From Accumulibacter sp. (GTDB lineage Bacteria; Pseudomonadota; Gammaproteobacteria; Burkholderiales; Rhodocyclaceae): a stretch of 64,000 nt of DNA. Of the stretch, positions 1 through 64,000 are shown piece after piece. The first letter of the stretch is position 1. Each line of letters begins with the position of its first letter. Both the position numbers and the translations under genes were made by a program. The DNA lies in contig JACKLW010000013.1 of assembly GCA_024235715.1 (NCBI GenBank), positions 80,649 through 144,648 on the forward strand, read 5' to 3'. The notes beneath the pieces are model-generated. The model worked only from the letters and a program-made list of their open reading frames with translations. It did no database searches and was not told the DNA's origin.

Positions 1-1
1 T

Positions 2-3000
2 TTCGGACAGGTGCGCGGGCGTACCTACGCGACTTTCCCGTCGGGGATCAACGATGGTGGTTCGTCGTTTGCGACGCTCTCGTCGCTCGGTGGCGGCGCG
101 GCCATCGGCGCGGCCTTCTCGCTGACCTCGGGTTTCATCATGACCGCGCTGTTCGGCTCGCGCGAACTGCAGATCATTTCGGTGCCGGCACAGGGCCTGC
201 CGCAACGGACCACGCTGGGTGTCGAGATCGATCCGGGCAAGGTCAGCGACTACTCGATCCAGGTCGTCAATCCGTACAGCCCGAGCACTTCGCCGGCCAG
301 CGAGCCGTTCATCTCGGAAGCGCGGCTGGTCTTTCGTCCCGCCGGCAGCGGCGATGTCGCGCCCTTCGTCGAGATCAAGGGCGATCGCTTTACCTACGAC
401 AACCCGCCGGCGCCGGCTTCGGCCAAGGACGGCAGCGTCATCACCGACCTCTTCGTCATCTTCGTTACGCCCGACGGCCGTACCCACGAGGTACATCCCG
501 ACGCCTCGAGTACGCCCACCGAGGTCATCGTGCGGGTGCCGCAGTCGGTGGCCATCGGCACCGCCAAGGTCTATGTCAGGCGGCCGCAGGTCCTGAGCAA
601 CAACGGCGCCTGGAACCAGCTGGTCGGCAAGGAAAGCAACCGCGTGCAGCTCTCCTACGACGCGCGCTATGTCTTCGGCGGCCTCAGCGGCAGTCAGTTG
701 CTGGTGATCGACAGCCAGACCAGGGAGCTGGCGGCGCGCATCCCGATCGGCGGCACTTTCCCCGCGCCGCGCTCGGTGGCGATCAGCGCCGACAACACGC
801 GCGCCTACGCTGCCCTGCGTTACGGGAGTTCGGTCGCCGTCGTCGATACCGTGGCGCTGCAGCAGGTCGATGCCGACGCTGACCTGGCGAATGGCGTCAG
901 CAATATCGAGCTGCTGCCTGGCGCGCGGCCGTTCTGGATTGCCGCCGGCAAGGGTGGCAAGAAGGCCTACGTCTCGGACGAGGTGGCCGGGCGGATCTAC
1001 GTGCTCGACATCGATCCGTCGTCGGGCAGCTACAACAAGCTGGTGCGCACGCTTGACGTGGCGCCCGCACCTTCGGGACTGCGTGGCATGGCGATCAACG
1101 CCAACGGCACGCGGCTGTTCGTGGCTGCGCCGGAAAAAGCGCTGTTCGGCGGTTCCGGAAGCGGTGACGGCAGGGTCTTCGTGATCGACGTGGACGAGGG
1201 CAGCGCCACCTATGGTGAGGTCCTGGAAGTATTGGCGGCCGGCGGCGAACCGTACGGCGTGTCGGCGACCAACGACGCCAGCGTGATGCTGTACACCAAT
1301 CGCCTCTCGGACTCCAAAGGGGTGGTCATCGTCAAGGGCGACGTCGGCAGCTACACGCAGACCGCGGTGGCGATGAACCTGGGTTCGTTCACCGACTACT
1401 TCGACGTCAACAACGCGATCGCGGTGGTGCTCTCGAAGGACGGCGACTACGCCTTCGTTTCCGGCTTCAACGTCTACATCCAGGACAATCCGTCGCACGA
1501 CCCGAACTACGACCCCTTCCACCCGGCCGGTGGCAACGTCGGCATCATCCGCGATCCGCTGGGGGCGGCGCCGATGCTGGTCGCCGCAACGCGGCCGGTG
1601 CCGATGTCGTGGCCCGACAATCTGGTCCTCTCGCCGGACGGCGACACCCTCTACGCCGCCTACCGCGGGCAGCGGGTGGTGATGGGCTTCGACGTGCAGG
1701 CGATGATCGATGCGGTCAACAATCCGGCCTTCGCCGCCCAACTCGACCGCAAGCCGATCGACGATCTCGATCCGTCGATCAACGTCCGTTCCAACTTCAA
1801 GATCATCGAGCCCGGCAGCCGCTTCAAGGACCCCGTCTTCGGCGTGCCGCCGGGCGAGGAAGCCAGCGGCCCGATCGGCGTCGGCGGGCAGGCCAATGGC
1901 CTGGTCGCCCAGGGTGGCGCTTCGCTCGAGCTGCTGGCGCCCGGCGCGCTGACCAGTGACCTGACGCCCACGTTCTCGTGGCTGGTGAAGGGCTTCGAGA
2001 ACGCCAAGAGCCGCCTCTACGTCAGTACTTACCGGGGCAGCGACGGCCTGTTCCCGACAGACCTCGGGACGCCGGACCTGAACGCCGACCGGATTTTCTC
2101 GTCCGACCTGCTCGACGCCAGCAGTGTCGACGCGCAGGGCGCGGCGATCTTCATCAAGGCGCTGGCCGCGACGCTCAAGCTCACCGCCGGTCAGCAGTAC
2201 TTCTGGGGTGTCGAGGTGGTGTCGCCGGCGGGAACGGTGGTCGCCCGGGACTGGCGGGTCGTCAGGACCGAAGCCTTCCGCGATGCGTCCAAGCCGTTCA
2301 GCAGCGTGACCCTGCTGACCCATGGTTTCCAGCTCTCGCCGACGGCGCCGGCCAACGTCGCCGACAGCATCGCCGCCTTCCTCGAAATGGGCGAGAACAT
2401 CGCCCGCGCCGGTGGCGAGGGGGTCGCCGCGCTGTACCAGAAGACAACGGGCCGCTGGCTGGTCTTCTACAACGGCGCCACCTCGGTGACCGGCGTCGAC
2501 CTGGAAACGGTGCTCGCCTCGCCGGCAACGGCCGGCAGGCCGGTGGTGCTGATCAGCGACTGGTACGACGAGTCCGATTTTCCGACCAATGGCTTCAGCG
2601 AAGCGGCAGCCGATACCTTCTACTCGGCGCTGGCCAGGCTGAACTTCAACCTCGGCAACGACAAGCTGTTCAAGTCGCCGATACACCTGATCGGCCACAG
2701 CCGCGGCACGGTGGTGAATAGCGAGATTGCCCAGCGTTTCGGTATCTATTCGCCGACGACACGGCTGTCGATGACCTCGCTGGACGTCCATGACTTCAAC
2801 CAGCCGTCGCTCGACATACCGGTTGGCGAGTACATCCAGTTGTTTGGTGCCACTGCGAGCGCCCTGGGTGCGCCCGCGATCGGCACGCTGGCGCAGTTGT
2901 GGGGGATGTTGCCGACGAATACCATCATCCCGACCGGCAACTTCCTCGATCCGGACGTGCAGCGCTGGAGCAACATCGATTTTGCCGAGCACTACTACCA

Positions 3001-6000
3001 GATCCTGGCGAGCAACACTGCGCTGCCAGTCGGCGGCGGCATCGTGTCGACGCCGAACGGGCGCTTCGTTCCGAATTTCGACGTCAGCATGAACCTCAAC
3101 GGTCGCGCCGGCTTCACCGCCGACGACGGACTGGCGACGCTGACCGCACTCAACGACGGCTCGCTCAGGCCGGGTGGTCCGCACAGCCGTGTCTGGCGCT
3201 GGTATGGGGCGACCACCGACCTGTCGGTGACCGAGTTCGCGAAAGGCGGCGAGCCGGTCTTCCGCCGCCTCGCGGACAAGGACGCAACCGAGTTCCAGGG
3301 GGTCAGCATCCCGTGGTACAACGCGCAGTCGTATGCCCTAGGTATGGGGCCCTGGGAGGGCATCGGCACCGGCTGGGCGTTCTCGCCGCAGGGCGGCGTG
3401 CCCTTTGCCGGCACGCCGAGCAATACGCGGATTCCGGTGAGCTTCGACAATAGCGAGACGATCAATCCGTCCGGCCTGCCGGTGCCGTCGGTGTTCAACG
3501 GCGATTTCGAGGAAGGCGCGTTGAATCGCAGCTGGCTGCTGCAGTTCTCGGCGGGTGGCCTGGCGACCAACCTTTCCGGGGACCTGCCGGGCTGGTCTTT
3601 CCACGGCGGCGGTTTCCAGACGACGCGCACCCTGTTCGACGGCGACCGGCTGATAACGCTGGCCAACGGCACGCACGCGGCGATGCTCGACAACGACAAC
3701 TCGTGGATCCAGCACAACCGGATGGTTGTTCCCGATTGGGCCGAGTACCTGAGTTTCGACGTCCAGGTGCTGGACGCGGCGGCTGGCGAAACGCTTCGCG
3801 TGCAGGGCTTCGTGCCGGATACCGCGAGTTGGATCGATCTCGGCTCGGTCGCGGTCGACAGCCAGGGGAACAGCTTCGTCAACCGCCAGCTGGAAGTGCC
3901 GGTCGAGTTCCGGGGCGCCGAGAGGATGCTCCGCTTCTCGCTCAGCGGCGGCGGCTCCGCCAACGCCGAAATACTGCTCGACCATGTCCAGTTCATGCGC
4001 GGGCTGATCGTCGATAGCACCACCGACCAGAACGACAAGGGCGTATTCTTCACCGATACGGCGACCGGGCCGACCAGCGGCCTGAGCAGCCAGTGGGTCG
4101 AACTGACCAATCGCTTCCCCGACGCGGTCACGGTGACCGTGACGACCGACCCGAACGACTTCCTGGTCGTCGTCGACGGCCCCTTCGAGAAACTGCTCAA
4201 CGACAACCAGGCGCACGCGCCGCTCTACCAGGATCTGGTCGTCAGTCCGGGCGCTACGCTGCACATCGACCTGAAAGCGAGGTTCGGCGACGATTTCGTG
4301 AAGACATACGCCGACGCCGACCTGCCGATCGAGAAGACGGCCCTGTATTTCACGATCACGCTGAGCAACGGCAGCATTCGCGACGAATTGGTCGACCTCT
4401 TCTACCTGCCGGACTTCGCCGACGGCGATGCCTCCGACGGCGTGTGGACGATGATGGACACGCTGGACGGCAAGACGCGCACGCTGACCTTCGACAATGC
4501 CGCGCAGGTCGACGTCAAGCCCCTGTCCAACCCGACCGGGCAATTCTCGGTGGACGAGAGCGGCGGCATCGCGCAGGGGATCAAGTACCAGTCGGTGTAC
4601 ACCAGCGCGATCGACGATTTCGCCGAATTCCAGATCGAGGAGGGTGGCCGCAACCTGGGCAAGATCACCGTCAAGGCGCGCGCGGTCGAGAAACAGACGG
4701 TCGGCGTTTCGCTGGCCACGCTGCGCACGATGGTGCAGGCGATTCGTACCGAATACGACCAGTGGGTGGCCGATCCGACGGCCCCGGTGCACGACCCGAA
4801 CGGATTCGCCACCGGCAACTATGGCACCTTCGCCAGCCTCTTCTCGCCAGTGATCACCGACGCCGAATGGGCTGACGTGCTGACCGGCTTCCACAACGTA
4901 TTCGGCAAGGACCCCAACGCTCTGGGGCCGGTGTACCCGGCTTCGATCTATCTGCCGAGTATCCAGCAGAACGAGTTCGCGTACGCCGAAACCGGCCTCA
5001 ATCCGATCGTCATGATCAACCGGCCGTGGCTCAACGTCACCGACAACGAGTCGCGCAGCTTCGCCGGGCTGGACTTCGCCTACACCAGCTTCGAGAACAA
5101 TCTTACCGAGGCCGGTGCGGGCGCAGGCAGCTTCGGCGGCAAGGTCCTGCGCGACGACATTTCGATTCCGGCCAAGCGCTTCCTGCTGTCTCAGGTGGTC
5201 AATCCGCTGCGTACCGGCGCGATGGCCGGCGGCAGCGCGATGACCCTGGTCGTCGATGGCATCCTGCGCGCCTACCTGAATGTCGGCGACACGCGGCAGG
5301 ACGTCGGTGAAGCCTTCGGCTGGGTCGTCGGTCATGAACTTGCGCACAACCTCGGGCTGTTCGACGAGTACATCTACAATCCCTTCCAGTCGGTGCCACG
5401 CAACGGCGGCGCCAACTTCATGTCCACCGCCAATACGGTGACGGTCGCCAACCGGCAGCGGGAAGCGCTGCACCTGGCGATGGACAATCCCGATACCACG
5501 GTCTCGCTGGCGGGTACCAATGCCCTGGCGACCTGGTACCTGGACCTGAACGCGCTCGACGCGTCGAACCGTCCGGGCCGTACTGCGCAGGCACTGTCTC
5601 CCAGAGCCGGCGACGGCGACCCCGAGGCCGACCCGCTCACCGCGCTGCTGGCCTTCGTGGGCATGGTCGGCGACGCGACGGCCGGGGTGACTTCGGAACC
5701 GCTGCTGCGCAACGGCGAGATCCACGCCGGCATCGTCAATGGCGCCTTCGACGTCGGCGACGCGACGGCCACCGACTACGGCTGGATCACTGTTGGCCAT
5801 GCCGGCGTGGTCAGCGGTCAGGGCGTTCTCCGCGAGGATCCGCGCCTGGCTTCGCGCCTGATACAGACCTTCGCCGTTCCCGATCAGGCACAGATCCTGC
5901 GCTTCGAACTGCTCGGCGCCGATTTCGTTGCCAACGAGGGCGGGCCAGCGGATGCCTTCGAGGTCGCACTGCTCGATGCCTCCGGCAATGCCGTCGCGGG

Positions 6001-9000
6001 CACCATCCCGGTCGGCGACAGCGACGCGCTGTTCAACCTGCAGGCCGGTGGCAGGGTATTCGCCGCGTCGTCGGTGAGCGCGACGGGGCTGGCCAACCGC
6101 AATGGCGGGACGCTGCCGGCCGGGCAGCCGGTGACGGTCAGCATCGATCTGAGCGGCATCGCCTCCGGCAGCGTGCTGACGCTGTACTTCGACCTGCTCG
6201 GATTTTCCGGCGCGGCGAGTCGGCTGCGCATCGACAACGTCAGCATCGTCAGCGCCGGCGACAGCAACAACCTGCCGCCAGTCGCCAGCAGCAGCGCGAT
6301 CAGCGCCAGCGAAGAGGGCCCGGCGGTGGCGCTCGCTCTGAGCGCGCCGATCGACGTCGATAGCCCGCTGCTGTCGATCGTCGTCAGCGGTCTGCCGGCC
6401 ATCGGCGAGATCCGGTACGCGAACGGCAATGCGGTTGGCGTCAACGACACGCTCAGCAGTTCGCAACTGCTCGCCCTGACGTACATGCCGCCGGCCGAAT
6501 ACAACGCTCGCGACCCGGTCGGGCGCTTCAGCTACAGCGTCAGTGACGGCATCAGCACGGTTACCGGCGAGACGGTGATCGTGCTGGCAGCGGTCAACGA
6601 CGCGCCGGTCGCCAGCAGCAGTGCGATCATCGCCAGCGAACAGGGTGCAGCGGTGGCGCTCGGCTTGAGCGCGCCCAGCGACGTAGACAGCGTGGTGCTG
6701 AGTATCGTCGTCACGGGTCTGCCGGCGCTTGGCGAGGTGCAGTATGCGGACGGCAGTGCGGTCAAGGACGCCGACACGCTGAGCAGCGCGCAACTGGTCG
6801 GCCTGAAATACCTGGCGCCGGCCGAGTACAACGGCCGCGATGCGGTCGGCCGCTTCAGCTACAGCGTCAGCGACGGCAGCAGGGCGGTCAGCGGCGCGAC
6901 GGCGATCACCGTGCTACCGGTCAACGACCCACCGGTCGCGGCCAGTAGCGCGATCATGGCCGATGAAGGTGGTGGCGCCGTGGCGCTTGGTTTGAGTGCG
7001 CCGACCGACGTCGACAGCCCGCTGCTGACGATCGTCGTCAGTGGGCTGCCGCTGCTGGGCGTCGTTCAGTATGCTGACGGCAGCAGGGTAGGCATCAACG
7101 ACACATTGAGCGAGGCGCAGCTACTTGGGCTGAAGTACCTGCCACCGGCAGCATATGACAGCAATGATGCAGTCGGCAGTTTTTCCTACCGCGTCAGCGA
7201 TGGCAGCCGCTCGGTAGCCGGCGGGACGACGATCACCGTCATTCCGGGCAACTACGCGCCGGTCGCCAGCAGCAGCGCGATCACCGCCAGCGAAGAAGGT
7301 CCGACAGTGGCGCTCGGTCTGAGCGCGCCGGTCGACGTCGATAGTCCGCTGCTGACGATCGCCGTCACCGCTCTGCCGACCATCGGCGAGGTGCAGTACG
7401 CCGACGGCAGCGCGCTCGCTGCCAACGATCTCTTGAGCAGCGCCCAGTTGGTCGGCCTGAAGTATCAGCCGCCGGCCGAGTACAACGGCACCGACAGCGT
7501 GGGTCGTTTCAGCTACAGCGTCAGCGATGGCCAGCACACGACGGGCGGCGAGACGACGATTGCCGTGACGGCGGTGAATGATGCACCGGTGGCGGTTGCC
7601 GACAGCGCCAGCGTCGATGTCGCCGATTCGCTGCTGATCGACGTCCTGGCCAACGACACCGACGCAGAGAATCAGGCCCTGACTCTGATCAGTTCCAGCG
7701 GCGCGACGCGTGGCAGCGTGGCGATCGAGAACGGCAAGCTGCGCTACACGCCGCTGGGTACCAGCGTCGGTGCCGACCGGTTCAGCTACCTGGTGGCCGA
7801 CAGCGACGGCGCCACGGCCAGCGGGCAGGTCGAGGTGCTGGTTACCGCCAACCGCGCACCGACGCTGGCCGCGATTGCGGACGTCAGTATCCGCGAAGGC
7901 GAAAAGCTGACGATTGCCGCAGTCGGCAGCGACGCCGATTCGGGCGACGTCCTGAGCTACTCGCTGCTGGTCGCGCCGGCAGGGGCGAGTATCGACGCGG
8001 GTAACGGGAACATCGTCTGGCAGGCACGCGACGGTGGCGGCAGCCACGCTTTCAGCGTTCGCGTGGTCGACCGTGCCGGCGAATTCGCCGATCGCAGGTT
8101 TACTGCGACCGTGCTCAACGTCGCACCGACGCTGAGCGTCTCTGGCCCGTCGTCGATCCACGTCGGCGAGCCCTACTCGCTCGCACTGGGCAGTAGCGAC
8201 CCCGGTGACGACACCATCAGCAACTGGCGGATCGACTGGGGCGATGGACAGGTGATCGATTACGCCGGTAACCCGAGTCGACTCGAACACCGCTATGGCG
8301 TCAGCCTTGGGCCGGTCGCGATCCGGGCGACGGCCAGCGACGAGGACGGCAGTTACCTCGCAACCCCGTTGCCGCTGACGGTGCTGCAACGGCCGTCGCC
8401 GGTGAGCGCGCCGGGCGTCGGCGACGATGCACGGCAGGCGGTCGGCGAACTTGTCGGCACCAGGGGCGGTGGTACTTTCGACGCCGCCGACACGATGCCG
8501 ATCGGGCAAGGTGCCTTGTGGTGGGTTGGCGGTTTCACGACGTCGGCGGTCGCCGCCTCGCACGTGCTCGCCAGTACTGACGGCAGTGGCCGGATCGCGG
8601 TCGGTGATACGGTGGGGAGCGAGCAGCAGTCAGGTGCCGGCCGACTGCCGGGCGCCCTGAACGACGTGGCCGGTTTTCAGCCGACGCTTGTTGGCGGGCA
8701 GGCACGGTCGGCGCCCGACGATGCCGGCGGCGCGCTGCCGCTGGTCGACTTTCGCCCGCGGCCCGCCGGTTTGCGCTTGCCGGTGGGCCATGGGCGTGGC
8801 GAACACGACAACTGGCGAAAGGCGTTCGTGACGAACATGGCGAAGAAGGCGGACGACCCGAATAGTGCCCTGCGGGTGAGCACCGGAGCATCGCGAGCGG
8901 TCCCTCTCGCACCGGATGATTTTCTCGACGAGCTGCTGCCGGACGGCACACAGGACGCTTTGCCGGGTCGCACCCAGCCGGGCGCGCCGAATGCCCAGCC

Positions 9001-9238
9001 AGCGGGAGCGCCGAGCAGCGTGGACGAGAACGCCGAACAGGACATCAAGGAGGGCGCGCAGGAGGGCGGCGCCGGGGACAGGGACGACCCTGCCCTGGAT
9101 CGTTTGATGCTCGTGCTGCCGCTTGCCCCGTTCGGGCCAATCTACTTCAAGAGCGTTGTCGGGCGAGGGGGGTGGCGAACAGATATCGCAAAGCGCCAAC
9201 GCCGGCGGCCGGCGGCGGGGGAAAGCGCATGCGGGTGA
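2..9238 (+). CDS. Giant multidomain surface/exported protein, 5' end outside window
   Basis: The frame is open from base 2, so this is probably the C-terminal part of a longer protein; the first possible start inside the window is GTG at 11 (3075 residues from there). Numbering from that GTG, residues 218-570 look like a YncE-type beta-propeller with repeated VAISAD/LSPDGD phrases. Residues 755-1130 resemble an alpha/beta hydrolase, with LLTHGF near 769 and a nucleophile elbow GHSRG at Ser897. A beta-sandwich-like segment follows (1165-1340). A zinc-protease motif HELAHNLGLFD lies at 1775-1785, the metzincin form HExxHxxGxxD. Four 109-residue repeats occupy 2089-2524, then cadherin-like, Ig-like and PKD-like modules to about 2790 and a low-complexity tail. 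No LPXTG or PEP-CTERM-like anchor is visible. Likely secreted or cell-surface. The individual activities are inferred from motifs only. Confidence 0.85.
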   Translation, partial: FGQVRGRTYATFPSGINDGGSSFATLSSLGGGAAIGAAFSLTSGFIMTALFGSRELQIISVPAQGLPQRTTLGVEIDPGKVSDYSIQVVNPYSPSTSPASEPFISEARLVFRPAGSGDVAPFVEIKGDRFTYDNPPAPASAKDGSVITDLFVIFVTPDGRTHEVHPDASSTPTEVIVRVPQSVAIGTAKVYVRRPQVLSNNGAWNQLVGKESNRVQLSYDARYVFGGLSGSQLLVIDSQTRELAARIPIGGTFPAPRSVAISADNTRAYAALRYGSSVAVVDTVALQQVDADADLANGVSNIELLPGARPFWIAAGKGGKKAYVSDEVAGRIYVLDIDPSSGSYNKLVRTLDVAPAPSGLRGMAINANGTRLFVAAPEKALFGGSGSGDGRVFVIDVDEGSATYGEVLEVLAAGGEPYGVSATNDASVMLYTNRLSDSKGVVIVKGDVGSYTQTAVAMNLGSFTDYFDVNNAIAVVLSKDGDYAFVSGFNVYIQDNPSHDPNYDPFHPAGGNVGIIRDPLGAAPMLVAATRPVPMSWPDNLVLSPDGDTLYAAYRGQRVVMGFDVQAMIDAVNNPAFAAQLDRKPIDDLDPSINVRSNFKIIEPGSRFKDPVFGVPPGEEASGPIGVGGQANGLVAQGGASLELLAPGALTSDLTPTFSWLVKGFENAKSRLYVSTYRGSDGLFPTDLGTPDLNADRIFSSDLLDASSVDAQGAAIFIKALAATLKLTAGQQYFWGVEVVSPAGTVVARDWRVVRTEAFRDASKPFSSVTLLTHGFQLSPTAPANVADSIAAFLEMGENIARAGGEGVAALYQKTTGRWLVFYNGATSVTGVDLETVLASPATAGRPVVLISDWYDESDFPTNGFSEAAADTFYSALARLNFNLGNDKLFKSPIHLIGHSRGTVVNSEIAQRFGIYSPTTRLSMTSLDVHDFNQPSLDIPVGEYIQLFGATASALGAPAIGTLAQLWGMLPTNTIIPTGNFLDPDVQRWSNIDFAEHYYQILASNTALPVGGGIVSTPNGRFVPNFDVSMNLNGRAGFTADDGLATLTALNDGSLRPGGPHSRVWRWYGATTDLSVTEFAKGGEPVFRRLADKDATEFQGVSIPWYNAQSYALGMGPWEGIGTGWAFSPQGGVPFAGTPSNTRIPVSFDNSETINPSGLPVPSVFNGDFEEGALNRSWLLQFSAGGLATNLSGDLPGWSFHGGGFQTTRTLFDGDRLITLANGTHAAMLDNDNSWIQHNRMVVPDWAEYLSFDVQVLDAAAGETLRVQGFVPDTASWIDLGSVAVDSQGNSFVNRQLEVPVEFRGAERMLRFSLSGGGSANAEILLDHVQFMRGLIVDSTTDQNDKGVFFTDTATGPTSGLSSQWVELTNRFPDAVTVTVTTDPNDFLVVVDGPFEKLLNDNQAHAPLYQDLVVSPGATLHIDLKARFGDDFVKTYADADLPIEKTALYFTITLSNGSIRDELVDLFYLPDFADGDASDGVWTMMDTLDGKTRTLTFDNAAQVDVKPLSNPTGQFSVDESGGIAQGIKYQSVYTSAIDDFAEFQIEEGGRNLGKITVKARAVEKQTVGVSLATLRTMVQAIRTEYDQWVADPTAPVHDPNGFATGNYGTFASLFSPVITDAEWADVLTGFHNVFGKDPNALGPVYPASIYLPSIQQNEFAYAETGLNPIVMINRPWLNVTDNESRSFAGLDFAYTSFENNLTEAGAGAGSFGGKVLRDDISIPAKRFLLSQVVNPLRTGAMAGGSAMTLVVDGILRAYLNVGDTRQDVGEAFGWVVGHELAHNLGLFDEYIYNPFQSVPRNGGANFMSTANTVTVANRQREALHLAMDNPDTTVSLAGTNALATWYLDLNALDASNRPGRTAQALSPRAGDGDPEADPLTALLAFVGMVGDATAGVTSEPLLRNGEIHAGIVNGAFDVGDATATDYGWITVGHAGVVSGQGVLREDPRLASRLIQTFAVPDQAQILRFELLGADFVANEGGPADAFEVALLDASGNAVAGTIPVGDSDALFNLQAGGRVFAASSVSATGLANRNGGTLPAGQPVTVSIDLSGIASGSVLTLYFDLLGFSGAASRLRIDNVSIVSAGDSNNLPPVASSSAISASEEGPAVALALSAPIDVDSPLLSIVVSGLPAIGEIRYANGNAVGVNDTLSSSQLLALTYMPPAEYNARDPVGRFSYSVSDGISTVTGETVIVLAAVNDAPVASSSAIIASEQGAAVALGLSAPSDVDSVVLSIVVTGLPALGEVQYADGSAVKDADTLSSAQLVGLKYLAPAEYNGRDAVGRFSYSVSDGSRAVSGATAITVLPVNDPPVAASSAIMADEGGGAVALGLSAPTDVDSPLLTIVVSGLPLLGVVQYADGSRVGINDTLSEAQLLGLKYLPPAAYDSNDAVGSFSYRVSDGSRSVAGGTTITVIPGNYAPVASSSAITASEEGPTVALGLSAPVDVDSPLLTIAVTALPTIGEVQYADGSALAANDLLSSAQLVGLKYQPPAEYNGTDSVGRFSYSVSDGQHTTGGETTIAVTAVNDAPVAVADSASVDVADSLLIDVLANDTDAENQALTLISSSGATRGSVAIENGKLRYTPLGTSVGADRFSYLVADSDGATASGQVEVLVTANRAPTLAAIADVSIREGEKLTIAAVGSDADSGDVLSYSLLVAPAGASIDAGNGNIVWQARDGGGSHAFSVRVVDRAGEFADRRFTATVLNVAPTLSVSGPSSIHVGEPYSLALGSSDPGDDTISNWRIDWGDGQVIDYAGNPSRLEHRYGVSLGPVAIRATASDEDGSYLATPLPLTVLQRPSPVSAPGVGDDARQAVGELVGTRGGGTFDAADTMPIGQGALWWVGGFTTSAVAASHVLASTDGSGRIAVGDTVGSEQQSGAGRLPGALNDVAGFQPTLVGGQARSAPDDAGGALPLVDFRPRPAGLRLPVGHGRGEHDNWRKAFVTNMAKKADDPNSALRVSTGASRAVPLAPDDFLDELLPDGTQDALPGRTQPGAPNAQPAGAPSSVDENAEQDIKEGAQEGGAGDRDDPALDRLMLVLPLAPFGPIYFKSVVGRGGWRTDIAKRQRRRPAAGESACG
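6275..7582 (+). repeat. Four tandem 327-bp coding repeats
   Basis: Units start at 6275, 6602, 6929 and 7256, and the following module begins at 7583, so every unit is exactly 327 bp (109 codons) with no indel. Each begins with a PPV/APV-x-SSAI phrase and carries DVDS, SGLP, YADGS, SYSVSDG and VNDAPV-like phrases, typical of cadherin-like/VCBS-type adhesin repeats. Copies differ at many synonymous and some coding positions, so they are not a very recent amplification. Confidence 0.93.
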
Positions 9239-9524
9239 AGACGATGCCGGTGACGGGAACGAGAACCGCGCGCTGAATGGGGTCGTCGTCCAGTATGAGG
9301 TTGCGAAGCCATGCACGCCGCCGCTAGCGATGCTCCGGGCGTCGATCCGGTTGCCTGCCTCGTGCCAGGCATGGCTATGGCCGGTGGCCGACTTCAGGTC
9401 TATAGTGTGCCGAAGAACATCCGGCCGCGCGTCGCCGTGTACTGATCACCAGACGCCAACCGGCGGCGACTGGCGGGCGGCGCGGTGTCGTTTGCCGATC
9501 AGGCCGCTCTACAGAGGATTGTCG

Positions 9525-10289
9525 ATGAACAGCCCACCCAAGTCAGTGCCAGGCGCGAAGGCCGGGGCGCCTGCGCGGCAAGGCAGGAAGAAGCCGTCGG
9601 CGGCCGCAAAGCCCAAGGCCGCGGCTGCAAACGAGTCCGGCCTGCTTGAGCAGGTGCGCGCCGTCGCTGGCAGATTGCTCGACGTCAGCTCTGCGGCCGG
9701 GGTCGCCGGGCGAACGCTGGATACGGCGAGCAGGGTTTCCCGCGCGCTGTTGGATGGGCAGGCCATGGAAGCGGCGTCGGAGGTCCTGAAGGCCGTGTTG
9801 CCCAGTGCCGCAGAGTCCGCGGCCTGGGCGAGGACCGGCGCAGCGATACGCAAGATGCGCGAGAACGCCGGCTTGACGATCACGGAACTCGGAGCCGCGA
9901 TCGATCTCGAGGATCCGTCGCTGGTCGAGGCCCTGGAGAACGGCCGCATCGCGCTGTCGTTCGAGCTGATCCTCCGGCTGGCGGCGGTATTTGGCCGCAA
10001 GGACCCGATCGGCTTTGTCATGGGCCTGACGCGCACCGCCAATCCGGCGTTGTGGAAGAGCCTTGAAGACCTCGGCGTCGGCAAGCTCGTCCTGCAGTCG
10101 GTACGCGAGCACCAGTTCGTCAATGTCTATCGCAGCAACGATCAGGCGCGAGCCCTCAGTGATGAGGAGTTCGCCGAGATTCTCGGTTTCACGCAGGCCG
10201 CCTTCGAGATGGCGATGGCTCAGCGCGAACGCTCCAGGCTTCGTCAGCAAGGCCGCCAGACGGGCGGCAGGCCGGCGGCGGACGCATGA
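9525..10289 (+). CDS. Xre-type helix-turn-helix regulator
   Basis: A protein of 254 residues. The start is ATG 9525, preceded by AGAGGA about seven bases upstream; the reading frame stays open further upstream but without a convincing start. The first 40 residues are Ala/Lys/Pro-rich. Residues about 110-165 form a Cro/Xre-like HTH (IRKMRENAGLTITELG ... LENGRIALSFELILRLAAVF). The C-terminal part is helical and ends in a basic tail. It probably binds DNA as a transcriptional regulator; no target is evident. The 286 bases between the giant gene and this one hold no ORF I trust, only a TATAGT at 9401 without a good -35. Confidence 0.75.
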   Translation: MNSPPKSVPGAKAGAPARQGRKKPSAAAKPKAAAANESGLLEQVRAVAGRLLDVSSAAGVAGRTLDTASRVSRALLDGQAMEAASEVLKAVLPSAAESAAWARTGAAIRKMRENAGLTITELGAAIDLEDPSLVEALENGRIALSFELILRLAAVFGRKDPIGFVMGLTRTANPALWKSLEDLGVGKLVLQSVREHQFVNVYRSNDQARALSDEEFAEILGFTQAAFEMAMAQRERSRLRQQGRQTGGRPAADA

Positions 10290-10433
10290 GTTGTGCCGCC
10301 CATGGCTGTGGCGCCGCGGCAGCGCGCAGGTCGCGCGCGCTTGCCTGGCGCGGGGGCGCCCGGAGTGACTGCTTGCCAGACGGCGTCATTTCTGATATTT
10401 ACTCGTCTCTTTTGCAAATCAGGGTCTTCGAAC

Positions 10434-10859
10434 ATGGCTGAAGAGTTGATGTACAAGCATTTCACCCCTTACGTACCGCAAGCTGGCGAGGACTACATGA
10501 ACGACGCACAGCTGGCGCATTTTCGCGGCATCCTCGAAGCTCTCAAACAGCAGCTGATCGAAGACATCGAGCGTACGGTTCACACCATGAAGGATGAGGC
10601 GACCGTCTTCGCCGACCCCAATGATCGCGCGAGTCAGGAAACCGACATCGCCATCGAGTTGCGCAACCGGGACCGGGAGCGCAAGTTGATCAAGAAGATC
10701 GAGGAGACCGTCGAACTGATCAACGCTGGTGACTACGGTTACTGTGCCGCTTGCGGCGTCGAGATCGGCATCAAACGTCTCGAAGCACGCCCGACGGCGA
10801 CGCTGTGCATCGACTGCAAGACACTCGAAGAAGTGCGCGAGAAACAGATGGCCAAGTAG
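10434..10859 (+). CDS. dksA: RNA polymerase-binding transcription factor DksA
   Basis: A 141-residue protein that enters the RNA polymerase secondary channel and works with ppGpp to reset rRNA and amino-acid promoters. The coiled-coil tip keeps the DxxDxA pattern (D61, D64, A66), and a four-cysteine zinc site is intact (C104, C107, C125, C128). The conserved core RNRDRERKLIKKIE is present. The start at ATG 10434 gives the usual DksA length; an in-frame extension to 10293 lacks family similarity. It ends just before a strong hairpin terminator. Confidence 0.97.
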   Translation: MAEELMYKHFTPYVPQAGEDYMNDAQLAHFRGILEALKQQLIEDIERTVHTMKDEATVFADPNDRASQETDIAIELRNRDRERKLIKKIEETVELINAGDYGYCAACGVEIGIKRLEARPTATLCIDCKTLEEVREKQMAK

Positions 10860-10906
10860 GCCGCTGGCGGGCAGGTGAGCCGGCGGTTCGATGTTCGGGG
10901 GCAGGG

Positions 10907-10933
10907 AAAAAGGACGCCGTGGCGTCCTTTTTT
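10907..10933. terminator. Bidirectional intrinsic terminator between dksA and pnp
   Basis: AAAAAGGACGCC (10907-10918), loop GT, then GGCGTCCTTTTTT (10921-10933). The perfect stem is flanked by an A-tract on the left and a T-tract on the right, so it can end dksA on the plus strand and pnp (stop at 10978) on the minus strand. Confidence 0.9.
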
Positions 10934-10977
10934 GCGATGCGTGAGAGCGGCGATCGAGGCGCCGCATGGCGGCTCGA

Positions 10978-13089
10978 TTACGCCGCCGGTGCTGCTCCGC
11001 CTTCTTCGGCGGTCAATGCCTTCATGGACAGGCGGACACGGCCCTTCTCGTCGGCTTCGAGAACCTTTACGCGAACCTTCTGGCCGTCCTTGAGGTAGTC
11101 GGCAACGGCGTTGACCCGTTCGTTGGCAATCTGCGAAATATGCAACAGGCCGTCACGGCCGGGCAGGATGCTGACGATGGCCCCGAAGTCGAGCAGCTTG
11201 AGGACCGTGCCGTCATAGACCTTGCCGACTTCGACGTCGGCGGTGATCGATTCGATGCGGGCCTTGGCCGCATCGGCGGCCTCGCCACTCACCGAGGCGA
11301 TGGTAATCGTACCGTCGTCCTTGATGTCGATGGTCGTGCCCGTTTCCTCGGTGATGGCGCGAATGACCGCGCCGCCCTTGCCGATCACGTCGCGAATCTT
11401 CTCGGGGTTGATCTTCATCGTGTACAGGCGCGGGGCGTAGGTCGACACTTCTTCGCGATGGCCGGACATCGAGTCCTGCATCTGCTTGAGAATGTGCAGG
11501 CGCGCTTCGCTGGCCTGGGACAGCGCGATCTGCATGATTTCCTGGGTGATCCCCTGGATCTTGATGTCCATCTGCAGGGCTGTTACGCCGTTCTCGGTAC
11601 CAGCGACCTTGAAGTCCATATCGCCAAGATGATCTTCGTCGCCGAGGATATCTGTCAGCACGGCGACGCGATTGCCTTCCTTGATCAGTCCCATGGCAAT
11701 ACCGGCGACGTGTGCCTTGAGCGGTACGCCGGCGTCCATCAGGGCCAGCGATGCGCCACAGACGGAAGCCATTGAACTCGATCCGTTCGATTCGGTGATC
11801 TCCGAGACGACGCGGATGGTGTACGAGAAGTCCTCCGCCGACGGCAGCACGCCAAGCAGTGCCCGTTTGGCGAGGCGGCCATGACCGATCTCGCGACGCT
11901 TTGGTGTGCCCACGCGGCCGCATTCACCGGTCGCATAGGGTGGAAAGTTGTAGTGCAGCATGAAGCGCTCGCGGTACTCGCCGCCCAGTGCGTCGATGAT
12001 CTGTTCGTCGCGACCGGTGCCGAGGGTGGCGACGACGATGGCCTGTGTTTCGCCGCGGGTGAACAAGGACGAGCCGTGCGCGCGTGGCAGCACGCCGGAA
12101 CGGATGGCGATCGGTCTGACGGTACGCGTGTCGCGACCATCGATGCGCGGCTCACCGGCAAGGATGCGACCACGGACGATGCGCGCTTCGGCGTCGGAGA
12201 CCATGCGCCGGATAGCGCTGGCGTCCGGGGCGTTGTCGTCGGCGGTCAGCGTTTCGACGGCGTAGGCGGTGATTTCCTTGAGGCGCTGGCTGCGCAGGGA
12301 CTTGCTGGTAATTCCGTAGGCTTCCTTCAGTTCGGCTTCGACCAGTTGGTCGAGCTTGCCGTGGACGGCTTCGTTGCGCGCCGCTGCCGACCATTCCCAA
12401 TCCGGCTTGCCTGCTTCCTCGACCAGTTCGTTGATCGCGTTGATCGCCACCTGCATCTGCTGGTGCCCGAACATGACGGCACCGAGCATCACTTCCTCGG
12501 AAAGCTGTTGCGCTTCCGATTCGACCATCAGCACTGCTCCCTGCGTTCCTGCAACGACCAGATTGAGCTGGCTGCTGGCGAGCTGTGTGGCGCTCGGGTT
12601 GACCACGTATTGCCCGTCAAGATAGCCAACGCGGGCAGCACCGATCGGACCGTCGAAGGGGATGCCGGAAATCGCCAGCGCCGCGGAGGCACCGATCATC
12701 GCCGGGATATCGGGATCGATTTCAGGGTTGAGCGACATCACCATCGCAACGATCTGGACTTCGTGATAGAAGCCCTCGGGGAACAGCGGGCGCAGCGGAC
12801 GGTCGATCAGGCGAGAGGTCAGGGTTTCCTTTTCGGAGGGGCGGCCTTCCCGCTTGAAGAAGCCGCCCGGGATCTTGCCGGCCGCGTATGTCTTCTCTAT
12901 GTAATCAACGGTCAGCGGGAAGAAGTCCTGACCGGGTTTGGCCGTCTTGTTGCCGACTGCACTGACCAGGACGACGGTGTCGTCCATCGAGACGACGACG
13001 GCGCCGCCGGCCTGGCGGGCGATTTCGCCGGTTTCCAGAGTCACCTGATGGGCGCCGTAGGCGAAGGTTTTCTTGACGATATTAAACAT
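10978..13089 (-). CDS. pnp: Polyribonucleotide nucleotidyltransferase (PNPase)
   Basis: A 703-residue 3'-5' phosphorolytic exoribonuclease that degrades mRNA and can add tails, usually as a trimer in the degradosome. Two RNase PH-type domains (about 1-140 and 310-550) flank an alpha-helical linker. A KH domain follows (about 555-615, with [15 protein letters not shown]) and then an S1 domain (about 622-690, [16 protein letters not shown]). The start MFNIVKKTF at 13089 matches the family N terminus. It lies downstream of rpsO on the same strand, the classical rpsO-pnp pair, with a hairpin between them. Confidence 0.98.
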
Positions 13090-13160
13090 TGTTGCCTTTC
13101 TCAATAGTCTGGCACGTGCCTGCCCACGACGCCGGCAGGCTATTCATCCGATGTGCCGAT

Positions 13161-13188
13161 GTGCCAGCCGCAGCAGAAACGGCGGCAC
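13161..13188 (-). promoter_or_regulatory. Hairpin in rpsO-pnp spacer
   Basis: Read on the minus strand, GTGCC-GCCG pairs with CGGC-T-GGCAC around a nine-base loop. It sits between rpsO and pnp, where E. coli has an RNase III processing hairpin that controls pnp. A similar role here is inferred from position only. Confidence 0.45.
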
Positions 13189-13263
13189 AGCCCGCGAGGG
13201 GCTGGCCGCTGGCGGCTCTTGAAATGCCTGCATCCCGACCGCCGGGCGGATCGGCGAGCGGGC

Positions 13264-13533
13264 TTATTTGCGCAGGCCGAGACGCTGAATCAGGCTGCGG
13301 TACGAATCGACGTTGGTGCGCTTCAGATAGTCCAGCAACTTGCGGCGCCGGCTGACCATGCGCAACAGGCCGCGGCGCGAGTGATTGTCCTTCTTGTGTT
13401 CTCTGAAATGACCGGTAAGGTCGTTGATGCGGGCGGTAAGCAGGGCTACCTGCACTTCCGAAGAACCGGAGTCGCCAGCCGCGCGCTGGTACTCGGCCAT
13501 GATGCCTGCTTTTTGCTCGACGTTGATCGCCAT
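13264..13533 (-). CDS. rpsO: 30S ribosomal protein S15
   Basis: An 89-residue primary-binding protein of the small subunit that contacts the 16S rRNA central domain. The sequence carries the family core ([60 protein letters not shown]). The start at [10 protein letters not shown] (13533) gives the normal length. It is transcribed with pnp downstream. Confidence 0.98.
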
Positions 13534-13711
13534 GTCAAACTCTCTTTCATGAAAAACGGCGCAGCCCCGGTTTGATAGAGCCAAACGCCTGATGGATAAA
13601 TGGTTATTCGCTTGGCGAAGCGAGCCGGAGAGTTTAACCGCTGCCCGGCCGAGCGGCAAGAAGCAGCAGCGATATTTCTCATTGCTGGCAGGGTATTCCC
13701 TGTTCCGCTGC

Positions 13712-14302
13712 CTATCGCTGATCGTGCCTGATCGCGGCCAGTTCGTCGCTGGTGTTGATGTTCCGGAAGGCGGCCGCCTCGTCGTCGAAAGCCACTACGA
13801 CGCTGTTCACCGTGCGCTGCCAGAGATCGAGCTTGCGCTCACCGCGCTCAAGGAAAGCGCCAAGTTGTGGCAACAGCTCGCGGCGACACAGGCAGAATAC
13901 CGGCTGCAGCTGGTCGAAAGTGCGTGCCGTGGCCAGATCGGCGCCATGCTGCGCCATCGCTGACCGCAGGCGCGCAACGAGGTCGCGCGGCAGAAATGGC
14001 GAATCACACGGCGCCGTAGCGACCAGTGGATGTGCCGCGCAGGACAGGGCCGCGTGCAGCCCGGCCAGCGGACCGGCAAAGCCGCTGACATGATCGGTGA
14101 TCACCGGATAGCCCAGGGCCCGGTATTGCACGATGCCCTGATTGGCGTTGAGCAGCAGTTGCTCTACCTGCGGCGCGAAGCGGTCGGCCACCCACTGCAC
14201 CAGTGGCCTGCCGCCGAGCAGTTGCAGTCCCTTGTCGACCCCGCCCATGCGGCGGCCCTGGCCACCCGCCAGGATGACCCCCGTGATCGCGTCGCCATGC
14301 AT
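13712..14302 (-). CDS. mobA: Molybdenum cofactor guanylyltransferase MobA
   Basis: A 196-residue enzyme that transfers GMP from GTP to molybdopterin to make the bis-MGD cofactor. The N-terminal nucleotide-binding signature [19 protein letters not shown] and the later [12 protein letters not shown] (metal/GTP site) are present. I chose the ATG at 14302 because it puts LAGG near the N terminus, as in the family; a start at 14359 would add 19 residues and overlap the upstream gene. No other moco gene is nearby. Confidence 0.93.
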
Positions 14303-14333
14303 GGCGACGCTGCTGCTGCGCTGGCCAAACGCT

Positions 14334-14894
14334 TCACGCAAAGCCAGGCAGCCAGCCACTCTGCTGGGGCGTCGTTACGGCTTCCAGCGTACCCTGAAAA
14401 AGCGCTTCGATGACCGGTGCTTCGCGCCAGCGTTCGTTCATGAAGGTCAGCCCGACTTCTTCGACCAGCGCGCCTTTCCAGTAGTGGTTGGCGATTTCAT
14501 CGAGGGTCGACAGACTGAGGCTGTGCGGCAGGCGAAGATAGTCGAGCCAGCTCGAATCGTGGAACGAGCAGACATAGGCTCCCGTACTGCGGGCGCGGGT
14601 GAGCGCCCTGCCAAAGACGCGCGCCGGATGCTTGGCACGGAAGGTCTCGGCATCGACGCGGGTGGCGAAAAGCACAACGGCGTGCAGGCGGCTGGGGAAG
14701 TGCTGATACAGTCGCTGGCGGAAATATTCGAGGTGATACTCGGCAAAGTAGTTCTGGACCGTTGCGATGCGGTCTTCCGGGAGGGAGTCGGCGAAGGGGT
14801 TGTCCACCAGGATGTCCCAGCCGGGGAGCTCCGCATCAGCGTCCAGCCAGGCGTACAACTCGAGCGTGGCGCTATCCTTGAGCAGATGATCCAT
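14334..14894 (-). CDS. Conserved-looking hypothetical protein
   Basis: 186 residues starting at MDHLLKDSATLELYAWLDA; the frame upstream of 14894 is open but of low-complexity composition. The protein is acidic and aromatic-rich (WDILVDNPFADSLPEDRI, YHLEYFRQRLYQHFPSRLH, SLSTLDEIANHYWKG) with no signal peptide or membrane segment. I do not recognise the family. It lies 31 bases upstream of mobA on the same strand and may be co-transcribed with it. Confidence 0.7.
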   Translation of the reverse strand: MDHLLKDSATLELYAWLDADAELPGWDILVDNPFADSLPEDRIATVQNYFAEYHLEYFRQRLYQHFPSRLHAVVLFATRVDAETFRAKHPARVFGRALTRARSTGAYVCSFHDSSWLDYLRLPHSLSLSTLDEIANHYWKGALVEEVGLTFMNERWREAPVIEALFQGTLEAVTTPQQSGWLPGFA

Positions 14895-15030
14895 GCGTTG
14901 TCGTCGGCCGGTCGTCAGCGCTGGGCGCTTGCCGGGCTGCCCGCCGTTGTGCATTCCCGCGTCACCTTCGGCCCGCAGCGTTTCGCCTGTGACCATCGTC
15001 TCCCGCAGGGTGGCGCCGTAGACCGCATGT

Positions 15031-15474
15031 TCACGTGCTGCGGCCGAACTTTTCCACCAGTTGCCCCAGCTTGGCCGCGTGTTGACGGGCCGCGGCCTCG
15101 GCCTCGCGCTGTGCCTTGCGTTGTTCCGCCTGTCTTTTCAGACGTTCCTGTACCAGTTCCGATGCATGCGAGCGGTGCGTCGCCGTGATTTCGCCTGCGG
15201 GCTGGCCGTCGAGGTCCACGCGGGCGGTCGCCTGGGCGCTTGCTTTCAGGTAGCGCAGCGAGTGTGTGTGGATTCCCAGCGCAATACGCAGGGGTTTGCG
15301 CTCCAGCTCGGGCAGTCGCGCCAATAGCTGCTTGTCGATGCCGATGGCCAGCGGCAGGCAGTCGCGGAAGACCGGGAACTTCTCCTGCAATTCCTTCAAT
15401 AGCTGGCGAGCTTTCTGGGCTGGCGGCGGACTTGCTTCCCGGCTGGAGGCCGGGCCTGGGGTGGGCGTATTCAT
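15031..15474 (-). CDS. ProQ/FinO-domain RNA chaperone
   Basis: 147 residues from ATG 15474. After a short Pro/Ala-rich leader, residues about 17-90 match the ProQ/FinO fold: ARQLLKELQEKFPVFRD, LPLAIGIDKQLLARLPEL and RIALGIHTHSLRYLKA. A charged, Gln/Arg-rich helix forms the C terminus. Such proteins bind structured sRNAs and mRNA 3' ends. It is short compared with E. coli ProQ (about 230 residues) because the C-terminal Tudor-like domain is absent, as in many betaproteobacterial forms. Confidence 0.85.
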   Translation of the reverse strand: MNTPTPGPASSREASPPPAQKARQLLKELQEKFPVFRDCLPLAIGIDKQLLARLPELERKPLRIALGIHTHSLRYLKASAQATARVDLDGQPAGEITATHRSHASELVQERLKRQAEQRKAQREAEAAARQHAAKLGQLVEKFGRST

Positions 15475-15597
15475 GGATGGAATGATCGGCTGCGAAAAAA
15501 AGAGGAGTGGTCGGCACACCCGGCTGCCCGGCAGCGACTCGCCGGGCACGCTTTCTGGTCGCGAGCGCGGCGGGCGTCTGCCAGCGGACGCAGTGGG

Positions 15598-17583
15598 TCA
15601 GAAGTGAATCCCGCGCATCATCTGCGAAAAGGCGATCTGGTCGGCCGTTTGCGGTACGGCCTCGCTCTTCTGGTGCGTGGCGGCACTGGAATCGGTAAAC
15701 ATGCGGAAGCTGGTATTCATCACGATTTGCGCAAGCTTCGGCGTCAGCGAATGCAGCAGGGCACCGAAGATCCCGAGCCGGGTGGCAATGCGCACGGGTT
15801 TATGGATGATCGCCTCGACGACCAGATCAGCAGCTTCTTCGGGAGAAAGTGTCGGCACCTGATCGTAGATCTTGGTTGGCGCGATCATCGGCGTGCGCAC
15901 CAGCGGCATGTTGATGGTGGTGAACTCGATGCCGCGATCGGCAAACTCGGACGCGGCGCAGCGGGCCCAGGCATCCATCGCGGCTTTCGAGGCGACGTAG
16001 GCCGAGAAACGTGGGGCATTGGTCAGGACACCGATCGAAGAGATGTTGATCACCTGGCCCTTGTGTTTGGCAATCATGCCCGGCAGGAGGCCCATGGTCA
16101 GCCGCAGGGCACCGAAGTAGTTCACTTCCATGGTTCGTTCGAAGTCGTGGAAACGATCGAAAGAGTTCTCGATACCGCGACGAATCGAGCGCCCGGCGTT
16201 GTTTACCAGGATGTGTACGCCACCGAGTTCCCCATTCAGCGTCTTCACGAGCGCGTCACACTGCTCGTGGCTGGCAATATCGACCGTGTGCGTTATCAAT
16301 GACAGGCCGGCGGCCTCGAACTCCCTGCGGGTTTCATCGAGTGTTTGCTGGTCGCGGGCAATGGTGACCGTGATCGCGCCGGCCTCGGCCATCTTGCGGG
16401 CGGTGGCCTTGCCGATCCCGGAGGAGCCGCCGGTGACCAGTACCACCTTGCCCTCGACCTTGCCACGCAGGGTGCGATCGATGAACAGGTCAGGGTCGAG
16501 GTGACGTTCCCAGTAGTCCCACAGACGCCAGGCGTAGCTGTCGAGCGCCGGTACGGAAATGCCGGTGCCCTTGAGTGCACGCTGCGTTTCGCGGCAATCG
16601 AAACGCGTCGGGTAGTTGATGAAGTCAAGAATGTCATCGGGCAGGCCGAGGTCCTTCATGACCGCGCTGCGGATACGTCGCACCGGCGTCAGGGCGAACA
16701 TCGCCTTGCGTACCGAGCGCGGGATGAAGCCGAGCAGTGCGGCGTTGATGCGCATCGCCATTTCCGGTGCGTGGGCCGCGCGCGCAAAGGTGTTGAGCAG
16801 GTCGCCAACGCGCATCGGCGTTGGGTCGGTAAGGTGGAAGCAGCGACCATCTTCATTCTTGAGGTGCGCGATGTGGTCCATCGCGGCGACCACGAAGTCG
16901 ACCGGTACGACATTGATGCGCCCGCCTTCGATGCCGATCGTCGGCATCCACGCCGGGAAGGTCTTGCGGATTTTCTGAATCAGCTTGAAGAAGTAATAGG
17001 GGCCATCGATCTTGTCCATTTCGCCGGTTCGCGAGTCGCCGACGACAATCGCCGGACGAAACACGCGCCACGGGATCCTGCACTCCTGGCGAACGATGGC
17101 TTCGGAATCGTGTTTGGTGCGGAAGTAGGGATTTTCGAGGTTCTCCGCTTCGTCGAACATGTCTTCGCGAAACAGCCCCTCGAAGAGCCCGGCGGCGGCG
17201 ATCGAACTGACCAGGTGAAAGTGTTTGGCGGCGATTTCTTCCGCCAGCTGCACGGTGTTGCGCGTGCCGTCGACATTTGCACGCTGCTGCGCCTCGGCGC
17301 TGGCCTTGAGATCATAGACGGCCGCCAGGTGGAAAAAATGCGCGACCTTGCCTTCGAGCTTGCGTACATCGCTTTTCGCGACGCCCAGATGCTCCTGCGT
17401 CAGGTCGCCGACAATCGGGACGACACGCTTTTCGTCGCAACCCCAATACTCGTACAACTCCCGGAGTCTGTCCGAGTCGAGGCTGCGCGTCAGGATATAG
17501 ACGACAGCGCCGCGGCGGGCCAGCAGTCTTGCGACCAGCCGTTTGCCGATGAATCCAGTCGCGCCCGTTACAAAGTAATTCAT
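15598..17583 (-). CDS. Alcohol-forming fatty acyl-CoA reductase, two-domain SDR
   Basis: 661 residues, the length I recall for the Marinobacter enzyme Maqu_2507, which it appears to match along its whole length. The N-terminal extended SDR domain carries GATGFIG at 7-13 and a YFRTK active site near 153. The linker has the RFDCRETQRALKGTGI phrase. The C-terminal classical SDR domain has TGGSSGIG near 382 and YVASK near 528. In the characterised family the protein reduces acyl-CoA through the aldehyde to fatty alcohol with NADPH. It is divergent from the phasin gene and a few kb from a wax ester synthase, which supports a role in wax ester synthesis. The function is inferred from family similarity. 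Confidence 0.88.
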   Translation of the reverse strand: MNYFVTGATGFIGKRLVARLLARRGAVVYILTRSLDSDRLRELYEYWGCDEKRVVPIVGDLTQEHLGVAKSDVRKLEGKVAHFFHLAAVYDLKASAEAQQRANVDGTRNTVQLAEEIAAKHFHLVSSIAAAGLFEGLFREDMFDEAENLENPYFRTKHDSEAIVRQECRIPWRVFRPAIVVGDSRTGEMDKIDGPYYFFKLIQKIRKTFPAWMPTIGIEGGRINVVPVDFVVAAMDHIAHLKNEDGRCFHLTDPTPMRVGDLLNTFARAAHAPEMAMRINAALLGFIPRSVRKAMFALTPVRRIRSAVMKDLGLPDDILDFINYPTRFDCRETQRALKGTGISVPALDSYAWRLWDYWERHLDPDLFIDRTLRGKVEGKVVLVTGGSSGIGKATARKMAEAGAITVTIARDQQTLDETRREFEAAGLSLITHTVDIASHEQCDALVKTLNGELGGVHILVNNAGRSIRRGIENSFDRFHDFERTMEVNYFGALRLTMGLLPGMIAKHKGQVINISSIGVLTNAPRFSAYVASKAAMDAWARCAASEFADRGIEFTTINMPLVRTPMIAPTKIYDQVPTLSPEEAADLVVEAIIHKPVRIATRLGIFGALLHSLTPKLAQIVMNTSFRMFTDSSAATHQKSEAVPQTADQIAFSQMMRGIHF

Positions 17584-17644
17584 TGCCGTCTCCCGAGAAT
17601 CCCAAGTCTTCTTGTAAGGTCACCGTCTGTCGAAGCAGCCGACG

Positions 17645-17662
17645 CTAGAGGCTATACTCTAG
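17645..17662. promoter_or_regulatory. Palindromic site between reductase and phasin genes
   Basis: A perfect inverted repeat CTAGAG-GCTATA-CTCTAG in the divergent intergenic region. It includes TATACT (17653-17658), which could serve as a -10 element. A further CCTCTAGA follows at about 17678. A plausible operator for a regulator such as the TetR protein at 19786, but nothing proves the link. Confidence 0.45.
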
Positions 17663-17763
17663 GCCTTTAGTGTGCGTCCTCTAGATATTGTCACTAGACT
17701 CGCTTTCCAGGGCAAGCAAAAAAGCTTGTCGATCTTTTGATTGGTGTGTTCAAGGAGAGAAAA

Positions 17764-18339
17764 GTGGGCAAGAAACTTAAAGAACTGGCAGGTGGCACGA
17801 CGGAAAACCAACTGGCATCGACGGTCAAGGAATCCGCCCAGCAAATCTGGCTGGCCGGGCTCGGCGCTTTCGCCAAGGCGCAGGAAGAGGGCGGCAAGGT
17901 GTTCGACGCACTGGTCAAGGAGGGCGAGAGCATTCAGTCGAAAACCCGCAAGGTGACCGACCAGAAGCTCGCCGAGGTTGCCGGCAAGGCAACCGGGACC
18001 TGGGACCGCCTTGAGCAGGTCTTCGAGGACCGTGTGGCGCGCGCTCTGGGCAGTCTCGGCGTGCCGAGCAAGCAGGATATCGACAGCTTGTCGAAGCGGG
18101 TTGTCGAGCTGAGCGCGGCTGTACAGGCACTAACCGACGGAAAACCGGCTACCCGGTCGGCAGCACCCAAGACGGCGCTCAAGACGGCCACCAAGACGGT
18201 CGAGAACGCCGCGGGAGCGGTTGCCGCCGCCAGACCGGCTACCCGCAAACCAACAGTGCGCAAGGCGGTGGCGGCAAAGTCGGCGGCGCCGGTAACCCCT
18301 GCCGACGTGCTGAACACACTTCCCAAGAGCGGCGAGTAA
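17764..18339 (+). CDS. PHA granule-associated phasin (PhaF/PhaI type)
   Basis: 191 residues from GTG 17764, preceded by AAGGAG with a six-base spacer. Residues 1-120 form an amphipathic helical phasin domain (IWLAGLGAFAKAQEEGGKVFDALVKEG, written here only in outline) with a coiled-coil heptad region around VVELSAAVQAL. The last 60 residues are Ala/Lys/Pro-rich and resemble the histone-like tail of PhaF, which ties PHA granules to DNA. It coats polyhydroxyalkanoate or neutral-lipid granules. It stands at the head of a plus-strand run with the patatin, TetR and TPR genes. Confidence 0.88.
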   Translation: MGKKLKELAGGTTENQLASTVKESAQQIWLAGLGAFAKAQEEGGKVFDALVKEGESIQSKTRKVTDQKLAEVAGKATGTWDRLEQVFEDRVARALGSLGVPSKQDIDSLSKRVVELSAAVQALTDGKPATRSAAPKTALKTATKTVENAAGAVAAARPATRKPTVRKAVAAKSAAPVTPADVLNTLPKSGE

Positions 18340-18464
18340 TCCTGGCGCCAGCCTTGCGATGCGGGTCGCGGACACGCCTCCCGCCGCAAGCTGCCGGGAG
18401 GCGGTCGAAGCGGTGTCTCCTTTGCCACCGCAGACAGCGCCTTCTTTGACACGAGGGCTGCTAC

Positions 18465-19682
18465 ATGACTGCTAGAGGCGGGCGTGCAAGGATCGGGCTG
18501 GCGCTTGCCGGCGGTGGTCCGGTCGGAGGGATCTACGAGGTCGGCGCCATGGCGGCGCTGGCCGAGGCGCTCGACGGCGTCGATTTCACCGCCTTCGACA
18601 TCTACGTGGGCGTCAGCTCGGGCGCGTTGATTTCAGCTGCCGTCGCCAACGGGCTGGCGCCGGCGACGCTGGCCAGAATGCTCGTGGAGAACCATCGCAA
18701 CGATGTCTTCGACACGGGCATGCTGTTGCGGCCGGCTTTTGGTGAGTACATGCGGCGCGCCATGTCGGTGCCGGTCCTTTTCTGGTCGTCGCTGCGGCAG
18801 TACCTCTCCGACCCCTGGCATTTGCGTCTGGTAGAGGCTTTCCAGGGCCTCAGCCATGCGATTCCAACGGGTGTCTTCAACAGCGCAGGAATTGATCAAC
18901 TGCTCGGCAAGCTGTTTTCGACGGGCGGGCGAAGCAACGACTTTCGCCAGTTGAAGCACCAGCTTTTCCTGGTGGCGACCGATCTTGACACCGGGGAGTC
19001 GGTCGCGTTCGGCTCCCGGGGCCACGACGACGTGCCGATTTCCGTCGCCGTGCAGGCCAGCGCAGCTCTGCCGGGGCTGTTTCCGCCGGTGAAGATCGGT
19101 GAGCGCTATTTCGTGGACGGTGCCCTGATCAAGACCCTGCATGCTTCCGTTGCGCTGCACGAAGGCGCCGAGCTGGTGGTCTGTATCAACCCGCTGGTAC
19201 CCTTCGATTCCCGCCTCGCGGCCAGGCGCCTGGCGCACGAGCAGCCGACCCGCGCACCAGCGCATCTGGTCGACGGAGGACTGCCGGTCGTTCTGTCGCA
19301 GACTTTTCGCGCCATTATCCATTCGCGGATGCGCACCGGTATGGATCGTTATCGGCTCGAGTTCGAGGGTGCCGATGTGGTGCTGTTCGAACCGACACGC
19401 GACGATGCCGACATGTTCTTTACGAATGTCTTCAGCTATCGTGGCCGCAGCCGTCTCTGCGAGCATGCCTATCAACGTACACGCAAGGACCTCTATCAGC
19501 GCCGCCACGAACTGCAGCCCATTCTGGCGCGTCATGGCATCCATTTGAATCTTGGCGTGCTCAAGGACCACACACGCTCGTTGTTGTCGCGCAAGCGCCG
19601 TCCCGATCTGGCGAGCAGCGCCAGCGCTCTCGATGCGTCCCTGCGCGACCTGGAAGTCTGGCTGCAGGCGCAGAAAGCGTGA
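18465..19682 (+). CDS. Patatin-like phospholipase/lipase
   Basis: 405 residues from ATG 18465. The oxyanion loop AGGGPVGG lies at about 15-22, the nucleophile elbow GVSSG places the catalytic serine at 51, and the second dyad residue is the Asp of the FVDGAL motif near 218. Patatin enzymes use this Ser-Asp dyad to cleave acyl chains from phospholipids or neutral lipids. No signal peptide is visible, so it is probably cytoplasmic or on granules. The neighbouring phasin and wax ester synthase suggest action on storage lipid or release of acyl chains; this is inferred. Confidence 0.88.
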   Translation: MTARGGRARIGLALAGGGPVGGIYEVGAMAALAEALDGVDFTAFDIYVGVSSGALISAAVANGLAPATLARMLVENHRNDVFDTGMLLRPAFGEYMRRAMSVPVLFWSSLRQYLSDPWHLRLVEAFQGLSHAIPTGVFNSAGIDQLLGKLFSTGGRSNDFRQLKHQLFLVATDLDTGESVAFGSRGHDDVPISVAVQASAALPGLFPPVKIGERYFVDGALIKTLHASVALHEGAELVVCINPLVPFDSRLAARRLAHEQPTRAPAHLVDGGLPVVLSQTFRAIIHSRMRTGMDRYRLEFEGADVVLFEPTRDDADMFFTNVFSYRGRSRLCEHAYQRTRKDLYQRRHELQPILARHGIHLNLGVLKDHTRSLLSRKRRPDLASSASALDASLRDLEVWLQAQKA

Positions 19683-19785
19683 GTCAGTCGATCGGCAACG
19701 CGCGCATAGGCGAGTGGCATTCCCCGCACTCGCCAGCGGTGCTATGCTGACCATCTTCGACAATCAGGATCGCGATGGGGGGCTG

Positions 19786-20433
19786 ATGGAAAAGAAGCCG
19801 AAGCGGCGAACCCGGGAGAGGATCGTCGAGACCAGCCTGCGGCTGTTCAATGACTTTGGTGAGCCGAACGTGACGACGACGGTCATTGCCGACGAAATGA
19901 ACATCAGTCCCGGCAACCTCTATTATCACTTTCACAACAAGGACGAGATCATCGAGGAGATCTTCGTCGTTTTCGAGCGCGAGATCGAGGAAACGCTTGC
20001 CGCGCCGACGCGACGCCTGGCCGACGTCGAGGATATCTGGCTGTTTCTGCATCTGCTCTTCGAGAAGATCTGGAAGTACCGTTTCTTTTACCGAGATTTG
20101 AACGATCTGCTGACCCGAAATCGCCTGCTCGAGATTCATTTCAAGCAGATCATGGCGCACAAGGTGCACACGGCCACCGTTCTATGCGAGGGTCTGGTGT
20201 CGACCGGCGCCATGCGTGCCACTACCCTGGAGCTGCAAGCCCTGGCGACGAACATGGCGGTGATCGCCAGCTACTGGCTGTCGTTCGAGTACGCCTGTGA
20301 TCCACGTGGCAAGGTCGAGAGCGGCCGCATCGGACGCGGTGTGTATCAGGTGATGGCGATGCTTTCACCATTTCTGCTTGATCAATCGAAACAGCTTCTG
20401 GAAAGACTGTCACGCGAGTACGTCAGGGCCTAG
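19786..20433 (+). CDS. TetR/AcrR family transcriptional regulator
   Basis: 215 residues. The start is ATG 19786 with GGGGGG immediately upstream; an upstream ATG at 19744 in the same frame lacks this. The N-terminal HTH reads RIVETSLRLFNDFGE ... VIADEMNISPGNLYYHFHNKDEI, the standard TetR pattern. The ligand-binding half is rich in aromatic residues (YRFFYRDLNDLLTRN). Related regulators are often found beside acyl-chain and PHA genes. It probably represses the surrounding lipid genes, with an acyl-type ligand; that is inference from context. Confidence 0.9.
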   Translation: MEKKPKRRTRERIVETSLRLFNDFGEPNVTTTVIADEMNISPGNLYYHFHNKDEIIEEIFVVFEREIEETLAAPTRRLADVEDIWLFLHLLFEKIWKYRFFYRDLNDLLTRNRLLEIHFKQIMAHKVHTATVLCEGLVSTGAMRATTLELQALATNMAVIASYWLSFEYACDPRGKVESGRIGRGVYQVMAMLSPFLLDQSKQLLERLSREYVRA

Positions 20434-20474
20434 CAGCAGGCTGCCGGCAGGGGCTCACGAACTGGAGGAAGATC

Positions 20475-21248
20475 ATGGCCTGGAAATCGTTTCCCTTCCC
20501 CGAAAAGGCCTATGCCTATTCGGGTGCCGCGCTGCAAAAGCACTGGGCGCGCCTGCATCGCGGTGACTGCGAGCCGTTTCCCGCGGAACCGGAGGTCCAG
20601 GATGCCTGGCGCCGGTATCACGCCGGCGACTTCGAGGAAGCGGTCGAATCCGGGCTGGCCTGTGGCCTCGCGGGCTACAACGCGGCCAACAAGGCTGCCG
20701 CCATCTATGCCAATTACCTCGAGACCGACGATGAGCGCAAGTGCCTTCTGCTGATGGAGGTGGCCCGGCGCTGCGAGGAACAGCAGGAGAAGACGCCTGG
20801 CGACGCCAATTGCTGGTACCTGCACGCCTACGCCCTCGGCCGCTACAGCCAGAGCATATCGGTGGTCAAGGCACTGGCACAGGGCCTCGGCAGCAAGATC
20901 AAACAAAGCCTGACACAGGCTCTCGAGCTGGAACCCAGGCACGCCGACGCCCATGTCGCGCTGGGGGCCTATCACGCCGAGGTGATCGACAAGGTGGGGG
21001 CGCTGGTCGGGGGAGTGACCTACGGCGCCAAGAAGAGCACCGGCAATGATCTCCTGGAAGCGGCTCTGAAACTCAATCCCGATTCTGCGATTGCCCGCAT
21101 CGAGTATGCGAATGCCCTGGTGATGATGTTTGGCAAAGCGAGAATGAAGGATGCCGAGCGCCTTTACGAGGAGGCTGCGAAGATTACGCCGATGGATGCG
21201 ATGGAGCGCCTTGACGTCGAAGCGGCGCGCGCCGAACTGGCTGATTGA
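20475..21248 (+). CDS. TPR-repeat protein
   Basis: 257 residues with a strong GGAGGAAG ribosome binding site ahead of ATG 20475. The sequence is made of helical pairs with TPR-like spacing, for example ALELEPRHADAHVALGAYHAE and ALKLNPDSAIARIEYANAL. No signal peptide or membrane segment is seen. It may act as a scaffold in the lipid locus. Its last 65 bases overlap the end of the convergent wax ester synthase gene. Confidence 0.82.
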   Translation: MAWKSFPFPEKAYAYSGAALQKHWARLHRGDCEPFPAEPEVQDAWRRYHAGDFEEAVESGLACGLAGYNAANKAAAIYANYLETDDERKCLLLMEVARRCEEQQEKTPGDANCWYLHAYALGRYSQSISVVKALAQGLGSKIKQSLTQALELEPRHADAHVALGAYHAEVIDKVGALVGGVTYGAKKSTGNDLLEAALKLNPDSAIARIEYANALVMMFGKARMKDAERLYEEAAKITPMDAMERLDVEAARAELAD

Positions 21249-22716
21249 GACTTACTTCGACGGCTTCCGGGTCATCGAGCCTGTCGCCGGGTTCGAGGAG
21301 GACCAGCCAGAGGAGTTTTTCGAATTCGTCGGAGAATCGGTCGACGATGTTCTGCGGGTCGTCGACCATGCCCTTGTCGGTGATCACCCCGAGTTGTACG
21401 CGGTTGTTGTAGGAAAGGATGCTGACGCCCATGCCGATATCGCCGGTCTGCGGAACCCAGACCATCTGCTGGTCGATCCGCTGGCCGGCAAGATAGCGCG
21501 GCTGCTGCGGTCCCGGGACGTTGGTCATTACCGCCGTCGTCTTTCCGGCCAGCAGACGGAGCAGTTGTTCCTCGACGAAGCCTGGCGCCATGCCTGCGGC
21601 GCCGAGCAGGGCGTAGGTCAGCAGCGCCTGATGGGAACCCTTCAACGCGGCCATCCGCGCGCGTGTCGCGTAGAGCCTGGCAAGTGGGTTCTCGATGCCG
21701 ACCGGTAGCTCCAGTGCGACCAGACCGAAACGGTTGCCGAGATCGCCACTGTCGTTCGCTGCGCGCAGATTGACCGGGACCATGGCGCGTATCTCGGCGC
21801 CGTTCACCGCATCGCCTTTGGCCAGCAGGTAGCCGCGCAACGCGCCGGCTACCGACGCCAGCAGGGTGTCGTTGACCGAGCAGCCGAGCGCCTTGCCGGC
21901 GGCCTTGATTTCTCTCAGCGAGAGCGGCTCGGACCAGGCGACGCGCTTGACCGTGCCCGGCTTGCCCTTGAAGCGTGTCGGGCTGTCGGCAGCCATCAGT
22001 ACCAGTCTGCCGATCTCCCCGGCGATAGCGCCGGCAACGCGGGCATAATCCCTGATAGCCGTCGGCTTCTTGCGCAGCGCGAGGCATTGTCCGCTGAGAT
22101 TGCCCGTGACCTTCAGCACGCTCTCGGTGACTTCGCTGAGCGGTTCAAGGATCAAACGCCAGAAGAGGTCGTCCTGCTCGCTCATGTCGCGCGCTTCGCC
22201 GTGCCGATCGGCGATGGCGTCGGACGAGGTGTCACGGCCAGTATCTTGCCCGCTGTCGATCCTCTCATCGGTGAGCGTGTGGAGGACTCCGATGAGGGCG
22301 ATGCCGTCGGCAATGGCGTGATGGATGCGGGCGACCAGGGCGGAGTTCCCGTCGGCAATCTCGACGAGATTGAACGCCCAGCGCGGCCGTGCCGGATTGA
22401 GAGGGGTGCTGGCCAATTCGGCGACGAACTTCTGCAGCTCGGACTTTCCGCCGGGAGATGGAAGCAGCGAGTGGCAAAGGTGGCGGTCGATATCGAAGTC
22501 GGCGTCGTCAATCCACCATGCACCCTCGGCGTCCTGCGTCGCGATCTGCCGGAAGCGCCGGTAACAAAGCAGACGATGGGCGATGGTACGCTTCAGGCGC
22601 TCGGCGTCGACGCGGCCGACGAAAGTCATGACGCCGACGATCTGCATCAGGTTCTCTGGCCGGTCCATGCGCAGCCACGCGGTATCGACGTGGGAAACCC
22701 TTTCGCGCGAAATCAT
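21184..22716 (-). CDS. Wax ester synthase / diacylglycerol O-acyltransferase (WS/DGAT)
   Basis: 510 residues from ATG 22716. The acyltransferase signature HHAIADG (HHxxxDG) lies at residues 132-138, preceded by the family phrase PLNPARPRW. Conserved C-terminal blocks include SVNDTLLASVAGALRGYL, NVPGPQQPRYLAG and GMGVSILSYNNRVQLGV. The enzyme joins acyl-CoA to a fatty alcohol or to diacylglycerol. Together with the fatty acyl-CoA reductase at 15598-17583 it could complete wax ester synthesis. It is divergent from the acyl-CoA binding protein gene, and its 3' end overlaps the TPR gene on the other strand. Confidence 0.92.
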   Translation of the reverse strand: MISRERVSHVDTAWLRMDRPENLMQIVGVMTFVGRVDAERLKRTIAHRLLCYRRFRQIATQDAEGAWWIDDADFDIDRHLCHSLLPSPGGKSELQKFVAELASTPLNPARPRWAFNLVEIADGNSALVARIHHAIADGIALIGVLHTLTDERIDSGQDTGRDTSSDAIADRHGEARDMSEQDDLFWRLILEPLSEVTESVLKVTGNLSGQCLALRKKPTAIRDYARVAGAIAGEIGRLVLMAADSPTRFKGKPGTVKRVAWSEPLSLREIKAAGKALGCSVNDTLLASVAGALRGYLLAKGDAVNGAEIRAMVPVNLRAANDSGDLGNRFGLVALELPVGIENPLARLYATRARMAALKGSHQALLTYALLGAAGMAPGFVEEQLLRLLAGKTTAVMTNVPGPQQPRYLAGQRIDQQMVWVPQTGDIGMGVSILSYNNRVQLGVITDKGMVDDPQNIVDRFSDEFEKLLWLVLLEPGDRLDDPEAVEVSLNQPVRRAPLRRQGAPSHPSA

Positions 22717-22748
22717 CGCCGCTGCTCCCGGATAGAATGGCGAAGCCA

Positions 22749-22754
22749 TATAAT
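22749..22754 (+). promoter_or_regulatory. Candidate -10 element of divergent WS/DGAT-ACBP promoter
   Basis: A perfect TATAAT in an AT-rich patch of the 78-base gap between the divergent starts 22716 and 22795. No good -35 is seen at the ideal distance, so the assignment rests on the -10 match and position. Confidence 0.4.
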
Positions 22755-22794
22755 AACAAGCCATTTCATCGATTTATCGAGCGGAGAGCCTAGC

Positions 22795-23055
22795 GTGAGT
22801 GATTTGCAGACCCGGTTCGAGGCCGCTGTGGCCAGTTCCAAGACTTTGAGCGAGAGGCCGGACAACGCCTCCCTGCTGAAGCTCTATGCCCTCTACAAGC
22901 AGGCCACCGATGGCGACGTCACGGGCCGGCGGCCGGGCTTTACGGACATGGTCGGCCGCGCCAAGTACGATGCCTGGGCAGCGCTGAAAGGCACCGGGCC
23001 TGACGATGCCATGAGCAAGTACATCGCTCTGGTCGACCGCCTGCACGCGAGCTGA
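22795..23055 (+). CDS. Acyl-CoA binding protein (ACBP)
   Basis: 86 residues from GTG 22795, with GGAGAG nine bases upstream. The four-helix ACBP pattern is clear: LKLYALYKQATDGDVTGRRP is the signature segment that holds the CoA and acyl chain, followed by RAKYDAWAALKG and YIALVDRL. ACBPs buffer long-chain acyl-CoA in the cytoplasm and hand it to acyltransferases. Divergent pairing with the WS/DGAT gene suggests substrate delivery. Confidence 0.93.
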   Translation: MSDLQTRFEAAVASSKTLSERPDNASLLKLYALYKQATDGDVTGRRPGFTDMVGRAKYDAWAALKGTGPDDAMSKYIALVDRLHAS

Positions 23056-23076
23056 ACGCGGGTTTGGCCAGCAGTC

Positions 23077-23355
23077 TCAGGCTGGAAAGTTCTCGTCGAA
23101 GAAACGGTGCACTTCGCGCTCGATGCTTGGCTTGAGCGCGAAGAGGAGCAGGCCGAGGCTGATTTCCAGCGAGACCTCCCTGTTGTCGAGCGACAACTCG
23201 CCAGCAACGCCAGGCCGCTTGAAGCTCATGACGTCGCCGTCCCAGGCGTAATCCAGGTCAAACTCCTCCTTCAGCTCGGCAGCCATGTGTTCCGCTGATT
23301 TTCGGGCCTGGGCCCGCGTTTTTCCGTGTTCGCGGCGAATGCTGATGTCGCTCAT
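23077..23355 (-). CDS. Polyhydroxyalkanoic acid granule-region protein
   Basis: 92 residues from ATG 23355. The sequence (MSDISIRREHGKTRAQARKS ... EVSLEISLGLLLFALKPSIE) fits the small family annotated as polyhydroxyalkanoic acid system or PHA granule-region proteins, usually near phasin genes. Its biochemical role is not established. It is the last gene of a minus-strand run (M48 peptidase, phhB, rsgA, this gene), 19 bases after rsgA. Confidence 0.8.
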   Translation of the reverse strand: MSDISIRREHGKTRAQARKSAEHMAAELKEEFDLDYAWDGDVMSFKRPGVAGELSLDNREVSLEISLGLLLFALKPSIEREVHRFFDENFPA

Positions 23356-23374
23356 CGTAATGTGTCCTGTGGGG

Positions 23375-24238
23375 TTAGCCGGTTTCGGCGCAAAGTGAGC
23401 GAAATGCCGCATAGCGGCGCGGGTCGATATCGCCGTGCCCGAGTGCGGCCTGTATGCAGCAGTCCGGTTCCCGGTCGTGCCGACAGTTGCGGAAGCGGCA
23501 GTGGCCGAGCAGCGGACGCAGTTCGAGAAAGGCGAGCGCCACCGCTTGCGGTGAAAGATGGTGCAGACCGAACTCGGTCAGACCGGGCGAATCGATGAGC
23601 GCCGCTTCCGCCCCGAGATGATAGAGCCGGGAATGGGTCGTCGTGTGCTTGCCGGTATTGAGTGCTGCCGAAATCTCGCGCGTTGCTGCTCCCGCCTCTG
23701 GAACGAGGGCGTTGATCAAAGTTGATTTGCCCATCCCGGACTGTCCGATCAGGAGGCTGAGATGATCGGCAAGGTGGGGCAGGAGCAGGGCACTGTCGTG
23801 CGTCGCGGAGAGTTCCAGAACGCGGTAGCCGAGCTTTTCATACTGTGCCAGTGGCGCGCGGGCGTTTGCCACGCGATCGCTCAGGTCGCACTTGTTGAGA
23901 ACGATCAACACCTTTATGTCCTGACTCTCGGCAGCGACGATGCAGCGGGTGATCAACTCGTCGGAATACGCGGGCTCGGTGGCAACGACGACAACCACCT
24001 GTGTGACGTTGGCGGCAATCAGCTTCTGTTTGAAGTGATCGGAGCGATAGAGCAGGGTTCGGCGCGCCTCGATCGAACTGATCACGCCCTGGGTGGCGCT
24101 GGTTTGCTCGACGATGACCTGGTCGCCGCAGGCCGCGTCACTCTTCTTGCCACGCGGGAAGCATAGCAGCTTCGTGCCATCGGTTCTCTCAACCCGGTAT
24201 TGCCGGCCGTAGGCTGCCACGACGGTGCCGTTGAACAT
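23375..24238 (-). CDS. rsgA: Small ribosomal subunit biogenesis GTPase RsgA
   Basis: 287 residues. An N-terminal OB fold is followed by a circularly permuted GTPase domain: NKCD (G4) comes before the P-loop GQSGMGKSTL near 163, and DSPGL (G3) follows. The C terminus has the zinc-binding cluster with C, CRH and DC (CRFRNCRHDREPDC). It checks late 30S assembly. The start codon overlaps the phhB stop by one base, so the two are translationally linked. Confidence 0.97.
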   Translation of the reverse strand: MFNGTVVAAYGRQYRVERTDGTKLLCFPRGKKSDAACGDQVIVEQTSATQGVISSIEARRTLLYRSDHFKQKLIAANVTQVVVVVATEPAYSDELITRCIVAAESQDIKVLIVLNKCDLSDRVANARAPLAQYEKLGYRVLELSATHDSALLLPHLADHLSLLIGQSGMGKSTLINALVPEAGAATREISAALNTGKHTTTHSRLYHLGAEAALIDSPGLTEFGLHHLSPQAVALAFLELRPLLGHCRFRNCRHDREPDCCIQAALGHGDIDPRRYAAFRSLCAETG

Positions 24239-24579
24239 CAGAATCCTGTCAGGGCCTCGATCTTGGCCGCGCAGGTGAAGTCGTTGCGCGAAAGGCCGCC
24301 AACATCATGTGTGCTGTAGCTGACCTTGACCCGGCCGTAGCCAACTGCCAGATCAGGGTGGTGGTTCTCTCGCTCGGCGAGGCCGGCCACGGTGTTGACG
24401 AAGAGCAGTGTCGCGGGGTAACTGGAAAAGCAGAACTCCTTTTCCAGGATGCCCGTTGCACTGATCTGCCAGCCTGGCAGGCAGCTCAGCAGGCTGGCGG
24501 CCTGTATGGGGTCGATCAGGTGTTCGCTGCCGCGCAGGGGGCGGCAGTGTTCGCGGGCAAGTTCGTGTGCGGTGGTCAT
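24238..24579 (-). CDS. phhB: Pterin-4a-carbinolamine dehydratase
   Basis: 113 residues. It recycles oxidised pterin after aromatic amino-acid hydroxylation. The active-site signature ENHHPDLAVGYGRVKVSYST followed by HDVGGLSRNDF is intact, with the paired histidines and the later His. It sits between an M48 peptidase and rsgA, all on the minus strand with tiny gaps. Confidence 0.95.
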   Translation of the reverse strand: MTTAHELAREHCRPLRGSEHLIDPIQAASLLSCLPGWQISATGILEKEFCFSSYPATLLFVNTVAGLAERENHHPDLAVGYGRVKVSYSTHDVGGLSRNDFTCAAKIEALTGF

Positions 24580-24605
24580 GGCTTTGGGGACCTCGGGCTG
24601 GCGGC

Positions 24606-25844
24606 CTACGCTTGCTGCAGGCGGGCAATGCGCAGCATTGCTGGTGGATGGGAATCGTAGAACAGCGAGTACAGCGGGTCGGGAGTGAGGGTGGCGGCGT
24701 TGTCTTCGTAGAGTTTCACCAGCGCGCTGACAAGATCGCCTGCCGAGGCGTTCTCGGCCGCGTAGCGGTCGGCCTCGAATTCGTCGCGGCGCGACACGAG
24801 GCTCAACAGCGGGGTCAGCAGGAACGTGAAGACTGGTCCGGCGAGGAAGAACAGGAGCAATCCCAGTGCCGTATTCTGCGTCTCGACCCCCAGGCCGCTG
24901 AAGAACCAGCTGGCGTCGATCAACTGGCCGAGTACCGCAAGAAAGCAGAGGGACATCGCGAAGAGCATGGCGATCCGTTTGAGCACGTGCCGATGTTTGA
25001 AATGGCCGAGTTCGTGCGCCAGTACGGCTTCCACTTCAAGGGGTTGCAAGCGGCCGAGCAGGGTGTCGAAGAAGACGATGCGTTTGCTCTTGCCAAAGCC
25101 GGTGAAGTAGGCGTTGCCGTGGTTCGAGCGCTTCGAGCCGTCCATCACGAACAGGCCGGAGCTGGTAAACCCGCAGCGTGCCAGCAAGGCTTCAACACGT
25201 GCTCGCAACGGCGCGTCGTCGAGGGCAACGAACTTGTTGAACAGCGGCGCGATCCAGGTCGGGTAGAGGAACAGGAGCAGCAGATTGAAGCCGCACCAGA
25301 AGAGCCACACGTAAAGCCACCACAGGCTGCCCATTCTCTGCATCAGCCAGAGTACGGCGAGCAGCACCGGCGTGCCTATGGCGACGCCAAGCGCCGCCTG
25401 CTTGAGCAGGTCGGCGACAAAGAGGGCCGCGGTCATGCGGTTGAAACCGAACCGTTCCTCGATGACGAACTGTCGGTAGACCGCGAGCGGAAGATCGATG
25501 ATGGCCGAAATCGCCAGGACACTGAAGATCAGGGCGACGCCGTAAGGCAGGCCGTCGAGGCGCGCCGCCCAGAACTCGTGCAGCACCTGCAAGCCGCCTC
25601 CGAGTGTCAGGGCAAGCAGAACCGCGATTTCGACGGCAAGTCCAATTCTGCTGAAGCGGGTGCGCGTCACCGTATAGTCGGCAGCCTTCTGATGCGCGGC
25701 AAGTTCCACGCGATCAGCGAAGCTCTCGGGTACGCGCGCACGGTGATCGATGACATGCGAAATCTGGCGTCCCGCCAGCCAGAGACGCAAGGCGACCATC
25801 GCCGTCAAGGCGGCAAGAAAGGTGAGGGAGAAAGTATTCAGCAT
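24606..25844 (-). CDS. M48 (Ste24/CAAX prenyl protease 1-like) membrane metallopeptidase
   Basis: 412 residues from ATG 25844. A multi-pass membrane protein with an N-terminal hydrophobic helix and several more up to about residue 200, then the zinc motif HELGHFKH near 275, a further hydrophobic pair, and EFEADRYA supplying the third zinc ligand. Ste24-like enzymes cleave proteins at the membrane; in bacteria they are thought to act in membrane protein quality control. It heads the minus-strand run to phhB and rsgA and is divergent from orn with 44 bases between starts. Confidence 0.92.
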
Positions 25845-25888
25845 ACGAGTGTGACACAATGGCCCCTTTACCGGTTCAGGCGGATTAT

Positions 25889-26434
25889 ATGGCACAGGAC
25901 GCTAATCACCTCGTTTGGCTGGACATGGAAATGAGCGGTCTGGAGCCTGAACGCGACCGCATCATCGAACTGGCGATGATCGTCACTGATGCTCAGTTGA
26001 CGACGGTTGCCGAATCGCCGGTGTGGGTGGTGCACCAGGATGACGCATGTCTGGACGGCATGGACGAGTGGAATCGTAAGACACACGCTCGCTCGGGGCT
26101 GATCGATCGCGTCCGGGCGTCGCCGCTCGACGAGCCGGCCGTTGAAGCTGCGGCGCTGGCGTTCGTGCAGCAACACGTTCCGCAGGCTGCCAGCCCGCTA
26201 TGCGGCAATTCCGTAGGCCAGGACCGCCGCTTCATGGTCAGATACATGCCGCAGTTCGAGGCCTGGTTCCACTACAGGAACCTCGACGTCAGCACGCTGA
26301 AGGAACTGTGTCGCCGCTGGAAACCGGAGGTGGCAAAAGGCTTTGTCAAGAAGGCGGATCACACGGCACTGGCTGATGTGCGTGAGTCGATCGAGGAACT
26401 GAGATACTACCGCGAGCATTTCATCCGGCTCTGA
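25889..26434 (+). CDS. orn: Oligoribonuclease
   Basis: 181 residues from ATG 25889. A DEDDh exonuclease that destroys 2-5 nt RNA and pGpG, and so finishes mRNA decay and c-di-GMP turnover. Motifs are [13 protein letters not shown] (Exo I), [11 protein letters not shown] (Exo II) and [17 protein letters not shown] (Exo III). Ten in-frame codons before this ATG do not fit the family N terminus. Confidence 0.97.
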
Positions 26435-26454
26435 GCATGCCGCTGCGTCGTGCT

Positions 26455-28134
26455 CTACGGTCGATGGTCAAGCTGCTCCGGGCCTGGCCGCCCCTTGCGC
26501 TCCTCTCGCCGGTATAGCTGCAGCTTGTCGCTGTCGCGCTCGCGCGGCCGTCCGCCCTCCCATAGCAGCTGCCAGGCACCATTGCTGGGGGGGCCATGGT
26601 TCAGCAGCAACTCGCATTGCTTTCCGGCGGCGCTTGCCAGTTCAACGGTGCGTATTCCGTCGAAATAATCGAGCGAGGCGAGAATCGAGTCGGCCAGGTT
26701 GGCACTGGCGATGCAGCCGTACTGCTCGGGTAGCGCCCTGGCCAGCGATGCCGATACCGGACGGTAGGTCTTCCCGTAGTCGATCCATGGCATCCAGAGC
26801 ATCGCGATCAGCAGCCAGAAGAGGGTCAGGCCGGCCATCCAGTGCATGATTCCGCGCATCGGCGAACGTGGACTGGTCGCTATCAGCCAGCACCAGATCA
26901 GCGTGGCGACGAGCGAGATGCTGAAACCGAACAGGCTGAACTGGCCACGGAAGCCGGGCTCCAGTCGGTGAACCTGCCGGGCCAGTTGCTCCGGCCAGCC
27001 AAAGACCATCGCCGACCAGCCGATCCAGGCCAGTGCGGCGAAGAAACTGAAGGTGATCATGTTGAACCAGTCGAAGGCGTTGGCCGCACCCCGCCGCAGC
27101 GAGCCCACGCCGGGGACGGCGAGCAGAACCAGCGAGGGCAGCAACAGCAAGGCCGGCGCGCTGCGTGCTCCGAGGCAAACGCTGATCACCAGCAGGGTCA
27201 GCAGAAACGCGAAGACGGGCACGGCCAGCGAACGCGAGCGCAGTTGTCGACGCTTTACCCACAGCGTCCAGCCGGCGAGTGGGAGTGCTGGCCAGGCGTA
27301 CCACGGGAGCAGGCTCAAGAAGCGCAGCAGGCCGAGCAGCGGCTGCCTGTTGCCAGTGAGTTGGCTCAATTCGTCCTGCCAGAAGGTCACCAGGAAGTCT
27401 GGGGCTACGATCAGCAAGGCTGCCAGCCACGCGCCTGCAAGCACGCTGGCGAGGAGCAGCGAGCCAAGCAGCAGCAGCACTGCTTGCCGGCGGTTCTCGG
27501 CGCGCCAGGCAACGAAAGCCGCGACAGGCAGCAGGGGCAGCATCGGTGCCAGGCCATTGGCCAGAAAGCCGAGTCCCAGTGCCGTCCCGAAACAACAAGC
27601 GCCGCGCAGTGGTCGGCGGTACGATTGGGCGAGGCCCCAGTAGGCGGCGGTGTGTGCCGTCAGCGTCGCCAGCATCGGTTGCGCCTCGTGGGCATGGAAC
27701 AGGAAGCCAATGCTGCCGGCCAGCAGCAGAGGTGCTGCCGGCGCCTGGTCGCGTCCGTGCAGTTCGCGTGCGGCAAGGTAAATGAAAGTCAGCGAGAGCA
27801 GCGTAAACACGCCGCTGGCCAGTCGCGCCGCCGCATGTACCGGTATGACCCAGCCGAACAGGTGGCCACCGGCCGCCGCCACCCAGTAGTGGAGGGGGGC
27901 ATCGGGATAGGGCCTGCCGGCCAGACTGAGGGTCAGCCAGTTGCCGTTGGCGACCAGATCGTGGACGATGCCGATGGTCACCGCATCGTCGTTCTTCCAC
28001 GGGTCGTGGCCGGTCAGCCCGGTGAAAATATAGAGGGCGAGCAGAGCCGCCAGCGTCCAGCCGCTGGGTGGCAGCGTGATCCCCTTGAAGCGTTCGCGCT
28101 TCGGCTGAGCTGACATCGCTGGATTAGTGCTCAT
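26455..28134 (-). CDS. PMT/ArnT-like membrane glycosyltransferase
   Basis: 559 residues from ATG 28134, with ACGGGG immediately upstream. About eleven hydrophobic segments. The first periplasmic loop has GHDPWKNDDAVTIGIVHDL, and the acidic residues after DPW fit the catalytic loop of GT39/GT83 polyprenyl-phosphate sugar transferases, which move a sugar from a lipid carrier to lipid A or protein. A C-terminal soluble part (after GKTYRPV) follows the last membrane segment. The acceptor is unknown, and no aminoarabinose genes are nearby. Confidence 0.82.
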   Translation of the reverse strand: MSTNPAMSAQPKRERFKGITLPPSGWTLAALLALYIFTGLTGHDPWKNDDAVTIGIVHDLVANGNWLTLSLAGRPYPDAPLHYWVAAAGGHLFGWVIPVHAAARLASGVFTLLSLTFIYLAARELHGRDQAPAAPLLLAGSIGFLFHAHEAQPMLATLTAHTAAYWGLAQSYRRPLRGACCFGTALGLGFLANGLAPMLPLLPVAAFVAWRAENRRQAVLLLLGSLLLASVLAGAWLAALLIVAPDFLVTFWQDELSQLTGNRQPLLGLLRFLSLLPWYAWPALPLAGWTLWVKRRQLRSRSLAVPVFAFLLTLLVISVCLGARSAPALLLLPSLVLLAVPGVGSLRRGAANAFDWFNMITFSFFAALAWIGWSAMVFGWPEQLARQVHRLEPGFRGQFSLFGFSISLVATLIWCWLIATSPRSPMRGIMHWMAGLTLFWLLIAMLWMPWIDYGKTYRPVSASLARALPEQYGCIASANLADSILASLDYFDGIRTVELASAAGKQCELLLNHGPPSNGAWQLLWEGGRPRERDSDKLQLYRREERKGRPGPEQLDHRP

Positions 28135-28158
28135 CCCCGTTTTCTGCTGACGCACATG

Positions 28159-28182
28159 AAAAAGGCAGCCCTGTGGCTGCCC
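28159..28182 (-). terminator. Intrinsic terminator after rpmE
   Basis: On the minus strand GGGCAGCC-ACAG-GGCTGCC is followed by TTTTT. It lies 35 bases past the rpmE stop and just ahead of the glycosyltransferase start, so it separates the two minus-strand genes. Confidence 0.85.
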
Positions 28183-28216
28183 TTTCTGCCGACTCGTGTC
28201 GACCGGTTCCGTCGGC

Positions 28217-28432
28217 CTAAGCCGATTTGCGCATCGCGCCGTATTTCTGGTTGAATTTCTCGACCCGGCCAGCCGTATCGATGATCTTCTGTTTGCCCGT
28301 ATAGAAGGGATGACAGGCCGAGCACACCTCGACATGCAAGTCTTTCTTCATCGTGGACTTGGTGGTGAAGGTGTTACCGCAGGAGCAGGTCACCGCGAGT
28401 TCGTTATATGCAGGATGGATGTTGTCTTTCAT
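28217..28432 (-). CDS. rpmE: 50S ribosomal protein L31, zinc form
   Basis: 71 residues from ATG 28432. Cysteines C16, C18, C37 and C40 (CSC and CSAC) form the zinc ribbon, so this is the C+ type rather than the zinc-independent YkgM type. It bridges the ribosomal subunits. A long in-frame extension upstream is non-coding. Confidence 0.96.
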
Positions 28433-28513
28433 CTGGTGCTTGTCCTGTGTTAGATCGGTCCGCCCGTCGCCTGGAGCGGCGACCGGCACGTGAGGCTTTT
28501 TGGAAAGACTGTG

Positions 28514-28542
28514 ATTATCGGTGATTTTTCGATCATCTGCAA
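28514..28542 (-). promoter_or_regulatory. Sigma70-type promoter for rpmE
   Basis: On the minus strand TTGCAG (28542-28537), a 17-base spacer, then GATAAT (28519-28514), about 80 bases before the rpmE start. The same bases also contain the arms GATCATC and GATGATC. Confidence 0.6.
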
Positions 28543-28566
28543 TCGGCTGATGATCTGCGGTGTCGA

Positions 28567-29823
28567 TCAGCGACGCATCGAGTCGAAGAACTCGGCGTTG
28601 TTCTTGGTCGCCTTGATCTTGTCGAGCAGGAACTCCATCGCTTCGAGATCGTCCATGTTGTACAGCAGTTTGCGCAGGATCCACATCTTCTGCAGGACGT
28701 CCGGTTTGAGGAGGAGTTCTTCGCGGCGCGTGCCCGAGCGATTCACGTTGATTGCCGGATAGACGCGTTTTTCGGCCATACGGCGATCAAGGTGGATTTC
28801 CATGTTGCCGGTTCCCTTGAACTCCTCGTAGATCACATCGTCCATGCGGCTGCCGGTGTCGATCAGCGCGGTGGCGATGATGGTCAGCGAGCCGCCCTCC
28901 TCGATGTTCCGTGCCGCACCGAAGAAGCGCTTCGGCTTCTGCAGCGCGTTGGCATCGACGCCACCGGTCAGTACCTTGCCGGATGCCGGCTGCACGGTAT
29001 TGTAGGCGCGCGCCAGACGAGTTATCGAGTCGAGCAGGATGACCACGTCGCGCTTGTGCTCGATCAGGCGCTTGGCCTTCTCGATGACCATCTCCGCGAC
29101 CTGAACATGTCGCGTGGCCGGCTCGTCGAAGGTCGAGGCGACGACTTCGCCGCGCACCGAGCGTGTCATCTCGGTCACTTCTTCGGGGCGTTCGTCGATC
29201 AGCAGCACGATTACCGTGACGTCCGGGTGGTTGGTGGTTATCGCGTGCGCGATGTGCTGCATCATTACCGTCTTGCCGCTCTTCGGGCTGGCGACCAGCA
29301 GACCGCGTTGACCCTTGCCGATTGGCGCGATGATGTCGATGATGCGACTGGTAATGTTCTCTTCGCCACGGATCTCGCGCTCCAGCTTCAGGTGCTCGGC
29401 GGGGTGCAGTGGCGTCAGGTTCTCGAAGAGGATCTTGTTCTTCGATGCTTCCGGGGCTTCACCATTGATCTTGTCGACCTTGACCAGCGCGAAATAGCGT
29501 TCGCCGTCCTTCGGCGTGCGGATTTCGCCTTCGATGGTGTCTCCGGTGTGCAGGTTGAAGCGCCTGATCTGGCTCGGGCTGACGTAAATGTCGTCGGTGC
29601 TCGCCAGGTACGAGGTGTCCGGCGAGCGCAGAAAGCCGAAACCGTCGGAGAGGGTTTCCAGGGTCCCGTCGCCAAAGATGCTCTCGCCCTTCCGGGCCTG
29701 ATTCTTGAGAAGGGCGAAAATCAGTTCGTGCTTGCGCAGGCGGTTCGCACCTTCGACGTTGTTGGTGATCGCCATGTCGAGAAGCTGGCTTACATGGAGT
29801 GCTTTCAGTTCGGATAGGTGCAT
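28567..29823 (-). CDS. rho: Transcription termination factor Rho
   Basis: 418 residues. A hexameric RNA helicase that ends transcription. The N-terminal domain starts [16 protein letters not shown]. The RNA-binding cold-shock-like domain contains [10 protein letters not shown]. The ATPase core has [17 protein letters not shown] (Walker A), [16 protein letters not shown] (Walker B) and the Q/R loops. It lies downstream of trxA on the same strand, with 224 bases between. Confidence 0.98.
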
Positions 29824-30047
29824 GTGCTGGAGACGGAGATGGGAGGAAGCAGGAAGGGATGAACCAGGAGCGCCGCGCGCCGTCGCGAACGAAACGCGTG
29901 CCGGGAGAGGTGCCTTGGGGCCGGGAGGGAACCGCGATTGGGAGAGGAAGCCTGAAGGTTCTGCGCAGGATTGACCCGGCGCGGACTCTTGCTTTGCTAT
30001 GGGCCAGATGCTACGCCCATCGAACCTTCGGGCCTAGGCTAGCGACT

Positions 30048-30374
30048 TCAGAGGTTGTTGTCAATGAAGGTGGTCAGTTGCAGCTTGGATAGCGCGCCGA
30101 CCTTGGTTGCTGCCGGTTGACCGTTCTTGAATATCATCAGCGTCGGAATGCCGCGGATCCCATAGCTCGCGGGCGTCTGCTGGTTGTCATCGATGTTCAG
30201 CTTGACGACCTTCAAACGGCCAGCGTAGTCATTGGCGATTTCGTCTAGGAGTGGGGCAATCATCTTGCAGGGACCGCACCACTCGGCCCAGTAGTCAATC
30301 AGAACGGGTTGCTCCGACTGCAGGACATCGGCGCCGAAGCTGGCGTCGGTAACGTGGTGAATGTGTTCGCTCAT
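30048..30374 (-). CDS. trxA: Thioredoxin 1
   Basis: 108 residues with the active site [13 protein letters not shown] and the cis-proline loop [10 protein letters not shown] cytoplasmic disulfide reductant. AGAGG is seven bases ahead of the ATG at 30374. The leader is unusually C-rich on the coding strand (see the G-run on the opposite strand). The trxA-rho order is common in proteobacteria. Confidence 0.97.
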
Positions 30375-30389
30375 TGAGAAGCCTCTTGC

Positions 30390-30411
30390 GGGGGGAGGGG
30401 GAGGGGGCGGG
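30390..30411 (+). other. Four-run G-quadruplex motif beside trxA
   Basis: Runs of six, five, five and three G separated by the single bases A, A and C. It lies 16 bases upstream of the trxA start, on the strand that serves as template for trxA. Loops of one base make this a strong G-quadruplex-forming pattern. Confidence 0.8.
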
Positions 30412-30580
30412 AAGGGAATGCGTAACGAAAGCGGGAAGCATGTCAGAACGAGACAGGCGCCGATAGTCAGCTAGCGTTGCAATGCTAGCGAAAAAATCCC
30501 CGGAAGGGAAGCGGCCGCCCTGTCTCCGGGTCTGCAAATGAGCTATAGTATTTCGCTTTTCAAGCTTCCGTATAGAGACA

Positions 30581-30904
30581 ATGACCTACGTCGTTACCGA
30601 GAACTGTATCAAGTGCAAATTCACGGACTGTGTCGATGTCTGCCCGGTCGACTGTTTCCACGAAGGACCGAATTTTCTGGTAATCGATCCGGAGGAGTGC
30701 ATCGATTGCACGCTCTGCGTTCCCGAATGTCCAGCCGAGGCAATCTACGCCGAGGACGACGTTCCCGACTCGCAGGTCGCCTTCACGGCGCTCAATGCCG
30801 AATTGTCCAAGGTCTGGCCCGTCATCAGCGAACGCAAGGAGCCGCCGGTCGATGCAGACGAGTGGAACAACAGGCCGGACAAGCTCAAGCTGCTTGATCG
30901 CTGA
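30581..30904 (+). CDS. fdxA: 7Fe ferredoxin (3Fe-4S/4Fe-4S)
   Basis: 107 residues. An electron carrier of the FdxA type. The first cluster region [18 protein letters not shown] and the second [12 protein letters not shown] give the cysteine spacing of the mixed 3Fe/4Fe ferredoxins, followed by the usual C-terminal extension. A TATAGT at 30544-30549 could be its -10. Monocistronic by position. Confidence 0.95.
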
Positions 30905-31236
30905 TCAGGTTGCCTTGACGGTTGTTGGCCACGCGGCTGGCGCGCCCGTCGCCCGAGCACCCATTCGCACAGGGTGCAGCCGGGCGCAGTGGCCGTGGTC
31001 GAGCGTCGTTCTGCGTGCGTCAGTGACCTGCCCGGCACGCTGCTCGCCGAGCCGGCGATCCGCCTGCCCTGCAGGCATCACTTGAAGTGCCGACCAAATC
31101 CTGAAAATCCCTTAGAATTAAACCCGTAGCGCGAGAAGTTCGGAAATCGGTTTGCAGGAACGCTGCCGGGAGAGATTGCGAGTTGCATCCGCGCTGCCGG
31201 CCCACCCATTACCAGCGTGACTCAGGAGGACAGCAG
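30905..31236 (+). other. Intergenic region upstream of fadD
   Basis: 332 bases without a credible ORF. The right half turns AT-richer, with TAGAAT at 31113-31118 as a possible -10 for the acyl-CoA synthetase gene, but no -35 at a good distance. I see no RNA gene or repeat in it. Confidence 0.5.
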
Positions 31237-32913
31237 GTGGAAAAGATCTGGCTCAAGAGCTACCAGCAGGGCGTGCCCGCCGAAATCGACTTGAACGAGT
31301 TTCAATCGCTAGGCGAGCTTTTCGAAAAGAGCGTCGCTCAGTTTCGCGATCGCGTCGCCTATATCAACATGGGCGTCAAAATCACCTACGGCGAGCTTGA
31401 CAAACTCTCGCGGGATTTTGCCGCCTATCTGCAGTCGGTCCTGAAGTTGCCGCAGGGCGCACGCGTGGCGTTGATGATGCCGAACGTGCTGCAGTATCCG
31501 ATTTGCATTTTTGGCGCCTTGCGCGCCGGCTATGTGGTGGTGAACGTCAACCCGCTGTACACGCCGCGCGAACTCGAACACCAGCTCAAGGATTCGGGTG
31601 CCGAGGCAATCGTCATACTCGAGAATTTTGCGGTGACGCTGGAGCAGGTGGTGGCGCGAACGCCGGTCAAGCACATCGTGCTGGCGCGTCTTGGCGACAT
31701 GCTCGGTTTCCCGAAAGGCGCGATAGTCAATTTTGTCGTCAAGTATGTGAAGAAGATGGTCCCGGCCTGGAAGCTGCCAGGTGCTGTCGACTTCCGTGCG
31801 GCGCTTGCCAAGGGCGCCGCGGCCGAGTTGAAAGCGGTCACCGTTGGCCAGGACGACCTCGCTTTTCTTCAGTATACCGGTGGCACGACGGGTGTTTCGA
31901 AGGGGGCGATGCTGGTCCATCGCAACATTCTTGCCAATCTGGCGCAAGCCCATGCCTGGATCAAGCCGGCGCTCCGCAATGAGCAGCACCTGGTGGTCAC
32001 GGCGCTGCCGCTTTACCATATTTTTGCCTTGACTGCGAACTGCTTCACTTTTTTCAAGGTCGGCGCCAGCAACCTGCTGATCACCAATCCGCGCGATATT
32101 CCGGCCTTTGTCGCTGAATTGGGCAAGTATCCGTTCACCGTGATTACCGGCGTCAACACCCTGTTCAACGCGTTGCTCAACAGTGATGCATTTTGCGCGC
32201 TCGACTTCAGCAGGTTGAAGGTCACGCTCGGTGGCGGCATGGCGGTGCAGAAAGCGGTCGCCGAGCGCTGGAAGCGGGTGACCGGCAAGCCTTTGATCGA
32301 GGCCTACGGTCTCACCGAAACCTCTCCGGCGGCGACCATCAATCCACTCGATATTCCCGCGTACAACGGCTCGATCGGCCTGCCCATATCGTCCACCGAA
32401 GTCGTGATTCGCAACGACGCAGGCGGCGATGTCGCTCCGGGAGAGCGCGGTGAGCTATGCGTACGCGGCCCGCAGGTGATGAAGGGCTACTACAATCGCC
32501 CTGAAGAGACGGCCAAGGTCATCATGCGTGATGGTTTTCTGCTCACTGGCGACATCGCGGTAATGGACGAAAAAGGTTTCGTGCGCATCGTCGACCGCAA
32601 GAAGGACATGATTCTCGTCTCCGGATTCAACGTGTATCCGAATGAAGTCGAGGACGTCGTTGCTCAGCATCCCGGCGTCCTGGAGGTGGCTGCCGTGGGT
32701 GTGCCACACGACAAGTCGGGAGAGGCCGTCAAGATCTTCGTGGTCAGGAAGGACCCGGCGCTCACCGCCGAGGCGCTCATCGCGCATTGCCGAGCGCATC
32801 TCACGGGCTACAAGGTGCCGGGCCAGGTCGAGTTTCGCAGCGATCTGCCGAAGACCAACGTGGGCAAGATTCTGCGCCGCGAGTTGCGTGACGAGGCGGT
32901 CAGCAAGGCCTGA
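31237..32913 (+). CDS. fadD: Long-chain fatty acid-CoA ligase
   Basis: 558 residues from GTG 31237, with AGGAGG seven bases ahead. It activates fatty acids to acyl-CoA via acyl-AMP. The AMP-binding P-loop [13 protein letters not shown] lies near 210-222. [10 protein letters not shown], the GFLLTGD segment and the [20 protein letters not shown] linker motif are present, and the C-terminal lysine lies in [14 protein letters not shown]. It would feed acyl-CoA to beta-oxidation or to the lipid genes 8-15 kb away; the distance makes co-regulation uncertain. Confidence 0.95.
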
Positions 32914-32947
32914 ACGCCGCGTCCCGGCTCGCGTGCGCCGGCACGGT

Positions 32948-33562
32948 TCAATTCTTCCGGCTGGTGAACTGCTTCAGTACGCCGGTAGTGATCGGATGGC
33001 CGTTCCGTGATGCGTAGAAGAGCGGCGTCTTGCCGTCCTTGTCCGTGGCCTGCGGGTCGGCGCCCTGTGCGATAAGGTACTTCGAGAGCTTTGGCTGGCC
33101 CGTTGCGGCGGAAAGATGCAGGGGCGTTTGCCCGGCATCGGTCTTCGCGGTCACGTCCGCATTTCTCTCGATCAGGGTTTCCACCTCACGCCTTCCGCCC
33201 GAGATCACTGCGGCGTGCAGGGGCGTCATCCCGATGCGGTCCCTGGCTTCGATGTTTGCCCCGCGGGCGATGAGCAGGGCCGAAGTTTTCGGGTTGCCGT
33301 AGAAGGCAGCCATGTGCAGCGGCGTTCTGCCCAACGCGTCGGTGACGTCGATCTCCGCGCCGGCGTCGAGCAGCGCCCTGATCTCGGTCAGGTCGCCGCG
33401 GCCGGCGGCCTGCACCAGAGCCGGGGCTGTCGCCGCAATCGGGGTCTCCGCGACGCTCTCGGCTGCCTTGGTGTCGTCCGCGGGCTTTTCGCTGCAGCCG
33501 GAAAGGGCGAGCAGAAACCCGACAACGGCAAGCAGCAAGGCGCGAGTTGCGGCAATCTTCAT
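32948..33562 (-). CDS. Ankyrin-repeat lipoprotein
   Basis: 204 residues. A signal peptide ends in a lipobox (LSGC, Cys23), so it is probably anchored in a cell-envelope membrane. About four ankyrin repeats follow (GRTPLHMAAFYGNPKTSALL, GMTPLHAAVISGG, GQTPLHLSAATGQ, GKTPLFYASRNGH), a fold for protein binding. The partner is unknown. Confidence 0.88.
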   Translation of the reverse strand: MKIAATRALLLAVVGFLLALSGCSEKPADDTKAAESVAETPIAATAPALVQAAGRGDLTEIRALLDAGAEIDVTDALGRTPLHMAAFYGNPKTSALLIARGANIEARDRIGMTPLHAAVISGGRREVETLIERNADVTAKTDAGQTPLHLSAATGQPKLSKYLIAQGADPQATDKDGKTPLFYASRNGHPITTGVLKQFTSRKN

Positions 33563-33841
33563 CTGAGAAAGTCTCCTGCCAGGATGACGCTGCGATTTAC
33601 TTGCTTCCTGGACCTCCAGTTTGACGGCGCAGGTGCCAGCCTGTCGACCCCATGCTCGCTTTCGGCCTGCGCCTGGTCACCACCAGTTCAGGCGCCGAGA
33701 GCCTTCGCGTCCTGCATTCGGTGGGCTCGAGCGGGTTGACCATTTCATTTCAGAGCTTGGCGACCAGCGTTGCGCATATTACCATCGCTGCTGATGACCA
33801 CGTTCTCTTGCCTGCAAGACTGCCGCCAGAGCTCTCGCCGC

Positions 33842-34936
33842 ATGTTCTTGCCATTTGTCTTCGGTCGGCTGGCCGTCTTGCTTGGCGCCTGCATCCTGCT
33901 TGCCGGCCTGGCACCGCTCGCGGCGCAGGCGCAGAGCGGGCTTTCCAGGCCTCGCCAGGCGGTCGTCGTGCAGCTTGCCTGGAAGTATCAGTTCGAGTTT
34001 GCGGCCTTCATCGCTGCGCTTGAGAAAGGCTATTACCGCGAGGCCGGGCTCGACGTCGTGCTCAGGGAGTGGTCCCCCGGCGTGGACGTGGCCCAGGAGG
34101 TCAGCGAGGGGCGGGCCGACTTCGGCACACTCGATTCAGGCCTGATCGTCGCACGTGCCAACGGCCGGCCGCTGGTCGCCCTGGCCGCACTGCTGCAGCA
34201 TTCGGCGGTGGGCCTGCTGGTGCGCAGCAAGAGCGGGGTAAGCGGGGTAAGCGATCTGGCCGGCAAGCGTATCGGCAGCAGCCATGACACGCGCGATGAG
34301 GTGCTGGCCTATCTCGCGGCCAGTGGGCTGCCGCCAACGGCGTTCCGGCATGTGCCGGAAATCGGTGATGCTCGCCGGGCGCTGCTGGCAGATCAGGTGG
34401 ACGCCGTCGGTGTCTTCATCGGTGATGATCTGGTCCGGGAACTGGCCGGCAGTGGCGACTACCTGTTGCTCCTGCCGCGCAGCGCGGCGATAGATCTGTA
34501 CGGAAGCCTGCTATTGACCTCGGAAAACGTGCTGGCATCGCAGGCGAGCATGGTGCGCGCGTTTCGCTCGGCAACGCTGAAGGGGCTCGATTACGCGCTG
34601 GATCATCCCGAGGAACTGGTCGACCTGCTCCTGGCCCGGTACAACACGCAGAACAAGACCCGCGGGCAGTTGCTCTTCGAAGCGCGCCAGATTCGCGATC
34701 TGGCGAGGCCGGCAGGCGTCGAGTCAGGCGCGATGACCATCGCCCGCTGGCGGCATATCGTCGACGTTTACGCCGGACAGGGCAAGCTCGATCCGGGTAC
34801 AGACCTGCTGGGCTTTGTCTACGATCCCGATGCCGGCAGCCTCGGGCCTTTCGTCCCCTGGCTGCTCGGCGGTGGGCTGCTCGGACTGCTGATCGTCGGC
34901 TGGGGGGCAGGCAAGTTCCTGGCACGCAGAACCTGA
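33842..34936 (+). CDS. NMT1/THI5-like substrate-binding protein with C-terminal membrane anchor
   Basis: 364 residues from ATG 33842. The frame is open from about 33770, no clear ribosome binding site decides the start, and I chose the one that begins a signal peptide ending AAQAQ. The body has the SsuA/THI5 pattern (QLAWKYQFEFAAFIAALEKG, YREAGLDVVL, EGRADFGTLDSG). Unusually, the last 30 residues form a membrane helix (FVPWLLGGGLLGLLIVGWGA) followed only by KFLARRT. No ABC permease or ATPase is adjacent. It may be a tethered sensor, or the leftover sensor half of a larger signalling protein. Confidence 0.78.
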   Translation: MFLPFVFGRLAVLLGACILLAGLAPLAAQAQSGLSRPRQAVVVQLAWKYQFEFAAFIAALEKGYYREAGLDVVLREWSPGVDVAQEVSEGRADFGTLDSGLIVARANGRPLVALAALLQHSAVGLLVRSKSGVSGVSDLAGKRIGSSHDTRDEVLAYLAASGLPPTAFRHVPEIGDARRALLADQVDAVGVFIGDDLVRELAGSGDYLLLLPRSAAIDLYGSLLLTSENVLASQASMVRAFRSATLKGLDYALDHPEELVDLLLARYNTQNKTRGQLLFEARQIRDLARPAGVESGAMTIARWRHIVDVYAGQGKLDPGTDLLGFVYDPDAGSLGPFVPWLLGGGLLGLLIVGWGAGKFLARRT

Positions 34937-34955
34937 TAGTCTGGAGGGCAAGAAG

Positions 34956-35498
34956 ATGTTGATTCGTACCGACCGTTCCTCTCTGTTGCTGGTCGATTTG
35001 CAGGAGCGCCTCTACCCGGCAATCGACGATGCTGCGCGGGTGCTGGAAGCCAGCCTGTGGTTGACCAGGCTTGCCCAGCGGCTGGGCGTTCCGGTGATCT
35101 GCAGCGAGCAGTATCCGCAGGGCCTGGGGCCGACGATGCCTGCCCTGCGCGGCTTGCTGTCCGATGAATGCGTCTTCGGGAAGATGCATTTCTCGGCGGT
35201 TGCCGAGGGTGGCCTGTTTCGGGTGGCGGGAGGTGACCGGGCGCAGTTCGTTGTCGCCGGTACCGAAGCGCACGTCTGCGTTCAGCAAACGGTCCTCGAC
35301 CTGATTGCGGCCGGACGCAGGGTCTTCGTCGTCGAGGACGCGGTCGGGTCGCGGCGATCTACGGACAAGGCGCTGGCGCTGGAGCGCATGCGCGCGCACG
35401 GGGCCGATGTCGTGTCGCGTGAAATGGTCGCCTTCGAGTGGCTGAAACAGGCGGGGACCGAGCTCTTTCGCGAGATCAGCCGCGAATTTCTGCGCTGA
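34956..35498 (+). CDS. Isochorismatase-family cysteine hydrolase
   Basis: 180 residues with GGAGGG upstream. The catalytic triad is in place: D14 (LLLVDLQERL), K76 (FGKMHFS) and C108 (GTEAHVCVQQT). Resembles the YcaC branch, whose substrate is unsettled. Starts 19 bases after the substrate-binding protein gene. Confidence 0.9.
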   Translation: MLIRTDRSSLLLVDLQERLYPAIDDAARVLEASLWLTRLAQRLGVPVICSEQYPQGLGPTMPALRGLLSDECVFGKMHFSAVAEGGLFRVAGGDRAQFVVAGTEAHVCVQQTVLDLIAAGRRVFVVEDAVGSRRSTDKALALERMRAHGADVVSREMVAFEWLKQAGTELFREISREFLR

Positions 35499-35548
35499 AT
35501 TGCGCCGCCGGCACCGAGTTCCGCGTTCTGCAGTCATGCTGCCGCGGT

Positions 35549-40073
<4,525 letters not shown>

Positions 40074-40120
40074 TAGCGTACTGCTGATCGAGCCGTGCGT
40101 GTTGCTGCCGGCAACTGCGC

Positions 40121-40816
40121 CTAGTCGAGCAGCTCGATCTGGCCTGATACCGTTGCCCTGATCTGGCTATCGCCAGCCTCGATCGGCATCGGTGCTGCCT
40201 CGGCGGATGCCATTGCTGCCGAACGCATCATCCGCGGTGCCGGTGGCTGGCCATCGCTGGTGATCGACAGGTGCTTGATCCGGTAGTCCCTGCCCATCGC
40301 GTCGGCGACGACTTTGGCGCGTGCCTTGAAGGCGGCAAGGGCGTCGACGATTGCCTCGCTTTCGGTCTTCTTCCTCGTCTCCGGGGCAGGCAGCATGCTC
40401 AGGTTGGCGACGCCCAGCGATGCCTGCAGCTTGCCGAGAAGTTCCGAGAGCGCAGCGGTGTCGGTGGACTCGAGGGTCAACTCCGAGCGCATCCGCCATC
40501 CTTCGATCTTGCTGCCTTTGGCGTAGACCGGATAGGTGCTGGTGGCGCCGCTCTGCGTCTTGATGCTGCCGTAGGCCCTGGTCGCCTTCAGTGCGTCGCC
40601 GATCAGGCGCTTGATTTGATCCGCCAGTTCGCCAGCCGTCGCGCCGGTGGCTTCGGCAAAAACCGTCGCGCGCGCCAGGTCGTTGCTTGCCGGTCGCGTG
40701 GCCTCGGCTGAAAGATCGATGGTGGTTGCGTTGCCGCCGGTCGCTGCCAGCGCAGGCGTGGCGACCAGGGCGAGCAGCAGGGCGGTGGCGTGCAGCAGTG
40801 GTCGAAAGCTGGTCAT
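40121..40816 (-). CDS. Periplasmic SIMPL-domain (DUF541) protein
   Basis: 231 residues from ATG 40816 with a signal peptide cleaved after ALAATG-like residues near 24. The SIMPL domain covers most of the mature protein (ATVFAEATGATAGELADQI, SELTLESTDTAALSELLGKL, ALAAFKARAKVVADAMG). Members are periplasmic or outer-membrane associated; their function is poorly known. Confidence 0.85.
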   Translation of the reverse strand: MTSFRPLLHATALLLALVATPALAATGGNATTIDLSAEATRPASNDLARATVFAEATGATAGELADQIKRLIGDALKATRAYGSIKTQSGATSTYPVYAKGSKIEGWRMRSELTLESTDTAALSELLGKLQASLGVANLSMLPAPETRKKTESEAIVDALAAFKARAKVVADAMGRDYRIKHLSITSDGQPPAPRMMRSAAMASAEAAPMPIEAGDSQIRATVSGQIELLD

Positions 40817-41041
40817 GGTTTCCGTCTCCGGGTTTGCCGTCGGTGAGGAGGGCGGGTATCCTGCAACTCCGCCGTCAGTGGGGTCTGGAAAGATGCCGGG
40901 TGCTGCCGGGCATCGTCTGCGAGCATTCATTCTAGCGTGATCCTGCCAGCGCGTTCTTGTGGCCAGTTGCCGGAAGCTTGGTTAGAATCTGCGTCACCCG
41001 TTTGCTTGCGTGCGAGAGGGAAGGGTCTTCGAGGGGTCACA

Positions 41042-41512
41042 ATGCTGAAAGCAGGACAGACTGCGCCAATGTTCGTCCTCCCGGATGCGGACATGCAGCT
41101 CATCGATATTGCCCAGTTTCAGGGCAAGAATAACGTCATTCTTTTTTTCTATCCGAGAGACGACGCACCGTGCTGTACCTTGCAGGCTACCGACTTTTCC
41201 GACCACGAGGATGAATTCGCGCGTCAGGACTGCACGATCATCGGCGTCAGCCGTGACGATTGCATCAGACACGCCGAATTCAGGGACAAGCACGGGATTT
41301 CGGTATCTCTTCTTTCCGATGCCGAAGGATCTGCATGCAAGCAATACGGTGTCTGGCAGGCGAAAGAAGTGGATGGTGTCAGGAAACACGGCATCGTACG
41401 CTCGACTTTTGTCATCGACAAACAGGGCATCCTCCGCCTCGCGCAGTACGGAGTGAACGCCAAGGGCCATGCGCGGGAAATGCTGCGCGTGGTTAAGGAA
41501 CTCAATTCATGA
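41042..41512 (+). CDS. Bcp/PrxQ-like peroxiredoxin
   Basis: 156 residues from ATG 41042. A thiol peroxidase of the AhpC/TSA group. The active-site region reads FFYPRDDAPCCTLQATDFSD. By alignment to the usual PGCTxxACxF pattern the second C of the CC pair is peroxidatic, the preceding Gly is replaced by Cys, and the helix-2 resolving Cys is Thr. Reduction may therefore use another cysteine. The stop overlaps the slyD start (ATGA). Confidence 0.9.
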   Translation: MLKAGQTAPMFVLPDADMQLIDIAQFQGKNNVILFFYPRDDAPCCTLQATDFSDHEDEFARQDCTIIGVSRDDCIRHAEFRDKHGISVSLLSDAEGSACKQYGVWQAKEVDGVRKHGIVRSTFVIDKQGILRLAQYGVNAKGHAREMLRVVKELNS

Positions 41513-42018
41513 ACATGCAAGTTGCCAAGAACACCGTTGTTACCCTCGACTACAGCGTCGCCGATTTTGAAGGTGGGCTGGTCGATGCCGGGCAGGAGCC
41601 GCTGGTCTATCTGCACGGGGGTTACGACGACATCTTTCCGTTGATCGAAGAAGCCGTGCAGGGCAAGAAGATCGGTGAGTCGGTGGTCGTCAAGATGCAG
41701 CCGGACGATGCCTTTGGCGAGTACGATGCAGCGCTCGTCCAGGTCGAGCCACGCGCCCAGTTTCCCGAGGAACTGCAGGTTGGCATGCAGTTCGAAGGGG
41801 TGCCGGAGGGCAGCGATGACGATGATGACGACGAGGAGGACGTGCTGATCTATCGAGTGACCGAGATGGCCGACGACAAGGTGGTGCTCGACGGCAATCA
41901 CCCGCTGGCCGGAATGGCGCTGGTGTTTACCTGTACGGTGACCAACGTTCGCCCGGCCACCGCAGATGAAATCAGTCATGGTCACACCCACCACGGCGAT
42001 TGCGACGAGGAAGAGTGA
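41509..42018 (+). CDS. slyD: FKBP-type peptidyl-prolyl isomerase SlyD
   Basis: 169 residues. FKBP fold split by the insert-in-flap chaperone domain (about 70-130), here with a run of aspartates (EGSDDDDDDEED). The C-terminal metal-binding tail is short (HGHTHHGDCDEEE). It acts in proline isomerisation and nickel delivery in relatives. Translation is coupled to the upstream peroxiredoxin by a four-base overlap. Confidence 0.94.
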   Translation: MNMQVAKNTVVTLDYSVADFEGGLVDAGQEPLVYLHGGYDDIFPLIEEAVQGKKIGESVVVKMQPDDAFGEYDAALVQVEPRAQFPEELQVGMQFEGVPEGSDDDDDDEEDVLIYRVTEMADDKVVLDGNHPLAGMALVFTCTVTNVRPATADEISHGHTHHGDCDEEE

Positions 42019-42196
42019 TGCGCACCGGCGGCGGGTGGGCAGGCGCTTCTGCTGCGGTCATCCGCCGCCACGGCAGCTGACTGCTCGTCAACTGCGATTG
42101 CCCGCAATAGCTGTACTCGACGACCGTCTTTCCTGCTTCCCGGATAGCTAGCATCGGCGAGCGGGGTCAACTGCGCAGGACCGGAGCAGGATTGAA

Positions 42197-44245
42197 GTGG
42201 CAGCAGCAATCTCGACCATCACGGTGCCGCGGCAACTCCTGCGCGCCGAGCGGCGGCCGCGGGTCGCCCTCGTCGGTCACGCGCGCACCGGCAAGAGCAG
42301 CCTCTTCCTGGCCGCCTCCAGTGCCGCACCGCATCAGGACAAGTTGTTGCACGACGGCGAGGTCTATGACGAATGTCTGGTCGACGTCGGCCTGGAGCAG
42401 ATCTCGCTGGTCGACCTGCCATCGCTCGGCTCGCTGCACTCCCTCAACCCGCGCGACCGGGTACTCGTCAAGTATCTGCTCTGGGGTGACCGCTGGCCGC
42501 CTGTTGCCGCCCACGAAGCCGAGCAACCGGTGGCCGCCTTCCGCGCGCCAGATGTTCTGGTGCAGGTGGTCGACGCAACCACCCTGCAGCGTGATCTGGA
42601 ACTCAGCCTCGAACTGAGTCTGCTCGGCAAACCGCTGGTGATTGCGCTCAACCGCGTCGATGAAGCGCGCCGCAAGGGGCTGTATATCAACACCCGGGCC
42701 TTGTCGGAGCGACTCGGGGTGGCGGTGGTGGCGACCGTGGCGCATATGGGGCTGGGGGTTGCGGCACTTTTCGCGGCGGCACTGGCGGCGGCGCGTGACA
42801 AGCTTGTGCCGCGACATACGGCGCCGAACCAGCACCTCGGCGCGACCCTCTACCCGTTGCGATCACTGCTCGCCAGGTCGGACGTCGAGAAAGCCTTTCA
42901 TGTTCCCTGGCGCTTCCTGCTCATGCAACTGGCGGAGAACGACGACTATTTCCTGCAGGAACTCGGTTGCCATTTCCCGACCCTGCTCCCCGAAGTGCTC
43001 GCGGCGCGCAGCGCCGCCGAGGCAAGTTTGCCACGTCGACTGTCGGACGAATTGCATGCCGACCGGCATCATCGCGCGGCGACCATCTTCGAGAACGTGA
43101 CGCGCTTCGGGGGTGCCGCCGACGCCGGTCGCTGGCAACGCTTTCTCGACGGCCTGTTTCTGCATCCGCAATGGGGCCTGATTGGCTGCATGAGCGTTTT
43201 CGCGCTGGTTCTGGTGGTGGTGTTCAAGCTCAGCACGACGCTCGACGCGTGGACCGCCGCGCCACTCATCGAATGGGCGCAGCAGTGGCAGCCGTCGACC
43301 ACCGTCGGCGTTGTCGGGCGCGCCGTTGCCGACGGCCTGATCGGTCTGGTCGGTATCGCCGTGCCCTATATGTTGCCGCTGGTGCTGCTGCTGGTCGCGC
43401 TCGAAGAGTCGGGAATCATGCACCGGGTCGCATTTGTCGTCGACCGCGGCTTTCACCGCGTTGGTTTGCACGGCGCCGTGGCGGCACCTTTTCTGGTCGG
43501 CCTGGGCTGCAACGTGCCGGCGATCTCGATGGTTGCGGCGACGACGGCCGGCAAGGATCGCCTCGTCGCCACCTTGCTGATGGCTTTCGTCCCCTGTTCG
43601 GCGCGCTCGGCGATCATCCTGGCGATGGGCGGAAAATACCTGGGCGGGCTCGGGGTCTTGGCGATTTTCATGCTTACCGCCCTGGTTCTGGCGCTGCTTG
43701 GCCTGTTTCTCGCTCGCCGCTACAAGGAAGCCGCGGTGGGCATGATCCAGGAGATCCCTCCGTATGCGCTGCCGAGATGGCGTTCGGTGCTGTCCGCGAC
43801 CTGGCAGCGGACCCGCGACATCGTGACCATCGTCACGCCGCTGCTGGTGGCAGGCAGCGTGCTGCTGGCGCTGCTGAGCCATTTCGGCGCCGACCGGGTG
43901 ATCAATGTCCTGCTTCTGCCGATCACCAGCTGGTGGCTTGGCTTGCCGGCGCTTCTCGGCGTGCCGATCCTGTTCGGCGTCCTGCGCAAGGAGCTGTCGC
44001 TGCTGATGGTCTACCAGGCGCTGGGGACGATGGAGATCATGCCGCTCCTCGATCGGGTTCAGATCGCCACCTTCCTGGTCTTCCTCACCTTCTACGTTCC
44101 CTGCGTATCGACTTTCGCCGTGATGCTCGGGACCATCGGCTGGCGCCAGGCGTGGTTCTCGATCGGCCTCTCGGTGGCCGTTGCGCTGCTCACCAGCGGC
44201 GTCGTGCGGGTGTTGCTGGAAGGATCGCGCAGCATGCTCGGGTAA
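42197..44245 (+). CDS. feoB: FeoB-like ferrous iron transporter
   Basis: 682 residues from GTG 42197. The N-terminal G domain has the P-loop GHARTGKSSL near 27-36, DLPS in place of the usual DLPG (G3) and NRVD (G4). The membrane part shows the FeoB core: LGCNVPAI, the VPCSARSAI segment and FYVPCVSTFAVML, with 8-10 hydrophobic helices. No FeoA or FeoC gene is adjacent. The degenerate G3 and the isolation suggest a divergent FeoB subclass; substrate Fe(II) is inferred. Confidence 0.85.
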   Translation: MAAAISTITVPRQLLRAERRPRVALVGHARTGKSSLFLAASSAAPHQDKLLHDGEVYDECLVDVGLEQISLVDLPSLGSLHSLNPRDRVLVKYLLWGDRWPPVAAHEAEQPVAAFRAPDVLVQVVDATTLQRDLELSLELSLLGKPLVIALNRVDEARRKGLYINTRALSERLGVAVVATVAHMGLGVAALFAAALAAARDKLVPRHTAPNQHLGATLYPLRSLLARSDVEKAFHVPWRFLLMQLAENDDYFLQELGCHFPTLLPEVLAARSAAEASLPRRLSDELHADRHHRAATIFENVTRFGGAADAGRWQRFLDGLFLHPQWGLIGCMSVFALVLVVVFKLSTTLDAWTAAPLIEWAQQWQPSTTVGVVGRAVADGLIGLVGIAVPYMLPLVLLLVALEESGIMHRVAFVVDRGFHRVGLHGAVAAPFLVGLGCNVPAISMVAATTAGKDRLVATLLMAFVPCSARSAIILAMGGKYLGGLGVLAIFMLTALVLALLGLFLARRYKEAAVGMIQEIPPYALPRWRSVLSATWQRTRDIVTIVTPLLVAGSVLLALLSHFGADRVINVLLLPITSWWLGLPALLGVPILFGVLRKELSLLMVYQALGTMEIMPLLDRVQIATFLVFLTFYVPCVSTFAVMLGTIGWRQAWFSIGLSVAVALLTSGVVRVLLEGSRSMLG

Positions 44246-44277
44246 GCCGCATCCGGCGGTCCGTCCACCAGGGGACT

Positions 44278-44292
44278 GCCCGGAAACCGGGC
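44278..44292. terminator. GC hairpin between convergent feoB and binding-protein genes
   Basis: GCCCGG-AAA-CCGGGC, followed at 44296-44312 by a second palindrome (AGGCGC ... GCGCCT) that reaches the stop codon of the minus-strand gene. No T-tract follows, so intrinsic termination is uncertain. Confidence 0.35.
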
Positions 44293-44310
44293 GCCAGGCG
44301 CAAGAGGCGC

Positions 44311-45450
44311 CTAGCGCAGCAGCTTGCCAGCCTGATTGAGGATGGTGATGTCGACGAAACGCGAACCGGTGTGGCGGGTGGCCGAGAAACTGATGAACAC
44401 CTCGCCCGCATCGTAGTTCTTCATGGTCTCGAGGGCTTCGCGCACCTTCTGGCGCGTCGGGTTCGGGCCGGCACGGCGCAACGCTTCGCCGAGCACCTTG
44501 GCGCCCAGATAGCCTTCGACGAAGGTGTGGTTGGCAGTGACGTCCTTCGGCTTGAACTTCGCGAAGTTATTCTGGATCTCCCTGATCAGGGGAACCGTGG
44601 GGCTGTCCGGATCGGGGACGACCTGGGTCAGCACCAGCCCGGCCGCCTTGTCGATGCCGATTCGTTGGACAACCTGTGCGGCGTCGGTTACCGACAAAGC
44701 GACATACTGGGCCGAGTTGCCGATTTCCCGCGACTGCTTGAGGAACTCGGCGCTGGCGGCGGTGTTGGCGATCATGATCACGGCCTGCGGTTTGGCGTCA
44801 GCAATGCTCTTCACCGCAGCGCCGACGTCGGTCGTGTTCTTCTTGTACGAACCGGTGGCGACCAGCGTGCCGCCGGCCGCCTTGATCGCCTGCTCGGCGC
44901 TGCCCAGGACGTCGCGTCCGAAGGCGTCGTCCTGATAGAGGACGGCAAAGCGGTTGTAGCCGGTGGTTGCGTACTGATCAATGATCTTCTGCACTTCTGC
45001 GGCGTAGCTGGCGCGGGTCATGAACAGCAGCGGATCCTTGCGTTCAACGACCGACGCAGCGCCGGTCCGCACGGCGACCAGTGGGATGCCGGCTTCAGCG
45101 AGAACCTTCTCTTCGAGGATTGCCGTGACGTTGCCGGTGCCGACGAAACCGATGAAGGCCAGCGGCTGCGATTCCTTCAGCATTTCCCGCGCCAGACGAA
45201 CCGTTTCCGCGCTCTTGTAGCCGTCGTCCTTGGAGATCAGTCGAATCTTCGCTCCGTGAATTCCGCCCTCGGCATTGACCGCGTCGAAATAGAGTTGCGC
45301 GCCGGCGCGCATATGGCTGCCGGTCGGCGCCAGGGGGCCGCTGAAGGCGGCAACCTGGCCGACGACCAGATCTGCGGCGCCGGCACACAGCGGCGCCAGT
45401 CCGGCCACGAAGGCGGCGAGTACGGGGCCCAGAAAAGAGATCAGCTTCAT
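44311..45450 (-). CDS. ABC transporter branched-chain amino-acid-type binding protein
   Basis: 379 residues with a signal peptide ending AGAAD near 26. Type I periplasmic binding fold (Peripla_BP_6): VVGQVAAFSGPLAPTGSHM, FIGFVGTGNVTAI, RFAVLYQDDAFGRDVLGS, GSYKKNTTDVGAAV. No permease or ATPase genes lie next to it, so it is an orphan subunit. Ligand unknown; amide or amino-acid-like compounds are typical for the family. Confidence 0.92.
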   Translation of the reverse strand: MKLISFLGPVLAAFVAGLAPLCAGAADLVVGQVAAFSGPLAPTGSHMRAGAQLYFDAVNAEGGIHGAKIRLISKDDGYKSAETVRLAREMLKESQPLAFIGFVGTGNVTAILEEKVLAEAGIPLVAVRTGAASVVERKDPLLFMTRASYAAEVQKIIDQYATTGYNRFAVLYQDDAFGRDVLGSAEQAIKAAGGTLVATGSYKKNTTDVGAAVKSIADAKPQAVIMIANTAASAEFLKQSREIGNSAQYVALSVTDAAQVVQRIGIDKAAGLVLTQVVPDPDSPTVPLIREIQNNFAKFKPKDVTANHTFVEGYLGAKVLGEALRRAGPNPTRQKVREALETMKNYDAGEVFISFSATRHTGSRFVDITILNQAGKLLR

Positions 45451-45531
45451 CGTCCCACCTGTCTTGAGTGTCTCTGCCAGTCTAGAGCCTGTTGGCAGGC
45501 GTGTCGATCCACTTCTGCTCTGCGAACAGCC

Positions 45532-46467
45532 TCAGCGGTGTTGGTGCGCATGGACCTCGAAGCGGAAGAGCTGCGGCAACTCGCTATCGATGATGACCTT
45601 CACCCACCCCATTATCGGATAGCCGAAGGTCTCCAGGCGAGTGAAGTTGGCGAGCGGGCGTTTCGTCGTCGGGTCGCGGAGTGGCTGGTCGATGCGTTGC
45701 CAGTGCGTGTCACCGTGAATCAGCAGCACCTGGCCGGAAAAGGCGAGGGTTTCCCGGCGCAGCGTTTCCAGCAACTGGCGAAAGCCGCTGTGGGTCAGGC
45801 CAGCTGCGTCGTGCTTGAAGCCGGGGTTGCCCTGCATGACGATCACCACGCCGGCGGCCTGCTCGCGCCGGGCGCTGGCGAAGGCCTGTTCCAGCCATTC
45901 GATCACCCGCGGGTTGCGGGCCAGGTATTCCTCGCTTGGCTTGCTACCCTCGCCGAAGTTGTTGTTCCACCCCGGGACGTTGAGCGACACGAAGAGCACC
46001 GGTCCCAGTCGCCAGAGCAGTTGCTCCACATAGTCGCCACGCTGCTGCTCGACCGGTAGCGTTTGTTGACCAAGCGAACGTGGCGCGGCGAAGAATATCT
46101 CGCGCAGCTTCTGCAGCCGCTCCTGCGGATCGAAGTGGCCGGCCAGTTGAAGGTGGCAGTCGGTCCATTCATTGTCGCCGGGGACGTAGATCAGCGGCAC
46201 GCGCGAAGCGTCGAGGAGTGCCCGGCGGTCTTGGAAAAGTGTGTCGCTGCAGGGTTCTCGACTGCTCTTGAGATCACCGGCGTGGACGATCAGCTGAGGA
46301 GATTCCCCGGCAATATCTTCGAGCATTCGCGGGAACTCGCGCTCCTCGTAGCTGCTGTACGGCGTGTCGCCGATTACCGCGAAACGCCAGGTCTCGGCGT
46401 GCGACGTGCAGCTGAGCAGCAGGCCGGTGGTCGTCAGCAGCAGCCTGAGCGTACTCCGCCGCTTCAT
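45532..46467 (-). CDS. Exported metallophosphoesterase-like protein
   Basis: 311 residues with a signal peptide (to about SHA, residue 24). Calcineurin-type blocks are visible: [27 protein letters not shown], and the late [10 protein letters not shown]. Probably a periplasmic phosphatase; substrate unknown. The start overlaps the mutS stop by four bases (ATGA on the minus strand), so it is translated after mutS. Confidence 0.85.
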
Positions 46468-49061
46468 TGCAGCAGCGCCTTCAGTTCGTAGAGTGCGTCG
46501 AGTGCCTCTCTCGGAGTCAAGCGATCCGGGTCGACGCTGCGCAGCCGTTCGAGCGCCGGATCGCTGACTGGCTCGTTCGCTTCGGCAGCGTTGGCAAGCG
46601 CCGTCGCGAACAGGTCTGGTTGCTGCGGGTTGATCGACGCGCGCTGCTCGAACTCGCGCAACTGTCGCCGCGCCGCCCTGACCACCGACGCGGGAATGCC
46701 GGCCAGCGCGGCGACCTGGATCCCGTAGCTCTGATTGGCCGGGCCTTCCTCGACCGCATGCAGGAAGACGATGCGCTCACCGTGTTCGACGGCGCCAAGA
46801 TGCACATTGGCCAGTTCGGCGTACTCGTTGGCGAGCAGCGTCAGTTCGAAGTAGTGGGTGGCGAACAGCGTCAGGCAGCGGTTCTTCTCGAGCAGGTGGC
46901 GACAGATGGCAAAAGCCAGCGCCATGCCGTCGAAAGTCGAGGTGCCACGCCCGACTTCGTCCATCAGCACCAGGCTGCGCTCGCTGGCGTGATGCAGGAT
47001 CGCCGCCGATTCGGTCATCTCGACCATGAAGGTCGAGCGCCCGGCGGCCAGATCGTCGGCCGCCCCGATGCGCGTGAAGATCTGGTCGAGTGGGCCGAGG
47101 ACGGCGCGGCTGGCGGGCACATAGCTGCCGATGTGGGCGAGCAGGGCGATCAGGGCCGTCTGCCGCATGTAGGTCGATTTGCCGCCCATGTTCGGGCCGG
47201 TGATCAGCAACAGCCGGCGCTCGTCGCCGAGACGCGTCTCGTTGGAGATGAAGCTCGCGCCCCCCGGCAACTGCTCTTCGACGACCGGGTGGCGACCCGC
47301 CTCGATCAGCAGGCCCGGTTCGGACGAAAACAGCGGCCGGCAGTAGTTGCGCAGCCACGCGGTTTCCGCAAAGCCGGCCAGCAGATCGACGTAGGCGACC
47401 GCGTGCGCGATCCGCTGCAATTGCGTCAGATCCCCCTGCAGGTCGCCAAGGACGCCGTCGTAGAGCAGCTTCTCGCGCGCCAGCGAGCGGTCCTTCGCCG
47501 ACAGGGCCTTGTCCTCGAAGGCCTTCAGCTCTGGCGTCAGATAGCGTTCGGCATTCTTCAGCGTCTGCCGACGGCGGTAATCGTCGGGTACCTTGGCGGC
47601 CTGCGCGTTCGTCACTTCGATGAAGAAACCATGCACGCGGTTGTACTCGACCTTCAGGTTGGCGATGCCCGTGCGCTCGCGTTCGCGTGCTTCCAGTTCG
47701 AGCAGGAAGGCGCCGCAGTTGTCGTTGAGCGCGCGCAGCTCGTCGAGTTCGCCGTCGAAGCCGTCGGCGATGACGCCGCCGTCACGGATCAGGCTGGCGG
47801 GTTCGGGAAGGATTGCCCGACTGAGCAGGTCGAGTGCAGCCAACGGTGTTGCCAGCTGTGCGTGCAGTTCGGCGAGCAGCGGCGCAGCGCTGCCGGCCAG
47901 CGGCGCACGCAGCTCGTCGAGACGCTGCAGGCTGTCGCGCAGGCTGGACAGGTCGCGTGGCCGCGCGCTGCACAGCGCAACGCGGCCAGCGATACGTTCG
48001 ATGTCGGCAAAGCCGCGCAGGGTCTGGCGCAGCGCGCGCAGCGTCTGCCCACCATCGTCGAGCAGCATGGCGATCGCCGCGTGCCGGGCGGTCGGGATCG
48101 CCGGATCGCGCAGCGGGTGGTGCAGCGCATGTCGCAGCAGGCGCGAGCCCATGGCGCTGATGCAGTTGTCGAGCAGGCTGCATAGCGTCGGCGCCGGTTG
48201 GCCGCGCAGGGTTTCGGTGAGCTCGAGGTTGCGCCGTGTCGCCGTGTCCAGTCCCAGGAAAGTCGCGTCGCGTTCGACGATCAGCGCCTGCAGGTGCGGC
48301 AGCGCACGTGCCTGTGTGGCCTGCGCGTAACGCAGCAGCGCACCGGCGGCGGCAATCGCCGGTCGCAGCCCTTCGGTGCCGAAGCCGGCGAGCGAGCTGG
48401 TACCGAAATGGGCGCGCAGTTCGCGGCCCGCCGCCTCGAAGTCGAAATGCCAGTCGGGCCGGCGGGTGAGTGCCGCGTCCGCCGCGAAACCGGCTTCAAG
48501 GCTCTCCGGAACGACGATCTCGGCCGGACGAATGCGCTCCAGCGTGGCCGCGAGTTTAGCCGGCGCGACTTCGCAGACCCGGAAATCGCCGCTCGCCAGG
48601 TTGATCCAGGCTAGGCCGGCGAGCTGCCGCGTCGCATGGATGGCGAGCAGCAGCGTGTCGCGCTTCTCGTCGAGCAACGCCGCGTCGGTCAGCGTTCCCG
48701 GCGTGACGATACGCACCACGGCACGTTCGACCGGACCCTTGCTGGTCGCCGGGTCACCGATCTGTTCGCAGATCACCACCGATTCGCCCAGCCTGACCAG
48801 CTTGCCGAGGTACTGCTCGACGGCATGGTAGGGCACGCCGGCCATCCTGATCGGCTGCCCGGCCGACTGACCACGGCTGGTCAGCGTTATGTCCAGCAGC
48901 CGCGCTGCCTTTTCCGCATCGTCGAAGAACAGCTCGTAGAAGTCGCCCATCCGGTAGAACACCAGCAGCCCGGGATGCTGCGCCTTGATGCGCAGATACT
49001 GCTGCATCATCGGGGTGTGCGACGGTTCTGTAGCGTCTGTTGCTTGTTGATTTTTCGGCAT
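46464..49061 (-). CDS. mutS: DNA mismatch repair protein MutS
   Basis: 865 residues. The N-terminal mismatch-recognition domain keeps the F-x-E core ([14 protein letters not shown]). The ATPase has [13 protein letters not shown] (Walker A), [15 protein letters not shown] (Walker B) and FATHYFELT. The C-terminal dimerisation segment is present. It stands at the left border of the integrated element: only about 90 bases separate its start codon from the repeats in front of the integrase, so its native promoter may have been replaced or moved. Confidence 0.98.
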
Positions 49062-49157
49062 ATTTCGCGCAAGCCGTTGATATGTTGGTTTAATTTTTTG
49101 GTGTCTCGGATGTCGCGAGGCTCAGGGAAGTCCAGCTAGACCTATCTACACTTCGCT

Positions 49158-49234
49158 TTTCAGTATAGGTTTTTTGGTGTATTTTTCAAAACCTATACCG
49201 CCGAATCGGCGGGCCCTGAAAACCTATACTGAAA
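49158..49234. repeat. Inverted and direct repeats upstream of the integrase
   Basis: TTTCAGTATAGGTTTT (49158-49173) and AAAACCTATACTGAAA (49219-49234) form a perfect 16-base inverted repeat. A third partial copy AAAACCTATAC sits between them at 49188-49198. The region is much AT-richer than its surroundings and ends eight bases before the integrase ATG. Likely integrase/excisionase binding sites, an attachment region, or an autoregulatory operator. Confidence 0.75.
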
Positions 49235-49241
49235 GATCGCC

Positions 49242-50543
49242 ATGGGGTTCGATGCGAGGGCAATCAAGTTACTACAGCCAGGGCAGCATATTACCAGTGC
49301 GGAGGCCCCTGGCCTTCGCGTAGAAGCCCACTCAGACCGAACGACGTGGACTTACCGATACCGGAGCCCGCTCGATCAGCGGTTGCGGCAGGTCAAGATC
49401 GGCATGTGGCCAGCCGTATCAGTGCATGCGGCGTTTGTCGCCTGGGAGAAGTTGCGCGATCAGCGCGATTCAGGCCGAGATCCTGCTGCTGAGGCGCGAT
49501 CCGAAAGAGAGCAGGCGCGGCTCGCCATCGTCGAGAAGGGTGCCGCAGCATCTCCGCCGTATACGGTGGCGCAGGTCTGTTACGACTACTGGCAAGGCCA
49601 TGTTGCGCCGACGCGAGCGAGCAAGGGCGTTACAGAGGTCAAACGCATGTTCGACAGGATGCTCTGCGATACGGGAAATCTGGAAGCGTCAAGAATCTCC
49701 CGTGCTCAAGCGTTTGATCTGATTAAGCGGTATGCCGAAACGGCGCCGGTGCAGGCCGGAAAACTGCGCGCGGAGCTAGGTGCAGCGTGGGACTACGCAG
49801 TTGACTCGGGAAGGCTGCCAGAGTCTTGCCCAAACTGGTGGCGGTTGATCATGCGGGGCAAGATCAGGTCAAAGGGGAAACAGATCGCTGGTGAGAAGGT
49901 TGGAACGGCTCAGAGAGTTCTGTCTGCAGACGAGGTTGGTGCACTGATTCGATGGCTGCCGAACTTTAGTCGGTTGATCGAGGACGCGCTCACTCTATAC
50001 CTCTGGACCTGCACGCGCGGTGCTGAGATTGTCGGCATGCAAGGGAGGGAGATTCATCGGGAAGCCGATGGTCTGGTGTGGTGGGTGATACCGAAGGCAC
50101 GAACCAAGAGTGCGCGCCACGAAAATTCCACGGACCTGCGCGTTCCCTTATTCGGTCGGTCTTTGGCTGTCGCCATGCGCCGGAAAGATCGTTACGGAGA
50201 CGGGCTGCTGTTCCCAACCAAAACGCGTGACGGGAAAATTCGTGCCGTCGAGCAGAAGACCATCCAGGCGACGGTCTATTTTCGCCAGCCGTACTGCCAG
50301 ACGCGGGTTGACACTACGCGGGCAAGGCTTCCCGTTTCGCGCTGGTCACCACACGATCTGCGGCGGACATCTCGCACGTTGCTTGCCGCAATGGGCTGTC
50401 CGGACGCGGTTGGAGAATCAATACTTGGGCACATGCTGCCTGGCGTGCTTGGTGTCTACAACAAGCACGCTTACGATTCTGAGCGGGCAGGGTGGCTCAA
50501 GCGACTTTCTGATCACCTGGAGTATCTTGCTGCTTCTGTGTAG
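49242..50543 (+). CDS. Tyrosine recombinase/integrase of the mobile element
   Basis: 433 residues. The N-terminal part resembles the P4-type arm-binding domain (LRVEAHSDRTTWTYRYRSPL, VKIGMWPAVSVHAAF). The catalytic domain keeps Arg near 260 (LWTCTRGAEI), HDLRR near 370, LGHMLP near 394 and the nucleophile Tyr near 406 (GVYNKHAY). It catalyses integration and excision. It is transcribed away from mutS, with AlpA-like gene and element cargo downstream. Codon use is less GC-biased than the flanks, consistent with transfer. Confidence 0.93.
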   Translation: MGFDARAIKLLQPGQHITSAEAPGLRVEAHSDRTTWTYRYRSPLDQRLRQVKIGMWPAVSVHAAFVAWEKLRDQRDSGRDPAAEARSEREQARLAIVEKGAAASPPYTVAQVCYDYWQGHVAPTRASKGVTEVKRMFDRMLCDTGNLEASRISRAQAFDLIKRYAETAPVQAGKLRAELGAAWDYAVDSGRLPESCPNWWRLIMRGKIRSKGKQIAGEKVGTAQRVLSADEVGALIRWLPNFSRLIEDALTLYLWTCTRGAEIVGMQGREIHREADGLVWWVIPKARTKSARHENSTDLRVPLFGRSLAVAMRRKDRYGDGLLFPTKTRDGKIRAVEQKTIQATVYFRQPYCQTRVDTTRARLPVSRWSPHDLRRTSRTLLAAMGCPDAVGESILGHMLPGVLGVYNKHAYDSERAGWLKRLSDHLEYLAASV

Positions 50544-50772
50544 CGACACGCGGTCTTCTTGCTCCGGTGTTGGGTGGAGGTGGAAGGTCGGACGCCGGCC
50601 GTGATTCGGCCCATTCCTCTATTTCTCGCAGCAGCCACCCGACGCGTCGCACGGATATTTGCCGCGGCTGAGGGAAATGGCCAGAACCAAGGCGCACCAT
50701 GGCCTGCACCGTTGATTCGGACAGGGTGAGCATTCTGGCCACGGTCGGAAGCTCGACGAAGATCTGCTTCAT
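50497..50772 (-). CDS. AlpA-family excisionase/regulator
   Basis: 91 residues from ATG 50772. The sequence LPTVARMLTLSESTVQAMVR followed by FPQPRQISVRRVGWLLREIEEW is the MerR-like winged HTH of AlpA, which in P4-type islands activates the integrase and helps excision. The 3' end overlaps the convergent integrase gene by 47 bases. Confidence 0.88.
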   Translation of the reverse strand: MKQIFVELPTVARMLTLSESTVQAMVRLGSGHFPQPRQISVRRVGWLLREIEEWAESRPASDLPPPPNTGARRPRVATQKQQDTPGDQKVA

Positions 50773-50821
50773 GGCCACCGCGCAGTCCTTGTGTCTTTTT
50801 CTTGGATCGCTCGGGATCGAA

Positions 50822-51541
50822 TCATTCGCCCGTACCCTCCCTGTTGCCCCCAGCCCCCGAACCCGTGACGGCGGCGATCGCCACTTTCCCGGTTCCCGAG
50901 ATGTCTCTGGCAGCACTTTCGCTCACCGAATTCTCAGACTCCACCATCGGAGTAACGCTCGCGTCAGCCACCGTCTCGCTCGCCGTTTCCTTCCGCCGTG
51001 CCGCCAGCACTGCACGCGTAGCGAGCTGCCGGATCTGTCCGGCCAGACGAAGAATCCGCCGCTTCCATTCATAGACCCCGCGCGCGTATTGGCTGTCGGT
51101 GATGACGCATGACAGCCAGAGCGCATCCAGGTGGGTCATCATCGCGTCGAACTCACGGATGATCGCCAGGTACTTGATCGCGCGCGGCGAGGTGATCTGC
51201 ACATCGATGGTCTTGGCACTGGTGTAGCCGATCGCGGTTTCGATGCCATTGCCCTCGGTAACTTCCTTCAGCCGCAGCGACTCCTTGCGAATCTCCTCCA
51301 GGGTCTGGTCGATCTGAGTATCGACCAAGGCATCGACTTTCTGCGCCTGCTCTTCGCTGCCGATGAATCGCAAGACCACACTCAACGAGAACAGCGCGTT
51401 CGCGCACATCTCGTAGCCACGGTCGAATATCTGCTGCGCGTGCAGCGAATTGAGCAAGGCCTTCTGCGTCAGGAAGGGCCGGCTGTTGTCCTGCCGGACC
51501 GATGGAATGTGCGTCGAATCGTTCCTCTGTCGCTGTGCCAT
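50822..51541 (-). CDS. ICE-type protein, possibly AcaB/DUF1845 (TIGR03761)-like
   Basis: 239 residues from ATG 51541. The central part (PFLTQKALLNSLHAQQIFDR, then SPRAIKYLAIIREFDAMMTH and the GVYEWKRRILRLAGQIRQL region) resembles proteins carried next to ssb on integrative conjugative elements, but I recall the family only loosely. The C terminus is Ser/Gly/Ala-rich. It is read on the opposite strand to the ssb module. Function unknown; a regulator or DNA-transfer accessory is possible. Confidence 0.6.
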   Translation of the reverse strand: MAQRQRNDSTHIPSVRQDNSRPFLTQKALLNSLHAQQIFDRGYEMCANALFSLSVVLRFIGSEEQAQKVDALVDTQIDQTLEEIRKESLRLKEVTEGNGIETAIGYTSAKTIDVQITSPRAIKYLAIIREFDAMMTHLDALWLSCVITDSQYARGVYEWKRRILRLAGQIRQLATRAVLAARRKETASETVADASVTPMVESENSVSESAARDISGTGKVAIAAVTGSGAGGNREGTGE

Positions 51542-51694
51542 CTGCCGTCTCCCGGAGTGTCGATCAACGCCAGCGTATCGCTTGCTCCGCGAGGGCGACC
51601 TTCGAAATGCGCCCAGAAGCGACGCATTTCAGACGCCTGCGACGATCGTGGCGGCAGAGAATTCAGCCATCTCTCGTTCCGTCTATGACGATCG

Positions 51695-51730
51695 AAGTGA
51701 AGGTAGCTGGCCTTCTTCATAAACAGCATT
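51695..51730 (+). promoter_or_regulatory. Repeated upstream box, copy 1
   Basis: AAGT-N3-GGTAGCTGGCC-N8-AAACAGCATT, ending 13 bases before the structured leader of ssb. A second copy with the same order lies before the RecE-like gene (53021-53057). Reading frames differ between the copies, so this is not coding conservation. A promoter or activator site is likely. Confidence 0.65.
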
Positions 51731-51743
51731 CTCTCCAACCCCC

Positions 51744-51782
51744 GGCGGGGTAGCCCCGTCAGGATACGGCGGCGTCCCTGCC
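51744..51782 (+). promoter_or_regulatory. Structured leader A, upstream of ssb
   Basis: GGCGGGG pairs with CCCTGCC (7 bp with one G-T), then a 2x2 internal loop, GCC with GGC, and CCGT with ACGG closing a six-base loop CAGGAT. The ssb Shine-Dalgarno AGGAGG starts ten bases downstream. One of five similar leaders in this element. Confidence 0.65.
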
Positions 51783-51801
51783 TTCCTTGTCAGGAGGCCA
51801 T

Positions 51802-52251
51802 ATGCCCTCGTTGAACAAAGTCACCCTCATCGGCCATCTCGGCGCCGACCCCGAGGTTCGCTACACCCAGAACCGAGAAGCGATCGCCACCATCCGGATC
51901 GCGACGACGGAGATCAGCAAGGACAAGTCGTCCGGTGAACGCAAGGAAACCACCGAATGGCACCGAGTGGTCTTCTTCAACCGTACGGCCGAAGTCGTCG
52001 GCGAGTACCTCAGGAAGGGCTCTCCGATCTACGTCGAAGGTCGCATCCAGACCCGCAAATGGCAGGACAACGCAGGTCAGGACCGCTACGTCGTCGAGAT
52101 CATCGGCAGCGAGATGCAGATGCTCGGCGCTCGTCCATCGGCGAAGGACGCCACGGCATCGGGTTCCGTCCCTCGTCGTGCCGACACGGTTTCGTCTGAT
52201 CAGGCAAGCAGTTCAGCCGGTGACGAAGTGCCGGCCATGGAGCCGTTCTGA
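51802..52251 (+). CDS. ssb: Single-stranded DNA-binding protein of the element
   Basis: 149 residues from ATG 51802, with AGGAGG five bases ahead. OB fold with [38 protein letters not shown] and [12 protein letters not shown]. The acidic tail ends EVPAMEPF, close to the canonical partner-binding tip. As an extra SSB on a mobile element it probably works with the RecE/RecT pair downstream. Confidence 0.95.
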
Positions 52252-52277
52252 GCAGGTCGTGACTTCTTTCCCCCACC

Positions 52278-52313
52278 GGGCGGTCATTCTCCCGGACCGG
52301 GAGCCGACCGTCC
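52278..52313 (+). promoter_or_regulatory. Structured leader B
   Basis: GGGCGGTC pairs with GACCGTCC (8 bp with one G-T). An inner stem CTCCC/GGGAG closes a five-base loop GGACC. AGGAGG of the next gene follows nine bases later. Confidence 0.6.
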
Positions 52314-52334
52314 TCCACCTCAGGAGGTTCGCTC

Positions 52335-52583
52335 ATGGAACGTGTCATTCTCGTCCTCGCCATGCTGGCAGGGCTTCACTTACTTCTGTCGTTTCTCCGT
52401 TGCTCAGCACAAGGCCTTAAGAGCTTGTTGAACCGTAGACCTGAAGCGATGGCAGCGTCCGAGCCGGTGAAGGTCACCAGCACCCATTGGCAGCAATACG
52501 ACCGACCGGCTTACCAGCGCCGGACCGGGATCGACATCGATCCCGCCAAGAGCGGTGAGGCTTCGTTTGAAGTGATCGCCTGA
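52335..52583 (+). CDS. Small membrane-anchored protein of the element
   Basis: 82 residues with AGGAGG ahead of ATG 52335. An N-terminal hydrophobic helix (VILVLAMLAGLHLLLSFL) is followed by a hydrophilic part (HWQQYDRPAYQRRTGIDIDP). Family not recognised. Its own structured leader and good ribosome site support it as a real gene. Confidence 0.6.
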   Translation: MERVILVLAMLAGLHLLLSFLRCSAQGLKSLLNRRPEAMAASEPVKVTSTHWQQYDRPAYQRRTGIDIDPAKSGEASFEVIA

Positions 52584-52592
52584 ACGCTCATC

Positions 52593-52633
52593 CCCCTGCG
52601 GGGCATCGCCTCCGCATCAGGGGAGGGATGCCC
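52593..52633 (+). promoter_or_regulatory. Structured leader C, with possible pseudoknot
   Basis: GGGCATC (52601-52607) pairs with GATGCCC (52627-52633), and an inner stem CCTCC/GGAGG closes the loop GCATCAGG. In addition the upstream CCCCTG (52593-52598) is complementary to CAGGGG (52618-52623), which would form a pseudoknot partly competing with the inner stem. GGAGG follows within 20 bases. Confidence 0.65.
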
Positions 52634-52657
52634 TTTATTTCTTAATGGAGGCATCTC

Positions 52658-52735
52658 ATGGCACTCGTTCTTCTTTCTTGCTGCATCACCGGCTGGATCA
52701 TCAGCCGTCCGATTGTTCGCGCGCTGGGGCTCTGA
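52658..52735 (+). CDS. 25-residue putative membrane peptide
   Basis: MALVLLSCCITGWIISRPIV then RALGL. It has GGAGG at a proper distance from ATG 52658 and follows leader C. One hydrophobic helix. Its stop lies two bases before the next ATG, so it may be a leader peptide coupled to that gene. Confidence 0.4.
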   Translation: MALVLLSCCITGWIISRPIVRALGL

Positions 52736-52737
52736 AG

Positions 52738-52929
52738 ATGGCTTTCGACCCCGCACACGATCAAGTCGTGCAATCCAATCCGCTTCTCGTTCGGCTTTTT
52801 TCGGCGCTCTCGATGAATCGTGCCTGCGATCTCCACCAGAGACTCCAGGCAGGACGCACCGACCCGGAAACCCGCCAGCTGCTTCGACAGGCTCTGGCGC
52901 TCTCGAAGCAAGAACAAGCAGCGAACTGA
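52738..52929 (+). CDS. Small hypothetical protein of the element
   Basis: 63 residues from ATG 52738, probably translated by coupling to the 25-codon ORF that stops at 52735. Helical and charged (HDQVVQSNPLLVRLFSALSM, ETRQLLRQALALSKQEQAAN). Family not recognised. Confidence 0.5.
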   Translation: MAFDPAHDQVVQSNPLLVRLFSALSMNRACDLHQRLQAGRTDPETRQLLRQALALSKQEQAAN

Positions 52930-53020
52930 ACCACGCCCCGGCTTGCCGGGGCTTTCCCGAGTGCGTTTCCAAAGCGCCTTCCGGAAAGCAGCCTTTGATC
53001 GAGCGATTCTTCGCCCGAGC

Positions 53021-53057
53021 AAGTCGCGGTAGCTGGCCGCACGAAACAAACAGCATT
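53021..53057 (+). promoter_or_regulatory. Repeated upstream box, copy 2
   Basis: AAGT-N3-GGTAGCTGGCC-N9-AAACAGCATT, the same arrangement as copy 1 at 51695-51730 with one extra base in the second spacer. It lies 11 bases before structured leader D. Confidence 0.65.
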
Positions 53058-53068
53058 TTCATCCACCC

Positions 53069-53117
53069 AGCCGGGGAGGCCCTCTCCGGAAGGGGCTGGT
53101 GACTCCGGCTTTTTTTT
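53069..53117 (+). promoter_or_regulatory. Structured leader D, terminator-like, upstream of RecE-like gene
   Basis: AGCCGG pairs with CCGGCT, with a GG bulge, AG/CT, GCC/GGT and an inner stem CTCC/GGGG around GGAA. The 3' arm runs directly into eight T residues, so this copy could act as an intrinsic terminator or attenuator ahead of CTGGAGG and ATG 53129. Confidence 0.65.
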
Positions 53118-53128
53118 CTGGAGGCACC

Positions 53129-53962
53129 ATGGACGTCAGACATCCTGGCCTGCTGCGCATGCCGGCCAAGCAATACCACGCCGATCAATCGATCGGGCAT
53201 TCGGGAATCATCAAGCTGCTCAAGAGCCCCGCGCATCTGCGCGAAGCCCTCGATCATCCGTCGCCACCCACGCCGGCGATGGCGTTTGGGTCCGCGGTTC
53301 ACACCCACGTCCTCGAACCGGATCGTTTTTCCGAAGAGTTCGCGGTGGTCGAGAAGTTTGATCGCCGCACCAAGGAAGGCAAGGAAGCCGCCGCCCGCTT
53401 CGAACAGGAAAATCAGGGCAAAACCCTGATCACTTCCGACGATCTGGCGACATTGACCCGAGTGCGCGCCGCCGTTCACGCGCACGAGGGGGCGGCCCGC
53501 CTGTTCACGCAGGGAGAGGCCGAGCTGTCGGCGTTCTGGACAGACCCGCTCACTGGGATCCGCTGTCGCTGTCGTCCGGACTGGTTCAACGGGACGGCCG
53601 TGGTGGATCTCAAGAGCTGTGTCGATGCCAGCAGCCGCGTTTTTTCTCGCGCCATCGCCAACCTCGGCTACGACATTCAAGCGGCGTTCTACGTCGATGG
53701 AATGAAAGCCGTGACCGGCACGGAGCTGCCCTTTCTCTTTGTCGCCGTCGAGAAGGAGGCTCCCCATGCCGTGGCGCTTTACCGGGCTGACCCCGAAATC
53801 ATCGAGGTCGGTCGCAAGAAGTACCGGGCAGCACTACAGCTTCTGAAGTGGTGCCAGGATGCCGGAAGCTGGCCGGCTTACCAGCCCGGGGGTGAGATCG
53901 AATTGATCTCGCTACCGCGTTGGGCAGCCAACACCGACGCTTTCGAGTTCGACGCCGCCTGA
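53129..53962 (+). CDS. RecE-like PD-(D/E)XK exonuclease (exonuclease VIII type)
   Basis: 277 residues from ATG 53129 with TGGAGG upstream. The N-terminal segment YHADQSIGHSGIIKLLKSPA and AFGSAVHTHVLEP is typical of the phage exonuclease VIII C-terminal-domain family. The nuclease core has an Asp near 150 (RCRPDWF) and DLKS near 159-162. It would resect double-stranded ends to give ssDNA for the RecT protein encoded next. Only the nuclease domain is present, unlike the much longer E. coli RecE. Confidence 0.88.
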   Translation: MDVRHPGLLRMPAKQYHADQSIGHSGIIKLLKSPAHLREALDHPSPPTPAMAFGSAVHTHVLEPDRFSEEFAVVEKFDRRTKEGKEAAARFEQENQGKTLITSDDLATLTRVRAAVHAHEGAARLFTQGEAELSAFWTDPLTGIRCRCRPDWFNGTAVVDLKSCVDASSRVFSRAIANLGYDIQAAFYVDGMKAVTGTELPFLFVAVEKEAPHAVALYRADPEIIEVGRKKYRAALQLLKWCQDAGSWPAYQPGGEIELISLPRWAANTDAFEFDAA

Positions 53963-53991
53963 TCGGCGGCCATTCTTAGTTTATCAACCCC

Positions 53992-54036
53992 GGCGGGGAG
54001 ACCAGTCCCCGCTCCGGGAGGCATGGTGTCTCCGCC
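53992..54036 (+). promoter_or_regulatory. Structured leader E, upstream of recT
   Basis: GGCGG pairs with CCGCC. After a GG bulge AGA/TCT and CCA/TGG continue the stem, and TCCC/GGGA closes the top. TTGGAGG of recT follows. Its 5' edge AACCCCGGCGGGG nearly repeats that of leader A. Confidence 0.65.
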
Positions 54037-54056
54037 ATTTGTATTTGGAGGAAACC

Positions 54057-55118
54057 ATGTCTCAAACCTTGCGTAACATCCAAAGCGCCCGTCAGGGGAA
54101 TACGACCAGCGTGGTGTCTTTTCCAGCGATGCTGGAGCGATTCAAGGGCGAAATCGCCCGTGCGCTGCCCAAGCATCTGAGTCCGGACCGCATGGCGCGC
54201 ATCGCACTGACTGCGTTTCGGATGAATCCGACGCTGTCTGAAGCGGATCCGCGCAGTGTCTTCGCGGCGGTCATCCAGTCCAGCCAGCTCGGTCTGGAAA
54301 TCGGTCTGATGGGTGAAGCGTACCTCGTGCCAATGGGTAGCCAGTGCCAATTGATTCTCGGCTATCAGGGGCTCGTGAAACTCGCGCGCAACAGTGGCAG
54401 CGTGCAGGACATCTATGCGCACGAAGTGCGGATCAACGACAAGTTCGACATCGTCTTGGGCCTCAACCGTTCCTTGATACACGAGCCGTTGAAGAAGAAC
54501 GGCTTCCCGGCGTCCGACGACGAGCGCGGAGCGATCGCCGGTTTCTACGCCGTGGCGGTGTTCAACGATGGCTCACGCACCTTCTACGCCTTGTCGAAGG
54601 AGCAGGTCGAGTGGGTACGTGACCACTCCCGCGGTTACCAGATGGCCAAGAAGAAGCGAAAGGAGAGTCCCTGGGACACGCATTTCGTTCCGATGGGCCT
54701 CAAGACGGCCATTCGCCGCCTGTGCAATCTGCTGCCGAAATCGCCGGAGCTGGCCATGGCACTGGCCATGGACGAACTCAACGAACGCGGTAAGACCCAG
54801 AACATCGGGATGGCCGAGGCGATCGACGGCTCCTGGGCTCCGATCATCGACGACGAATCAAGTGAATCGAAGAGTAACGAGGCGGGGGCGGGCGACCAGA
54901 AGTCCGGTCGTGAAGGTGGCAAACCGCCGCTCGATACGCTCCTCGCCAGCATCGGCCAGGCCGCATCCGTTGATGACCTCGACGAACTCTACGCCGAGGC
55001 TGAAGACGCCGCCGACGACGGCGATCTTGAGCAGTTGCTTCGTGCCTACCGCAGTCGTAAGGCAGCGTTGACCGACACGGCTTCACCGGTCAGTGCGATT
55101 GTCGGCGTAGCGAAATGA
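54057..55118 (+). CDS. recT: RecT-family single-strand annealing protein
   Basis: 353 residues from ATG 54057 with GGAGG upstream. RecT core: IALTAFRMNPTLSEADPRS, VIQSSQLGLEIG, AYLVPMGSQCQLILGYQGL, VRINDKFDIVLG and the THFVPMGLKTAIRRLCNLLP block. It anneals complementary strands produced by the upstream nuclease. The C-terminal third is acidic and low-complexity, probably a linker or partner-binding tail. Confidence 0.95.
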   Translation: MSQTLRNIQSARQGNTTSVVSFPAMLERFKGEIARALPKHLSPDRMARIALTAFRMNPTLSEADPRSVFAAVIQSSQLGLEIGLMGEAYLVPMGSQCQLILGYQGLVKLARNSGSVQDIYAHEVRINDKFDIVLGLNRSLIHEPLKKNGFPASDDERGAIAGFYAVAVFNDGSRTFYALSKEQVEWVRDHSRGYQMAKKKRKESPWDTHFVPMGLKTAIRRLCNLLPKSPELAMALAMDELNERGKTQNIGMAEAIDGSWAPIIDDESSESKSNEAGAGDQKSGREGGKPPLDTLLASIGQAASVDDLDELYAEAEDAADDGDLEQLLRAYRSRKAALTDTASPVSAIVGVAK

Positions 55119-55142
55119 GCGCCCCGCGAGGAAGTGATCGCG

Positions 55143-55469
55143 GTGTCTCTACCCATGGCCGATGGCCCGAGGCCACGACAAACGGCTGCGGTCCGCACCG
55201 AGCGAGCAGAAACACCTGGCGAAGGCTACCCGTGGTCTGACGATGACCTCGTCAGGCTCCACAGGCGCCTGCTGCACAAGTCGCTGCGCGCTCTGTTCGA
55301 TTCGAGGGTCTGCGCCACCACACGGGTGGAGATCCTCGACTGGCTGCTGTCCCCGAAGGATTGCTCGAACGCCTTCTCGTACCACGCGTGCTGCGCGCTT
55401 TCTGGCCTCGATCCCGAAGTGATTCGGGATCGGGTGCTGGAACGCTACCGGCGACGCGATCCCCGATAA
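55143..55469 (+). CDS. Hypothetical protein downstream of recT
   Basis: 108 residues from GTG 55143, chosen because GAGGAAG lies at a proper distance; GTG 55134 is too close to it. The core WSDDDLVRLHRRLLHKSLRA followed by VCATTRVEILDWLLSP looks conserved-protein-like, with several cysteines later (NAFSYHACCALSG). No family recognised. It ends at a strong hairpin. Confidence 0.65.
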   Translation: MSLPMADGPRPRQTAAVRTERAETPGEGYPWSDDDLVRLHRRLLHKSLRALFDSRVCATTRVEILDWLLSPKDCSNAFSYHACCALSGLDPEVIRDRVLERYRRRDPR

Positions 55470-55472
55470 ACT

Positions 55473-55527
55473 CCCGGCGGCAACGCCGGGCTTTCCGCAG
55501 AGGGTTGACGCAGCCCTTTGCGGAAAG
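55473..55527 (+). terminator. Double hairpin ending the recombination module
   Basis: CCCGGCG-GCAA-CGCCGGG followed by CTTT (55473-55494), a plausible intrinsic terminator. It is directly followed by a second inverted repeat, CTTTCCGCA with TGCGGAAAG (55491-55527), with inner AGGG/CCCT. Confidence 0.7.
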
Positions 55528-55812
55528 CGGATCCTGGCGTTGGCGCCGGCGGGCCGGTGAAATTCTCCGTGTTGCTGCGAGGTGGTGCGCCCCAGGTTTG
55601 CATTTCGGGACGGATATGGCTCAGGCGAGAGGTCTTGCCTGACACGATCTGACGACAGACCGAGCTGCGGGCGCGCGGTGGACACAAGTAGCCAGGACTC
55701 TGCAGCCGATGGTTGCCGCGGGTCGGCAAGAGCTGTTCGAAGGCTGCGACGTCAATTGTGATGCGAACGTCCGCTGTGCCGCGTAAAGAAGACGGGTTTG
55801 CGGTCGGCTCCA
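55528..55812. other. Non-coding stretch in element
   Basis: 285 bases with no ORF that I trust on either strand. Several short GC palindromes and no clear promoter. Possibly degraded sequence at the right side of the element. Confidence 0.4.
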
Positions 55813-56106
55813 ATGACTCCTCTTCGGCCAAAGCGGCCGTTGGCGCCGCATGGCGCGGACGGCCGGTATAGCGCCTTGACCGGACGTACGGGAAGAAATT
55901 GCGCCGAACGGCTGCTTCGACTTTTCGCCGTCATCAACGCGGTATCGCGCAGCCAGGTTGCCTATCTATTCGACCTGGCCAGCGATCTGGATGAGCAGGT
56001 TTCCCACATGATGACCAATCTGGAAGAGGTACAGGCTACGCTATCGCAATTGACGGCGCTGTACTCAGACAGCTTGTGCCATGGAGGCCTGGACGGCGAC
56101 GAATGA
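55813..56106 (+). CDS. Hypothetical protein, possible remnant
   Basis: 97 residues from ATG 55813, without a clear ribosome site. The first 30 residues are low-complexity. The rest (LLRLFAVINAVSRSQVAYLF, DLDEQVSHMMTNLEEVQATL) looks like a genuine helical protein. It overlaps the next small ORF by 26 bases. Confidence 0.4.
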   Translation: MTPLRPKRPLAPHGADGRYSALTGRTGRNCAERLLRLFAVINAVSRSQVAYLFDLASDLDEQVSHMMTNLEEVQATLSQLTALYSDSLCHGGLDGDE

Positions 56107-56242
56107 TGGCTGGCCGCCCCTACTCTGGCCCATCAAGCGTCAGGTCGCCACGGCGGATCGCATCGCCAACCACAAGGGACGCAATCCGCAGGAACGCGCC
56201 TCCCTGAAAAAGCGCCTGCTGCGCAAGCGGATGAGCAAATGA
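56081..56242 (+). CDS. 53-residue basic hypothetical protein
   Basis: From ATG 56081. The C-terminal half (RQVATADRIANHKGRNPQER then ASLKKRLLRKRMSK) is strongly basic and reads like a real protein end. No strong ribosome site; coupling to the overlapping upstream ORF is possible. May be a fragment. The 268 bases after it hold only a CCCCAGA/TCTGGGG inverted repeat near 56297-56322. Confidence 0.4.
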   Translation: MEAWTATNDGWPPLLWPIKRQVATADRIANHKGRNPQERASLKKRLLRKRMSK

Positions 56243-56510
56243 AGCTCCCGCTTACTCCAAGGTGGAGGCCGGTGTGGTGACACAACTACTTGTTCTGCCC
56301 CAGATTAACGGAATTTTCTGGGGTTCCGGCTTACAACCTCGACATGCACGCGTGACGAATCGCCGCTGGAGGCGCGACTACGGCGCTCGGTAGCGTGGTC
56401 TGCGTGGCGCTGTCAGAGGGCTGAAGGGTTGTCGGATGCCTGTCCTGAACTTCATTCCAGTTTCCATGGCTTTGATTCTTGTAGATCAGTTGATGAAGTT
56501 GGCGCGTCGA

Positions 56511-57851
56511 TTAGCGCATATTGAAGAGCTCCTGATGAAAGTCCCTCGTCGCAAGACCATGTGCGATCAGGTCTGCACGCACGGACTGACCGAAGGCCGC
56601 CGGGCCGCAGAACCAGAAACTGGCGGATTTCCAGCTGGGAAACATCTCGCGCAGACGGTCGCCACTCAGCCGCCGGTCCTTCTCGTCGACCAGAACATGT
56701 AGATTGACGTTGGCAGCATTGGCGTCCGCTTCCAGCAATTCCAGCGCTTCCGGTTCAAGTTCCTTGACGCAATGGATGAGGTCGATCGATTTCGTGCCAG
56801 GAGTCATGGCCAGTTCCTTCATCCGCGCGATGAAGGGCGTGATGCCAATGCCACCACCGATCCACACTTGGCGACGCTTCCCGTCCTCGAACGTGAACCG
56901 ACCGTAGGGACCTTCCACCGTCACGGCGTCGCCCGCCTTGATCCGCTTGGGCAGGAGGTCGGTGTAGTCGCCGAGACCCTTGCTGATGATCATCAACTTG
57001 CGCGTTGCAGGATCCCAGGCCGAGGCCAGGGTGAAAGGGTGTTTGCCTTCCCGGTGGTCGAAGTTGACGAAGGCGAACTGGCCGCCGTCATGTCCCTTCC
57101 AGCCGTCGTCCAGTTGAATGTGGATTTCCGTGACGCCCATTGCCGGGAACGTTCGCACTGCTTCGATCGTGCCGGACACTCTGCGGCTGCGCCCGATCTG
57201 GCGGGTCAGGGCGAGGACTGCTGAAACGACTCCCCCGATCATCAAGAGCAAGGTCACCATGCCGACCGGTTGCAGCCATGCGTCGAAGCGCATCAGCACC
57301 ATGCCGTGGAACACCAGGACCAGATAGGCGATAGCGATCAGCGTGTGGGTGGTGACGAAAAACTTGTAGGGGAAGCGCTTGATCAGCGCGATCGCGATCA
57401 GCGCCACCGCAGCGTAGAACGCCCACTCGCCAATCGTCTCAGCCAATTCACGTTGGCTGTTGAAGAAGGTCTGGATGGCGCCCAGCTCCACCTCACCAGC
57501 GGGCGGCTTGCCCCGGCTGCGACGCTCCATCAAGCCAAGACCGACCATCCATTTCGGCCCGTTGGCTGCCACCCAGTGGAGCACCGAAGTGACCAAGGCG
57601 GCGATGCCCAACCATTTGTGCAGCCTGTAGGACTTGTCGAGGCCATCCAGCCACGACTCCAGCCATTTGGCGCGGGTCGCCAGGATCATCGCCACACTCA
57701 TGGCGCCGATGCTGAGAACGCCCGAATACTGGACGAGCAGATTGCGCACCGCAATGAAGGTCAAGCTGTCTGGCAAATTGGTATTCGCCAGCGCCCACAG
57801 GAGCGTCAGCCCGATCAGGATTGACCAGAAGGATATCTTGATGTTTTTCAT
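56511..57851 (-). CDS. Ferric-reductase-like transmembrane flavoprotein
   Basis: 446 residues. Six to seven N-terminal membrane helices (about 1-220) with histidines that could hold haem (RLHKWLGIAALVTSVLHWV, FFVTTHTLIAIAYLVLVFHG). A ferredoxin-NADP reductase-like module follows: HPFTLASAW (FAD), EGPYGRFTF, WIGGGIGITPFIARM (NAD(P)H) and a C-terminal WFCGP. It would pass electrons from NAD(P)H across the membrane to an unknown acceptor. Its start overlaps the small upstream ORF, and a MarR regulator is divergent. Confidence 0.88.
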   Translation of the reverse strand: MKNIKISFWSILIGLTLLWALANTNLPDSLTFIAVRNLLVQYSGVLSIGAMSVAMILATRAKWLESWLDGLDKSYRLHKWLGIAALVTSVLHWVAANGPKWMVGLGLMERRSRGKPPAGEVELGAIQTFFNSQRELAETIGEWAFYAAVALIAIALIKRFPYKFFVTTHTLIAIAYLVLVFHGMVLMRFDAWLQPVGMVTLLLMIGGVVSAVLALTRQIGRSRRVSGTIEAVRTFPAMGVTEIHIQLDDGWKGHDGGQFAFVNFDHREGKHPFTLASAWDPATRKLMIISKGLGDYTDLLPKRIKAGDAVTVEGPYGRFTFEDGKRRQVWIGGGIGITPFIARMKELAMTPGTKSIDLIHCVKELEPEALELLEADANAANVNLHVLVDEKDRRLSGDRLREMFPSWKSASFWFCGPAAFGQSVRADLIAHGLATRDFHQELFNMR

Positions 57852-58096
57852 GGTTGTTCCACCAATTGATTCGTCCGTTCCTCGAATAGAGGTTGATCGC
57901 GGATACGGGGGTTTGAGCCGTCATGCGGCACGTCGTGCCCATCGAACACCGCACCCGGCGCCGGGCAGGCAATTCCCCTGGTGTCGTCAAGACAGCCGGG
58001 TTCTGCCGTTTCGGGGACAGGCAATGGCGCCTGGGCAAGCGCTGTGCTGGCGGCGGGAAAAGACGGTATGCAGCTGAGCACGCGTCGTACTTTCAT
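57848..58096 (-). pseudogene. Truncated DUF1566 (Lcl-like) secreted fragment
   Basis: 82 codons from ATG 58096 (or 87 from 58111). A signal peptide (to about ALAQA) is followed by VPETAEPGCLDDTRGIACPA and GAVFDGHDV, which resembles the opening of DUF1566 proteins (DTGQTxCYDxxG ... CPxPGxxFxGQD). The domain then stops after NPRIRDQ, so it is a short remnant or a reduced form. Its stop overlaps the reductase start by four bases, which preserves translational coupling. Confidence 0.5.
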
Positions 58097-58132
58097 GATC
58101 GGTTGGCGCATCAGTTGCTTTCACAACACTGT

Positions 58133-58165
58133 TAGTTAGAATCGTGATAGTATCAATCAGAACTA
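58133..58165. promoter_or_regulatory. Candidate MarR operator in divergent promoter
   Basis: TAGTT (58133-58137) and AACTA (58161-58165) flank a central near-palindrome GATAGTATC (58146-58154). The site is in the AT-rich gap between the MarR gene and the reductase operon, where MarR proteins usually bind to repress both genes. Confidence 0.55.
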
Positions 58166-58181
58166 TTCATGTAAAGGGGCA

Positions 58182-58631
58182 GTGGTGATTCGTAATCCGG
58201 CAAAAATCCATCCTTTCCTGCACGCGGCGACTCTGATGGAGAAGCGGGTGACTGCATTGCTGAGAGCGTCCGGCGTGCGCCATCGTCAGGGCCTGATCCT
58301 GGACGCCTTGCATCGCATTGGGCCGACATCGCAAAGGCATCTGGCGAAGGAATTCGATATTTCACCGGGAAGCATGAGTTCCATGACGGATCGGCTGCTT
58401 GCCTTGGGGTTCATCACACGAAACACGAACACGGATGATCGACGGAGCGACGTTCTGGAGCTGACACCAAATGGCCTGGCGATGCTGACGGTCGTTCTGG
58501 ATGTCTGGCAGGGCGCTGACGAGAGTATTGAAACGGCGCTAGGCCCGACGAAAGCCGCGCAGTTTTTTGCACTCGCCGCCGAACTCTGTAGTGCTCAGGG
58601 TGGCCGGGCGCCCCAACATGAAGACGCCTGA
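58182..58631 (+). CDS. MarR-family transcriptional regulator
   Basis: 149 residues from GTG 58182; GTG 58185 is equally possible and better spaced from AAGGGG. The winged helix-turn-helix is clear: ILDALHRIGPTSQRHLAKEF, DISPGSMSSMTDRLLALGF and the wing RNTNTDDRRSDVLELT. Probably controls the divergent reductase operon; the signal is unknown. Confidence 0.88.
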   Translation: MVIRNPAKIHPFLHAATLMEKRVTALLRASGVRHRQGLILDALHRIGPTSQRHLAKEFDISPGSMSSMTDRLLALGFITRNTNTDDRRSDVLELTPNGLAMLTVVLDVWQGADESIETALGPTKAAQFFALAAELCSAQGGRAPQHEDA

Positions 58632-58789
58632 AGTCGCCGAGTGCTGATGAACCTTGCCTGTCTGCCTGTGGGCGACGTCCGCGCTCGGCTGCAAGGTGAA
58701 CTGCAGCCACCATCCCCGCCGCATGGCCTCAGCAACCAACCCATCCGTACCGCGACACCACCCCCTCGCCAACATGGAATAGTGCTCCC

Positions 58790-58948
58790 ATGACATCTCC
58801 GATCTTGGCCCGAGACTCACTCGCTCCTTACCTGCTCACCGCCGGCCGCCGCGTCGCCGTCGACTACGGCCACGACAAGCTGGCCGCCGAGGCCAACTTC
58901 ATCAATGGCATCACGCTGTCGATCTCCGGCGGCAAGTACTGGTCATGA
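58790..58948 (+). CDS. 52-residue hypothetical ORF upstream of efflux operon
   Basis: ATG 58790 to a TGA that overlaps the next ATG (ATGA at 58945-58948). The product has no membrane segment (DSLAPYLLTAGRRVAVDYGH ... GITLSISGGKYWS). It may be a coupling leader or the tail of a lost gene. Family not recognised. Confidence 0.4.
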   Translation: MTSPILARDSLAPYLLTAGRRVAVDYGHDKLAAEANFINGITLSISGGKYWS

Positions 58949-60414
58949 CCCGTTCGACGTTCGCCACGATCGCCGCGACGGCCTGGCTGTTGACGGCGGC
59001 CGGTTGCGCCTCGGTGGCACCGATCGCCGCACCGCCGCAGGCGGTCGAAGTGCCCGCGCAGTGGGGCGCCGGCATCGACGCCACGGCGGCCACGCCCGGC
59101 CCGCTCGCGCAATGGTGGCAGCGGTTTGGCGATGCGCAGCTGTCGCGCCTCGTGGAGCGTGCGCTGCAGGCCAACACCAGCGTGAACAGCGCGCAGGCCG
59201 CGCTGCGCCAAGCGCGCGCGCTGCGTGATGTCACTGCGGCCGGCCTGTTGCCGACGCTCGGCGCTTCGGCCAGCGCGCGGCGCATCCGCACCGGCTCGGG
59301 CAGCACCACGAGCACGGTCAACAGCTTTCTGGCGGGACTCGACGCGAGCTGGGAGCTCGACGTCTTCGGCGGCCAGCGCAGCGCCCTGCAGGCCGACGAG
59401 GCCAGCGCGCTGGCCAGCGCCGCCAACCTGGGCGACGTGCAGGTGTCCGTCGCCGCCGAGGTCGCGCTCGACTACATCGCGCTGCGCAACGCTCAGGCGC
59501 TCCTGGCCATCGCACGAGAGAACCTGGCGAGCCAGCGCGAGACGCTGCAGATCACGCAGTGGCGCCTGCAGGCTGGACTCGTCACCTCGCTCGACGTCGA
59601 ACAGGCGCGCACCTCGGCCGAGCAGACGGCCGCGCTGTTGCCTGCCTTGCAGAAGACCGCGGACCAGACATCGCACGCGCTGTCGGTCTTGGTCGGCCAG
59701 GCGCCGTCCGCCTTGTCGGCCGAACTCGCTGCCACCAGCCCGGTGCCGGCCGCGCCCGACGACCTGGCGCTCGCTTTTCCGGCCGAGACCCTGCGCCAGC
59801 GCGCCGATGTCCGCGCCGCCGAATTTGAGTGGAGCGCGGCGCGCGCCCGCGTCAGCCAGGCCGAAGCCGCGCGCTGGCCGAGCTTTTCGCTCGGCGGCTC
59901 GCTGGGCTTGGTCTCGCTCACGCTCGGCTCGCTGGTCGACGGCAGCTCGCTCGTGAGCAGCGTGCTGGGCAGCGTCAGCGGGTCGCTGTTCGACGGCGGC
60001 GCAGCGCGCGCGCAGGTCGGCGCGCAGCAAGCCGCGCTCGAGCAGTCGCTGCAGGATTACCGCTCTGTCGTGCTCGTTGCCCTGAGGGATGTCGAAGATG
60101 CGCTGGTCGCCCTGCGCAGCGACCGCGAGCGGCTGGCGCACCTGAAGGGTGCCGCCGACGCGGCCACAAATGCGGCGACGCTGGCGCGCCAGCAGTATGC
60201 CAGCGGGCTGGTCGATTTCCAGACCGTTCTGCAGACGCAGCGCACGCAGATCGGCGCCCAGGGCGAGGTGGCCAGCGCCAGCGCGGACATCAGCAGCGAC
60301 CACGTCCGCCTTTACAAGGCCCTGGGCGGCGGCTGGACGCCCGATGGCGAATCCGCCGCCGTCGCCGCCACGCAAGCGACGGTCCGCCAGGCGACCTCCT
60401 CCGCTGCGCACTGA
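58945..60414 (+). CDS. TolC/NodT-type outer-membrane efflux lipoprotein
   Basis: 489 residues. The signal peptide ends with a lipobox (LTAAGC, Cys21). Two homologous OEP halves carry the usual long coiled-coil helices, with AQWWQRFGDAQLSRLVERAL near the start of the mature protein and RQQYASGLVDFQTVLQTQ near the end. It forms the outer-membrane channel for the adaptor and ABC transporter encoded next. Confidence 0.93.
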   Translation: MTRSTFATIAATAWLLTAAGCASVAPIAAPPQAVEVPAQWGAGIDATAATPGPLAQWWQRFGDAQLSRLVERALQANTSVNSAQAALRQARALRDVTAAGLLPTLGASASARRIRTGSGSTTSTVNSFLAGLDASWELDVFGGQRSALQADEASALASAANLGDVQVSVAAEVALDYIALRNAQALLAIARENLASQRETLQITQWRLQAGLVTSLDVEQARTSAEQTAALLPALQKTADQTSHALSVLVGQAPSALSAELAATSPVPAAPDDLALAFPAETLRQRADVRAAEFEWSAARARVSQAEAARWPSFSLGGSLGLVSLTLGSLVDGSSLVSSVLGSVSGSLFDGGAARAQVGAQQAALEQSLQDYRSVVLVALRDVEDALVALRSDRERLAHLKGAADAATNAATLARQQYASGLVDFQTVLQTQRTQIGAQGEVASASADISSDHVRLYKALGGGWTPDGESAAVAATQATVRQATSSAAH

Positions 60415-60456
60415 CACCCGCGGCCACTCTCTACGATCACTTCACACCTACCCGCC

Positions 60457-61763
60457 ATGAGCCAGAAGAACGTCACCCCTCCCGCCGACCTGCAAACCCT
60501 GCTGGGTGAGGACCATCCGCCGCGCTGGTGGAAGCGCGGCTCGCTCTGGTTCGGTCTTGGCGCCCTGCTGATCGTGGCCGGCGGTGTCTATTACTGGCAG
60601 GCGCAAAGCGCCGGCAAGGCCGCGCCCACCTACGTGACCGCCGAACTGCGCACGGGCAGTCTCACACTTAGCGTGTCGGCCAACGGTACGTTACAGCCCA
60701 CGCGCTCCGTCAACGTCGGCAGTGAACTGTCGGGCACGGTCAAGCGCGTGCTGGTGGACGTGAACGACCAGGTCAAGGCCGGCCAGGTGATGGTGGAGCT
60801 GGACGCGTCGAAGTTCAGCGATCAGGTGACCCGCTCGCGCGCCTCGCTTGCCGCCGCGCGGGCATTGGTCGCGCAAAACAAGGCCACCGTCGCCGAGTCG
60901 CGCGCCAACCTTGCGCGCCTGGAAGACGTCTTCAAGCTCTCGGGCGGCAAGGTGCCTTCGGCGACCGAGCTCGACAGTGCGCGCGCCGCGCTGGCCCGCG
61001 CCGTGGCCACCGAATCGAGTGCTGCCGCCAACGTCGGCGTGGCCAGAGCCACCCTCTCGACGGATGAAACCAACCTCGCCAAAGCCTCGATCCGCTCGCC
61101 CATCGACGGGGTGGTGCTCAGCCGCTCGGTGGATCCGGGCAACGCGGTGGCCGCCTCGCTGCAGGCCGTCACTCTGTTTGCCGTGGCCGAGGACCTGACC
61201 CAGTTGCAGCTTGAAGCCAGCGTGGACGAGGCCGACGTGGGCGCTGTGAAGGTGGGGCAAAAAGCCAGCTTCACCGTCAGCGCCTACCCCTCGCGCCGTT
61301 TCCCGGCCACGATCCGCCGCGTGGCCTATGGCTCGACCACCACCAACAACGTGGTGACCTATGTGGCCACGCTCGATGTGGACAACAGCGACCTCAGTCT
61401 GCGCCCCGGCATGACGGCCGTGGCCACCATCGTGGCCACCGAGCGCGATGGCGTGCTTCTCGTGCCCAACACTGCACTGCGCTTCTCGCCCAGCGCAGCA
61501 GCCGCAGCGGGCAAGTCCTCCGGGAGTAGCAGCATCCTATCCAAGATAATGCCGCGCCCGCCGAGGAGTAGCAGCAGCAAAGTGGCCGGCAGCGAGAGCA
61601 AGGTCCCTGGCACGCGCCAGATCTGGGTGCTGCAGGGAGGCCAGCCGGCTGCCATGCAGGTGCAGACTGGCATCAGCGACGGCCGCATGACCGAGGTCAG
61701 CGGCGAGAGCCTCACGCCCGGCATGGCCGTCATCACCGACCAGCGCAGCGCAAGCGCCGCACC

Positions 61764-61767
<4 letters not shown>
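60457..61767 (+). CDS. MacA-like periplasmic adaptor
   Basis: 436 residues. One N-terminal membrane anchor (WFGLGALLIVAGGVYYWQ). The lipoyl/barrel-sandwich halves are visible as SANGTLQPTRSVNVGSELSG and IRSPIDGVVLSRSVDPGNAV, with a coiled hairpin between them. A Ser/Lys-rich insert lies near 350-380. The stop overlaps the ABC ATPase start (ATGA). Confidence 0.93.
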
Positions 61768-62543
<776 letters not shown>

Positions 62544-62545
62544 CC

Positions 62546-63754
62546 ATGTGGCTCAACACACTCCTGCTCGCCTTGCGTTCGATCCGGCGCAACCTGATGC
62601 GCTCGTTCCTCACCATCCTGGGCATCGTGATCGGCGTGAGCGCCGTCATCACCATGGTCACCGTGGGCAACGGCGCCACCCTCGCCGTGCAGAACCAGAT
62701 CTCGGGCCTGGGCACCAACCTGCTGCAGGTGCGTCCCGGCCAGCGCATGGGCCCGGGCAGCGGTGGCTCCAGCGCGCCCTACTTCAAGGACAGCGACGCC
62801 GAGGCGATCGCAACTCAGATCGGTGGCGTCGCGGCCGCTGCACCCCAATCGCGCTCGTCGGGCACGCTGGTGGCCAATGGCCGCAACTGGAGCAGCACGA
62901 TCACCGGCAGCACGAACGAGTGGCTCACCATCGGCAACTGGACCCTGGCCCAGGGGCGCGAGTTTTCCGACGCCGAGCAGCGCGCCGGTGCGGCGGTCTG
63001 CATGATCGGCGAAACCGTACGGCGAGAACTGTTCGGCAGCAGCCCCGCGCTGGGCGAGTCGCTGCGCGTGAAGCTGATCAGCTGCGAGGTCATCGCCGTG
63101 CTCGGCTCCAAGGGCCAGGGCTCGTTCGGCAACGACCAGGACGACCTGGTCTTCATCCCGATCAAGACCCTGCAGCGCCGCATCACCGGCAATACCCAGG
63201 TCAACGACTTGCTCGTGTCCATGGCCGATGGCAGCGACACCGAACGCGTCAAGGCCAGCATGACCCAGTTGCTTCGCGAGCGCCGCAAGCTCGCTGACAC
63301 CGATGAAGACAACTTCAACGTGCTCGACACCAAACAGCTGGCCGACACACTCTCGGGCACCACCAAGGTGATGACCACGCTTCTGGGTGCCGTGGCCGCG
63401 GTGAGCCTGCTGGTGGGCGGCATCGGCATCATGAACATCATGCTGGTGAGCGTGACAGAGCGCACCAGGGAAATCGGCTTGCGCCTGGCCATCGGCGCGC
63501 TGGAGCGCGAGGTGCTGCTGCAGTTCCTGATCGAGGCCGTGGTGCTTGCCGCGCTGGGCGGGGCGATCGGCATCGTGCTGGCCATCGGAGCCTCGATCGG
63601 TCTTTCGGATTTGATGAATGTGCCCTACGTGTTCAACCCCGGGGTCAACCTGCTGAGCTTCGTCTTCTCGGCCGGCATCGGCGTGCTGTTCGGCTACTTC
63701 CCGGCCCGCCGGGCGGCACGGCTGAACCCGATCGATGCGCTGCGGCATGAATGA
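62546..63754 (+). CDS. MacB-type ABC transporter permease
   Basis: 402 residues from ATG 62546, two bases after the ATPase stop. One N-terminal membrane helix (SFLTILGIVIGVSAVITMVT), a large periplasmic domain, and three C-terminal helices with GIGIMNIMLVSVTERTREIG, the FtsX/MacB core. With its neighbours it forms a tripartite MacAB-TolC-like pump that may move macrolides, peptides or lipids; the substrate is unknown. Confidence 0.94.
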   Translation: MWLNTLLLALRSIRRNLMRSFLTILGIVIGVSAVITMVTVGNGATLAVQNQISGLGTNLLQVRPGQRMGPGSGGSSAPYFKDSDAEAIATQIGGVAAAAPQSRSSGTLVANGRNWSSTITGSTNEWLTIGNWTLAQGREFSDAEQRAGAAVCMIGETVRRELFGSSPALGESLRVKLISCEVIAVLGSKGQGSFGNDQDDLVFIPIKTLQRRITGNTQVNDLLVSMADGSDTERVKASMTQLLRERRKLADTDEDNFNVLDTKQLADTLSGTTKVMTTLLGAVAAVSLLVGGIGIMNIMLVSVTERTREIGLRLAIGALEREVLLQFLIEAVVLAALGGAIGIVLAIGASIGLSDLMNVPYVFNPGVNLLSFVFSAGIGVLFGYFPARRAARLNPIDALRHE

Positions 63755-63809
63755 GCTTGCTGAAAGCCCACATGAAGCCGATCCGACTGAGTTGTACCCG
63801 AAGGGTAGC

Positions 63810-64000
63810 GACCTCGTGAGGCACTGAAGGCCTGGCATTTCATGCTGGGCTTATCTGTTTTTGTTCTGGTCTGGCTGCGCCTGCTGGTGGCGCGCATGGC
63901 TGGATCCGACCCCCTAACTGAGCCGGATCTTCCGAAGTGGCAGAAGTTATCGGCCGAGTTTATGCACTTTGCGCTGTACTTCTTGATGATTGGTATGCCG
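63810..64000 (+). pseudogene. 5'-truncated cytochrome b561-like gene, continues past window
   Basis: In frame after a TAG at 63807 the sequence reads EALKAWHFMLGLSVFVLVWL then RLL ... KWQKLSAEFMHFALYFLMI, matching helices 2-3 of the cytochrome b561 family with haem-type histidines. The first helix and its histidine are missing, and the first ATG is 63843. Either a decayed gene or a rearranged start. The 3' end lies outside the window. Confidence 0.6.

Follow-up and report, generated by a model that had tools for sequence, protein, structure and literature searches.

Leaders with competing pairings before an Accumulibacter ssb-recE-recT module look like an apparently undescribed family of gene switches

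Background

Switches that hide the Shine-Dalgarno (SD) sequence are known from individual genes. In attenuators and in the expression platforms of riboswitches, competing hairpins (anti-SD and anti-anti-SD) set access to the SD. The hok mRNA of a mobile element folds metastably, its nascent form being inactive. The DUF3085 RNA (RF02959) reportedly goes back to a 2017 paper on 224 candidate RNAs. PMC2864571 describes STAXI RNA (RF01728) as a pseudoknot repeated two or three times in the neighbourhood of genes for ssb, topoisomerase, antirestriction and integrase, and records it for Enterobacteriales; radC RNA (RF01754) is tabulated in the same source as a proteobacterial cis-regulatory candidate.

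The leaders in front of the genes of an Accumulibacter ssb-recE-recT module look like an apparently undescribed family of gene switches. In contrast to attenuators and riboswitches, no aptamer or leader peptide is recognised in them, and they are repeated more than 20 times on one element. With hok they share a mobile element and, by prediction, a difference in fold between nascent and mature RNA, yet here the predicted energy minimum just before SD synthesis leaves the SD region free. Like STAXI RNA they occur near ssb, but STAXI differs in its two or three repeats and its Enterobacteriales hosts, and the identity with STAXI that a sequence-only reading had raised found no support in cmscan: its model matches nothing in the window at gathering score, nothing in the window parts scanned at E<=10 and nothing in the related loci that were scanned. 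One member of the family (L055:24457-24523) precedes a radC gene; cmscan at gathering score gave no match to the radC RNA model, and neither did a threshold of E<=1 applied to L055-L057 or of E<=10 applied to 51500-56200. For the switch itself, cmscan yielded no Rfam family in the window, parts of it or related loci, whether cut at the gathering score or by E-value, and literature searches gave no paper on these leaders among the matches listed.

Results

The window is a stretch of 64,000 nucleotides from Accumulibacter sp. (contig JACKLW010000013.1); features of its module are collected in Table 1. Each leader consists of a C-run (1), A (2), A' (3), a G-run (4), B (5) and the SD region C (6), in this order. 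The folds are exclusive, B pairing either with A or with C, and A alternatively with A'.

Table 1. Leaders, upstream modules and genes of the ssb-recE-recT module (window positions)
Feature	Positions	Strand	Remarks
Pseudoknot module before ssb leader	51699..51728	+	stem GAAGG/CCTTC, loop TAGCTGG; loop GCTG complementary to CAGC 51724-51727
Switch leader of ssb	51738..51804	+	A:B = 51744-51755 with 51771-51782; SD 51792-51797; ATG 51802
ssb, single-strand DNA-binding protein	51802..52251	+	Pfam SSB, E 2.3e-36
Switch leader of 82-aa ORF	52270..52337	+	A GGGCGGTC, B GACCGTCC; SD 52322-52327
82-aa ORF	52335..52583	+	conserved
Switch leader of small-ORF pair	52590..52660	+	A 52601-52607; B 52627-52632 with 52650-52655; SD 52647-52651
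25-aa hydrophobic ORF	52658..52735	+	conserved
63-aa ORF	52738..52929	+	behind 25-aa hydrophobic ORF (small-ORF pair)
Pseudoknot module before recE leader	53026..53055	+	stem GCGG/CCGC, loop TAGCTGG, CAGC at 53051-53054
Switch leader of recE	53065..53131	+	B 53098-53108 with 53118-53128, one mismatch, over SD 53120-53124
recE-like exonuclease (DUF3799, exonuclease VIII type)	53129..53962	+	Pfam DUF3799 1.2e-45; phrog_412 3.8e-95
Switch leader of recT	53987..54059	+	A 53992-54004, B 54024-54036, SD 54047-54051, ATG 54057
recT, single-strand annealing protein	54057..55118	+	Pfam RecT 1e-39

The sequence-only reading had placed a structured hairpin before each of five translation units, and all five were found where it had put them. 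R1 is a covariance model with 36 training sequences, which include the recT and recE copies of the window and no ssb, 82-aa or small-ORF leader. With filters off, its top five matches in 49000-56500 are exactly the five leaders: recT (66.9 bits) and recE (58.8 bits), both training-set members, the small-ORF pair (37.6), ssb (20.0) and the 82-aa ORF (14.4). The sixth (10.5 bits) lies on the opposite strand and overlaps the recT leader. When the whole genome was searched (150 of 1139 first-look candidates scored), the recT, recE and small-ORF leaders were the only matches at E<=1. Homologous leaders, which the same reading had expected in related elements, do recur in other loci, up to 15 in the case of recT, and orthologues of the ssb leader were found as well. 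At DNA level the ssb leader finds in its own genome itself and seven short matches (E 0.03 to 4.7), and megablast of three loci against plasmids, and of one of them against E. coli genomes, gave no match. Pfam and PHROG searches returned no match for the 82-aa and 63-aa ORFs.

Every fold reported here was computed at equilibrium for a leader in isolation. Among the window leaders, those of the small-ORF pair and recE are the only ones whose energy minimum is B:C, with the SD hidden. The minima of the ssb and 82-aa ORF leaders pair the SD with upstream bases; that of recT keeps A:B, and a few C bases upstream reach the SD. B:C is weak in the window copy of the ssb leader and is part of the minimum in L014-L022, the same loci in which orthologues of the 82-aa ORF leader form about 7-11 bp between B and the SD. 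The expectation that the stems would be more stable than dinucleotide shuffles held to a modest degree for the small ORF (z -4.1, 0/500), recT (-2.8, p 0.014), recE (-2.1, p 0.038) and the 82-aa ORF (-2.0, p 0.042), and failed for ssb (-1.3, p 0.106). Folding of single leaders against shuffles is weak evidence, and the ssb leader is not distinct by that test.

Selection on RNA shape, which had been proposed from the five stems, is supported by covariation. Duplex energies of own and foreign partners were compared in 97 non-redundant leaders with 5000 permutations. A:B is the strongest own-specific pairing (own -18.87, foreign -13.07, 0/5000, z -19.5), and B:C (-13.12 against -9.65) and A:A' (-12.49 against -10.33) are likewise own-specific, each with 0/5000. 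The control pairings A:C, A':C and A':B are not (1020, 1243 and 2097 of 5000). Since B:C is outside the R1 model, its test is not favoured by the R1 structure. All three pairings stay at 0/5000 when leaders are limited to less than 65% (53 leaders) or less than 55% identity (15 leaders). In a set of 51 leaders dissimilar to the training sequences, both A:B and B:C again give 0/5000; control A':C is marginal (55/5000) and A':G-run weak (121/5000). A:B and B:C are own-specific even within five of six single elements, with p<0.01 in pSTJ2 (n=8), Simplicispira (9), G426 (9), G555 (6) and G674 (6). Not significant are B:C in G455 (p 0.10, n=5) and A:A' in G555 (p 0.20).

The predicted column-wise covariation is present in A:B, for which alignment A1, not itself fitted to this pairing, shows 27 double changes against 10.8 (0/500). 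It did not emerge for B:C, of which 78.8% is paired against 78.7% in shuffles, with 10 double changes against 6.1 (31/500). T or C in B goes with A or G in segment C (TA 40, TG 13, CA 3, CG 23; Fisher p 1e-7). B:C draws its support from the register-free tests together with a single column pair. Two exclusive pairings, one of them over the SD and both evolutionarily kept, as in an SD-sequestering bistable RNA, are found, the column-wise count for B:C being negative. The competing pairing of B with the SD region is a feature absent from the sequence-only description.

In 97 leaders, B:C belongs to the minimum of the full-length RNA in 85, and A:B to that of 76 once C is removed. As the RNA lengthens, A:A' is first the minimum, then A:B while the SD is still missing, and finally A:A' together with B:C. 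All three steps occur in 65 of the 97, compared with at most 56, 52 and 25 in chimeras (ten rounds each). The start codon has at least two bases paired in just 16 of 51 minimum folds (leaders unlike the training set).

The leaders form an element-wide set, as had been suggested, and one that extends beyond the ssb-recE-recT module. R1 at E<=1 has 17 plus-strand matches on a 103-kb plasmid and 25 matches on a 140-kb plasmid. Betaproteobacterial plasmids that have conjugation genes carry clusters of leaders, as do pKLC102 and genomes from outside this order; an Enterobacter plasmid is also among the positive elements. Two plasmids reached through a RadC search, one from Aeromonas and one from Citrobacter, have no R1 match. 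Viral contigs gave one match to each of two patterns; the first was inspected, and a full leader was not established there. Genes behind leaders include ssb, recE, recT, radC, ardC and others. No leaders stand before the transfer genes observed on pSTJ2 and pKLC102. Annotated starts lie at the end of 12 of the 17 plus-strand matches on pSTJ2 and of eight of nine pKLC102 matches at E<=0.0135. A complete ORF is opened by 143 of the 150 best R1 matches, always of at least 25 aa; behind 119 of these (83%) it reaches at least 40 aa, and random positions are open for 40 codons in 49%. Our analysis demonstrates the family, its competing and co-varying pairings and its position at start codons. Translational coupling to an upstream stop codon was considered and rejected, as the distances to it range from -39 to 259 bases around a median of 29 (96 of 97 leaders), with no fixed spacing.

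As to a riboswitch aptamer, the leaders show no conserved unpaired core besides the U-tract; some leaders only are preceded by a pseudoknot module with an invariant loop. Its pattern has two matches in the window and none in 100 shuffles; a hairpin with AGCUGG and a downstream CAGC is seen before ssb and recE and is absent from the other three window leaders. The module together with the first leader bases resembles the DUF3085 RNA consensus (AGCUGG hairpin, second hairpin, CAGCC, CAACCC..CGGG), and a match of this consensus to module and leader start was obtained at L099:8082-8150 (27.3 bits). RF02959 has no cmscan match in the window (gathering score on the whole, E<=10 on parts). Its cut-off of 40.6 bits is reached in none of nine records (best 28.6 bits, on a relative), and weak matches are found in 5 of 14 control genomes as well. 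On the Simplicispira plasmid, five of seven sub-threshold matches reach into the 5' end of an R1 leader. The consensus stops before A', B and the SD and so does not describe the switch.

Discussion

We consider it probable that the leaders are one family of bistable cis-acting RNAs controlling translation of the downstream gene. In the closed state, 1:4 and 2:3 would fold the 5' part and 5:6 would cover the SD; in the open state, B would be captured by A (2:5), leaving the SD accessible. Because the minimum shifts as the RNA grows, the nascent leader may pass through the open form and the finished leader settle in the closed one, where it would stay unless something keeps the open form. Control of translation by this folding in the cell is what we infer.

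The main rival, a lesser though real possibility, is transcription attenuation: the A:B hairpin and a U-tract would form an intrinsic terminator before each gene, relieved if A' holds A or if polymerase carries an antitermination factor, perhaps acquired via the upstream pseudoknot, with B:C as a second lock. At least five T occur in the eight bases after A:B in 73 of 97 leaders and at least six in 56, compared with 3.6% and 0.8% of random locus positions, and the U-tract is not tied to the A-run before the SD. This U-tract fits a terminator, and the translation model has no need for it. That A:B is the minimum of most leaders when C is absent, and that the pseudoknot stands before two of five window leaders as a start-of-unit signal might, point the same way. 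Within the window, however, the U-tract is strong in recE only (eight T directly after the A:B stem), broken in ssb, recT and the small-ORF leader and missing from that of the 82-aa ORF, and termination alone leaves the covariation of B with the SD region unexplained. A terminator scan of 51500-55600 found 9 sites where chance predicts 3.7, and 5 of the 9 fall within leaders, but it says little here, since its loop limit excludes the long A:B stem. Plain insulation, in which constitutive SD-hiding and 5' protective hairpins keep read-through transcripts untranslated or stable with no switching, seems to us quite unlikely. SD-hiding hairpins are common in bacterial mRNAs and most full-length minima contain B:C, but a static lock would have no need of A:B, which has the strongest own-specificity and also covaries by column.

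It is also unlikely, if slightly less so, that one element-encoded trans-acting RNA or protein binds a common leader feature and sets the switch. Common features exist (ACCC, CGGG, GGGG, GGTG, GGAG and a U-rich spacer); however, the common G and C bases sit in predicted paired segments, and loops and flanks hold little information besides the U-tract. As A, B and C differ among the leaders of one element, a common regulator would need to read shape or a few common bases. Highly improbable, finally, is an action of single-stranded DNA structures in transfer (Frpo/ssi-type promoters or origins) rather than of RNA. Single-stranded DNA promoters are known in leading regions, and several genes behind the leaders are of types discussed for such regions (ssb, antirestriction) in the pertinent sections of PMC11541004. 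Against this, the pairing goes with the SD and keeps a constant position ahead of the start codon, and a simple scan of 51500-55600 found no promoter-like hexamers or sigma-70-like pair.

Beyond the bistable translation switch that we prefer, a more specific and rather doubtful reading is that transcripts ordinarily end at or near the leader and are translated only in a special state, either as fresh growing transcript or with polymerase modified via the pseudoknot. The ssb, recombinase and antirestriction genes would in this way be timed as a whole regulon, for instance directly after entry into a new cell. Most genes of the DNA-establishment block in pKLC102-like ICEs and MOBH plasmids would then each possess their own three-stage RNA gate.

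Conclusions

One self-contained design, whose sequence varies while its shape is kept, is present in more than 20 copies on a single plasmid, and it recurs in Accumulibacter, on pKLC102 and on a plasmid of Enterobacter. The leader family offers a possible context for the DUF3085 RNA, and its model is a tool for locating start codons, and small ORFs that annotation has missed, on elements of this kind. If the proposed switching is true, a class of conjugative elements would control its DNA-handling and antirestriction genes post-transcriptionally, gene by gene.

The recombination module and its leaders

The five leaders belong to a module consisting of tyrosine integrase, AlpA-type regulator, ssb, ORFs of 82, 25 and 63 aa, recE-like nuclease (DUF3799), recT and a 111-aa ORF. 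Sixteen further loci share this gene order, some of them being truncated or lacking parts. RecT is about 78-92% identical to that of the window in Accumulibacter loci (the window has its relatives among Candidatus Accumulibacter bins) and about 72-74% identical in Sideroxydans, Sulfuritalea and Gallionella bins. One Accumulibacter genome (ACC003) harbours two module copies on different contigs (L009, L010). The module, otherwise found in betaproteobacterial bins, also occurs in bins labelled actinobacterium and Anaerolineaceae (L020, L022), which reflects either misbinned contigs or transfer. No tRNA is present in the window.

The sequence-only reading had placed a structured leader and a Shine-Dalgarno (SD) sequence before each translation unit, and all five leaders indeed directly precede a start codon with SD. 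Its proposal that shape is kept while sequence varies was borne out in orthologous leaders. The long hairpin that it described stood in part: the hairpin often returns if SD pairing is forbidden, but the minimum free energy fold of orthologues often comprises a pair of hairpins, with the SD covered by the second one. Taken together, these folds pointed to a bistable RNA. Its segments are ordered C-run, A, A', G-run, B and C, the last being the SD region. A:A' and B:C pairing would constitute the closed state, A:B pairing the open one.

Features of the window and in-frame starts on plasmid pSTJ2
Feature	Position	Remarks
Tyrosine integrase	49242-50543
AlpA-type regulator	50497-50916	strand opposite to integrase
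Surroundings of integrase and regulator	49242-51541	integrase adjoins mutS; AlpA-type gene overlaps unknown 239-aa ORF on other strand
Pseudoknot module (putative), loop TAGCTGG	51699-51728 and 53026-53055	ten bases before ssb and recE leaders
Conserved hydrophobic peptide, ~25 aa	52658-52735	has its own switch leader
Two related hairpin copies (73%), GGGCTTTCC...GGAAAGC	52949-52989 and 55488-55528	between 63-aa ORF and recE; 3' of 111-aa ORF; second copy of high stability (-56.1 kcal/mol for the 80-nt window at 55481)
In-frame starts downstream of annotated ones	NZ_AP018720.1 (L055, L069) record positions 71531, 82693, 85359
Unannotated 27-aa ORF	NZ_AP018720.1 record position 66618

A family of leaders

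Search for plasmid relatives of RecT retrieved 222 records, of which the best 30 were listed and three taken for analysis; in these three, similar leaders precede many genes near recE and recT. Regular-expression search of the loci collected up to then yielded 83 candidate leaders. Thirty-five such candidates and the window recE leader were aligned using MAFFT (A1, 36 leaders), and a covariance model (R1) was built with nine A:B pairs only. No structure was used to fit A1, and 87.0% of its A:B cells are paired. A:B has 27 double-change cells versus 10.8 in shuffles (0/500); counting only pairs in which both sides had changed gave 6 versus 4.3 (45/500).

In the genome of the window, R1 has three matches at E<=1, all inside the window. 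Matches were found in 22 genomes when 61 relatives were searched (E<=0.05, often several per contig), in 27 of 369 genomes of the class (E<=0.001) and in 13 of 299 genomes of the phylum. The own genome is part of these counts, and E-values are approximate. Since a limited number of first-look candidates was scored per genome (150 for own, 82 for relatives, 13 for class, 16 for phylum), the counts are lower bounds.

Competing pairings

In 52 loci, some of them overlapping, R1 has 239 matches at E<=0.02; the 150 best were aligned as A2, and 97 of these are mutually less than 75% identical. A:B covaries in A2 as well (116 double-change cells versus 35; 0/500). Because A:B pairs are in the model, A2 leans towards them; B:C pairs are absent from it. 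We compared duplex energies of each leader's own segments with those obtained when one segment was taken from other leaders. A:B, B:C and A:A' are each own-specific in the 97 leaders (0/5000 each), and three pairings outside the prediction are not. A:B and B:C remain own-specific at lower identity cut-offs and in 51 leaders unlike the training set. The same holds for single elements, three with too few leaders being excluded, except for B:C in G455 (p 0.10, five leaders); A:A' did not reach significance in G555 (p 0.20). In the 51 leaders, C-run:G-run is own-specific (0/5000) and A':G-run weakly so (121/5000), control A':C being also marginal (55/5000).

Counted column by column, B:C shows no excess over shuffles, which we think is due to invariant SD and AUG together with shifting register. 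One variable column pair does covary, T/C in B with A/G in C (Fisher p 1e-7).

Folding order

Equilibrium folds of isolated leaders were computed. For transcripts that stop short of the SD, 76/97 leaders have A:B as their minimum and 21/97 have A:A'. At full length, B:C is part of the minimum in 85/97 and A:B in 11/97, and this minimum is more stable, by a median of 8.7 kcal/mol, than the best fold that leaves the SD region free. All three stages follow in order in 65/97 leaders, versus means of 49, 46 and 20 with foreign C, A and B, respectively. In 16/51 leaders, pairing also involves two or more start-codon bases.

Among window copies, B:C is the energy minimum in small-ORF and recE leaders, the minimum of the recT leader stays A:B, and the SD of ssb and 82-aa ORF leaders, both with low R1 scores, is paired with upstream bases. 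In this genome, small-ORF and recE leaders thus fit the closed form, the recT leader is biased open, and the remaining two are divergent. ORFs of 25-28 aa are also opened by several leaders elsewhere (e.g. L031, L032, L055:8446).

A probable upstream pseudoknot module

The hairpin upstream of ssb and recE leaders has a loop complementary to downstream CAGC, so that an H-type pseudoknot is likely to form. Its stem varies in sequence and keeps pairing. The pattern was found in 12/61 relatives (own genome counted), its reversed control in none. A scan demanding both stem and loop pairing gave 91 matches (47 unique) versus 52 in reversed sequence; its convincing part is the 37 unique matches with loop TAGCTGG. 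Copies with GCGG stem resemble an ops site; other copies do not. The module resembles Rfam DUF3085 RNA but scores below cut-off. As weak matches also occur in 5/14 control genomes, the case for this link comes chiefly from alignment and position, and DUF3085 RNA covers at best the optional upstream part.

Leaders on plasmids and islands

Sulfuricystis plasmid pSTJ2 carries F-type transfer genes, yet is typed non-mobilizable. Of its 23 R1 matches at E<=1, 17 are on plus strand, all within 66.5-87.5 kb; five of six minus-strand matches are these hairpins read on the opposite strand, and the sixth (75940) stands apart. No match at this threshold falls in 22-62 kb, where transfer genes were seen. 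Twelve of the 17 end exactly at an annotated start, three point to an in-frame position within a gene whose annotated start lies upstream (radC among them), one precedes an ORF that lacks annotation, and the last (E 0.31) corresponds to no annotated gene.

Similar clustering was observed in a Simplicispira plasmid (25 matches, all plus strand, at 114-140 kb plus 1-5.2 kb, the record being circular; annotated start at the end of 8/10 in the annotated stretch examined) and a Delftia plasmid (27 matches, 26 on one strand, 47-80 kb and 246-251 kb). In pKLC102, nine plus-strand matches (E<=0.0135) lie in 40.8-48.8 kb and eight end on annotated starts, including those of an STY4534-family replication protein and a helicase; the pilus/transfer genes observed at 30-40 and 57-70 kb are free of matches. 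Two further matches, E 0.17 (opposite strand of a leader) and E 0.95, are likely noise. At E<=1, 5 matches occur in a Pseudomonas veronii plasmid and 8 in an Enterobacter ludwigii plasmid, both reached like pKLC102 through DUF3275. Two plasmids found via RadC lack matches.

Proteins behind leaders, tallied for 107 of 140 distinct proteins in numbers that depend on choice of loci, include RecT (11), DUF3577 (11), DUF3799 (7), RadC (6), DUF932 (4), DEAD (4), ArdC N-terminal domain (2), PRTRC_E (2), SSB (1) and others.

Possible role of the switch

In Rfam scans, no family covers the switch. Neither STAXI, which the sequence-only reading had considered, nor radC RNA gave a match in these scans, and we found no description of the leaders in the literature searched. 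Family leaders display no fixed spacing to an upstream stop, nor any shared single-stranded recognition sequence apart from a U-tract. With this tract located behind the A:B stem in 73/97 leaders, transcription attenuation, or some gate combining both, competes seriously with translational control as an explanation. We favour control of translation, since B is linked to the SD region and A competes with that region for B: B pairing with the SD region would hide the SD, and capture of B by A would release it.
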